Below are positions 1 through 37,438 of a stretch of DNA of 37,438 nt, one piece after another. The position numbers and the translations under genes are program-made. The number at the start of each line of letters is the position of its first letter. Positions within the stretch are counted from its first letter, which is position 1. The notes beneath the pieces are model-generated. The model made no database searches, was not told the origin of the DNA, and worked only from the letters and a program-made list of their open reading frames with translations. Origin of the DNA: Marinifilum sp. D714 (lineage in GTDB: Bacteria > Bacteroidota > Bacteroidia > Bacteroidales > Marinifilaceae); the NCBI RefSeq assembly GCF_030851345.1, contig NZ_JALPNU010000031.1, positions 1 to 37,438 of the forward strand, read 5' to 3'.

Positions 1-7
1 TTAAGTA

Positions 8-51
8 TATATTTGCAGTACCTATTAGGGAATAATCAATCTAATATTCCC
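8..51 (+). promoter_or_regulatory. Orphan promoter-like motif followed by a hairpin
   Basis: TATATTTG at 8-15 matches the Bacteroidota -7 consensus TAnnTTTG. It is followed by an inverted repeat, GGGAATA (28-34) with TATTCCC (45-51). Any -33 element would lie outside the window. The motif is short and expected by chance many times in AT-rich DNA, so this is weak. The hairpin could instead belong to the end of a gene left of the window. Confidence 0.2.
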
Positions 52-90
52 CAAATTTAAGTAATAATCTGTCAAGCTATTTTAGGAAGG

Positions 91-512
91 GTCAGGAATT
101 TGCAAGAAACAGCTTCTCAGCTTCAAGAAGTAGGCTTCCTATGCCTAGAAATAGACTTCCAACTCTAAGAAATAGAGTTCACTGCTCAATCTATTGACTT
201 TCTGCCATAAGAACTTGACTTCAAGTTCTAATCTATAGACTTCCACCTTCAAGATATAGAACCTTAACTTCAAGAAATGACATTCCAGTTTTAATCTTTA
301 TACTTTCGACTTCGAGAAATGGACTTTGAGAAGATATCGATGCACTTTCAAATTAATGTAATAGGCTTCATGTCCCAATCAATGCCCATTCGGATCCATT
401 CATTACACTTTTAACTACTCGAAATATACTTTCGAATTTAATCGATACACTTTTAGCTCCTAAAAATTGACCTTGAGGTTCATTCAACAAAGTTTATGAG
501 TTAAGAAGTTTT
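91..512. repeat. Degenerate tandem array, 21-bp period, about 20 units
   Basis: A short core CTTC or CTTT, usually preceded by GA or CA, recurs at 113, 135, 156, 177 (GTTC), 198, 219, 240, 282 (ATTC), 303, 324, 345, 366, 387 (CATT), 408, 429, 450, 471 (CCTT) and 492 (GTTT). Spacing is 21 bp throughout except for one 22-bp step at the left end; the unit at about 261 has a slightly displaced core, but its second half is in phase. The second half of each unit is usually either CAAGAAATAGA-like or TAATCTATAGA-like. A partial unit lies at 91-112. Units differ a lot in sequence, yet spacing is kept almost without insertion or deletion. There is no intact reading frame across the array. Function unknown. 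Confidence 0.85.
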
Positions 513-558
513 GTATATTTAAGCGGAATACTTAAACAATAGAATTCAAAAACTCTTT

Positions 559-939
559 ATGGATAAAGTCGAAGAATACATATACAATTTTGAGGGGGAA
601 CAAAGAGAAATTCTCTTGCAGCTTCATAACTTGATGATGTCTTTCCCTCACGTTGTAGCCAAGTACCGATACAAAGTTCCGTTTTATTACCGAAAAGCCT
701 GGATTTGTTACTTACTCCCCAATAAGGATGGCACAGTAGACCTATCTTTTACCAGAGCGATTGAGTTCGCCGATGAAAACAAACAGCTCGACTTCAGAGA
801 TAGAAAAATGGTTGGAAGCATCTGTCTTTCCAAGCTCACAGATATCAATCAGGATGTAATGCTACTAATTCAAGAAGCACTTTTGATTGATGATACTGTG
901 CCATATACTAAAAAGTGGTTCGGTAGAGACAAGAAGTAG
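559..939 (+). CDS. DUF1801 family protein
   Basis: A 126-residue cytosolic protein resembling the DUF1801 (YdhG-like) family: a small single domain with an N-terminal helical part (FEGEQREILLQLHNLMMS), a central aromatic segment around residues 36-56 (KYRYKVPFYYRKAWICYL) and a basic C-terminus ending in KKWFGRDKK. The biochemical role of the family is not established. The ATG is preceded by TATATTTA at 514-521, one base off the -7 consensus, which would give a short leader. The gene lies directly after the 21-bp array, the last units of which overlap its probable promoter region. No operon partner: the next item downstream is a transporter remnant. Confidence 0.7.
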   Translation: MDKVEEYIYNFEGEQREILLQLHNLMMSFPHVVAKYRYKVPFYYRKAWICYLLPNKDGTVDLSFTRAIEFADENKQLDFRDRKMVGSICLSKLTDINQDVMLLIQEALLIDDTVPYTKKWFGRDKK

Positions 940-1004
940 TTATTCAATCTAAAAGCTCAAAATAAATAAGTAATTTCGCCCAAAATTTTAGAAGCTAACT
1001 GAAA

Positions 1005-1121
1005 ATGAACAAACAATCTCTTATGGTATATGCTAGTCTTGTATTGGTAATGCTTTGGGGGAATTTTTCTTTTGTATGAATAAAAATTGTTTACTTGGTT
1101 TACAATCCAATCACAACAGTT
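1005..1121 (+). pseudogene. Remnant of the N-terminus of an EamA/DMT-type transporter
   Basis: From the ATG at 1005 the frame reads a first membrane segment (MNKQSLMVYASLVLVMLWG, then NFSFV), then a TGA at 1077 where such proteins usually have TGG (Trp), then continues in the same frame IKIVYLVYNPITTV before a TAA at 1128. This is the pattern of the first helix and following loop of drug/metabolite transporters of the EamA family (typically LxWGxNF followed by a positively charged stretch and a proline). The rest of the roughly 300-residue protein is absent; ykgJ starts at 1135. I infer a truncated, dead copy. The call rests on a short stretch and needs a similarity search. Confidence 0.55.
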
Positions 1122-1134
1122 AAAAAGTAATTTC

Positions 1135-1641
1135 ATGAGCAAAATAAAGATAGATTTAGAGCAGTTGAAGGTAAAAGCCAAAAATACCGAGAGCGATACC
1201 AAAGAGTTTTTTGCCAAACTAAAAAAAAAGAAACCAAAACAATTGGATACCTTTGTTCATGCACTTCACGATGAAGTATTCGAAGAGTTGGACTGTTTGG
1301 AGTGTGCCAATTGCTGCAAGAGTATTAGCCCTATCATTATCGATAAAGACATTGAACGTTTGGCCAAGCATCTGAGAATGAAACCATCAGAAGTAATTGA
1401 TCAATACCTGGAAATGGACCATGACAACGACTATGTATTTCGCGAAACTCCTTGCCCATTTCTAATGCCCGATAATTATTGCATGGTTTACGAAAGTCGT
1501 CCAAGAGCTTGTCGTGAATATCCACATACCGATAGAAAACGTTTTTATCAGATCTTAAATCTTACATTGAAAAATACTCATTACTGCCCGGCAGTTTACG
1601 AGGTAACCGATCGATTAAAGAAGAAAAAAGATCAATTGTAA
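1135..1641 (+). CDS. YkgJ family cysteine-cluster protein
   Basis: A 168-residue protein of the YkgJ/UPF0153 family, thought to bind a metal or Fe-S cluster through conserved cysteines; its reaction is unknown. Eight cysteines are visible: 54, 57, 60, 61 (CLECANCC), 107 (ETPCPFL), 116 (NYCMVY), 126 (RACREYP) and 151. The spacing and the SRPRACREYP motif are typical of the family. The N-terminal 45 residues are highly charged (run of lysines at 28-34). I chose the ATG at 1135, which begins MSKIKIDLEQ; an upstream in-frame start at 1087 would overlap and translate part of the transporter remnant. The next gene, porQ, is 53 bases downstream with its own promoter-like motif. Confidence 0.8.
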   Translation: MSKIKIDLEQLKVKAKNTESDTKEFFAKLKKKKPKQLDTFVHALHDEVFEELDCLECANCCKSISPIIIDKDIERLAKHLRMKPSEVIDQYLEMDHDNDYVFRETPCPFLMPDNYCMVYESRPRACREYPHTDRKRFYQILNLTLKNTHYCPAVYEVTDRLKKKKDQL

Positions 1642-1673
1642 ACTTTATCTGTATAAATTTCAATTCGGATTTA

Positions 1674-1681
1674 TATCTTTA
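1674..1681 (+). promoter_or_regulatory. Probable -7 promoter element for porQ
   Basis: TATCTTTA, one mismatch from TAnnTTTG, ends 13 bases before the porQ ATG. No clear -33 element. Confidence 0.3.
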
Positions 1682-1694
1682 GATTTCCTAAATC

Positions 1695-2726
1695 ATGAAC
1701 AGATCTTTTGCAATATATCTAATTCTATTTCTTTCCTGTCTTCAGGCATTCAGTCAGTCGGCTGGAGAGAATATTTATGAATTCCTAAACTTGGGAAGTT
1801 CTGCTCGGGTAGCTGCCTTAGGTGGAGATCAAATCGCTTTGGGAAATGTGGATGCCGATTATGCTTTTTACAATCCTGCCACTTTACAATCAGAATTAGA
1901 TCAATCTATCAATTTGAACTATGTAAGCTATTTGGCAGATATCAATTACGGATATGCTTCATATACCAAAAACTATAAAGATATTGGTACGTTCTCTATT
2001 GGAATGCACTACGTAAACTACGGAAAGTTTACAGAGGCCAACGAACTTGGGGAAATCACAGGTAATTTTAAGGCCTCAGACTATGCGCTTTTTATTAGTT
2101 ACGGAAAACAGATAAACGAAAATTTAAGTGTGGGGGTAACGCTAAAACCCATTTATTCTTCATTAGAAAAGTACAATTCTTTTGGTTTAGCTTCCGATTT
2201 AGCCATTATTTACGATAGTTCCGATAAACTTTTCAGGGCATCATTGGTTGCAAGAAATTTTGGATACCAGATTAAACCTTATTACGGCTCTCATCGTGAA
2301 GATTTGCCTAACGAGATACTTATCGGAATGAGTACCAAACTGCAACACGCTCCTTTCCGATTTGCCCTTACTTATCGCCATTTGGAAAAATTCAATCAAT
2401 CGTATCAATCGGATTTAAATAAAGTTGATGATGCTTTTTCATATCAATCATCGGAAGATGGATTTGTTGACAAGGCATTAAAACATGTAATTCTGGGTGC
2501 AGAATTTCTTCCAACAAAAAATTTTGCGGTACGTTTGGGTTATAACTTTCAGCGCCGAGAGGAATTGAGCGTAGAAGAAAAAAAATCCACCGTAGGTTTC
2601 ACTTGGGGTTTTGGCTTCAAAGTTTCTCGATTTCGTATAAATTTTGCTTCGGCAAAATATCATCTTGCTGGTTCAAGCAATCATTTTTCTGTTAGTACGA
2701 GACTTAGCGACTTTAATTTCAGATAA
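1695..2726 (+). CDS. porQ: Type IX secretion system protein PorQ
   Basis: A 343-residue outer-membrane beta-barrel protein with a signal peptide (residues 1-21, ending AFSQ). It resembles PorQ, a component of the type IX secretion system that exports proteins with C-terminal sorting domains across the outer membrane of Bacteroidota. Evidence is the mature N-terminus (ENIYEFLNLGSSARVAALGG, then NPATL), typical of the PorQ/PorV group, alternating strands throughout, and a terminal aromatic residue pattern (DFNFR). Synteny with cmk and ispH is the usual context of porQ in this phylum, which separates it from PorV. It acts with the Por/Gld machinery encoded elsewhere; gldAFG lies 11 kb away. Confident on family, slightly less on the exact paralogue. 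Confidence 0.85.
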   Translation: MNRSFAIYLILFLSCLQAFSQSAGENIYEFLNLGSSARVAALGGDQIALGNVDADYAFYNPATLQSELDQSINLNYVSYLADINYGYASYTKNYKDIGTFSIGMHYVNYGKFTEANELGEITGNFKASDYALFISYGKQINENLSVGVTLKPIYSSLEKYNSFGLASDLAIIYDSSDKLFRASLVARNFGYQIKPYYGSHREDLPNEILIGMSTKLQHAPFRFALTYRHLEKFNQSYQSDLNKVDDAFSYQSSEDGFVDKALKHVILGAEFLPTKNFAVRLGYNFQRREELSVEEKKSTVGFTWGFGFKVSRFRINFASAKYHLAGSSNHFSVSTRLSDFNFR

Positions 2727-2817
2727 AAGCATTTTTGGAAAGCTGCATTGCAATCGTTTACAGACGACTAGGCAGCATTTTTAGATCACGAATCCTATTT
2801 TTGATCGATTTTCTTAC

Positions 2818-2825
2818 TACTTTTG
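2818..2825 (+). promoter_or_regulatory. Probable promoter for cmk
   Basis: TACTTTTG fits the Bacteroidota -7 consensus exactly and lies 37 bases before the cmk ATG. A TTTG at 2800-2803 is close to, but nearer than, the usual -33 spacing. Confidence 0.45.
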
Positions 2826-2862
2826 TACGCAATTGCACAAACTTTTCTAGCAATACTAAGTA

Positions 2863-3558
2863 ATGAATATATCTGAAAAGAAATTAATTATAGCAATCGA
2901 TGGCCACTCTTCGTGTGGTAAAAGCACTGTAGCCAAAGATTTAGCAAAAAAAATAGAATACACTTATATCGACAGTGGAGCAATGTATAGAGTTGTAACT
3001 CTTTTTGCAATGCGAAACGCTCTTATAAATAACGAGAAAGTAGACGAGAACAAACTAAGTCATTTAATTGATCAGGTTTCCATATCATTTCAGTACAATG
3101 ACGAAAAACAACGTCATGAAACTTATTTAAATGGCGAATTGGTTGAAGACGAAATTCGTTCTTTAGCTGTATCAAACAACGTAAGCTTGATTGCAAAAAT
3201 TAAGTTTGTTCGCGAAAAAATGGTTGCTTTTCAGCGTGAATTGAGCAAAGAAGGTGGCGTAATAATGGACGGTAGAGACATAGGAACGGTAGTATTTCCG
3301 AATGCCGAATTAAAAATATTCATGACAGCCGATGTTGAAGTAAGAGCAATCCGTCGATATAAAGAACTTAAGGATAAAGGGGAAGAAGTATCATTAGATG
3401 ATATTCGCGAAAATGTGAAGAAAAGAGACTTTATCGATGAAAACAGAGATGAAAGTCCGTTACGAAAGGCTGAAGATGCTATCGTTCTTAACAATAGCAA
3501 ACTTAGCAAAGAAGAGCAATTAGATTGGATTGTTGAAAGAATGAGCGAAGTCGTTTAA
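2863..3558 (+). CDS. cmk: (d)CMP kinase
   Basis: Cytidylate kinase, 231 residues, the usual length of the long-type bacterial enzyme. It transfers phosphate from ATP to CMP or dCMP in the cytosol, feeding pyrimidine nucleotide synthesis. Visible motifs are the P-loop (AIDGHSSCGKST, about residues 12-23), the CMP-site DSGAMYR at about 38-44, the MDGRDIGTVVFPNA segment at about 136-149, and an arginine-rich lid near RRYKELKDKG and the DENRDESPLRKAEDA C-terminal signature. It lies between porQ and ispH, 24 bases upstream of the latter, so cmk and ispH-pfkA are probably cotranscribed. Confidence 0.95.
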   Translation: MNISEKKLIIAIDGHSSCGKSTVAKDLAKKIEYTYIDSGAMYRVVTLFAMRNALINNEKVDENKLSHLIDQVSISFQYNDEKQRHETYLNGELVEDEIRSLAVSNNVSLIAKIKFVREKMVAFQRELSKEGGVIMDGRDIGTVVFPNAELKIFMTADVEVRAIRRYKELKDKGEEVSLDDIRENVKKRDFIDENRDESPLRKAEDAIVLNNSKLSKEEQLDWIVERMSEVV

Positions 3559-3582
3559 TTATCTTTAAGAGAGAAGAAAGAA

Positions 3583-5430
3583 ATGAAGATTGAAATCGAT
3601 CCTAATGCTGGCTTTTGTTTTGGTGTAGTAAATGCCATAAACAAAGCTGAAGAAAATTTAAGTAAAGATGGTCAAATGTATTGTATTGGCGATATCGTTC
3701 ATAACAGCATTGAGGTTAATCGTCTAAATGATTTAGGATTACAAACAATCGAACATGATGAGTTCAAAGGAATAAAGGAAAGGAAAGTACTGTTTCGCGC
3801 GCATGGCGAACCACCTTCATCTTATCGTATTGCAAAAAAGAATAAGATGGAAATTGTTGATGCCACTTGTCCGGTAGTGTTAAACCTTCAAAAAAGAATT
3901 AAGAAGTCATTCCGCGAACTTAAAAAGGTAAATGGGCAAATTCTCATTTACGGAAAAAAAGGTCATGCCGAAGTGAATGGATTAGTAGGTCAAACCAATG
4001 GTAAGGCAATTGTTATAGAAACAGCCAAAGACCTAAAATCGGTTAACCCTGATTTACCAGCAGAATTATTCTCACAAACAACCAAAACTCTTGAAGGGTT
4101 TAATTTGCTTCGTGAAGAATTACAGAAAATAATGAAGGCTCCATTTAAAGCTCATGACACAATATGTCGTAAAGTTGCAAATAGAGTGCCTTTAATTAAA
4201 GAGTTTGCGCAAAAACATGATGTAATTGTTTTCGTAAGCGGAAAGAAAAGTTCTAATGGAAAATTACTATTCGATGTTTGCAAAGGCATAAATCGAAATA
4301 GCTATTTCATATCAGAACCACAGGATATTGACATCAGTTGGTTTGTCAATGCAAAATCGGTTGGTGTTAGTGGAGCAACATCTACTCCTGGTTGGTTAAT
4401 GAACGAAATTACTGAGAAAATCAAACTTGAAAATAAAATAAATATTAGCATGTCAAGAATTAAGAAAATTGGTGTACTTACATCAGGAGGGGATGCTCCA
4501 GGCATGAACGCGGCGATTCGAGCAGTTGTTCGAACTGCAATCTTCAACAAACTTGAAGTTGTAGGTATTAAACAAGGTTACGAAGGCCTTATTAATGGTG
4601 ATTTCAAAAAAATGAAATCTCACGATGTAAGTAACATCCTTCAAAAAGGAGGTACTATTCTTCGTTCGGCAAGAAGCGAGGAGTTTAGAACCGTTGAGGG
4701 AAGACAGAAAGCTTATCAACAAATGCTTGATAACAAAATCGATGCCTTGGTAGTAATCGGTGGTGATGGTACTTTTTCGGGAGCTCGTATCTTTACACAA
4801 GAACACGATATTCCAGTTGTTGGTATCCCAGGAACCATTGATAACGACTTGTATGGTACCGATTATACTATTGGATACGATACTGCTATCAATACAGTAA
4901 TCGATGCTGTTGATAAAATTCGCGACACAGCAAGTGCTCACAACCGTTTATTCTTTATTGAAGTAATGGGACGTGATGCTGGTTTTATTGCATTGCGCAG
5001 TGGTATTGCTACTGGTGCTGAGGCAATTTTGATACCTGAGAAAGAAACTCACGCTAAAGAATTACAAGCTTACCTTGAAAAAGGTTATAAAGAGCACAAA
5101 TCAAGTGGTATTGTAATTGTTGCCGAAGGTGATAAATCTGGTGGTGCATATACAATTGCCAAGGAAATTGAAAAAGAACATCCTGAATATGACATTCGTG
5201 TGTCAGTACTTGGTCACATGCAGCGTGGTGGTTCTCCATCAGCATTCGACCGCGTAACTGCTTCTACATTGGGTGTTGCTGCTGTTGAAGCATTATTGGA
5301 TGATCAAAAAAGTATAATGGTAGGAATGGTTCATGGTGATGTTACACACGTTCCTTTCAACAAAACCATTAAGAACAAAAAGAAAGTTAAGGATACATAT
5401 CTACATATCAACGAAATCCTTTCTATCTAA
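3583..5430 (+). CDS. Fused IspH (LytB) - ATP-dependent 6-phosphofructokinase
   Basis: One uninterrupted frame of 615 codons covers two complete enzymes. Residues 1-about 283 are IspH, the Fe-S enzyme reducing HMBPP to IPP and DMAPP in the last MEP-pathway step: cluster cysteines in GFCFGV (C12), DATCPVV and HDTICRKV, plus GHAEV and the SSNGKL signature. Residues 290-615 are PfkA: LTSGGDAPGMNAAIRA, GGDGTFSGA, catalytic PGTIDND, MGRDAGF and GHMQRGG; glycines in GGDGT and PGTIDND indicate the ATP type. The junction reads KLENKINIS then MSRIKKIG; the ATG at 4450 is where a free PfkA would start. Whether the product is a fusion, or PfkA is also made from the internal start, is unknown. A single-base gain in the A-run at 4434-4437 could explain loss of the ispH stop. 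Confidence 0.9.
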   Translation: MKIEIDPNAGFCFGVVNAINKAEENLSKDGQMYCIGDIVHNSIEVNRLNDLGLQTIEHDEFKGIKERKVLFRAHGEPPSSYRIAKKNKMEIVDATCPVVLNLQKRIKKSFRELKKVNGQILIYGKKGHAEVNGLVGQTNGKAIVIETAKDLKSVNPDLPAELFSQTTKTLEGFNLLREELQKIMKAPFKAHDTICRKVANRVPLIKEFAQKHDVIVFVSGKKSSNGKLLFDVCKGINRNSYFISEPQDIDISWFVNAKSVGVSGATSTPGWLMNEITEKIKLENKINISMSRIKKIGVLTSGGDAPGMNAAIRAVVRTAIFNKLEVVGIKQGYEGLINGDFKKMKSHDVSNILQKGGTILRSARSEEFRTVEGRQKAYQQMLDNKIDALVVIGGDGTFSGARIFTQEHDIPVVGIPGTIDNDLYGTDYTIGYDTAINTVIDAVDKIRDTASAHNRLFFIEVMGRDAGFIALRSGIATGAEAILIPEKETHAKELQAYLEKGYKEHKSSGIVIVAEGDKSGGAYTIAKEIEKEHPEYDIRVSVLGHMQRGGSPSAFDRVTASTLGVAAVEALLDDQKSIMVGMVHGDVTHVPFNKTIKNKKKVKDTYLHINEILSI

Positions 5431-5468
5431 TTAAAATTTGCGACAGCTTTTGTTCAAGTTATATTTTT

Positions 5469-5504
5469 TCTGATTGAGATTCCTGCCTTGGGATTTCAAT
5501 CAGA
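5469..5504. terminator. Strong 15-bp hairpin between pfkA and priA
   Basis: The arm at 5469-5483 (TCTGATTGAGATTCC) pairs with 5490-5504 (GGGATTTCAATCAGA) with two G-U pairs and a six-base loop. It lies 39 bases after the ispH-pfkA stop. No T-run follows on the plus strand, so it is not a classical intrinsic terminator; it could be a 3-prime end processing or stability hairpin, or an operator, since it overlaps the priA -33 region. Confidence 0.5.
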
Positions 5505-5517
5505 ACTAATAACTTTG
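5488..5517 (+). promoter_or_regulatory. Promoter of priA
   Basis: TTG at 5488-5490, 19 bases, then TAACTTTG at 5510-5517, an exact match to the TAnnTTTG consensus with usual spacing. The priA ATG is 17 bases further on, giving a leader of roughly 10 bases. Confidence 0.6.
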
Positions 5518-5534
5518 AGGAAAATGCCTCAAAA

Positions 5535-8009
5535 ATGAACAATAACCTAAATTTCGCAGATATTATACTGCCACTTCCATTGGCCGGTGTTTATACTTAT
5601 TCTATTCCAGATGAGTTTAAAAACCAAATGGCCATTGGGAAAAGGGTAGTTGTTCCGTTAGGCACAAAAAAACTGTACACAGGCATTGTTCAAGCACTTC
5701 ACAATAATGCTCCTACGGATTATAAAGTAAAAGACATACTATCTTGTCTGGATGACTTTCCGGTAATTAATAATTTTCAATTAAAATTTTGGGATTGGAT
5801 ATCGCAATACTATCAATCAGTATTGGGCGATGTGTACAAAGCTGCCATACCTTCTGGATTAAAATTGGAGAGCCAAACAAAAATTATCCTCAACGAAGAA
5901 TTTGTTGCTGATAATCCTCTAAGTAAAACCGAAGATCAAATCCTAAACATTTTAAGCAAATCGAAAGATGTTAGTATTGCCAGCTTAAATCAGGCTACAG
6001 GGTTAAAAAATACACTTCCACAAATAAAGTCACTCCTAGACAAAGGTGCTGTGGCAGTAGAAGAACATATTTCTTCTGGATATAAAGAGAAAAAACAAGA
6101 ATTTGTTAGCCTGCATTCAAATTTCACAGAGGAAGAAATTGGTGAAATATTGAATGGATTAAAACGAGCAAAAAAACAGCAGGAATTACTTTATTCTTAT
6201 CTAAATCTTTCCAAACACTATTTTGAAGAGAAACCCGTGAAAGTTAGTAGCACTGAGCTCTTAAAATCTGTTGATTGTTCACGAGCAATATTAAAGTCGC
6301 TGGTAGATAAGAACATTTTAAAGTTTTACTTCGAAAAATTAGACCGATTAGATCTGACTTTAATCAATACTACAGGATTAAAGGAGTTAAACTCACATCA
6401 AGCAATAGCAATAAATGAAATTCGGGAGAACTTCGAACACAAAAATTGCGTGCTTTTGCATGGTGTAACTTCTAGTGGTAAAACCGAGATCTATATTCAT
6501 TTAATTGAAGAACAATTAAAACTAGGAAAACAAGTTCTTTATTTACTTCCTGAAATTGCCCTAACCACTCAAATCATTAATCGTTTAAAGTCAGTGTTTG
6601 GCAATAAGGTTGGTGTTTACCATTCAAAATTCAACGATTCAGAACGAGTTGAGATTTATAATAACGTACTTGATAATAAAACTGATAACGCGTACCAGGT
6701 AATCTTGGGCGTTCGTTCTTCCATTTTCCTTCCTTTCCAAAACTTAGGATTAATTATTATTGATGAAGAACATGAAAATACTTACAAACAATTTGATCCT
6801 TCTCCAAGATATCATGCACGAGATGCAGCTTTATATCTTGCCAACTTACATGGGGCAAAAACCCTTTTGGGCACAGCAACCCCTGCCGTGGAAAGCTATT
6901 ACAATGCACAAACAGGCAAATACGGTTTGGTCGAGTTATTCAAAAGACATCAGGAAATTGAAATGCCTGAAATCATTGTTGCAGATATTAAAGAAGCTCG
7001 AAGGAAGAAAATGATGAAATCGATTTTTTCTCCAGAATTAATGTCACACATGACTGAAAGTTTGGAGAACAAAGAACAAATCATCTTATTTCAAAACAGA
7101 AGAGGATATGCCCCTTATTTGGAATGCAAATCGTGCGGATGGGTTCCTCATTGTCCGAATTGTTCGGTAAGCCTTACCTATCATCGCCATAACAATTTAC
7201 TGGTTTGCCATTATTGTGGTCATGGCATGACACCTCCAAATAATTGTGAACATTGCGGTTCATCTGGATTAGAAGACAGAGGCTTCGGAACAGAAAAAAT
7301 TGAAGAAGAACTTCTCTCCTACTTTCCGGAAGCCAGAGTTGGAAGAATGGATTTGGATACAACCAGAAAGAAAAATGCATACGAAAAACTAATATATCAA
7401 TTCGAAAAACATGAGTTAGATATTTTGGTTGGAACACAAATGGTTTCGAAGGGTTTGGATTTTGATAATGTTGGTTTGGTAGGAATTTTAAATGCAGATT
7501 CTATGCTTAATTATCCTGATTTTAGAGCTTATGAAAGAAGCTTTCAGATGATGGCACAAGTTTCAGGACGTGCGGGTAGAAAAAAGAAAAGAGGCAAGGT
7601 GTTAATTCAGACTTACACTCCTGAACATGAAATTATTAAAAACGTGGTTAAGAATGACTATTTTGAGATGTATTCTTCACAGATTGCAGAACGTAAAGAA
7701 TATATCTATCCCCCATTTTATCGTTTAATCAACATTAGCTTAAAACACAAAAATCAACGCTTGGTTAACGAAGCTGCTAATTATTTTGCCAACTCCCTTC
7801 GGAAAATTTTTGGAATTAGAGTATTTGGCCCCCAATCTCCAGTTATAAATCGAATTCAAAATTCTTTTATCGTAAATATTCTTTTAAAAATTGAAAAGAA
7901 AAGTTCACCTGCAAAGGCGAAGTGGATTCTAAACCAACAAGCAAATTTCTTGAAAGAAATAGAGATATTTAAAAGCATTCAAATCCATTTTGATGTTGAT
8001 CCTATGTAA
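5535..8009 (+). CDS. priA: Primosomal protein N' (replication restart helicase PriA)
   Basis: PriA, 824 residues, a superfamily 2 3'-5' helicase that recognises stalled forks and reloads the replicative helicase in the cytosol. The N-terminal 3'-OH-binding domain begins DIILPLPLAGVYTYSIP. The helicase core shows Walker A (GVTSSGKTE, about residues 312-320), the DEEH box (about 411-414), LGTATPA and the QNRRGYAP segment. A zinc-binding module at about residues 532-576 has eight cysteines in four pairs (CKSCG, CPNC, CHYCG, CEHCG). GTQMVSKGLDF and QVSGRAGR are helicase motifs V and VI. All catalytic features are present. It is transcribed from its own promoter and is followed 17 bases later by the region containing the promoter of the heptose kinase gene. 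Confidence 0.97.
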   Translation: MNNNLNFADIILPLPLAGVYTYSIPDEFKNQMAIGKRVVVPLGTKKLYTGIVQALHNNAPTDYKVKDILSCLDDFPVINNFQLKFWDWISQYYQSVLGDVYKAAIPSGLKLESQTKIILNEEFVADNPLSKTEDQILNILSKSKDVSIASLNQATGLKNTLPQIKSLLDKGAVAVEEHISSGYKEKKQEFVSLHSNFTEEEIGEILNGLKRAKKQQELLYSYLNLSKHYFEEKPVKVSSTELLKSVDCSRAILKSLVDKNILKFYFEKLDRLDLTLINTTGLKELNSHQAIAINEIRENFEHKNCVLLHGVTSSGKTEIYIHLIEEQLKLGKQVLYLLPEIALTTQIINRLKSVFGNKVGVYHSKFNDSERVEIYNNVLDNKTDNAYQVILGVRSSIFLPFQNLGLIIIDEEHENTYKQFDPSPRYHARDAALYLANLHGAKTLLGTATPAVESYYNAQTGKYGLVELFKRHQEIEMPEIIVADIKEARRKKMMKSIFSPELMSHMTESLENKEQIILFQNRRGYAPYLECKSCGWVPHCPNCSVSLTYHRHNNLLVCHYCGHGMTPPNNCEHCGSSGLEDRGFGTEKIEEELLSYFPEARVGRMDLDTTRKKNAYEKLIYQFEKHELDILVGTQMVSKGLDFDNVGLVGILNADSMLNYPDFRAYERSFQMMAQVSGRAGRKKKRGKVLIQTYTPEHEIIKNVVKNDYFEMYSSQIAERKEYIYPPFYRLINISLKHKNQRLVNEAANYFANSLRKIFGIRVFGPQSPVINRIQNSFIVNILLKIEKKSSPAKAKWILNQQANFLKEIEIFKSIQIHFDVDPM

Positions 8010-8080
8010 TAACTTATCCAAATTAAGTGTTAAAAAAGCCTAAGGATTTTCAGCAATGCTTATCAACAAACGAATTTGTT

Positions 8081-8088
8081 TATCTTTG
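8081..8088 (+). promoter_or_regulatory. -7 promoter element of the heptose kinase gene
   Basis: TATCTTTG, exact match to TAnnTTTG, 28 bases before the GTG at 8117. It lies inside the longer open frame beginning at 8027, which argues that the extra 30 codons are untranslated. Confidence 0.5.
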
Positions 8089-8116
8089 CTCAAATAACTT
8101 CGAAAATCGAATTATC

Positions 8117-9118
8117 GTGAACAAAATTGAACTTGAAAAAACTTTTGACAGTTTTTCCGACTATAATGTGCTAATTATTGGTGATGTAATGGTTGATGCC
8201 TATGTTTGGGGCAAAGTAGAACGCATCTCTCCAGAAGCACCTGTACCAATTGTTTCTTGTGTTAACCGTGAAAGCCGACTAGGTGGAGCTGCCAATGTTG
8301 CTCTGAATATCAAATCCATGGGAGCAAATCCTATTCTTTGCTCAGTAATCGGCAACGATGAGAAAGGAAAAGAATTCTTAAATCTTCTTACTGCTATTCA
8401 AGATGAACAATATGGAATTATAGCAAGCGATCATCGAAAAACAACAGTTAAAACTAGATTTATTAGTGATAATCAACACATCATTCGTGTAGATGAGGAA
8501 GATACTCACGAATTGGCTGACGATATTGAAATTGAATTTATTGATCACATTAAAAGTTTGATTGATAAGCACAAAATTCATGCTGTCATTTTCGAAGATT
8601 ACGACAAAGGTGTAATCACCAAAAAGTTAATTGAAGAAATTACGACTCTTGCCAATGATAGAAACATACCGATTCTGGTTGATCCTAAAAAGCGTCACTA
8701 TTCAGATTATAAAAACGTAACCCTATTCAAACCTAACTTTAAAGAGTTTGTTGAGGGATCAAATCTTCACCTTGAAAAAGGAGATATAGAAGGATTGTTT
8801 ACAGAAGCCAAAAATTTCCAGAATGAAATGGGTATTAACAAGTTGTTGATAACTCTTTCTGAACTTGGTGTTTTTATCAGCAATGAGAATACCTATGAAC
8901 ACATTCCTGCCGTGGTTCGTGAAATTGCAGATGTTTCTGGGGCTGGAGATACTGTAATTAGTGTAGCAACTCTTTGTTTGGCTGCCGGTTTGAATGCAAA
9001 AGAGATTGCAGCAATATCGAATTTAGCGGGTGGTATCGTATGTGAAATTCCTGTAGTTGTGCCAATCGAAAAAGATCAATTGCTTAAAGAAAGTATTAAA
9101 TTATTTGCACAAGCTTAA
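8117..9118 (+). CDS. D-glycero-beta-D-manno-heptose-7-phosphate kinase (RfaE1-type)
   Basis: A 333-residue PfkB/ribokinase-family sugar kinase resembling the kinase half of HldE (RfaE1), which phosphorylates heptose 7-phosphate at C1 on the way to ADP-heptose for lipopolysaccharide core. Motifs: NVLIIGDVMVDAYVWG at the N-terminus, RISPEAPVPIV, the GGAANVALN substrate motif, VDPKKRHY, and the C-terminal DVSGAGDTV with the catalytic Asp. The cytidylyl/adenylyl-transferase half found in bifunctional HldE is absent, so a separate RfaE2 is expected elsewhere. I chose the GTG at 8117: the protein then begins VNKIELEKTF, matching the family start, and the upstream part of the frame (MLKKPKDFQQ onward) has no family counterpart and contains the promoter. 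No in-frame ATG lies between. Confidence 0.8.
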   Translation: MNKIELEKTFDSFSDYNVLIIGDVMVDAYVWGKVERISPEAPVPIVSCVNRESRLGGAANVALNIKSMGANPILCSVIGNDEKGKEFLNLLTAIQDEQYGIIASDHRKTTVKTRFISDNQHIIRVDEEDTHELADDIEIEFIDHIKSLIDKHKIHAVIFEDYDKGVITKKLIEEITTLANDRNIPILVDPKKRHYSDYKNVTLFKPNFKEFVEGSNLHLEKGDIEGLFTEAKNFQNEMGINKLLITLSELGVFISNENTYEHIPAVVREIADVSGAGDTVISVATLCLAAGLNAKEIAAISNLAGGIVCEIPVVVPIEKDQLLKESIKLFAQA

Positions 9119-9144
9119 AATCACTTATACTTGTATTTTCGATT

Positions 9145-9196
9145 ATGAAAACAATTGGTATTAAAGAAGTTGATTTTAGAAAGATTTTCTAAAATC
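9145..9196 (+). other. 15-codon open frame ending in a perfect hairpin
   Basis: ATG at 9145 to TAA at 9190-9192 would encode MKTIGIKEVDFRKIF. Its end overlaps a perfect inverted repeat: 11 bases at 9172-9182 and 11 at 9186-9196, loop GAT. There is no T-run after it. It may serve as the transcript end of the upstream kinase gene; translation of the short frame is unsupported. Confidence 0.3.
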
Positions 9197-9277
9197 ACGC
9201 CAGTAATATGTTGATAATTTTATGGTTTCTGTTGGTATTTTAGAATGACTCAAAATTTTAAATGTCGGTTAAAATTG

Positions 9278-9285
9278 TATCTTTG
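9278..9285 (+). promoter_or_regulatory. Promoter of the parA operon
   Basis: TATCTTTG, exact match to TAnnTTTG, 48 bases before the parA ATG. The -33 region (around 9255) is T-rich but not a clear TTTG. Confidence 0.5.
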
Positions 9286-9333
9286 AGACTACATCAAAAA
9301 ATTTAATTTAAATCCTTATAATAAGAATTGTTT

Positions 9334-10137
9334 ATGGCTAAAATTATTGCTCTGGCAAACCAAAAAGGAGGGGTTGGAAAAACCACAACGGCTATCAATC
9401 TGGCTTCGAGCCTTGCCGTTTTGGAATATAAGGTACTGATTATTGATGCTGATCCACAGGCTAATTCAACATCAGGAATAGGTTATGATGTTCGTTCTAT
9501 CGAGAATAGCATTTATGAATGTATAGTTGACGGAATTAATCCGAAAGAAGCAGTTCTTAAAAGTGATATTGAAGGATTTGATATTATCCCTTCTCACATT
9601 GATTTGGTTGGTGCAGAAATTGAAATGCTCAACCTATCAAATCGTGAAAAAATACTTTCTAATGTATTAAAAAAGGTAAGTCCTGATTATGATTTTATTT
9701 TGATCGACTGTTCTCCATCATTAGGCCTAATTACGGTTAACGCACTTACTGCAGCTGATTCAGTTATCATTCCTGTACAGTGTGAATATTTTGCTTTGGA
9801 AGGTCTAGGTAAACTTTTAAACACAATTAAAATCATTCAATCTCGTTTAAATACCGAATTGGAAATTGAAGGTTTCCTTTTAACCATGTACGATAGCCGT
9901 TTAAGATTATCGAATCAGGTAGTTAGCGAAGTAAGAAAGCATTTTCAGGATATGGTATTCGAAACCATTATCCAAAGAAACACCAAACTCGGAGAAGCAC
10001 CAAGTTACGGGAAACCTGCAATTCTTTATGATGCAGACTCTGCAGGTGCAATTAATTACTTAAATTTGGCTCGCGAATTGTTGCAGAACAACAACATGAC
10101 CAAAATGAGTAATAAGGAAAAGATTATCAGCGAATAA
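9334..10137 (+). CDS. parA: Chromosome-partitioning ATPase ParA (Soj)
   Basis: A 267-residue deviant-Walker ATPase that binds DNA non-specifically as an ATP dimer and works with ParB to segregate chromosome origins. The start MAKIIALANQKGGVGKTTTA carries the deviant Walker A (KGGVGKTTT); DADPQANST, LIDCSPSLG (Walker B) and PVQCEYFALEGL follow, all typical of chromosomal Soj. I take the ATG at 9334; a TTG two codons earlier is also in frame but unnecessary. First gene of parA-parB-DUF5683-mltD with gaps of 20, 25 and 12 bases, so likely one transcript. No parS palindrome was noticed in the window. Confidence 0.95.
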   Translation: MAKIIALANQKGGVGKTTTAINLASSLAVLEYKVLIIDADPQANSTSGIGYDVRSIENSIYECIVDGINPKEAVLKSDIEGFDIIPSHIDLVGAEIEMLNLSNREKILSNVLKKVSPDYDFILIDCSPSLGLITVNALTAADSVIIPVQCEYFALEGLGKLLNTIKIIQSRLNTELEIEGFLLTMYDSRLRLSNQVVSEVRKHFQDMVFETIIQRNTKLGEAPSYGKPAILYDADSAGAINYLNLARELLQNNNMTKMSNKEKIISE

Positions 10138-10157
10138 TATAATATTGAAAGAGTAAC

Positions 10158-11033
10158 ATGGCAAAAAAAAGCGCATTAGGAAGGGGATTAGGTGCATTAA
10201 TCGACGACGTTGATGAAGTACAGGCAAAACCAGAAAAAAGTGTAAGCAACGAAATTGAAATTTCTAAAATTGAAGCCAACCCTTACCAACCTAGAACAAA
10301 GTTTGACGAGGAAGCTTTAAATGAACTTGCCCAATCGATTAAAGAATTAGGTATTGTACAGCCGCTAACGGTGAGGAAAATCAATAACAATTCTTATCAG
10401 CTTATTGCCGGAGAACGACGTTTTAGAGCTGCTAAAATAGCAGGTCTAGATAGTGTTCCTGTATATATTCGCCTTGCTGATGACGACAAAATGTTAGAGT
10501 TGGCATTGGTTGAAAATATTCAACGTGAAGATCTTGATTCTATTGAAGTTGCCATAAGTTATCAAAGATTAATTGATGAAATTAAACTAACCCAAGAGAG
10601 TTTATCCGAACGTGTCGGAAAAAAACGCTCAACCATATCCAACTATTTACGATTACTTAAACTACCTGCCGAAATTCAGAAAGGAATTCGTGAGAAAAGA
10701 CTTCTTATGGGGCATGCAAGAGCTCTTGTAAATGTTGACGATCCTAAATCTCAGCTTGATATCTTTAAACTAACCGTTGAGAATGATTTCTCGGTACGAA
10801 AAGTTGAGGAATTGGTTCGTGAATTGAACAAAGGCAGCAAGGAGAAAAAAACTCCTTCGAAAAATTCATTGCCTAAAGAGTATGAGTCATTAAAAGACCA
10901 TCTTTCACAACATTTTAAAACTAAAGTTGATTTAAAGCGTACCAATAACGGTAAAGGAAAAATCATTATCCCGTTTAAATCGGACGATGATTTAGAGCGT
11001 ATTTTGGCCGTTATGGATCAAATGAATTCGTAA
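10158..11033 (+). CDS. parB: Chromosome-partitioning protein ParB
   Basis: ParB/Spo0J-type DNA-binding CTPase, 291 residues. It loads at parS sites, spreads on DNA and stimulates ParA. Visible are the N-terminal ParA-interacting stretch (KKSALGRGLGALI), the ISKIEANPYQPR motif at about residues 36-46, the CTP-binding GERRFR box (85-90), the ENIQRED motif, the helix-turn-helix (LTQESLSERVGKKRSTISNY, about 149-168) and a C-terminal dimerisation region after a charged lysine-rich linker at about 225-240. Complete. It partners with the ParA encoded immediately upstream. Confidence 0.95.
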   Translation: MAKKSALGRGLGALIDDVDEVQAKPEKSVSNEIEISKIEANPYQPRTKFDEEALNELAQSIKELGIVQPLTVRKINNNSYQLIAGERRFRAAKIAGLDSVPVYIRLADDDKMLELALVENIQREDLDSIEVAISYQRLIDEIKLTQESLSERVGKKRSTISNYLRLLKLPAEIQKGIREKRLLMGHARALVNVDDPKSQLDIFKLTVENDFSVRKVEELVRELNKGSKEKKTPSKNSLPKEYESLKDHLSQHFKTKVDLKRTNNGKGKIIIPFKSDDDLERILAVMDQMNS

Positions 11034-11058
11034 ATAGTAACATATAAAACAATTAAAA

Positions 11059-11724
11059 TTGAACAACTTACGCCCACTTTTAATTTCAGTGGCGGTATTG
11101 CTCGTTTTTATCTTTGCTGGAAACACGCATGTTCAAGCTCAGAAATTTACTGCAGATACCGTACAGGTGGAATCAAGTGTTAAGATACACTCTCCTCATA
11201 AGGCTACCATGTATTCAGTTATGCTTCCTGGTTTAGGTCAGGCATACAATAAAAAATACTGGAAAATTCCGATTTTATATGCAGGAATTGGTGCTACCAT
11301 TTATGCGATTAGCTGGAATACAAAAAACTTCAACAAATACAAAGATGGATATCGGGATTTCTCCTTGTATATGGATTATAAAAACCTACCGGAAGAAGAG
11401 AAATTAAATACAACAGAACCAACAGGTAAAAGTTACGAAGGCCTTTATACCGATGGATTTGACTTTGAAAATTCTTCAGCTAGTTTTGATAACTGGTTTA
11501 AAACACAATTACAAAACAACAAAGACTCCTACAAACACGACAGAGACCTCAGCTATATCATTTTAGCCGGAGTTTACGTATTAAATATCATTGATGCTGC
11601 CGTTGATGCACATTTAATGAACTTTAATGTGAACGAAGAACTTACTTTTAGGGTTGAACCTGCAGTGAGTTACTCAGCCTTTACTGGTAATACGCTAGGA
11701 TTTAGATGCCAAATTACTTTTTAG
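11059..11724 (+). CDS. DUF5683 domain-containing membrane/envelope protein
   Basis: A 221-residue Bacteroidota-specific protein of the DUF5683 family, function unknown. It has a signal sequence (NNLRPLLISVAVLLVFIFAG to VQAQ), the conserved SVMLPGLGQAYNKKYWKIP motif at about residues 53-71, a hydrophobic segment after it, and a second hydrophobic stretch (IILAGVYVLNIIDAAVDAHL) ending in the conserved DAHL. The frame starts with TTG at 11059; the next in-frame ATG would remove the signal sequence, so the TTG is probably the genuine start. Its place between parB and the mltD-like gene is a recurrent Bacteroidota arrangement and suggests a link to envelope growth or cell division, but that is inference. 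Confidence 0.8.
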   Translation: MNNLRPLLISVAVLLVFIFAGNTHVQAQKFTADTVQVESSVKIHSPHKATMYSVMLPGLGQAYNKKYWKIPILYAGIGATIYAISWNTKNFNKYKDGYRDFSLYMDYKNLPEEEKLNTTEPTGKSYEGLYTDGFDFENSSASFDNWFKTQLQNNKDSYKHDRDLSYIILAGVYVLNIIDAAVDAHLMNFNVNEELTFRVEPAVSYSAFTGNTLGFRCQITF

Positions 11725-11736
11725 ACGAGAGAGACA

Positions 11737-13422
11737 ATGAGAAGAAAGATTTTTTTTATACCCATAATTTTATCGGTAACTGCATTGGCATGCAGTACAA
11801 TTAAGCCAACTGCAACGCAAAATATTAAGAAAGAGCAAATAGAAATTGAAAATACTTTATCTGATTTAGATACTGTGAGCACTGAAATTGCTGTAAGTGA
11901 ACCTGAATCAGAAACAGACACCCTGGCATTTCTAAAATTGAACAATGTTGATGTTCGTTACGACCTGGATGACAATATCAATACTAATTTTTCAAGTAAT
12001 CTGGATAGCCTATTGCATCTTTGGTATATCAAAAACACAGATTCACATTACAGCACCGAAAAATCAAATACCAATATCACTTTAAATGATTCGGTATACA
12101 TCGATCGTTTAAAGCAAATCCCTTCCTTAATCGATTTATCTTACAACAAAATCGTTAAAAACTACATTAAACTGTATTCTGAAAAGAGAAGATCTCAGGT
12201 TGAATACATGATGGGATTATCGGAATATTATTTCCCGATTTTCGAAGAAATTTTAGATAAAGAAGGCTTGCCTCAAGAACTAAAATACCTTCCAATTATT
12301 GAATCGGCATTAAATCCTAAAGCATTATCACGTGCAGGAGCTAGCGGTTTATGGCAATTTATGTATGGAACAGGTCGCATGTACAAACTAAACATCAACT
12401 CTTTTGTTGATGAAAGAAGAGATCCTGTGAAATCGAGTTATGCTGCGGTTAAATATTTAAAAGATATGTACAAAGTATACGGCAATTGGCATTTGGTTAT
12501 TGCCGCTTACAATTGTGGTCCTGGAAATGTAAACAAAGCCATTCGACGCAGTGGAGGTAAAAGAAATTACTGGGATATCTATTACCGATTACCTCGTGAA
12601 ACAAGAGGATATGTGCCAGCTTTTATTGCTGCAATATATACTTTCAATTACCACAAGGAACATAATCTTTATCCAAAGAAATCGAATTTCCCAATTGCTT
12701 GCGATACCTTAATGATTGATGAAACTTTACATTTTGATCAGGTTTCGAAAGTAATTAATATTCCAAAAGAACAATTAAGGGATTTAAATCCACAATATCG
12801 TGCTGATATTTTACCTGGAGGAAAGGCATATTCGCTTAAACTTCCATTAAAATTAACTTCGAAATTCATTGATATGCAAGATTCAATCTTTGCATACAAA
12901 AAAGATTATTATTTCAGCCAAAAAGATAAGGTTGTTAATCCTAGAGATAGATATCAAAAATTTGCTCATGTAGTACCTAAAAACAAGGCTAAAGTATACT
13001 ACAAAGTAAAACCTGGTGATGCAGTAGGATTGATTGCTTCATGGTTTCACATTAGAACTTCAGACCTGCGTTACTGGAATAATATCAGAAGAAACTTAAT
13101 TAAAGTAGGACAAAAATTAGTGGTTTATGTACCTAAATCAAAAGCTGATTACTACAGAGGCTTCAACAGTATGAGCTATGCTCAAAAACAAGCCACTTTG
13201 GGTAAGAAAGTAACCACTTCAACTGCTAGTGTTACTAAAACAACACCTGAAAAAATAGATGGCTCGTATGTTTACTATACGGTACGAAGAGGTGATAATT
13301 TCTGGACAATTGCTAAAAAATTCCCTGGTGTTTCGAATTACGATATCATGAAACTGAATAATATTAATGATGCCAGAAGCCTTAAAGTGGGGCAAAAATT
13401 AAGAATCAAACGAAAGAGTTAA
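11737..13422 (+). CDS. Membrane-bound lytic transglycosylase with LysM domains (MltD-like)
   Basis: A 561-residue lipoprotein (lipobox SVTALAC, Cys19) that cleaves the glycan backbone of peptidoglycan in the periplasm. After a poorly conserved segment to about residue 140, the SLT (GH23) domain spans about 165-330: catalytic Glu189 in PIIESALNPKALS, followed by GASGLWQFM, DERRDPVKSSYAAVKYL and AAYNCGPGNVNKAI. Two C-terminal LysM domains bind peptidoglycan, at about 420-468 (YYKVKPGD) and 510-560 (YYTVRRGD). Last gene of the parA operon, ending at a strong terminator 16 bases downstream. Domain order matches MltD of Proteobacteria and the usual Bacteroidota homologue in this position. Confidence 0.92.
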   Translation: MRRKIFFIPIILSVTALACSTIKPTATQNIKKEQIEIENTLSDLDTVSTEIAVSEPESETDTLAFLKLNNVDVRYDLDDNINTNFSSNLDSLLHLWYIKNTDSHYSTEKSNTNITLNDSVYIDRLKQIPSLIDLSYNKIVKNYIKLYSEKRRSQVEYMMGLSEYYFPIFEEILDKEGLPQELKYLPIIESALNPKALSRAGASGLWQFMYGTGRMYKLNINSFVDERRDPVKSSYAAVKYLKDMYKVYGNWHLVIAAYNCGPGNVNKAIRRSGGKRNYWDIYYRLPRETRGYVPAFIAAIYTFNYHKEHNLYPKKSNFPIACDTLMIDETLHFDQVSKVINIPKEQLRDLNPQYRADILPGGKAYSLKLPLKLTSKFIDMQDSIFAYKKDYYFSQKDKVVNPRDRYQKFAHVVPKNKAKVYYKVKPGDAVGLIASWFHIRTSDLRYWNNIRRNLIKVGQKLVVYVPKSKADYYRGFNSMSYAQKQATLGKKVTTSTASVTKTTPEKIDGSYVYYTVRRGDNFWTIAKKFPGVSNYDIMKLNNINDARSLKVGQKLRIKRKS

Positions 13423-13437
13423 TCTTATATACTGCAT

Positions 13438-13468
13438 AAAAAAGCGAAGAGTTATCTTCGCTTTTTTT
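13438..13468 (+). terminator. Intrinsic terminator of the parA-mltD operon
   Basis: Stem AAAGCGAAGA (13441-13450) with TCTTCGCTTT (13455-13464), loop GTTA, extended by flanking A-T pairs and followed by a T-run to 13468. Confidence 0.9.
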
Positions 13469-13692
13469 ATTAGATTTATAAACAAGTTCTGCTAATTTAT
13501 AAACAAACCACCAATCGCATTATTTAAATCGATTTTAAATTAACAAACTCTACAATATCGGATATTATTAGAACACTGCAACTTACATTCAATACTAAGT
13601 ATAATCTAATGTACAAAGAAAGATTTTTTTTGATTAGTGACCTTAATATAATTAAATTGCTTTCGATAAATAAAAACTATAAGTTTTTATTT

Positions 13693-13763
13693 GTTCCCCG
13701 ATTCATTGATATGCTAATTAGCTTCCGGTAAAATCATTCCCCGATTTGCCGGAAGCCGGGAAC
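13693..13763. repeat. Nested palindromic element between convergent operons
   Basis: Two inverted repeats are nested: GTTCCC (13693-13698) with GGGAAC (13758-13763), and GCTTCCGG (13721-13728) with CCGGAAGC (13749-13756). The ten bases TTCCCCGATT also occur twice in direct orientation (13694-13703 and 13738-13747). It lies just after the end of gldG and is more GC-rich than the DNA around it, like a REP or miniature palindromic element. The remainder of the 356-base gap (13423-13778) is AT-rich and holds the mltD terminator; nothing else was seen. Confidence 0.6.
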
Positions 13764-13778
13764 AATAAATCTCTATCC

Positions 13779-15293
13779 TTATTTTATAAATCCAGGTCGC
13801 ATCCGTTTACCTCTTCTATTGCTTCTTCGTTTAAATCGTATTACTCCATAAGCAATTAAAAGCACCACTGGAATTAAAAAATTAAAGTACTTAATCATCA
13901 ATACTTTTCCATCGGAAATTTCTTTCAATGGCCTCGATAATACTCCTTTTGTTCTCAAACTCATTAATCCTGAGTCATCTGAAAGCCAATCTATCGCATT
14001 GGCGAAAAGGTTAATGTTGTCTTTTTGAATTGGAATTTTGTTTGCACCAAAACCATTTACAATAAAGTTTCCATCACCAATTACACATATTTTAGCTTCT
14101 TCTTCTCCCCCCATTGGTCCAGATAAAGTAGCAGCAACGGTTAAATCTGGATATAAAAAGTCTTGAGCTCTCCAATTTCTACCAATATTAAAGCTTATAG
14201 GCGCTTTTAATTTTCCTGATATCTTTGATGTATAGGCCAAAGGTTGATAATTCATTAAAGTATCACCCACATACTTTATCGGACTGGCAAATTGTAAAAT
14301 CAGAGTTTCAATTCCATCAGTTATGCTATGATTTGTAAATTGTGAAATGACAGGTAAAAATGGAAAATTGATTTGCTGTGGAAATGAAAAAAATCCTTGT
14401 TGCTGTACTGTTACTGTACCACATTTTTTATCAACAATAAAAGAATCTTCGACATACAATCCTTTATTCTCAAGCCATTTCTCCAAACCTGTATTAACCG
14501 ATACACCTATACCATCATTCAGCATTCCCCTAACACGTTCCATCGCAATCATCAACGATCCACCTTTTTCAAGATAATTATCAAGACTTCCCAATTGTGT
14601 TGGAGAAATTGTACCGGTTGGGCCAATTAACATCAAGCATTCATATTTTTCTAAATCAGGTTCTGCTAGAAGATATACAGGTTTTACATCATATAATATT
14701 GATAATTCATCCAATACTTGTTCGATCGAAGCAAATTCAGGCTCTCCATGTCCCATAATATAACCTATTTGTGGCTTATCCTTAATGGTTAATCTCTTGA
14801 TTAAAGTAGACAAAGTATACTCCATCGCAATTCCAGGCTTTATTAAAGGTATTGCTTCAAACTCGCTACCAACCTGTATTACCATGCCTAAAAAGACCCT
14901 TTGCACCTTTAGTTGGTCCTTTTCTCTTACCTCCAAGGGCACTGGGTGAATTCCAGCTTCTATAGCTTCCTGTTCAAGTTCTTGGTTTTTATTCGGATTG
15001 ATATATTCAAAATCAATTTTTCTATTGCTATAATGACTATACTCAGTTAGTAAGTTTTTTAAATCCTTAACTGTTCTATTAACATCTGTAGGTAAATCCT
15101 CAGAAATATATAGCGTGATAATGATTGGCTCATTTACCTCTTTTAAGATGCGTTTTGTAGAACGATCTAATGTATATCTTTTATCTTCTGTGAAATCAGC
15201 CCTAAGAAAAAACATTGATGAAAGTGAATTCAACACAATCAACAAGCCAGCAACCATTAAAATATTATATATAACTTTTCTTCTTTTTATCAT
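13779..15293 (-). CDS. gldG: Gliding-motility ABC transporter substrate-binding protein GldG
   Basis: A 504-residue membrane protein of the GldG family, with one N-terminal membrane helix (about residues 8-30, YNILMVAGLLIVLNSL), a large periplasmic region, and a C-terminal helix (about 468-488, YFNFLIPVVLLIAYGVIRF) followed by a very basic tail. Family landmarks are RADFTEDKRYTLDRSTKRIL, PIIITLYISEDLP, IGYIMGHGEPE and the LIGPTGTISPTQL region. With GldA and GldF it forms an ABC complex needed for gliding in Flavobacterium; its substrate is unknown. It is the last gene of gldA-gldF-gldG with a 10-base gap after gldF. Presence of these genes does not by itself prove gliding. Confidence 0.9.
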   Translation of the reverse strand: MIKRRKVIYNILMVAGLLIVLNSLSSMFFLRADFTEDKRYTLDRSTKRILKEVNEPIIITLYISEDLPTDVNRTVKDLKNLLTEYSHYSNRKIDFEYINPNKNQELEQEAIEAGIHPVPLEVREKDQLKVQRVFLGMVIQVGSEFEAIPLIKPGIAMEYTLSTLIKRLTIKDKPQIGYIMGHGEPEFASIEQVLDELSILYDVKPVYLLAEPDLEKYECLMLIGPTGTISPTQLGSLDNYLEKGGSLMIAMERVRGMLNDGIGVSVNTGLEKWLENKGLYVEDSFIVDKKCGTVTVQQQGFFSFPQQINFPFLPVISQFTNHSITDGIETLILQFASPIKYVGDTLMNYQPLAYTSKISGKLKAPISFNIGRNWRAQDFLYPDLTVAATLSGPMGGEEEAKICVIGDGNFIVNGFGANKIPIQKDNINLFANAIDWLSDDSGLMSLRTKGVLSRPLKEISDGKVLMIKYFNFLIPVVLLIAYGVIRFKRRSNRRGKRMRPGFIK

Positions 15294-15303
15294 ATTTAAC
15301 TAA

Positions 15304-16029
15304 TTATACTTGAAGATTTCTATTCGAAAGAATCATTTTAGAGGAATACAAACAAAAGAATGAAATTGAAAAGAAATAGATTAAATCTTTTGTATCAACA
15401 ACACCACGAGTAATGGACTCAAAGTGGGTTGATAAACTCAAAAAACTAAAAACACTTCCTGTAAATCCAACAAAATTCGCAGCTAAAACATCAAAAATAA
15501 TATGAAAAAATATCCCAATTGACAATGCTGTTAAAGAAGCAACAATTGGATTGGAAAACAAACAACTAGTTAATAATCCGATGCTTATATAAACCATACT
15601 CATCAAAAGTAAGCCTAAATAGCCTAACACGATGGCCGAGTGATCAACAGGACCAATGGCCCACAAAGTAAAATAGTAGAACAATGTAGGCGTTAAAGCT
15701 ATCCCAATTAAGAAAAAGGTTGACAAAAATTTACCTAAAATTAGTTGCCAATCGCTTACAGGCTTGGTAAGTAGTAGCTCCAAAGTGCCTGCCTTTAATT
15801 CTCCCGCAATGGATCTCATCGTTAAAGCAGGAATAAAAATAAACAAGCTCCAATAGGCTACAGTAAAAAAAGTATCAAGACTTGCCTGCCCTAAAAAGAA
15901 TACATCAGCACCATAAATCCAGGTGAAAAACCCACTAAAGCCAAGAAATATAATAATTAATACATAGGCTGTAAGTGAATCAAAAAAGGAATTTAGTTCT
16001 CGATATGCAATGTGTAAAATTTGCTTCAT
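15304..16029 (-). CDS. gldF: Gliding-motility ABC-2 permease GldF
   Basis: A 241-residue inner-membrane permease of the ABC-2 type with about six hydrophobic segments and the conserved motif FIFIPALTMRSIAGELKAGT at about residues 68-87, followed by LELLLTKPVSDWQLILGKFL, a standard ABC-2 coupling region. Length and sequence fit GldF. It is the membrane partner of GldA (7-base gap upstream) and GldG (10 bases downstream), so the three are almost certainly cotranscribed. Confidence 0.9.
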   Translation of the reverse strand: MKQILHIAYRELNSFFDSLTAYVLIIIFLGFSGFFTWIYGADVFFLGQASLDTFFTVAYWSLFIFIPALTMRSIAGELKAGTLELLLTKPVSDWQLILGKFLSTFFLIGIALTPTLFYYFTLWAIGPVDHSAIVLGYLGLLLMSMVYISIGLLTSCLFSNPIVASLTALSIGIFFHIIFDVLAANFVGFTGSVFSFLSLSTHFESITRGVVDTKDLIYFFSISFFCLYSSKMILSNRNLQV

Positions 16030-16036
16030 ATATCTT

Positions 16037-16966
16037 TTAATGAAGAGTTAACTGACGGAAAATATCTTCCAATTTTTTCTCGGTTGGTGTTAATTCCGAA
16101 ATATAATAATTGTTTTGGACACATAAATCAAAAATAGCCTTCACCGAAGTTTCCTCCTTCAGTGATTGTACTTCGAACAACTGTTTATCGATATCAATAA
16201 AATCTACAGAATCGATAGTTTCTAAATTCAATAAATTTTCGAATATATCATTTACATCACCTCCCTGAATGCCCAATTTTAAAATTTCATTCCCTGCAGC
16301 CTGTTTTCTTAATTCCTCCGCTGTACCATCAACAACAATTCTACCATTATTGATGATTAAGATTCGGTCGCAAGTAGCCTCCACCTCCGCAAGAATATGG
16401 GAGCTTAGAATAACGGTTTTTTCCTTCCCAATTCGTTTTATTAGCTCTCTAATTTCAACAATCTGGTTTGGATCTAATCCTGTAGTAGGCTCATCTAATA
16501 TCAAAATTTCCGGATCGTGAATTAGAGCCTGAGCTAAACCAACCCTTTGCTGATATCCTTTAGAAAGTTCACTAATCAATTTGTGCTTTTCTCCTTCAAG
16601 CCCACAAATTCGAACCATATCCAAAATACGCTCGGCAATTAAGTATTTAGGGATACCATGAATTTTTGCTATGAACTCTAAGAAATCAATGATATTCATA
16701 TCCTGGTAAAGAGGATTATTCTCAGGCAAATAGCCAATATTCTTTTTGATTATTTCAGGATGCTCTTTTATAGAATAACCTCCTACTTTAACATCTCCCT
16801 CATCAGGGTTTATGTAACAGGAAATTGCTTTCATTGTAGTTGTCTTTCCTGCACCATTGGGTCCTAAAAAACCCAACACTTCCCCTGCTTTTACACGAAA
16901 AGAAACATTGTCCACAGCTTTTTGTGGACCATATCTTTTTGTCAGATGCTCAACAACTATATCCAT
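16037..16966 (-). CDS. gldA: Gliding-motility ABC transporter ATP-binding protein GldA
   Basis: A 309-residue cytosolic ATPase that powers the GldFG complex. It shows Walker A (GFLGPNGAGKTTT, about residues 32-44), a Q-loop near YLPENNPLYQDM, the ABC signature in SKGYQQRVGLAQAL (about 134-147), Walker B (ILILDEPTTGLDP) and the switch histidine in ILSSHILAE. The C-terminal 90 residues (after about 215) are a DUF4162-like extension typical of GldA. It is the promoter-proximal gene of the gld operon. Confidence 0.92.
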   Translation of the reverse strand: MDIVVEHLTKRYGPQKAVDNVSFRVKAGEVLGFLGPNGAGKTTTMKAISCYINPDEGDVKVGGYSIKEHPEIIKKNIGYLPENNPLYQDMNIIDFLEFIAKIHGIPKYLIAERILDMVRICGLEGEKHKLISELSKGYQQRVGLAQALIHDPEILILDEPTTGLDPNQIVEIRELIKRIGKEKTVILSSHILAEVEATCDRILIINNGRIVVDGTAEELRKQAAGNEILKLGIQGGDVNDIFENLLNLETIDSVDFIDIDKQLFEVQSLKEETSVKAIFDLCVQNNYYISELTPTEKKLEDIFRQLTLH

Positions 16967-16993
16967 ATTTCGAAACTTTCATTTGGTACTTAA

Positions 16994-17001
16994 CAAATTT
17001 A
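16994..17001 (-). promoter_or_regulatory. Promoter of the gldAFG operon
   Basis: CAAATTTA on the plus strand reads TAAATTTG on the minus strand, an exact TAnnTTTG match 27 bases upstream of the gldA start. Confidence 0.5.
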
Positions 17002-17098
17002 AAAAAATCGACTCTTCTATAATTAGGCAGTCAGTGATTTAACAATTATTAACAATTTGATAAAATCTATTAATTTAAAATTTCATTTTAAAAAACAC

Positions 17099-17106
17099 TA
17101 CTTTTG
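17099..17106 (+). promoter_or_regulatory. Promoter of the HAD phosphatase gene
   Basis: TACTTTTG is an exact TAnnTTTG match ending only four bases before the ATG at 17111, which would make the transcript leaderless or nearly so. Confidence 0.45.
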
Positions 17107-17110
17107 CTGC

Positions 17111-17764
17111 ATGATTAAAGCGGTAATTTTTGATATGGATGGGTTACTAATCGACTCAGAACCATTTTGGCAGGAGAGTGAGAACCTTGTATTCAACTCA
17201 TTAGGAATTAATACAAGCAAAGAAATGTTTGAAATTTTCATGGGAAAAAGAATTGATGAAGTTGTAGATGCCATGTGGGAAATTCAAAGCTGGAATCACA
17301 AGAGTAAAACTGAAGTTGTTGATGATATCGTAAACAATGTGATTAAGCTGGTTAAAGAAAAAGGAAAAGCTTTAACTGGTGTGTACAATATTTTGGAAAT
17401 CCTTAAACAATCCTCAATAAAGGTAGGTTTGGCTTCCTCGTCAAAAATGAAAATCATTGAAGCGGTACTAGACAAATTGAACATTAGAGAATATTTTGAA
17501 GTTGTTCATTCTGCAGAGTACGAAGAATATGGCAAACCTCATCCACAGATATTTATTTCAACCGCAAAAATGCTTGGTGTAAATCCAAATGAATGTCTGG
17601 TATTGGAAGACTCTTTAAATGGTGTTATATCCGCTTTGGCTGCAAATATGAAGTGTTTTGCCATTCCTGAATCAGGAGCATTGAATTTAAAAAAATTCAT
17701 TATCGCAAACAGAACCTTAAGCAATCTAAATGAATTTAAACTTACTGATTTAGAAAGTTTATAA
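17111..17764 (+). CDS. HAD phosphatase, hexitol phosphatase HxpB/beta-phosphoglucomutase-like
   Basis: A 217-residue cytosolic HAD-superfamily hydrolase. Motif I FDMDGLLIDSEPFW (nucleophile Asp and acid/base Asp both present) is at residues 7-20, motif II in GLASSSKMKI, the motif III lysine in YGKPHPQIF, and motif IV in LVLEDSLNGVISA. The N-terminus closely resembles YniC/HxpB, which dephosphorylates small sugar and hexitol phosphates; the precise substrate cannot be told from sequence. The start is the ATG at 17111; an in-frame TTG at 17057 would add 18 residues without family support and would cover the promoter. It converges on aroK, overlapping it by 23 bases at the 3-prime ends. Confidence 0.85.
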   Translation: MIKAVIFDMDGLLIDSEPFWQESENLVFNSLGINTSKEMFEIFMGKRIDEVVDAMWEIQSWNHKSKTEVVDDIVNNVIKLVKEKGKALTGVYNILEILKQSSIKVGLASSSKMKIIEAVLDKLNIREYFEVVHSAEYEEYGKPHPQIFISTAKMLGVNPNECLVLEDSLNGVISALAANMKCFAIPESGALNLKKFIIANRTLSNLNEFKLTDLESL

Positions 17765-18263
17765 TCGGATCTAGAATTCGAATAAAGTTTTCTAACTCCA
17801 AATCTCCTGTTACAATTTTATGCTTTGCTTGCTCATAAAATGGCTTTCTTAAGTTAAGATGATTCTTAATGTAATCCAATAATTCTTCTTGAGAGAAATT
17901 TTTCACTAAAGGACGCTCTGTTTTGGAACTTGTGATTCGATCGCGCAATAATTCGGGACTTCCCTCAATATAAAGCGTATCTCCCAAAGAATTCATTTCT
18001 TGTATGTTATTGTTAAAACATGGAGCTCCTCCTCCTGTAGCAATAATTACATTGTCGATATCAGCAATAGATAGCAAAGCTCTTTTCTCTCTTTCTCGAA
18101 ATCCTTCCTCATTATATTTTGTAAATATTTCAGGAATTGTCATTCCTTCGCGTTCTTCAATATGGGTATCTAAATCAAGAAAACGAAGCCCATAATGATT
18201 GGCTATCATTTTACCCCATCGCGATTTTCCACTCCCCATATATCCCACTAAAAATATTCGCAT
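17742..18263 (-). CDS. aroK: Shikimate kinase
   Basis: A 173-residue P-loop kinase phosphorylating shikimate at O3 in aromatic amino-acid synthesis. Starting at 18263 the protein begins MRIFLVGYMGSGKSRWGKM with Walker A at residues 7-14; LDTHIEEREG (shikimate-binding Asp and Arg), ATGGGAPC and the lid arginine in KTERPLV are present. A longer frame to 18296 is unlikely since it starts inside the terminator hairpin of parC. The gene lies just 10 bases beyond that terminator's T-run, with no room for its own promoter, so its expression probably depends on read-through. The 3-prime end overlaps the convergent HAD gene. Confidence 0.93.
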   Translation of the reverse strand: MRIFLVGYMGSGKSRWGKMIANHYGLRFLDLDTHIEEREGMTIPEIFTKYNEEGFREREKRALLSIADIDNVIIATGGGAPCFNNNIQEMNSLGDTLYIEGSPELLRDRITSSKTERPLVKNFSQEELLDYIKNHLNLRKPFYEQAKHKIVTGDLELENFIRILDPIINFLNQ

Positions 18264-18270
18264 AACTATT

Positions 18271-18300
18271 AAGAAAAAAACAGGTGTCTGAGACACCTGT
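18271..18300 (-). terminator. Intrinsic terminator between parC and aroK
   Basis: A perfect 9-bp stem (ACAGGTGTC at 18280-18288 with GACACCTGT at 18292-18300, three-base loop) starts 5 bases past the parC stop. On the minus strand it is followed by seven T residues, the classical intrinsic-terminator layout. It lies immediately upstream of aroK. Confidence 0.88.
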
Positions 18301-18304
18301 GCAA

Positions 18305-20923
18305 TTACATATTTAATTCTATTTGATTTTTACCATCTTCGGCTATAACTTCATCAACAGCTTCATTCCCTACCTCTTCTTCTGTAATTTCATTCTCCCT
18401 TGCAAGTGGTTCAATTTCTTTAATTTCGGCAATTTCGTAAATACTTAATCGTTTTCCTCTTGCCTTGTATGATTTAACTCCAATAAACTCCTCTCCTTCA
18501 ATAATTTCGTTTGGTCTATCTTCATTTTTACCTCCAAATGAAATCTCGAACCTAGGATGCTTCTCATCGGTTAGAATCAACAGCTTGTTCTCTGGATTAT
18601 CACCAACAAAACTTGTTGGCTTACCATTTCCTTCCATGGTAAATCTCTTCAAATACCAATATTCCTGATCTGCATCGTAAAATACAGCGGACCAAACTTT
18701 CTCAGCATCAAATTTTTCAATAATACTGATATCATCCGAATAATGATTGCTTAAATCGAAACTGGTAAAATGGAAAGTAGCTGGTCTGCTCACCACAAGA
18801 ATTCTATCATCTCCCATAAATTCTCCTAAGAAATCACCTCGCTGATCAGTATTTAAACGTAACACATCTGGATCGAACCAAATCTTACGACCTCCAAGAG
18901 TAGAAACACCTTCATGTTTTAAGGTAATTTTATGTACATCATTTCGAGAAAGAATATTCCCCATTGATGCGCGTCCTTTAACCGCAAGTTCCGCAAAATC
19001 AAACTCAAAATTCAACTTTTTAAGCCTTGGTTTTGGTTTAAGAACAACGCGAATAATTTCAGCTTCTCCATTTGGATTGGCTGTAAAATAAAGTATTCTA
19101 GAACCTGCTGTTCCTTTTGTCAAATCATACTCTTTATCACGAGTAATACTTGTTACCGAGAAACGCTTTACATAGCAAATTCCACCGCGTCCATCACGAT
19201 AAGCTACATTATAAATGGTTCTCTTATCGTTCTTTCGGAAAACGGCAATATGCATGATATTTTTACCAATAAATGATTTTTCCGAAACTTTGGTAACAAA
19301 ATAAGTTCCATCTTTTCTGAAAATAATCACATCATCAATATCCGAACATTCACACACATATTCATCTTTCTTCAAGCCGGTTCCCATGAAACCATCTTCA
19401 CGATTGATGTAAAGTTTTTGATTTGCAACAACAACCTTAGTTGCAACAATATTCTCGAAGCTTCTAATCTCTGTTTTTCTCTCTTTTCCTTTTCCGTATT
19501 TCTTTTTAATTGCCTGGAAATAACGAATTGTGAAAGGAATAATATTCGCAATATGAACTTTTATTTCTTCAATCTCATCCTCGATAGACTGGATAAAATC
19601 TTTTGCCTTATCGATATCGAATTTAGAAATTCTCTTAATCTTAATCTCTGTTAAACGAATGATATCGTCCTGAGTAACAGCACGCATTAAATGCTGTGTA
19701 TGTGGTTTTAATCCTTCATCTATTGTAGAAAGAACAGATTCCCAGGTCTCACATTCCTCAATATCGCGATAGATTCTATTTTCGATAAAAATTCTTTCTA
19801 AGGATGCATAATGCCATGCTTCCTCTAATTCATTCTTGCGAATCTCAAGCTCAAGTTTTAATAATGCTACCGTATTATCAGCAGATCGCTTTAATATTTC
19901 GGAAACTCCAATAAACTTTGGTGTATCATCTTCAATAATACAGGCATTTGGAGAAATGGATGTTTCACAATCTGTGAATGCATACAACGCATCAATGGTT
20001 TTATCTGAAGAAATACCATTTGCTAGGTGTATTAGAATCTCTACATTGGCTGCTGTATTATCATCAATCTTTTTAATCTTGATTTTCCCCTTGTCATTTG
20101 CTTTAATAATCGAATCAATCAAGCTCGAAGTAGTCTTACCAAAAGGAATTTCAGAAATCTTTAAAGTCTTGTTATCAACTTTTTCAATTCTTGCACGAAC
20201 TTTAACTGCACCTCCTCTTAAACCGTCGTTATAACGACTTACCTCTATCATTCCTGCTGTTGGGAAGTCAGGATATAGCTCAAATTCCTCTTCTTTCAAA
20301 TAAGCAATACAAGCATCAATTAATTCATTAAAGTTGTGCGGTAAGATTTTGGAAGCCAAACCAACAGCAATCCCCTCTACTCCTTGAGCCAGCAGCAATG
20401 GGAATTTTACCGGAAGTGTAATTGGTTCCTTATTTCTACCGTCGTAAGAAAGCTTCCAATTGGTCGTTTTCGGGTTGAACAACACCTCCAAGGCAAACTT
20501 CGATAAACGAGCCTCTATGTAACGAGGAGCCGCCGAAGAATCACCAGTTAGTATATTTCCCCAGTTCCCCTGAGTATCGATCAATAAATCTTTTTGTCCC
20601 AATTGCACCAAGGCATCACCAATTGAGGCATCACCATGTGGGTGATACTGCATGGTGTTACCAATAATGTTCGCAACCTTATTGTAACGCCCATCGTCCA
20701 ATTGTTTCATGGCATGCAAAATCCTACGCTGAACTGGCTTTAATCCATCGTTCACATAAGGCACTGCACGTTCCAAAATTACATATGATGCATAATCGAG
20801 AAACCAATCCTGATACATACCAGAAAGGTAGGTAACATTTCGCATGGCTTCTGATTGGGCACCGTTCACTTCGTTGTCCAACTCCTCCGGGTTCTCCATA
20901 TCTTGTCTCTCTTCGCTACTCAT
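18305..20923 (-). CDS. parC: DNA topoisomerase IV subunit A
   Basis: An 872-residue type IIA topoisomerase subunit that breaks and rejoins DNA and, with ParE, separates daughter chromosomes. The breakage-reunion domain contains YHPHGDASIGDAL (residues 93-105, the quinolone-determining region) and catalytic Tyr135 in APRYIEARL; Ala99 occupies the place of the Ser commonly mutated in quinolone resistance in Enterobacteria. The GyrA-box QRRGRG/QGGRG of gyrases is not seen in the C-terminal part, and parE lies directly upstream, so topoisomerase IV is preferred over gyrase. The last 50 residues are acidic (repeated EE and EI runs). A 59-base gap separates it from parE. Confidence 0.92.
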   Translation of the reverse strand: MSSEERQDMENPEELDNEVNGAQSEAMRNVTYLSGMYQDWFLDYASYVILERAVPYVNDGLKPVQRRILHAMKQLDDGRYNKVANIIGNTMQYHPHGDASIGDALVQLGQKDLLIDTQGNWGNILTGDSSAAPRYIEARLSKFALEVLFNPKTTNWKLSYDGRNKEPITLPVKFPLLLAQGVEGIAVGLASKILPHNFNELIDACIAYLKEEEFELYPDFPTAGMIEVSRYNDGLRGGAVKVRARIEKVDNKTLKISEIPFGKTTSSLIDSIIKANDKGKIKIKKIDDNTAANVEILIHLANGISSDKTIDALYAFTDCETSISPNACIIEDDTPKFIGVSEILKRSADNTVALLKLELEIRKNELEEAWHYASLERIFIENRIYRDIEECETWESVLSTIDEGLKPHTQHLMRAVTQDDIIRLTEIKIKRISKFDIDKAKDFIQSIEDEIEEIKVHIANIIPFTIRYFQAIKKKYGKGKERKTEIRSFENIVATKVVVANQKLYINREDGFMGTGLKKDEYVCECSDIDDVIIFRKDGTYFVTKVSEKSFIGKNIMHIAVFRKNDKRTIYNVAYRDGRGGICYVKRFSVTSITRDKEYDLTKGTAGSRILYFTANPNGEAEIIRVVLKPKPRLKKLNFEFDFAELAVKGRASMGNILSRNDVHKITLKHEGVSTLGGRKIWFDPDVLRLNTDQRGDFLGEFMGDDRILVVSRPATFHFTSFDLSNHYSDDISIIEKFDAEKVWSAVFYDADQEYWYLKRFTMEGNGKPTSFVGDNPENKLLILTDEKHPRFEISFGGKNEDRPNEIIEGEEFIGVKSYKARGKRLSIYEIAEIKEIEPLARENEITEEEVGNEAVDEVIAEDGKNQIELNM

Positions 20924-20982
20924 AGAGATTTTTGGGTTTAATGGTTTTTTTATTCGATTTACTGATTGTCGGTTCTCAATCC

Positions 20983-22815
20983 TTACAACTCATCTTTCTC
21001 AACATACAAGTTGTCGATAATAAACTCCTGTCGTTTTGGTGTATTCTTACCCATGTAGAATTCTAACATTCCTGAAACTGAATCATCTTTTTTCATCACA
21101 ACCGGATCTAATCTGATGTCTTTTCCAATAAAGTTTTTGAATTCATCAGGTGAAATCTCACCCAATCCCTTAAATCGCGTAATCTCGGGTTTTGCTCCCA
21201 AACGTTTAATAGCCTTCTCTCTTTCTTCATCAGAGTAGCAATAGAACGTTTTTCTCTTATTTCTAACTCTAAACAAAGGAGTTTGTAAAATATAAAGATG
21301 TCCTCCTCTTACCAAATCTGGAAAGAATTGTAGGAAAAAGGTGATCAACAATAGCCTAATGTGCATACCATCCACATCGGCATCCGTTGCAATAATTACG
21401 TTGTTGTAACGCAAGCCATCCATTCCATCTTCAATATTTAAGGCTGCTTGCAGCAAATTAAATTCTTCATTTTCGTAAACAATCTTCTTGGTTAACCCAT
21501 AGGTATTAAGAGGCTTCCCTTTCAAGCTAAATACCGCCTGAGTGTTTACATTTCTTGATTTTGTAATCGATCCACTTGCGGAATCACCCTCGGTAATAAA
21601 AATTGAGGTATCTGATTTTGATTCGTGCTTTGAATTAAAGTGGACTCTACAATCGCGCAATTTTCTGTTGTGAAGGCTTGCCTTTTTCGCTCTTTCCTTT
21701 GCAATCTTCTTGATTCCTGAAATTGCTTTTCGCTCTTTCTCGTTTTCAAGGATTTTTTTATGCAAAATATCTGCAACCTCCGGATTTTTGTGCAAGTAAT
21801 TATCCAAATTCGAAGTCACAAAATCCATAATAAAATTACGAACAGATGGTCCATTTGGGCCAATATCTTTAGAACCTAATTTTGTTTTGGTTTGCGATTC
21901 AAAAACCGGCTCTTCAACTTTTACACTAATTGCAGCAATTATTGAAGTTCTGATATCCGATGTATCGAAATCTTTCTTGTAAAAATCGCGTACCGTTTTT
22001 ACTACTGCTTCACGAAATGCTGCAAGATGTGTTCCTCCTTGTGTCGTATGCTGTCCGTTTACAAACGAATAATATTCCTCACCATATTGTCTGCCATGTG
22101 TAAGTGCGATTTCAATATCATCACCTTTCATATGAACAATATCGTATAAGCCCTCAGAGTTCATATTTTCAGTCAGAAGATCTAATAAACCATTTCTCGA
22201 AAGGAATTTTTCCCCATTAAAGTATATCGAAAGACCAGCATTCAAATACACGTAATTCTTCAACATGGTTTGGATGTATTCCGAAATAAACCTGTAATTC
22301 GAAAACATCTCCTCATCTGGATGAAAAGTAATCTTAACTCCATTCTTTTCTTCCGAAGGTTGAATTTCTTCCTCTTTTAAAAGTACACCTCTGGAAAATT
22401 GAGCTTTTTTCACTTCCCCATCACGAAAAGATTCAATAATAAAATCATCAGATAAAGCATTCACAGCCTTAATACCTACACCATTCAATCCAACAGACTT
22501 TTTAAAGGCCTTTGAATCGTATTTAGCTCCTGTGTTCATTTTTGAAGTTACATCAATAACCTTTCCCAAAGGGATGCCTCGTCCATAATCACGAACGGTG
22601 ACTTTACGATCGGTAATGGTAACCTCAATTGACTTACCAATACCCATTGCAAATTCGTCAATGGAGTTATCAATTACTTCTTTTAATAAAATGTAGATAC
22701 CATCATCATGGGAAGAACCATCGCCTAATTTCCCGATATACATCCCGGGACGTTTACGGATGTGTTCTTTCCAGTCGAGTGTACGTATTGAGTCTTCAGA
22801 ATATTTTGCAGTCAT
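20983..22815 (-). CDS. parE: DNA topoisomerase IV subunit B
   Basis: A 610-residue ATPase subunit of topoisomerase IV. The GHKL ATPase shows [12 protein letters not shown] (about residues 44-55), [11 protein letters not shown] and the ATP-lid glycines of [14 protein letters not shown]; the transducer QTKTKLGS and the Toprim residues [10 protein letters not shown] and [10 protein letters not shown] follow, with the C-terminal KRFKGLGE-type segment [14 protein letters not shown]. Length fits ParE rather than the longer GyrB of some groups. It partners with the ParC encoded downstream. The starting ATG is 18 bases after a promoter motif. Confidence 0.94.
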
Positions 22816-22833
22816 GAAAATTTCGCGTTTTTA

Positions 22834-22841
22834 CAAATATA
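22834..22841 (-). promoter_or_regulatory. Promoter of parE-parC
   Basis: CAAATATA on the plus strand reads TATATTTG on the minus strand, an exact TAnnTTTG match 18 bases upstream of the parE ATG. Confidence 0.5.
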
Positions 22842-23081
22842 GCTAAAAGAACGATTCCTAAGAAAGTAGTTTATCAACAGCCTGTTAAAAGACAAGAGGA
22901 ATCATACGTACAGAAAACATTCGCAAAAACTTATTCCTCTAAAAATCAATCAATCTGATTAGAACAATCAAAATGATTCCAAATTAAGAGGAAGTTTAAT
23001 TTTATAACAAATAGACACTAAAGCTTAACAATAATTGATAGATAGGCGGTATTTTATCAATTATTTTTCCAAGAAGATGAA

Positions 23082-23774
23082 TTAAAACAGTCCGTATTTT
23101 AACAGTTTTTTTACCACCAAACAAATGGTAATAATTTCAACAGAAGCAACTCCTATAACAAGCCAGGTTGCAGCGTAACTAATAACTTGAGTATTACGTC
23201 TACCACGAGTTAATGGTCCTTTACGTGAGTTAGAAATCCACTGGGTTAATCGATAAACGCCATATCCAAGGAGCAATCCTAAAACCATTCCTCCAATTAT
23301 ATCACCTGGAAAGTGAACTCCTAGATAAATGCGGGTATAAACTACTAATAAAGACCAGGTAAAAATGAAGAATGTATATAATTTATTTCTAAACAATAGC
23401 GATGTAAAAAGTGCAAAGCCAAATGAATTTGTTGCATGAGAGGAAACAAATCCATATCGTCCGCCTTTGTAACCACTAACCAAATTTACCATTCCTTCTA
23501 AACTTGGATCGTGACTTGGACGAAATCTTTCAAACACATTTTTAAAGAGTTGTGTAGAGATTTGATCGCACAAAAATACAAGTAAAAATGCACCTAAAAT
23601 CCAGTATATGGCTTCTTTTCCTTTCACTTTGTAAATCTGATACAACAGTAAAAGGTACAATGGAATCCAAAATTCTTTTCGGGTAAAAAACATCATTACA
23701 ACATCCCAAAACGGTGTATTGTGGCTGTTAAACCACAGAAAAAGCTCTTTATCCAATTGAATCAAGGTATCCAT
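23082..23774 (-). CDS. PAP2 family membrane phosphatase
   Basis: A 230-residue inner-membrane protein with about six hydrophobic segments. It carries the three PAP2 signature parts: KNVFERFRP (about residues 76-84), YGFVSSHATN (SxHA variant of PSGH, about 107-116) and YTRIYLGVHFPGDIIGG (about 145-161), so the acid phosphatase active site is complete, facing the periplasm. Likely substrates are lipid phosphates such as undecaprenyl diphosphate, phosphatidylglycerophosphate or lipid A phosphate; sequence alone does not decide. It lies 12 bases downstream of obg, probably in the hpt-adk-obg operon. Confidence 0.88.
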   Translation of the reverse strand: MDTLIQLDKELFLWFNSHNTPFWDVVMMFFTRKEFWIPLYLLLLYQIYKVKGKEAIYWILGAFLLVFLCDQISTQLFKNVFERFRPSHDPSLEGMVNLVSGYKGGRYGFVSSHATNSFGFALFTSLLFRNKLYTFFIFTWSLLVVYTRIYLGVHFPGDIIGGMVLGLLLGYGVYRLTQWISNSRKGPLTRGRRNTQVISYAATWLVIGVASVEIITICLVVKKLLKYGLF

Positions 23775-23786
23775 TCACTAATTATT

Positions 23787-24776
23787 TTATTCGTTAATTG
23801 CTTTCCAGATCATGTCCTTTAACTCCATGATTCCCTTTTGAGCCACCGAAGATATAAAAACACATGGAACATCCGGCAAATCTTGCTTAATTTCATCAAT
23901 CAACTCCTCATCCAACATGTCTGATTTAGTGATTGCAAGCAATCTTTGCTTATCCAACAATTCAGGGTTGAACTGCTTCAATTCATTCAAAAGAATCTTG
24001 TATTCCTTATGAATATCATCACTGTCGGCAGCTACCATAAACAACAAGACAGAATTTCGTTCGATATGTCGTAAAAAACGTAATCCCAATCCTCGACCTT
24101 CATGAGCTCCTTCAATAATTCCCGGTATATCTGCCATAATAAAGGAACGATCATCGCGATAAGCAACAATTCCAAGATTCGGAACCAAAGTGGTAAAGTG
24201 GTACTCAGCAATTTTGGGTTTAGCTGCAGATACAACAGAAAGCAAAGTTGATTTACCAACACTAGGAAATCCAACCAAACCAACATCAGCAAGAACTTTC
24301 AGCTCTAAAATAACCGATCTCTCAACTCTTTCTTCACCCGTTTGTGCATATCTTGGAGTTTGATTGGTAGAAGATCTAAAATGCCAGTTACCAAGACCTC
24401 CTCGACCTCCTTTTACAAGAACCTTCTCTTCTCCATCTTCCGTTACATCAAAAATAACTTCTCCGGTTTCAGCATCGCGAGCAACAGTTCCCAACGGCAC
24501 TTCAATCACCTTATCTTCGCCATCGAAACCTGTACTTCTACTTTGGCTACCCGATCCTCCGTCGCCAGCAAATACGTGACGACTAAACTTTAGATGAATT
24601 AACGTCCACAATTGTGCATTAGCACGGATAATGATGTGACCTCCACGACCACCATCACCACCATCAGGACCTCCTTTCATCGTTAATTTATCACGATGAA
24701 GGTGTGTTGAACCATTTCCTCCAGCTCCCGATCTACAAAAAATCTTTACGTAATCAACAAAATTAGATCCTGACAT
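23787..24776 (-). CDS. obg: GTPase Obg (CgtA)
   Basis: A 329-residue essential GTPase that binds the 50S ribosomal subunit late in assembly. The N-terminal Obg fold (residues 1-about 160) is glycine-rich with repeated GGxGG stretches ([37 protein letters not shown]). The G domain carries G1 [10 protein letters not shown]2 TTLVPNLG, G3 [16 protein letters not shown] and G4 ITKSD. The C-terminal OCT extension of some homologues is absent, as is usual in this phylum. It follows adk by 12 bases. Confidence 0.95.
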
Positions 24777-24788
24777 AGCTTATATTTT

Positions 24789-25394
24789 CTATCGTACTTC
24801 TGCAAATACAGGTGTAAGAGATAGTTTTTCTTTAATTAGTTTTGAAATTCTATCTAAAACTTCATCCATCGATCCCATTGCATCAACAGAATAGTAAACA
24901 CCTGCTTTTTTATATTCTTCTGCGATTGGCGCAGTAACATCATCATAAATTCGCAAACGCTTTTCAATTACCTCACGTCCACTATCATCTGGTCGACCTG
25001 AAGTTTCGCCTCTTTTCAATAAACGTTGAATCAACTCCTCTTCTTCTACTTTCAGCTCGACCACAATATCAACAATACTATTTCGCTTGGTAAGCATTTC
25101 TGCAAAAACAGGAACCTGACCTACATGACGTGGCATTCCATCATACACAAATCCCATCGCTTCCTTCTTCGAATCGATAAACTTCTCTACAATTCGATAC
25201 GCCAACTTATCCGGAAAAAAGTTACCTCCATCAATTAGTCGCTTAGCTTCTAATCCTTCTGGCGTAGCTTTCTTTATTTCCTCCCTGCAAACATCTCCAG
25301 TTGAAAGGTGTATTAAGCCAAATCTATCTTGTATTAATTTAGATTGCGTCCCCTTCCCCGATCCTGGAGGTCCAAACAAAACAATATTCAACAT
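24789..25394 (-). CDS. adk: Adenylate kinase
   Basis: A 201-residue enzyme interconverting ATP plus AMP with two ADP. P-loop GPPGSGKGTQ at residues 8-17, AMP-binding STGDVCREE (the usual form is STGDMLR), YDGMPRHVGQ in place of the common DGFPRT-Q with the key Arg kept, and lid arginines in RLLKRGETSGRPDD. There is no zinc-binding lid, so it is the short-lid form. The slight departures in the AMP-binding motifs look like lineage variation rather than loss of function. It starts 3 bases after hpt. Confidence 0.92.
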   Translation of the reverse strand: MLNIVLFGPPGSGKGTQSKLIQDRFGLIHLSTGDVCREEIKKATPEGLEAKRLIDGGNFFPDKLAYRIVEKFIDSKKEAMGFVYDGMPRHVGQVPVFAEMLTKRNSIVDIVVELKVEEEELIQRLLKRGETSGRPDDSGREVIEKRLRIYDDVTAPIAEEYKKAGVYYSVDAMGSMDEVLDRISKLIKEKLSLTPVFAEVR

Positions 25395-25397
25395 TAT

Positions 25398-25937
25398 TTA
25401 ATCAATTACAGTATAGATATCTGGTAGGTTTCTTCCAATTCCATCATAATCCAAACCTCTACCAACAATAAAATCGTTAGGAATTTCCATTCCAACATAG
25501 TGTAATTTTACATCTCTGATTAAAGCTTGTGGCTTGAACAACATTGTTGCAACCAACACTTCTTTTGCTTCATAATCTTTGATCTGTTCTAAAGTATTTG
25601 AAATTGTGATTCCTGTATCTACAATATCTTCTAACAATACAACTGTACGATCTTTTAAGTCTTCAGTAAAACCCATTAATTTTTTTACTTTGCCTGTGGT
25701 ACTTGTCCCCTCGTAAGACGACAAACGCATGAAAGTAATTTGTGCATTTTCAACAGTTATTTGCTTCATCAAATCTGATGCAAACATGAATGAACCATTT
25801 AAAATACAAATGAACAAAGGATTTTTTCCTTCCAACTCTTTATTCATTTTTTCAGCCATTTGGGCAATTACCTTATCAATTTCCTCTGCTGGAATTGATA
25901 CACGAAATTCTCGATCAAGAAGTTTTACAGTTTTCAT
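25398..25937 (-). CDS. hpt: Hypoxanthine phosphoribosyltransferase
   Basis: A 179-residue purine-salvage enzyme joining hypoxanthine or guanine to PRPP. The PRPP motif VVLLEDIVDTGIT lies at about residues 94-106, the ICILNGSFMFASDL segment carries the pyrophosphate loop, and the C-terminal GLDYDGIGRNLPDIY binds the purine. First gene of hpt-adk-obg-PAP2, a conserved Bacteroidota order grouping purine salvage and nucleotide balance with ribosome assembly. It is divergent from purE. No convincing TAnnTTTG motif lies directly upstream. Confidence 0.94.
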   Translation of the reverse strand: MKTVKLLDREFRVSIPAEEIDKVIAQMAEKMNKELEGKNPLFICILNGSFMFASDLMKQITVENAQITFMRLSSYEGTSTTGKVKKLMGFTEDLKDRTVVLLEDIVDTGITISNTLEQIKDYEAKEVLVATMLFKPQALIRDVKLHYVGMEIPNDFIVGRGLDYDGIGRNLPDIYTVID

Positions 25938-26223
25938 TAGTCTTTAATATTTGTCTTAGTTGTCCGACTTCCCCTGTCAGAATTTTTCTGAGTTATCGGG
26001 CGGTTAAGGCAATGCCCTAAGCAATCGTTAATGTAATTTTATTCCTTTCAGGAAATAAAAAATGTTTCAACTCCATATGGAACATACACATTTTTTTTTC
26101 ATTTTTACGCTATAAAATTAGCGACGGATGCAGGTTCACATTCTGGAATTAAAACAATTCCTTATTTTGCTGCAAAAGTACAATTTTTTGTCATTTTATT
26201 TATTAAATCCACGAAAAAACCAA

Positions 26224-26730
26224 ATGAAAGCAAAAGTTAGCATTATAATGGGCAGTACATCGGACCTGCCAGTTATGGAAAAAGCGGCAAAAGTTCTTAA
26301 CGACTTCAAAATTCCATTTGAAATCAATGCATTATCTGCACACAGAACTCCTGAGCAAGTTGAAAAATTTGCTAAAAACGCAAAAGAAAACGGTATTCAG
26401 GCAATCATTGCCGGAGCAGGAATGGCAGCTCACCTTCCAGGTGTAATTGCAGCTATGACTTCAATTCCTGTAATTGGTGTGCCGATTAAAGCATCTCTTG
26501 ATGGAATGGATGCACTTTTAAGCATTGCACAAATGCCTCCAGGAATTCCTGTAGCAACAGTTGGAATAAATGGTGCAATGAATGCAGGTATTCTAGCAGC
26601 ACAAATCCTTGCTGTAGGTGACGAAGACCTTCAAGAAGCTGTAATTGAATTTAAAGAAGGATTGAAAGAAAAAATCGTTAAAGCAAACGAAGAGTTATCC
26701 ACTGTAAAATACGATTACAAGACTAATTAG
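26224..26730 (+). CDS. purE: 5-(carboxyamino)imidazole ribonucleotide mutase (PurE class I)
   Basis: A 168-residue cytosolic enzyme converting N5-CAIR to CAIR in purine synthesis. It starts with VSIIMGSTSDLPVMEKAA, followed by the catalytic SAHRTPEQ motif and the GAGMAAHLPGVIAA loop, then PVIGVPI and the QMPPGIPVATVGINGAMNAG segment, all characteristic of class I PurE. The chosen ATG gives the family start MKAKVSIIMGS; the in-frame ATG at 26128 would add 32 residues of no family resemblance. PurK is not adjacent. An intrinsic terminator follows. Confidence 0.95.
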   Translation: MKAKVSIIMGSTSDLPVMEKAAKVLNDFKIPFEINALSAHRTPEQVEKFAKNAKENGIQAIIAGAGMAAHLPGVIAAMTSIPVIGVPIKASLDGMDALLSIAQMPPGIPVATVGINGAMNAGILAAQILAVGDEDLQEAVIEFKEGLKEKIVKANEELSTVKYDYKTN

Positions 26731-26756
26731 GAAAGCATAATCCTATTTATAGAAAT

Positions 26757-26793
26757 AAATCTGCATATTGTTATGATATGCAGATTTTTTATT
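26757..26793 (+). terminator. Intrinsic terminator of purE
   Basis: Perfect 12-bp stem: AAATCTGCATAT (26757-26768) with ATATGCAGATTT (26776-26787), seven-base loop, followed by further T residues. Confidence 0.9.
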
Positions 26794-26943
26794 TTAATTT
26801 AACTATGAATTTCAAACTCAATCAACCAAAATAAAAAGAAAGTAAAAATCAGAGCGCATCATCAAGCAAGGCTTTCACTCAATTTAAGCTTAGCTTAATG
26901 ATATTGGTATGTAAATATCCTGTAAAACAGTTTTTAATATACT

Positions 26944-27756
26944 ATGCGTACATTTTTATTATTCATTCTTTTATTCATCTCAATAAAGGTCATCGGCTCT
27001 AACGAAAACAGGCCTGCAGGTGCACGATATTTTGCAATGGGAAATGCATCTGTTGCGCTCTATGATGAATGGTCGGGGTTCCACAACCAAGCTGGCCTTG
27101 CATTATTAAAGAAAAAATCTTTTGGCGCTTACTACGAAAACAGATTCACAAACAAAGAACTAAGCACCAAATCCTTCCACATCAACATTCCAAGTAAATT
27201 TGGATGCTTTTCCGGAAACTACACGCAATTTGGCTTTGAACTTTATAAAGAGTCTAAAATAGGATTTTCATATTCAAGAGCCCTAGGAAAACACTTTTGG
27301 GCCGGTCTACAACTCAATCAAATAAGAAAAAAACTAAATGCCGAATATGGATCACAATCAAAGTATACATTCGAATTTGGATTGTTAGCAGAAATTGCTT
27401 CCAATTTCCATATTGGTTTTCATTTATCAAACCCTACACAGGAGAAATTTGAAACTTGGGATTACGATGATAAAATTCCAACAATAGGCAGATTTGGAAT
27501 TTCATGGAAATTATCGAACAGAGCCATTATCAGTTCAGAAATATTAAAAAATATAGATGATGACTTACAAGTGAAAGCTGGAATAGAGTACCCAATAAAA
27601 AAGAAACTATTCTTCCGAGCAGGAATATACAACCATCCAAATTCTGTAAGTCTCGGAATAGGCTATAACTTCTCTAACTTAAAAACCAACATTGCATTCT
27701 CGCGACACCCAGTTCTTGGCTACACTCCATCGGCCGATATCAGTTTCCAATTTTAA
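26944..27756 (+). CDS. Predicted outer-membrane beta-barrel protein, PorV/PorQ-like group
   Basis: A 270-residue protein with an N-terminal signal sequence (residues 1-19, RTFLLFILLFISIKVIG). The mature start RPAGARYFAMGNASVAL, then HNQAGLA, echoes the N-terminal pattern of PorV/PorQ and related FadL-like barrels of Bacteroidota; alternating amphipathic strands run to a terminal Phe (DISFQF), the usual last residue of outer-membrane barrels. Specific role unknown. It is followed after 9 bases by the helix-hairpin-helix barrel gene, so the two likely form an operon and may act together. Assignment to the type IX secretion apparatus itself is not supported. Confidence 0.65.
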   Translation: MRTFLLFILLFISIKVIGSNENRPAGARYFAMGNASVALYDEWSGFHNQAGLALLKKKSFGAYYENRFTNKELSTKSFHINIPSKFGCFSGNYTQFGFELYKESKIGFSYSRALGKHFWAGLQLNQIRKKLNAEYGSQSKYTFEFGLLAEIASNFHIGFHLSNPTQEKFETWDYDDKIPTIGRFGISWKLSNRAIISSEILKNIDDDLQVKAGIEYPIKKKLFFRAGIYNHPNSVSLGIGYNFSNLKTNIAFSRHPVLGYTPSADISFQF

Positions 27757-27765
27757 AACCGAATC

Positions 27766-29799
27766 ATGAAACAAATTCGCAGCATATTACTATTGGTACT
27801 ATTCCTTTCTTTTTTAGGTATCGCTAACGCACAAAATACAGCAGGAGAACAGGACTTAATAGAACGAATTATTGAAAATATCGCAGAACAAGAGGAGGAT
27901 AATCCCGATTACACCAATTTATTGGAAGAAATCACCAAATTGATTCAGCATCCATTAAACATCAACGCGGCTAATTCTTATGAACTGGAAAAGCTATACT
28001 TTTTAAATCAAAACCAAATAGAACAATTAATTAAGTACCGAGAAGAAAATGGATCCATACTTAGCATTTACGAAATACAATTAATTAAAGGTTTCTCTGC
28101 GGAACTGGTTAAAAACATCGCTCCTTTAATTTCCACAAAGGAAATTCAAAAACCAATCAGCCTTAAAAAAACACAACATCAACTCCTAATCAGAAGCGAA
28201 CACAATTTTCAAAAAGAGGCTGGATATAACAAATCTAGTGAGAATTCTAAATACCTTGGAAATCCATGGAAATATTACAGTCGATACCAAATGCAATCTC
28301 CAAAATCAGGGCTAGACTTTGGTTTTACTGCTGAGAACGATAAGGGAGAACCATTTTTTAAAGATCAAAACTCAAATGGATTTGATTTTTATTCGGCTCA
28401 TGTTCAGAAAAAATCAAACGGACTTTTAAAACAGATCAACCTGGGCGATTACCAAATTAAATTTGGCCAAGGTGTAAGCTTATGGTCAGGCATGGGTGGT
28501 AAAAAATCTTCCTTTACAACGCAAAATGCAAGAAAATACCAAGGCATCAGATCCTACAAATCAACTGATGAAAATCGATTTTTTCGAGGAGCATCCATCA
28601 TCATATCTCCTTTGAAGGGAATTAACATTGCTGCATTTTCTTCTTATAAAAAGATAGATGCAAGCTCTGGTGCAGACACCATTTCTTCATTTACATCGAG
28701 CATTGTAAATACAGGTTTGCACCGAAACAGGAATGAGTTGGACAAAAAAGATATCTTAAAAGAAAAGTTGTTTGGTGGGTATTTCTCCTGGAACTTAAAG
28801 AACACTCAGTTTGGTGCTGCTTTTATTCAATATTCCTATTCGCCAGAAATAAAAATCGCCGAAAAAGCATATTCTCAATACAATTTTACGGGTAAGAACA
28901 ATTACAACCTAAGCATAAATTATCAAACGCAAATCAATAACATTCATCTTTTTGGCGAAGCTGCCCGATCCAAATCAGGAGGCATTGGAATACTACAAGG
29001 GGCAAACATCCAAATTCACCCTCAATTTAATCTTGAGACCATTTACCGCAAATACGATAAGGATTTTCATGCTCATTACTCAAATTCCTTTTCGGAACAA
29101 AGCAGAAGCCAAAATGAAGAAGGGATTTACATTGGTATTAATTTTCATCCATTTTCTAAATGGAGTATAAAAGCTTACTACGATCAGTTTGAATTTCCAT
29201 GGCTAAGATATTCGAGCAATTCGCCAACCGATGGGCACGAATATTTTGCTCAAATAGAATACACAAACAGCGATAAGCTATCGATCTATTTTAGGTACAA
29301 ACAAGAAAACAAGGCTGATAACATCAATGCTGATTTTATAAATATTCCTGTTGAATATGAGAAAACCCAATATCGCCTGCACCTATCAACAAAACCTGCA
29401 ACGAATTGGGAAATTCGAAACAGAATAGAATTTACCAAATACAAGCAAGCAGATCGAAACGAAAATGGCTTTCTCATTTATCAGGATTTGATTTACAGAT
29501 TTTCTCAATTTCCACTAAATATCAGTTTGCGATATGCATTATTCGACACCGATTCTTACGACACAAGAATTTATGCCTATGAAAACGATATTTTATACGC
29601 TTATTCCGTTCCGGCCTATTACAATAAAGGAAGCCGATTTTATCTCAATTTGAATTATAAAATCAGCAATAAAATTACCTTGTATGCCAGGTATGCCCTA
29701 ACAAAATATTCCAATAAGGAAAGCATTGGGTCAGGTACTTCTTTGATTGATGGCGATACAAAATCAGATGTAAAACTTCAGCTAAAATTTCGTTTCTAG
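27766..29799 (+). CDS. Outer-membrane protein with N-terminal helix-hairpin-helix motifs
   Basis: A 677-residue protein with a signal peptide (residues 1-23, ending IANAQ). Residues about 57-125 contain two ComEA-like helix-hairpin-helix units: HPLNINAANSYELEKLYFLN followed by QIEQLIKYREENGSILSIYE and LIKGFSAELVKNIAPLI, where the YREENG motif is characteristic. The remaining 540 residues are rich in aromatic-alternating strands and end KLQLKFRF, as in a large outer-membrane barrel. The helix-hairpin-helix part would be periplasmic; in ComEA this fold binds DNA. Similar proteins exist in Bacteroidota but I know of no established function. It is cotranscribed with the preceding barrel gene. Confidence 0.75.
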   Translation: MKQIRSILLLVLFLSFLGIANAQNTAGEQDLIERIIENIAEQEEDNPDYTNLLEEITKLIQHPLNINAANSYELEKLYFLNQNQIEQLIKYREENGSILSIYEIQLIKGFSAELVKNIAPLISTKEIQKPISLKKTQHQLLIRSEHNFQKEAGYNKSSENSKYLGNPWKYYSRYQMQSPKSGLDFGFTAENDKGEPFFKDQNSNGFDFYSAHVQKKSNGLLKQINLGDYQIKFGQGVSLWSGMGGKKSSFTTQNARKYQGIRSYKSTDENRFFRGASIIISPLKGINIAAFSSYKKIDASSGADTISSFTSSIVNTGLHRNRNELDKKDILKEKLFGGYFSWNLKNTQFGAAFIQYSYSPEIKIAEKAYSQYNFTGKNNYNLSINYQTQINNIHLFGEAARSKSGGIGILQGANIQIHPQFNLETIYRKYDKDFHAHYSNSFSEQSRSQNEEGIYIGINFHPFSKWSIKAYYDQFEFPWLRYSSNSPTDGHEYFAQIEYTNSDKLSIYFRYKQENKADNINADFINIPVEYEKTQYRLHLSTKPATNWEIRNRIEFTKYKQADRNENGFLIYQDLIYRFSQFPLNISLRYALFDTDSYDTRIYAYENDILYAYSVPAYYNKGSRFYLNLNYKISNKITLYARYALTKYSNKESIGSGTSLIDGDTKSDVKLQLKFRF

Positions 29800-29863
29800 A
29801 TTTTCCACAATCATTTTCTTATTGTACTTTCGGATTCTTAAAATTAATACTTAAGATCGTATC

Positions 29864-30337
29864 ATGAAGAAGATCATCAACCCATATCGCTCCACAGAAA
29901 ACGGAAAATGCTTTGGCTGTTCGCCCGACAACGAACAAGGCTTACAAATGGATTTTTTTGAAGATGGCGAGTATGTTGTTTCCCAATGGGAGCCCAAAAC
30001 TCACTTTTCTGGTTTTAAAAATGTTTTACACGGTGGAATTCAAACTACAATTCTCGACGAAATAGCTTGTTGGGTAGTATTTGTAAAATGTGAAACAGCA
30101 GGAGTAACTACAGCTCTGAATGCCAAATTCAAGAACTCAGCTTTCACAGATAAAGGAAACCTAACCGTTTGTGGAAAACTAATTTCGAAAGACAGAAAAT
30201 TTGCAACCATTCATGCAGAAATTCTTGATCCGAAAGGAAAAGTGTGTTCTGAAGCTGAAGTTCAATACATGATTTTCCCTCAGGAAATGGCAATTAAGAA
30301 ATTTGAGTACCCAGGAATTGAGGCTTTTTACGAGTAA
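29864..30337 (+). CDS. PaaI-type hotdog thioesterase
   Basis: A 157-residue single hotdog-fold protein. The helix motif FKNVLHGGIQTTILDEIACW at about residues 46-65, with HGG and a downstream acidic pair, is typical of the PaaI/4HBT thioesterase family, which hydrolyses acyl-CoA thioesters; the substrate cannot be inferred. The N-terminus CFGCSPDNEQGLQMDF is common to a Bacteroidota/Proteobacteria subgroup. A near-consensus -7 motif (TACTTTCG at 29825-29832) lies upstream. It ends 3 bases before the convergent pseudouridine synthase gene. Confidence 0.8.
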   Translation: MKKIINPYRSTENGKCFGCSPDNEQGLQMDFFEDGEYVVSQWEPKTHFSGFKNVLHGGIQTTILDEIACWVVFVKCETAGVTTALNAKFKNSAFTDKGNLTVCGKLISKDRKFATIHAEILDPKGKVCSEAEVQYMIFPQEMAIKKFEYPGIEAFYE

Positions 30338-30340
30338 AGT

Positions 30341-31246
30341 TTACACAAGCTCACTTTCTGAATTGTATTTCTCCCATCGTTTTTCCTCCATCTCCATAAA
30401 TCGACCAAATTTATATGGAGGATTGATGGAAATACTCATCTTCTCTCCAGAGTCAGGATGAGAAAACTGCAACTCGGCTGCACACAAAAACAATCCTTTT
30501 CCTCGAAGAATCTCTCCCTCAGTACCGTAAATCTTATCTCCTAAAATCGGATTACCGATACCAGCCATGTGAATTCTTAATTGGTGCGTTCTACCCGTTT
30601 CAGGATACAAATCAACCATACTTAAAAATCTATTTCGAATTGATGGAGACTTTTTTACCAACTTAAATGTGCTTACCGCATCCTTGTCATCCACCTGCAT
30701 ATCGATTTTTCCTTTTTCGTGCAAAGAGCCAATAACTACAGCTCTGTATCTTTTCTTCACCAATCGATCCTCAAACTGCTTACCCAATTTGGCAGATGCA
30801 TCAGCAGTTTTAGCAACGAGCAATAATCCACATGTAGGACTGTCAATCCTGTGAACCGGAAGAAAAACAGGCAAAGCATTCTTTCTCATCGAAGGTCGAA
30901 GATTGTAAGACAATGCATTTTGCACCGTACGAAACTGATTTCCGCTCACCGAAATCCCACCTGGCTTATTAATTACAGCAATATGATCATCTTCATAAAC
31001 CACCTCTAAAGGCAACTTATATATTTTACTTGGTGGCAGCTCTAAATCACACAATTCAATTTTAAAGCCGGCTTTTACCCATAACCCCGTTGAAGCCTGC
31101 AATCCATTTACTCTAATTAAACCTCGCTTAATAGCTTTTTTGATTCCCTGATTTGTATTGATTCCAGAGAAAATATGCAAAGCATATTCTTGCAAACGGA
31201 TACTTTCTATTCCTTCCGGAACCACATGAGCTTCAATAACTACCAT
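30341..31246 (-). CDS. RluA family RNA pseudouridine synthase
   Basis: A 301-residue enzyme isomerising uridine to pseudouridine in RNA. An S4-like RNA-binding segment lies at about residues 20-65 (GIKKAIKRGLIRVNGLQAST), the catalytic domain follows from about 80 (VVYEDDHIAVINKPGGI), with catalytic Asp135 in HRIDSPTCGLLL and ETGRTHQLRIHMAGIGNPILGD near 225-245. The motif is close to the common HRLDxxTSGLL. The rRNA or tRNA target (RluA, C or D type) is not decided by sequence. Upstream there is no clear promoter match. Confidence 0.9.
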   Translation of the reverse strand: MVVIEAHVVPEGIESIRLQEYALHIFSGINTNQGIKKAIKRGLIRVNGLQASTGLWVKAGFKIELCDLELPPSKIYKLPLEVVYEDDHIAVINKPGGISVSGNQFRTVQNALSYNLRPSMRKNALPVFLPVHRIDSPTCGLLLVAKTADASAKLGKQFEDRLVKKRYRAVVIGSLHEKGKIDMQVDDKDAVSTFKLVKKSPSIRNRFLSMVDLYPETGRTHQLRIHMAGIGNPILGDKIYGTEGEILRGKGLFLCAAELQFSHPDSGEKMSISINPPYKFGRFMEMEEKRWEKYNSESELV

Positions 31247-31574
31247 AACTCAATTTTATTTTGATGATAAGAAATGATTGAATAATAAAAGATACCAAAT
31301 TCAGTATAAAAAATAATTTTAAATAAGATGACCTTTATATAAAATCCAAACGAAACTAATAAATGCTGTTTCCAATACAATTTTAATTCATTTAAAATTA
31401 AAACAACATTTTTTATTTATCACTTATCCCTTTAAAAACAAGCTTTCTAAACTTTACCTGTTTCGCAATTGATTCGAAATAATTTTGAAATTTAAAATTT
31501 TTACTATTTTTGCCGCTCATTAAAAAAAATATCATCTGGGAAACTGGTAATTCCCAATCAGAAGAAAAACTTTC
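31247..31574. other. AT-rich intergenic region between divergent genes
   Basis: A 328-base gap between the pseudouridine synthase gene and the YbaK-like gene. It is very AT-rich, without open frames of note. The right half carries a promoter for the plus-strand genes (see 31483-31512). I saw no RNA gene or repeat in the rest. Confidence 0.6.
31483..31512 (+). promoter_or_regulatory. Promoter of the YbaK-like/HAD gene pair
   Basis: TTTTG at 31483-31487, 17 bases, then TATTTTTG at 31505-31512, an exact TAnnTTTG match. The YbaK-like start lies 63-87 bases downstream. Confidence 0.55.
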
Positions 31575-31598
31575 ATGATTGGGCCAAAAAACGAAAGG

Positions 31599-32081
31599 AT
31601 GAAGAAAACCAATGCAGCTCGCATTTTAGATCGAGCAGACATAGAATATGCGATTATCGATTACGATACAGATCCTATCGAAGTAGGAACTGAGCGTGTA
31701 AGCGAGAACATCAATCTGCATATTTCTTACATCAACAAAACTCTTGTACTTTCCGAAAACAAAACAGGAGTTGTTGCTGACTGCATACCTGGTTCGTCCG
31801 AACTTAAACCAAATTCAATAGTACAACTTAGCGAAAAAAAGAAGAGTACTTTGACCAGCTTGAAATGTATTCAAGAACTTACCAGTTACAGATGTTCTTT
31901 CTTAGACATAAAAAAAGATTACCTTGTTTTTCTCAAACCTTTCGCATTACAATTGGAACAATTTTCAATGAGTACCGAATTAAGAGAGAAACAAATCAAA
32001 ATAGATTCTATCAACCTTCTCACGTATAAAAAAGCAACCCTTTGTCGAACCTCAAATCCTAAACTAAAGCTAGCATGTTAA
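31599..32081 (+). CDS. YbaK/EbsC-like protein with atypical C-terminal half
   Basis: A 160-residue protein whose first 70 residues match YbaK/EbsC, the Cys-tRNA(Pro) deacylase family: MKKTNAARILDRADIEY, the catalytic lysine in NKTLVL (Lys47), and KTGVVADCIPGSSEL. The second half departs: where the family has a GGCSP-like glycine motif following LTGY, this protein reads ELTSYRCSFLDIKKDYLVFL, and later conserved strands are hard to place. Lys47 is kept but the substrate-loop glycines are gone, so trans-editing activity is doubtful. The ATG at 31599 matches the family start and has AAAGG just before it; an ATG eight codons earlier (31575) is also possible. It overlaps the following HAD gene by 7 bases. 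Confidence 0.7.
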   Translation: MKKTNAARILDRADIEYAIIDYDTDPIEVGTERVSENINLHISYINKTLVLSENKTGVVADCIPGSSELKPNSIVQLSEKKKSTLTSLKCIQELTSYRCSFLDIKKDYLVFLKPFALQLEQFSMSTELREKQIKIDSINLLTYKKATLCRTSNPKLKLAC

Positions 32082-32713
32082 ATTTTAAGGCAATTATTTG
32101 GGATTACAACGGTACTTTACTCGACGACTTGTCGATTGGAGTGCTTAGCATCAACAAAATGCTAAACAAAAGAGGATTGCCTTTACTAACAACCGAGCAC
32201 TATCGTGAAGTATTTACTTTTCCTGTGAAAAGTTATTACGAAGCTGTAGGATTTAATTTTGAGACCGAAGACTGGGATAAAGCTGCAAATGAATTCATCG
32301 ATCATTATACATCTTTATTGCCACAAACAGGAATTTTTCCAGAAGCTGTTGATTTGCTATCACACTTTAGTAAAGAGGGTAAAAAGCAATTTATTTTATC
32401 AGCAATGGAACAAAACATGCTTAATGAATCAACTCGTAGTGAGAACATCATTAAGTATTTCGATGAGATATCAGGAATTGATAACATATACGCAAGTTCG
32501 AAAATTGACAATGGCTTACAGTTGATGACAAAACATGAATTAAAAGCCAGTGAAGTTTGCCTGTTTGGCGACACTACACACGATTATGAAGTTGCGAAAG
32601 AGTTAGGTTGTAATTGTATTTTAATTGCATCAGGTCATCAATCCTATCAAAAATTAAAAGAAACTGGTTGCCCTATAGTTGTCAACCATTTAAAGGAGAT
32701 CACAAAGAATTAA
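32075..32713 (+). CDS. HAD family hydrolase, phosphoglycolate-phosphatase-like
   Basis: A 212-residue HAD-superfamily protein. Motif I is WDYNGTLLDD (residues 9-18): nucleophile Asp10 is present but the usual second Asp is Asn12. Motif II (FILSAMEQN), a lysine region, and motif IV (VCLFGDTTHDYEVAKELG, about 163-180) are present. The DxNGT form recurs in a subgroup of HAD proteins, so the protein may be active with reduced or different chemistry; substrate unknown. Its start codon overlaps the end of the YbaK-like gene (ATG within the last seven bases), which indicates translational coupling. Confidence 0.8.
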   Translation: MLNFKAIIWDYNGTLLDDLSIGVLSINKMLNKRGLPLLTTEHYREVFTFPVKSYYEAVGFNFETEDWDKAANEFIDHYTSLLPQTGIFPEAVDLLSHFSKEGKKQFILSAMEQNMLNESTRSENIIKYFDEISGIDNIYASSKIDNGLQLMTKHELKASEVCLFGDTTHDYEVAKELGCNCILIASGHQSYQKLKETGCPIVVNHLKEITKN

Positions 32714-32772
32714 ACAACCATTTATAAATTTTTTACTTAATTAAATTCTATTAAACAATCATTTAATTTATC

Positions 32773-33426
32773 ATGAAAAAATTACTTGCTATTTTCGCTG
32801 TTTTGGTTTCTTTTGCTGCTAATGCACAAAACCTTCAATTACACCGCGATTTCGACCGTGGACACTTCACAACTACTTTTGAAATGTTCAAAATGGACAA
32901 GTGGGGTAACACTTTTACATTTATCGATTTTGATTACGATGCAGAAAACGGTATCAACCAAGGATACTTCGAGATTGCTCGTGTATTAAAAACAGAGAAA
33001 ATGCCAGTTGGTTTACACATTGAGTACAATGGTGGAGTTGGTAGCGCTGAAACTCCAGATATGAACTTTGGCTACACCATTAACAATGCTTGGATCTTTG
33101 GTGTAAACTATGCAAAAGGTGGTGCTAAATCAGGTTTCTCAACATATGCTGGTTACAAAGCCATTAAAGATGCTGGCGAAGCAAACTTCCAAATTACAGG
33201 TACTTGGTATGTTAACTTTTTCGATGGCAAAATGACTTTCTCAGGTTTTGCTGATCTTTGGACTGAAAATGGCTTATCAGATGATACAGTATTCTTAACT
33301 GAGCCTCAGCTTTGGTACAATGCAACTAAAAACCTTTCTTTTGGTAGCGAGATTGAAATCTCTAACAACTTTGCAGGTGACGATTTCGAAGTTCGTCCAA
33401 CTCTTGCTGTGAAGTGGAATTTCTAA
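32773..33426 (+). CDS. DUF5020 family outer-membrane protein
   Basis: A 217-residue protein with a clear signal peptide (residues 1-19, FAVLVSFAANAQ). The mature part is a beta-barrel with many Gly-aromatic alternations and ends LAVKWNF with terminal Phe. It fits the DUF5020 family of Bacteroidota, which resembles the Tsx-type nucleoside channels. The purine permease gene follows after 23 bases, so I infer that this is the outer-membrane pore for nucleobases or nucleosides; that is not proven. The 59-base leader region holds no recognised riboswitch or promoter match. Confidence 0.75.
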   Translation: MKKLLAIFAVLVSFAANAQNLQLHRDFDRGHFTTTFEMFKMDKWGNTFTFIDFDYDAENGINQGYFEIARVLKTEKMPVGLHIEYNGGVGSAETPDMNFGYTINNAWIFGVNYAKGGAKSGFSTYAGYKAIKDAGEANFQITGTWYVNFFDGKMTFSGFADLWTENGLSDDTVFLTEPQLWYNATKNLSFGSEIEISNNFAGDDFEVRPTLAVKWNF

Positions 33427-33449
33427 TCAACAATTAAAAACTAGTAATC

Positions 33450-34748
33450 ATGTTAGATAAGTTTTTTAACATTACCAAACAAGGGTCAACCCTTCGTACC
33501 GAGGTTGTTGCAGGTATCACAACCTTCATGACAATGGCCTATATCCTTGCGGTTAACCCAGATATTTTAAGTGCAACCGGAATGGACAAAGGAGCAGTAT
33601 TTACAGCTACTGCCATTTCGGCTATCATCGCAACTTTAGTGATGGCTTTGGTTGCTAAATTACCTTTCGCATTGGCTCCTGGTATGGGATTAAATGCATT
33701 CTTCGCATTTACCGTAGTATTAGGAATGGGATACAGCTGGCAATTTGCTTTAACTGCCGTATTCCTTGAAGGTATCATCTTCCTTTTATTAACAGCTTTC
33801 AACATTCGCGAGCTAATCGTTAACTCCATTCCGTTAAACCTGAAACACTCTGTTTCGGTAGGTATCGGTCTATTTATTGCATTTATTGGATTAAAAGGAG
33901 CTGGTGTTATTGTTGACAATCCTGCTACATTGGTAAGCTTAGGCGATATGAAAAGCCCAAGCGTAATTGTAGGATTAGTTGGTATTTTGGTAACAGGTGT
34001 TCTTTTTGCAAGAAACGTAAAAGGATCTCTTTTAATTGGTATCCTTTTCTCAACTGTTTTGGCATTAATTTTAGGAGTAACTCACATGCCGGAAAACTAC
34101 AAGTTTGTAAGTCTTCCTCCATCAGTATCTCCTATCTTCTTCCAATTCGATTTCTCTCAAATCTTCACCATTGATATGGCTATTGTATTGTTCACATTCC
34201 TGTTTGTGGATATGTTCGATACTGTAGGAACTTTGGTTGGTGTAGCTTCTAAAGCTGATATGTTGGATGAAGAAGGTCGTGTACCTCGTGTAAAACAAGC
34301 TTTATTTGCCGATGCTGTTGGTACATTCTTCGGATCTATCTTGGGTACTTCAACTGTAACTACTTACGTTGAGAGTGCTGCTGGTGTATCAGAAGGTGGT
34401 AAAACAGGTATGACAGCACTTACAACTGCTGGTATGTTTGCTTTGGCGTTGTTATTTGCTCCTGTATTTATCATGATTCCTTCAGCTGCTACAGCTCCTG
34501 CTTTGGTAATTGTTGGGTTATTCATGATGTCGCCAATCTTGAAAGTTGATTTGAATGACTTTACAGAAGCGATTCCAGCATTCCTTTGTATCATTATGAT
34601 GCCATTAACTTTCAGTATTGCTGATGGTATTGTATTTGGGATGTTATCATACGTAACTTTAAAATTACTTACGGGTCGTTACAAAGAAATTAGCCCGGTA
34701 ATGATTGTTATAGTGGTATTGTTTATTATTAAATTCTATTTTGCCTAA
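33450..34748 (+). CDS. NCS2-family purine permease (AzgA/PbuG type)
   Basis: A 432-residue inner-membrane transporter with about 12-14 hydrophobic segments. It starts with RTEVVAGITTFMTMAYILAV and carries APGMGLNAFFAFTVV (about residues 75-89), DMFDTVGTLVGVA and the TSTVTTYVESAAGVSEGGKT motif, all characteristic of the AzgA-like adenine/guanine/hypoxanthine proton symporters. It probably imports purine bases that feed Hpt, which is encoded in this window. It is followed by a strong terminator, so DUF5020 and this gene form a two-gene unit. Confidence 0.93.
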   Translation: MLDKFFNITKQGSTLRTEVVAGITTFMTMAYILAVNPDILSATGMDKGAVFTATAISAIIATLVMALVAKLPFALAPGMGLNAFFAFTVVLGMGYSWQFALTAVFLEGIIFLLLTAFNIRELIVNSIPLNLKHSVSVGIGLFIAFIGLKGAGVIVDNPATLVSLGDMKSPSVIVGLVGILVTGVLFARNVKGSLLIGILFSTVLALILGVTHMPENYKFVSLPPSVSPIFFQFDFSQIFTIDMAIVLFTFLFVDMFDTVGTLVGVASKADMLDEEGRVPRVKQALFADAVGTFFGSILGTSTVTTYVESAAGVSEGGKTGMTALTTAGMFALALLFAPVFIMIPSAATAPALVIVGLFMMSPILKVDLNDFTEAIPAFLCIIMMPLTFSIADGIVFGMLSYVTLKLLTGRYKEISPVMIVIVVLFIIKFYFA

Positions 34749-34786
34749 TTGATAGCACAAAAATCAGAATAGAATTTTCCATATTC

Positions 34787-34822
34787 AAAATCCCTCTTTA
34801 CTTCGGTAGAGAGGGATTTTTT
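34787..34822 (+). terminator. Intrinsic terminator of the purine uptake pair
   Basis: AAAATCCCTCT (34787-34797) pairs with AGAGGGATTTT (34810-34820); the stem continues inside through a T-G pair and TAC/GTA to a TTCG tetraloop (34802-34805). T-rich tract follows. Confidence 0.93.
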
Positions 34823-34826
34823 CTTA

Positions 34827-34870
34827 AAGTCATGAACAGTCCAACAGTCAAATGACTTAATAGTCCAACA
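34827..34870. repeat. Short inverted and direct repeats with AGTC core
   Basis: AAGTCAT (34827-34833) is inverted at 34852-34858 (ATGACTT), and AGTCCAACA occurs at 34838-34846 and again at 34862-34870, a 24-base step. AGTC or its complement occurs five times within 44 bases. Small and possibly incidental. Confidence 0.4.
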
Positions 34871-34994
34871 AATCAATAACAAAATCTCCCCATAAAAACT
34901 GATGATCTAACTTGCTTAAATCCAGAAAAATCAGGTATAACTTTTCTTAAATAACCTCGTAAACAACTACATATCACTAAAAAAAGGAAGTTGA

Positions 34995-35846
34995 ATGATG
35001 AGATTTGGGAAGAAAGTATGCTACTTGTTAGCCTCTATGATTGTGATGTATTCGTGCGATTCTAATGAGCACGAATTGGAAATGAACATTACCAACGCGG
35101 TAAATGTGGAAGAAAATGCAATGGTTAATTCCATACTGGAAAATATCCTAAACGAAGTGGAATACAACATGCTGAGCATCGATAATGGCATTGCCACAAA
35201 ACAGGACTCCATCCCCTTCGTAAAAATTGCGGATAACAACAGTCAGGAAAACACAAAGACACTAAGTATTAACTACGGACAGCAAAACAGCAGCGATTAT
35301 TTAGGCAAACTAAAAAGAGGACGCCTCACCACACAAATAGAAGGTGAGTTCAAAAGCGAAGAATGCTGCTATACCGTAAGCTTCGAGCAATACTACATCA
35401 ACAATTTAAACATTACGGGTAGCATTAAAGTGGACAGTAGAAAATCGGGAAGCTCCGAAAACCTAACTTTTGATGTAAGCTTCGAAGAGATCCTATTTAC
35501 CGACGAAAAAGAAAATACCTACACCCTTAGCGGAAAGTTAAGCAGAGAATGGATTGAAGGATACGAAACTTCAAACAACCATTGGGACGATCAGTTCTTT
35601 ATTAGCGGTACCACCTCCGGCATCAACTCGGAAGGAAGGGAATACAAATCAGAGATATTAACACCATTGTTGGTAAGTCACGCCTGCGAATTTATTGCTT
35701 CAGGAGAAGTATTGTTTACGGCAGAAAACGAATCGTGCACATACAGCTACGGCAATGGCTTGTGCGACAACAAAGGATTCTTTACCAGAGATGGCCAGCA
35801 ATACCCTTTCGAATATGGCAGATATCAGTTTCGCTACCAAAAGTAA
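34995..35846 (+). CDS. Unknown lipoprotein
   Basis: A 283-residue protein with a lipoprotein signal (lipobox around IVMYSC, Cys21). I do not recognise the family. The first 100 residues are polar and partly helical; residues about 100-283 appear strand-rich with alternating hydrophobic and charged positions. Beyond the lipid cysteine there are further cysteines (a CC pair near residue 120, then HACEF, ESCTY and GLCDN) that could form disulfides in the periplasm or outside. An AGGAAG sequence at 34985-34990 lies five bases before the ATG at 34995, unusual for this phylum; a second ATG follows at 34998. It stands alone, ended by repeats and a convergent gene. Confidence 0.7.
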   Translation: MMRFGKKVCYLLASMIVMYSCDSNEHELEMNITNAVNVEENAMVNSILENILNEVEYNMLSIDNGIATKQDSIPFVKIADNNSQENTKTLSINYGQQNSSDYLGKLKRGRLTTQIEGEFKSEECCYTVSFEQYYINNLNITGSIKVDSRKSGSSENLTFDVSFEEILFTDEKENTYTLSGKLSREWIEGYETSNNHWDDQFFISGTTSGINSEGREYKSEILTPLLVSHACEFIASGEVLFTAENESCTYSYGNGLCDNKGFFTRDGQQYPFEYGRYQFRYQK

Positions 35847-35920
35847 TTCAATTGGAAACTTTCTTAATGTTTTAAGCGGTTTTTACGTTCACATTTCATT
35901 TACCCATTTGAGCAGACTAT

Positions 35921-36017
35921 TGCCCTCGATAGGAGCATACCCCTGCCCTCGGCAGAAGCATGATCCTGCTCTCGATAGAAGCACGCCCCTGCTCTCGGTG
36001 TAAGCATGCCCTTGCTC
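35921..36017. repeat. Tandem array of 23-bp units, four copies plus a stub
   Basis: Units start at 35921, 35944, 35967 and 35990, with the first five bases of a fifth at 36013. Each reads TGCYCTCG, then a variable ATAG/GCAG/GTGT step, then RAGCAYG or similar and a C-rich end. Units 1 and 3 share CTCGATAG, units 2 and 4 share CTCGG, suggesting a 46-bp higher-order period. The array is GC-richer than its flanks, is not coding (23 is not a multiple of 3), and lies between convergent genes. Confidence 0.85.
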
Positions 36018-36040
36018 AAAGAAAGTGAAGCATAAAATAA

Positions 36041-36067
36041 GCCCGTACCTTAGAATAAGATGCGGGC
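36041..36067 (-). terminator. Terminator of the DUF4469 gene
   Basis: GCCCG (36041-36045) pairs with CGGGC (36063-36067), continuing inward with a wobble, a mismatch and CTTA/TAAG around a GAA loop. On the minus strand it is followed by TTATTTTAT. A second imperfect hairpin (TGCAAATAGAT at 36071 with ATCTATTGCA ending 36102) overlaps the stop codon of the gene. Confidence 0.6.
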
Positions 36068-36094
36068 AGTTGCAAATAGATATTGGGACACTAT

Positions 36095-36790
36095 CTATTG
36101 CACAATGTAATATGTAGTTGATATTCCGATTCGTAACACTTTCCCATTTCTGGTAGTATTGCGAATCTCTATTCTATATTGACCTGGATTTAAAGCCGGA
36201 ACTTTTAAGGAAAGTTTCTTGGGTTCATTTAATTTAGGCATGCCAGCCTTGGTTTCTACCCCATCGGCCTTGTTAATGAAAAATACACCTTGCCCATCAA
36301 TCTCCTCATAAATTTTAAGTGCATTACCTTCAATCTCCAATGCTGCACCAGGAGTAAGAAACTCATCCATTTTTTCAGTTCCCCAATCGTAAACCTTCAT
36401 AATTTCCGGCACTTCCTTATTCGGTTTTACATAGGTAGGCTTAATATTCTTAGTAGCTGCCTTTAATTCACTGCAAGGAACAATACTCACATTAATGCTG
36501 TGTCGCGATGGATCGAACCTATCGTTTTCGTCCTCGAAAACACCGGCAATGTCCAAATTCACAGTAATGTGCTCATCGTGATAACTATAACCTTCACGAA
36601 CAAAGCCGATAATGGTTTCCCAATACTTTTCGATCACAGCTTTCGACTCTGTTTCCTTTAAAATAGAACCTGGCCCAGTAAGATTAACCAGTAAATTCCC
36701 AAAATTTTTGGGCTTCTGGTTCATCACTTTCCCAAGCTTATCTATGGGATTGTCTTTGGTTAACATACAATCATACAAGGAATATTCCAT
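36095..36790 (-). CDS. HU-like DNA-binding plus DUF4469 protein
   Basis: A 231-residue Bacteroidota-type protein. Residues about 1-125 resemble the HU-like DNA-binding domain of this family (ending VFEDENDRFDPSRHSINVSIV, in the position of the common DSFDxSRH motif); residues about 125-231 resemble DUF4469, an Ig-like C-terminal domain (LTPGAALEIEGNALKI, GVFFINKADGVET, LNPGQYRIEIRN). No signal peptide, so cytosolic. Function is unknown; members often occur in accessory regions in many copies. A terminator follows, and no clear promoter match was seen upstream. Assigned from remembered family features, so moderate confidence. Confidence 0.65.
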   Translation of the reverse strand: MEYSLYDCMLTKDNPIDKLGKVMNQKPKNFGNLLVNLTGPGSILKETESKAVIEKYWETIIGFVREGYSYHDEHITVNLDIAGVFEDENDRFDPSRHSINVSIVPCSELKAATKNIKPTYVKPNKEVPEIMKVYDWGTEKMDEFLTPGAALEIEGNALKIYEEIDGQGVFFINKADGVETKAGMPKLNEPKKLSLKVPALNPGQYRIEIRNTTRNGKVLRIGISTTYYIVQ

Positions 36791-37181
36791 AATATTGAAT
36801 TTTAAAAATTATTACTATGCATCATGCGCGAGTTAAAAGGCACAACACACCCTATTCTATAATTGCACTACACTTGCAATGCGTAATATTCATAAATTAT
36901 ATGAGTGGGATACTATTCACTTTTATTGTGGTTCTTTATCAGTTGTTTATATCTTTACACACATAAACTTAGTGAACATTATACCAGAGATCAATACATG
37001 ATTACTATATAGATCCATTCTACTTAAATAGGTAGTTATCTATTGCAAGTACACACAGGCATTACAGAGTATCTTAATATTTAAATACATAATTCATGTT
37101 TTACAACACACTTATTACTGGGTTACCTTTTTACCATAACCGGAATTAAGGGGCATAATATTAACTAAATCACAAAAAATT
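36791..37181. other. AT-rich region between divergent genes
   Basis: A 391-base gap upstream of both the DUF4469 gene (minus) and the lipoprotein gene (plus). One plus-strand promoter-like pair was seen: TTG at 36936-36938, 21 bases, then TATCTTTA at 36960-36967, one mismatch from consensus; it would give a leader of about 215 bases. No open frame, repeat or RNA gene recognised. Confidence 0.4.
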
Positions 37182-37438
37182 ATGAGAAAAGTATTATTTA
37201 TTACAGCAGCTTTGCTGTTTATATGGTCATGTAGTAAAGATGACGCAAGCGAATCATTTGTTGATCAGGAATCGAAAAATGAGTTTTTTACCTTCCAGCC
37301 TAACAATGAGCATGTAAAACTGATGTATGATTATTTAAAAAATACGCCGGAACAATTTGATGCATTACAGGAGAAGCTACTTGGCACACCACACTGGAGC
37401 CGGGAAGTAAGTTACACATCAAACGGAAAACCAATGTA
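37182..37438 (+). CDS. Unknown lipoprotein, N-terminal part only
   Basis: An open frame from ATG 37182 running off the right edge (85 complete codons). It begins with a lipoprotein signal (RKVLFITAALLFIWSC, Cys17) followed by SKDDASES, the acidic stretch common after the lipid cysteine in Bacteroidota surface lipoproteins. The next part (EFFTFQPNNEHVKLMYDYLK onward) is polar and helical; it ends near WSREVSYTSNGKPM. I do not recognise the family. Relationship to the lipoprotein at 34995 is not evident beyond the signal. Confidence 0.7.
   Translation, partial: MRKVLFITAALLFIWSCSKDDASESFVDQESKNEFFTFQPNNEHVKLMYDYLKNTPEQFDALQEKLLGTPHWSREVSYTSNGKPM

Follow-up and report, generated by a model that had tools for sequence, protein, structure and literature searches.

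A non-coding array with a 21-bp step in Marinifilum sp. D714 and its relation to tracts upstream of a nameless gene family

The window analysed here is the whole of contig C30 (37,438 bp) of the draft genome of Marinifilum sp. D714, which comprises 4.77 Mb in 105 contigs. Its left end holds an array of 21-bp units followed by a DUF1801-like gene (Table 1). An earlier note on this DNA had placed the array ahead of the DUF1801 gene and within a gene-free stretch of more than 500 bases. The adjacency was borne out, but the neighbour that matters is a different gene at the parent locus, referred to below as gene X. Bases 1–94 belong to an insertion sequence, of which they form one end, so that the first base of the array is 93 or, if positions 93–94 are part of the insertion sequence, which is possible, 95. 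A small DUF7793-like gene (under the Pfam cut-off) lies between the array and the DUF1801-like gene in M. flexuosum and also in D737, and is missing from the window locus. No open reading frame for gene X was found in the window.

Table 1. Features of the window, numbered from its first base.
Feature	Position	Strand	Remarks
Right end of the insertion sequence that apparently splits the array	1..94	+	Imperfect terminal inverted repeat; 100% copies elsewhere
21-bp-period array	93..510	+	About 20 diverged units; autocorrelation, unit model
Array consensus GACTTTCAGCTTCAAGAAATA, alternating with GACTTnnnnnTTCAATCTATA (42-bp dimer)	93..510	+	Unit consensus
Part colinear with the gene-X array on contig C50, indel-free	93..327	+	82% identity, same genome
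DUF1801-like gene, 126 aa	559..939	+	Downstream neighbour of the array; just under the Pfam cut-off
Second tandem array, period 23/46	35920..36017	.	Between convergent genes; outside the main finding

Elsewhere in the window, positions 3583–5430 encode IspH (LytB) and 6-phosphofructokinase as one 615-codon open frame, which was matched nearly full length in Marinifilum, Labilibaculum, and Dysgonomonas records. A conserved dispersed element of about 100 bp (..CTACAAAACAATAATCCCT..AACAAAGC..AATATTTTACA.., L003:2472–2578, with copies in L162–L178) occurs in Marinifilum and Labilibaculum. Several of its copies lie upstream of lipoprotein-like genes, and it is possibly a promoter family. In D737 (L177, from about position 1290), a copy of this element is followed by an approximately 41-bp tandem array (CATTGACGAGAGC...), as judged by eye.

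The autocorrelation of positions 91–512 was compared with that of 500 dinucleotide shuffles over lags 5–129. The z values were 8.7, 11.3, 9.8, 8.7, and 9.6 at lags 21, 42, 63, 84, and 105, respectively, and the top value in any shuffle was 4.1. The 21-bp periodicity claimed in the earlier note is thus real. The peak at lag 42 exceeded that at lag 21, because two unit types alternate in the array, ending in ..TTCAAGAAATA and ..TTCAATCTATA and having the consensus sequences GACTTTCAACTTCAAGAAATA and GACTTnnnnnTTCAATCTATA. One unbroken 21-bp register runs through 93–510. The note had also described a CTTY core recurring every 21 bp from 135 to 492; the lack of any register shift was confirmed, but CTTY was exactly in register at only 12 of the 18 sites. 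Within the window array, CTTY occurs mostly at phases 0 and 7. The match of the unit model inside the window spans 114–487, and Tandem Repeats Finder (TRF) missed the array at 93–510. A 7-bp sub-period was absent on average over 20 different 21-bp units, one of them being a typed consensus, and a heptamer origin of the 21-bp units was rejected on this ground; lag classes 6–7 and 14–15 were mildly raised in the a and b arrays of Marinifilum. When units were scored for palindromy, 15 of 53 qualified at p up to 0.05, mostly from genus g16 and none from Marinifilum.

Positions 1–95 and 1–94 recur at 100% identity at two other places in the genome, one of which is a contig end. With ends reading TG..CA, the insertion sequence stops at 94 and has a 3-bp direct repeat, GGA, on both sides; the alternative boundary at 92 gives a 4-bp direct repeat, CAGG. 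In the comparisons made, homology to relatives starts at 93. On contig C22 the upstream side of the locus runs as far as ...AAAGAAATAGGCAGG and is followed by an inverted-repeat end resembling the one in the window; about two further array units lie on C22 beyond the insertion sequence. Judged from these junction sequences, an insertion sequence split the array in this strain and broke the assembly there, under either boundary.

One further copy of the array was found in the same genome, at C50:332199–332433, with 82% identity over 235 bp (about 11 units) and without gaps. Both arrays, that of the window locus and the C50 type, are present in M. flexuosum (G001) and M. fragile (G003). In D737 (G002) and M. 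breve the window's locus holds an array whose units are partly or wholly different and whose 21-bp register is kept. Related arrays thus occur in close relatives, and an array is present at the window locus in all five close species seen. No array was found at this locus in two outgroups: in M. caeruleilacunae the DsbD_2-like gene is followed by 93 bp, and in Marinifilum sp. N1E240 only 2 bp lie between the DsbD_2-like and DUF1801-like genes. An array search of G004 (a genome 80% complete) gave no match, nor did phage and plasmid records searched with the window array.

Sixteen genomes were searched with a four-unit sequence model, 150 of more than 4000 candidates being scored per genome. At E below 1e-4, the model found two loci in each of G000, G001, and G003 and three in D737; outside these genomes the best match had an E of 6e-4. 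The search of relatives suggested earlier therefore did yield related arrays, at few loci (2–3) per genome. The D737 array on contig C61 has the same unit consensus as the window array and a unit order unrelated to the window's, and all 21 of its units have A at position 15. Column conservation in C61 correlated with that in the b array (rho 0.57, p 0.006); the value for the window array was lower (rho 0.37, p 0.10). Contig C75 of D737 (L206) carries a 21-bp array that is 75% colinear with C61 and is followed by a 219-codon gene unlike X.

A gene of 232 codons that matches no Pfam family, which we call gene X, begins about 260 bp downstream of the C50 array, and the C61 array of D737 lies upstream of a gene-X homologue, 68% identical. 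Among 13 X loci from Marinifilum and N1E240, 11 have an upstream tract with a period of 21 or 42 bp; the other two are a locus at a contig edge in G004, where about five 21-bp units can be seen by eye, and a 29-codon fragment. Several of the X tracts have quite different units, for example ..GATTCAGTAGACTTGAATTTC.. before a 49–50% paralogue. A second X subfamily, of about 310 codons, has a C-terminal carboxypeptidase-regulatory-like domain (PF13715/PF13620). At the M. fragile b-locus (L019/L231, G003 C37) gene X is present as two overlapping frames, as if frameshifted, and the gene-X matches of Marinifilum sp. N1E240 (L086) and G011 (assigned to another genus, g8, of the family) are identical.

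With a nine-member alignment at E 1e-8, X homologues were found in 35 of 295 Bacteroidales genomes, our own included; in a separate search, a single genome had as many as nine matches. The order-wide set consisted of 30 loci, one per genome, from these 35 genomes; it includes the C50 parent locus, and 28 of the loci have at least 300 bp upstream. The results showed an upstream tract at 22 of the 30 loci (19 of period 21 and three of period 42) and none of any other period. Two loci have only a downstream period-21 tract. The remaining six show no tract beyond the gene itself; two of them have less than 100 bp upstream and one has 344 bp. A second set, with several loci per genome, contained 30 loci, of which 18 were scored, the remaining 12 being already examined or duplicates. 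Here, the period of the upstream tract is 21 or 42 at 13 of the 18 loci, 43 at one, and 36 at one; the other three loci lack an upstream tract and are all in G094, a genome with many arrays.

Altogether, an upstream 21/42 tract is present at 35 of 48 scored X loci and lacking at 13. In control pieces of 1.5 kb, such tracts were found in 10 of 434 and 1 of 212, and tracts of any period in 15 and 6, respectively; the former pieces come from Marinifilum, Labilibaculum, related named stretches, and G033, and some of them contain the a-locus array itself, and the latter come from 20 other family genomes. Two of 82 control pieces of 3.6 kb contained a tract, with periods of 22 and 11. The median distance from tract to X start is 136 bp. 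A further X frame, which has a tract of period 42 on its upstream side, was encountered in L077, a stretch taken for another purpose. The unit consensuses are mostly unrelated between loci: only 14 of 528 pairs exceeded the 99% shuffle limit, and these are chiefly from orthologous or paralogous loci. The earlier observation of spacing kept and sequence lost thus recurs in the gene-X tracts.

When nine X members were compared with the toxin families ToxN, TenpN, and CptN, no match was found with Pfam, NCBIfam, or PADLOC, and X showed no match to toxin families above a weak chance level. One X member searched against plasmid records gave no match, and two scans found no confirmed viral contig with gene X.

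The converse association is weaker. In stretches that had not been fetched for X, 34 tracts of period 21 or 42 (a-locus arrays included) have no X within 2 kb, in a scan that used a shorter window and whose thresholds missed L077. At E 1e-6, no gene X was found in six genomes of the array-rich genus g16 (64–84% complete) or in G007, G009, G015, and G032. Among TRF arrays of at least 55 bp in the order-wide stretches, 41 of 66 have a period of 21 or 42, in a sample biased in that G040, G045, G007, G094, G019, G035, G050, G009, and G089 were chosen via 21-bp-periodic query matches and G029 as a genus mate; the corresponding number in controls was 0 of 8. None of the 66 has a period of 15–20, 22, 24–26, 28–31, or 33–40, and 18 lie inside open frames of at least 250 codons. 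In G000, G001, G015, G032, G033, and G037, 5 of 10 arrays with periods of 10–130 are of 21 or 42 bp. Single stretches from 20 other family genomes, one of which (G020) had periodic-query matches elsewhere, gave two arrays alone, of 22 and 18 bp, and hence 0 of 2 at 21/42. The neighbouring genes of the arrays are tandem in 22 cases, convergent in 11, and divergent in 8, versus 248, 79, and 103 for all gaps, with arrays at contig ends and four inside open frames set aside; no clear orientation preference emerged. Genus g16 (L043–L054; G040, G045) has dense long arrays; in many of them the 42-bp units are palindromic, and many lie at contig ends. In L102 (G009), several satellites, with periods of 14, 21, and 49 bp, occupy a region of about 7 kb. 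The 42-bp array L105 had no sequence relatives in 149 genomes, an empty result that shows little. Thus, X usually comes with an array, and the presence of an array does not mean that X is there.

Between species, the arrays differ at 3.5–14.7% of positions, their own flanks at 1.2–21.4%, and four-fold sites at 13–20%. The unit sequence is therefore not clearly held; it appears hardly constrained, drifting about as fast as the flanks. The register seems to behave differently. Five pairwise comparisons summed gave no off-register indels in arrays beside 219 substitutions, and four pairs summed gave 27 indels beside 388 substitutions in other non-coding sequence, the pairs not being independent of each other. 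In one species pair, indels and substitutions numbered 0 and 106 in the array versus 10 and 167 elsewhere (Fisher p = 0.015). Length changes did occur as whole units: 21 bp (one unit) is missing in M. fragile, and 42 bp (two units) is duplicated in M. flexuosum. The description of the array as essentially free of indels therefore holds for the compared arrays, and the missing off-register indels argue, with moderate strength, that the register is held.

In anatomical terms, we consider it very probable that the window array is a non-coding duplicate of a gene-X-linked array, and that X homologues usually have a 21/42 tract upstream. The window shows the step and the colinearity of such an array and lacks the X frame; the most fitting description is a colinear orphan copy, from which X would have been lost or at which it was never present. 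As to function, we tentatively favour, at somewhat less than even confidence, a cis-acting, helically phased multi-site platform that would control gene X. The platform might reside in the DNA or in a leader RNA, with two helical turns per step, and a protein would assemble cooperatively on the array and thereby control the gene. The X protein is the most economical candidate for the assembling protein, so that the platform would serve X or a partner. Selection would hold the step and each site could drift, because the task would be spread over many weak sites, which would evolve together with the local protein. This reading is preferred since it is consistent with the location of the tracts ahead of X, with their two-turn spacing, and with the scarcity of off-register indels; the constant 15th base of C61 and the column correlations between arrays also count in its favour. 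The absence of X beside the window array itself speaks against it, as do the weak constraint on unit sequence, the 21/42 tracts without X, the 13 X loci that lack such a tract upstream, and the open frames over some order-wide tracts. The phased binding sites proposed in the earlier note are a possible candidate reading of the window array, and its interpretation as a whole is partly supported.

Several known systems resemble parts of this arrangement. Type III toxin-antitoxin loci have near-identical RNA repeats directly upstream of a nuclease-toxin gene. The X loci likewise have an array directly upstream of a protein gene, which the window locus does not, but their units are diverged, the window array has no predicted RNA fold, and a toxin match is absent. 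Iteron and partition-site arrays of plasmids consist of direct repeats about two turns apart beside the gene of a binding protein; unlike these, the X-linked arrays are chromosomal, their unit sequence is not conserved, and neither the array nor one X member matched plasmid records.

Within the literature searched, the nearest array described in the order is the BrickBuilt MITE of Porphyromonas gingivalis, also a member of the Bacteroidales, which is an intergenic array with a step of about two turns and degenerate units (PMC4596501). The same paper describes a 23-bp array, mentions 22- and 41-bp arrays too, and reports 19 dispersed copies with one unit sequence, a leader, a tail, and terminal inverted repeats (PMC4596501); PMC5771137 mentions BrickBuilt as well. 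The second array of our window has about the period given for BrickBuilt. In the X-linked arrays, by contrast with BrickBuilt, the step is common and the sequence mostly is not, and the array is associated with a gene family; a unit sequence dispersed in many copies through a genome was not seen, the unit model having found 2–3 loci in each of G000, G001, G003, and D737. Heptamer repeats are reported to be the most abundant intergenic type in prokaryotes and to have no known function (PMC6344855), and TAACTGA repeats are reported from some Bacteroidetes (PMC4679880). Our arrays are likewise intergenic and 21 is 3 x 7, but they differ from the heptamer repeats in the absent average 7-bp sub-period. 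In the mainly open-licence literature searched, we found no description of 21-bp arrays of this kind, and gene X is nameless.

The main rival to a phased platform is that the arrays are functionless minisatellites, which slippage or misaligned repair in Bacteroidales would make and trim in two-turn steps; the sites near X would then be merely permissive, or X would take part in making the repeats. We grant this explanation a real, if minority, chance. The predominance of periods 21 and 42 among the order-wide TRF arrays, the palindromic, unrelated units of genus g16, where no X was found, the length changes by whole units, and the evolution of array sequence near the flanking rate are all in its favour. 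It leaves unexplained, however, why an upstream tract accompanies one gene family at 35 of 48 loci, and the single stretches from 20 other family genomes yielded only two arrays, of 22 and 18 bp. Short two-copy duplications gave no clear result either way. A two-turn mutational process thus explains the X-less arrays better, but not the link to X. It is improbable that the array is instead transcribed ahead of X and works through its repeat RNA, arranged as in type III toxin-antitoxin systems. The layout matches, with a tandem array followed by a short gap and a protein gene, yet the folding of the window array as RNA was no better than that of shuffles (z -0.78 and +0.22 for the two strands), that as single-stranded DNA had a z of -1.37, Rfam gave no match at the gathering score and one far below it, the units are too diverged for a common RNA fold, and X lacks a toxin-family match above a weak chance level.

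The possibility that the array is the passenger of a BrickBuilt-type transposable element, with leader, tandem repeats, and tail, is very unlikely. A leader-like repeat of about 100 bp does stand directly before arrays b and C61, as well as dispersed elsewhere, and a 23-bp array is part of BrickBuilt (PMC4596501). Most of the leader copies examined, however, show no 21-bp array behind them, several being upstream of other genes, and the arrays have kept orthologous positions. By eye, neither terminal inverted repeats nor a common tail could be made out at the array borders, the terminal inverted repeat in the window belonging to the unrelated insertion-sequence end alone. Slightly less credible still is a coding repeat of seven residues, now a relic in the window, or an intrinsically curved tract, both of which the earlier note had put forward. 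The numbers invite the former, since 21 bp make 7 codons and 42 bp make 14, and the plus frame of the window array reads LQEIDFQ-like heptads. At the order-wide X loci, 14 of 24 tracts lie within an open frame of 75–210 codons, as a stop-free 21-bp unit alone would give, and 10 have no covering frame; we therefore limit the statement that the arrays are non-coding to those of the window and C50, in which stops occur in all six frames and which differ from each other at 17, 13, and 13 sites over the three codon positions, without bias. As for curvature, a wedge model predicted the window array to be straight: the 420-bp array fell at the 1.6th percentile, straighter than 98% of the window, and 126-bp windows had a mean at the 13th and a largest value at the 52nd. 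Both suggestions were dropped for the window array.

If the phased-platform reading is carried further, X and its upstream array may be parts of a single genetic system, with geometry and not sequence specifying the nucleic-acid partner. We give this extension a minority chance. The fixed 21-bp (two-turn) step would be kept, whereas each locus could have a unit sequence of its own. The role of X would be to read or build sites at regular intervals, and an orphan array like the one in the window would be a trans target or a detached copy. Were it true, the Bacteroidales would possess an uncharacterised protein family with a nucleic-acid element whose sole common feature is the length of its step. 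It would also offer a handle on the puzzle of the fixed period in many prokaryotic intergenic repeats, as posed in PMC6344855, and X and its array would be a directly testable pair.
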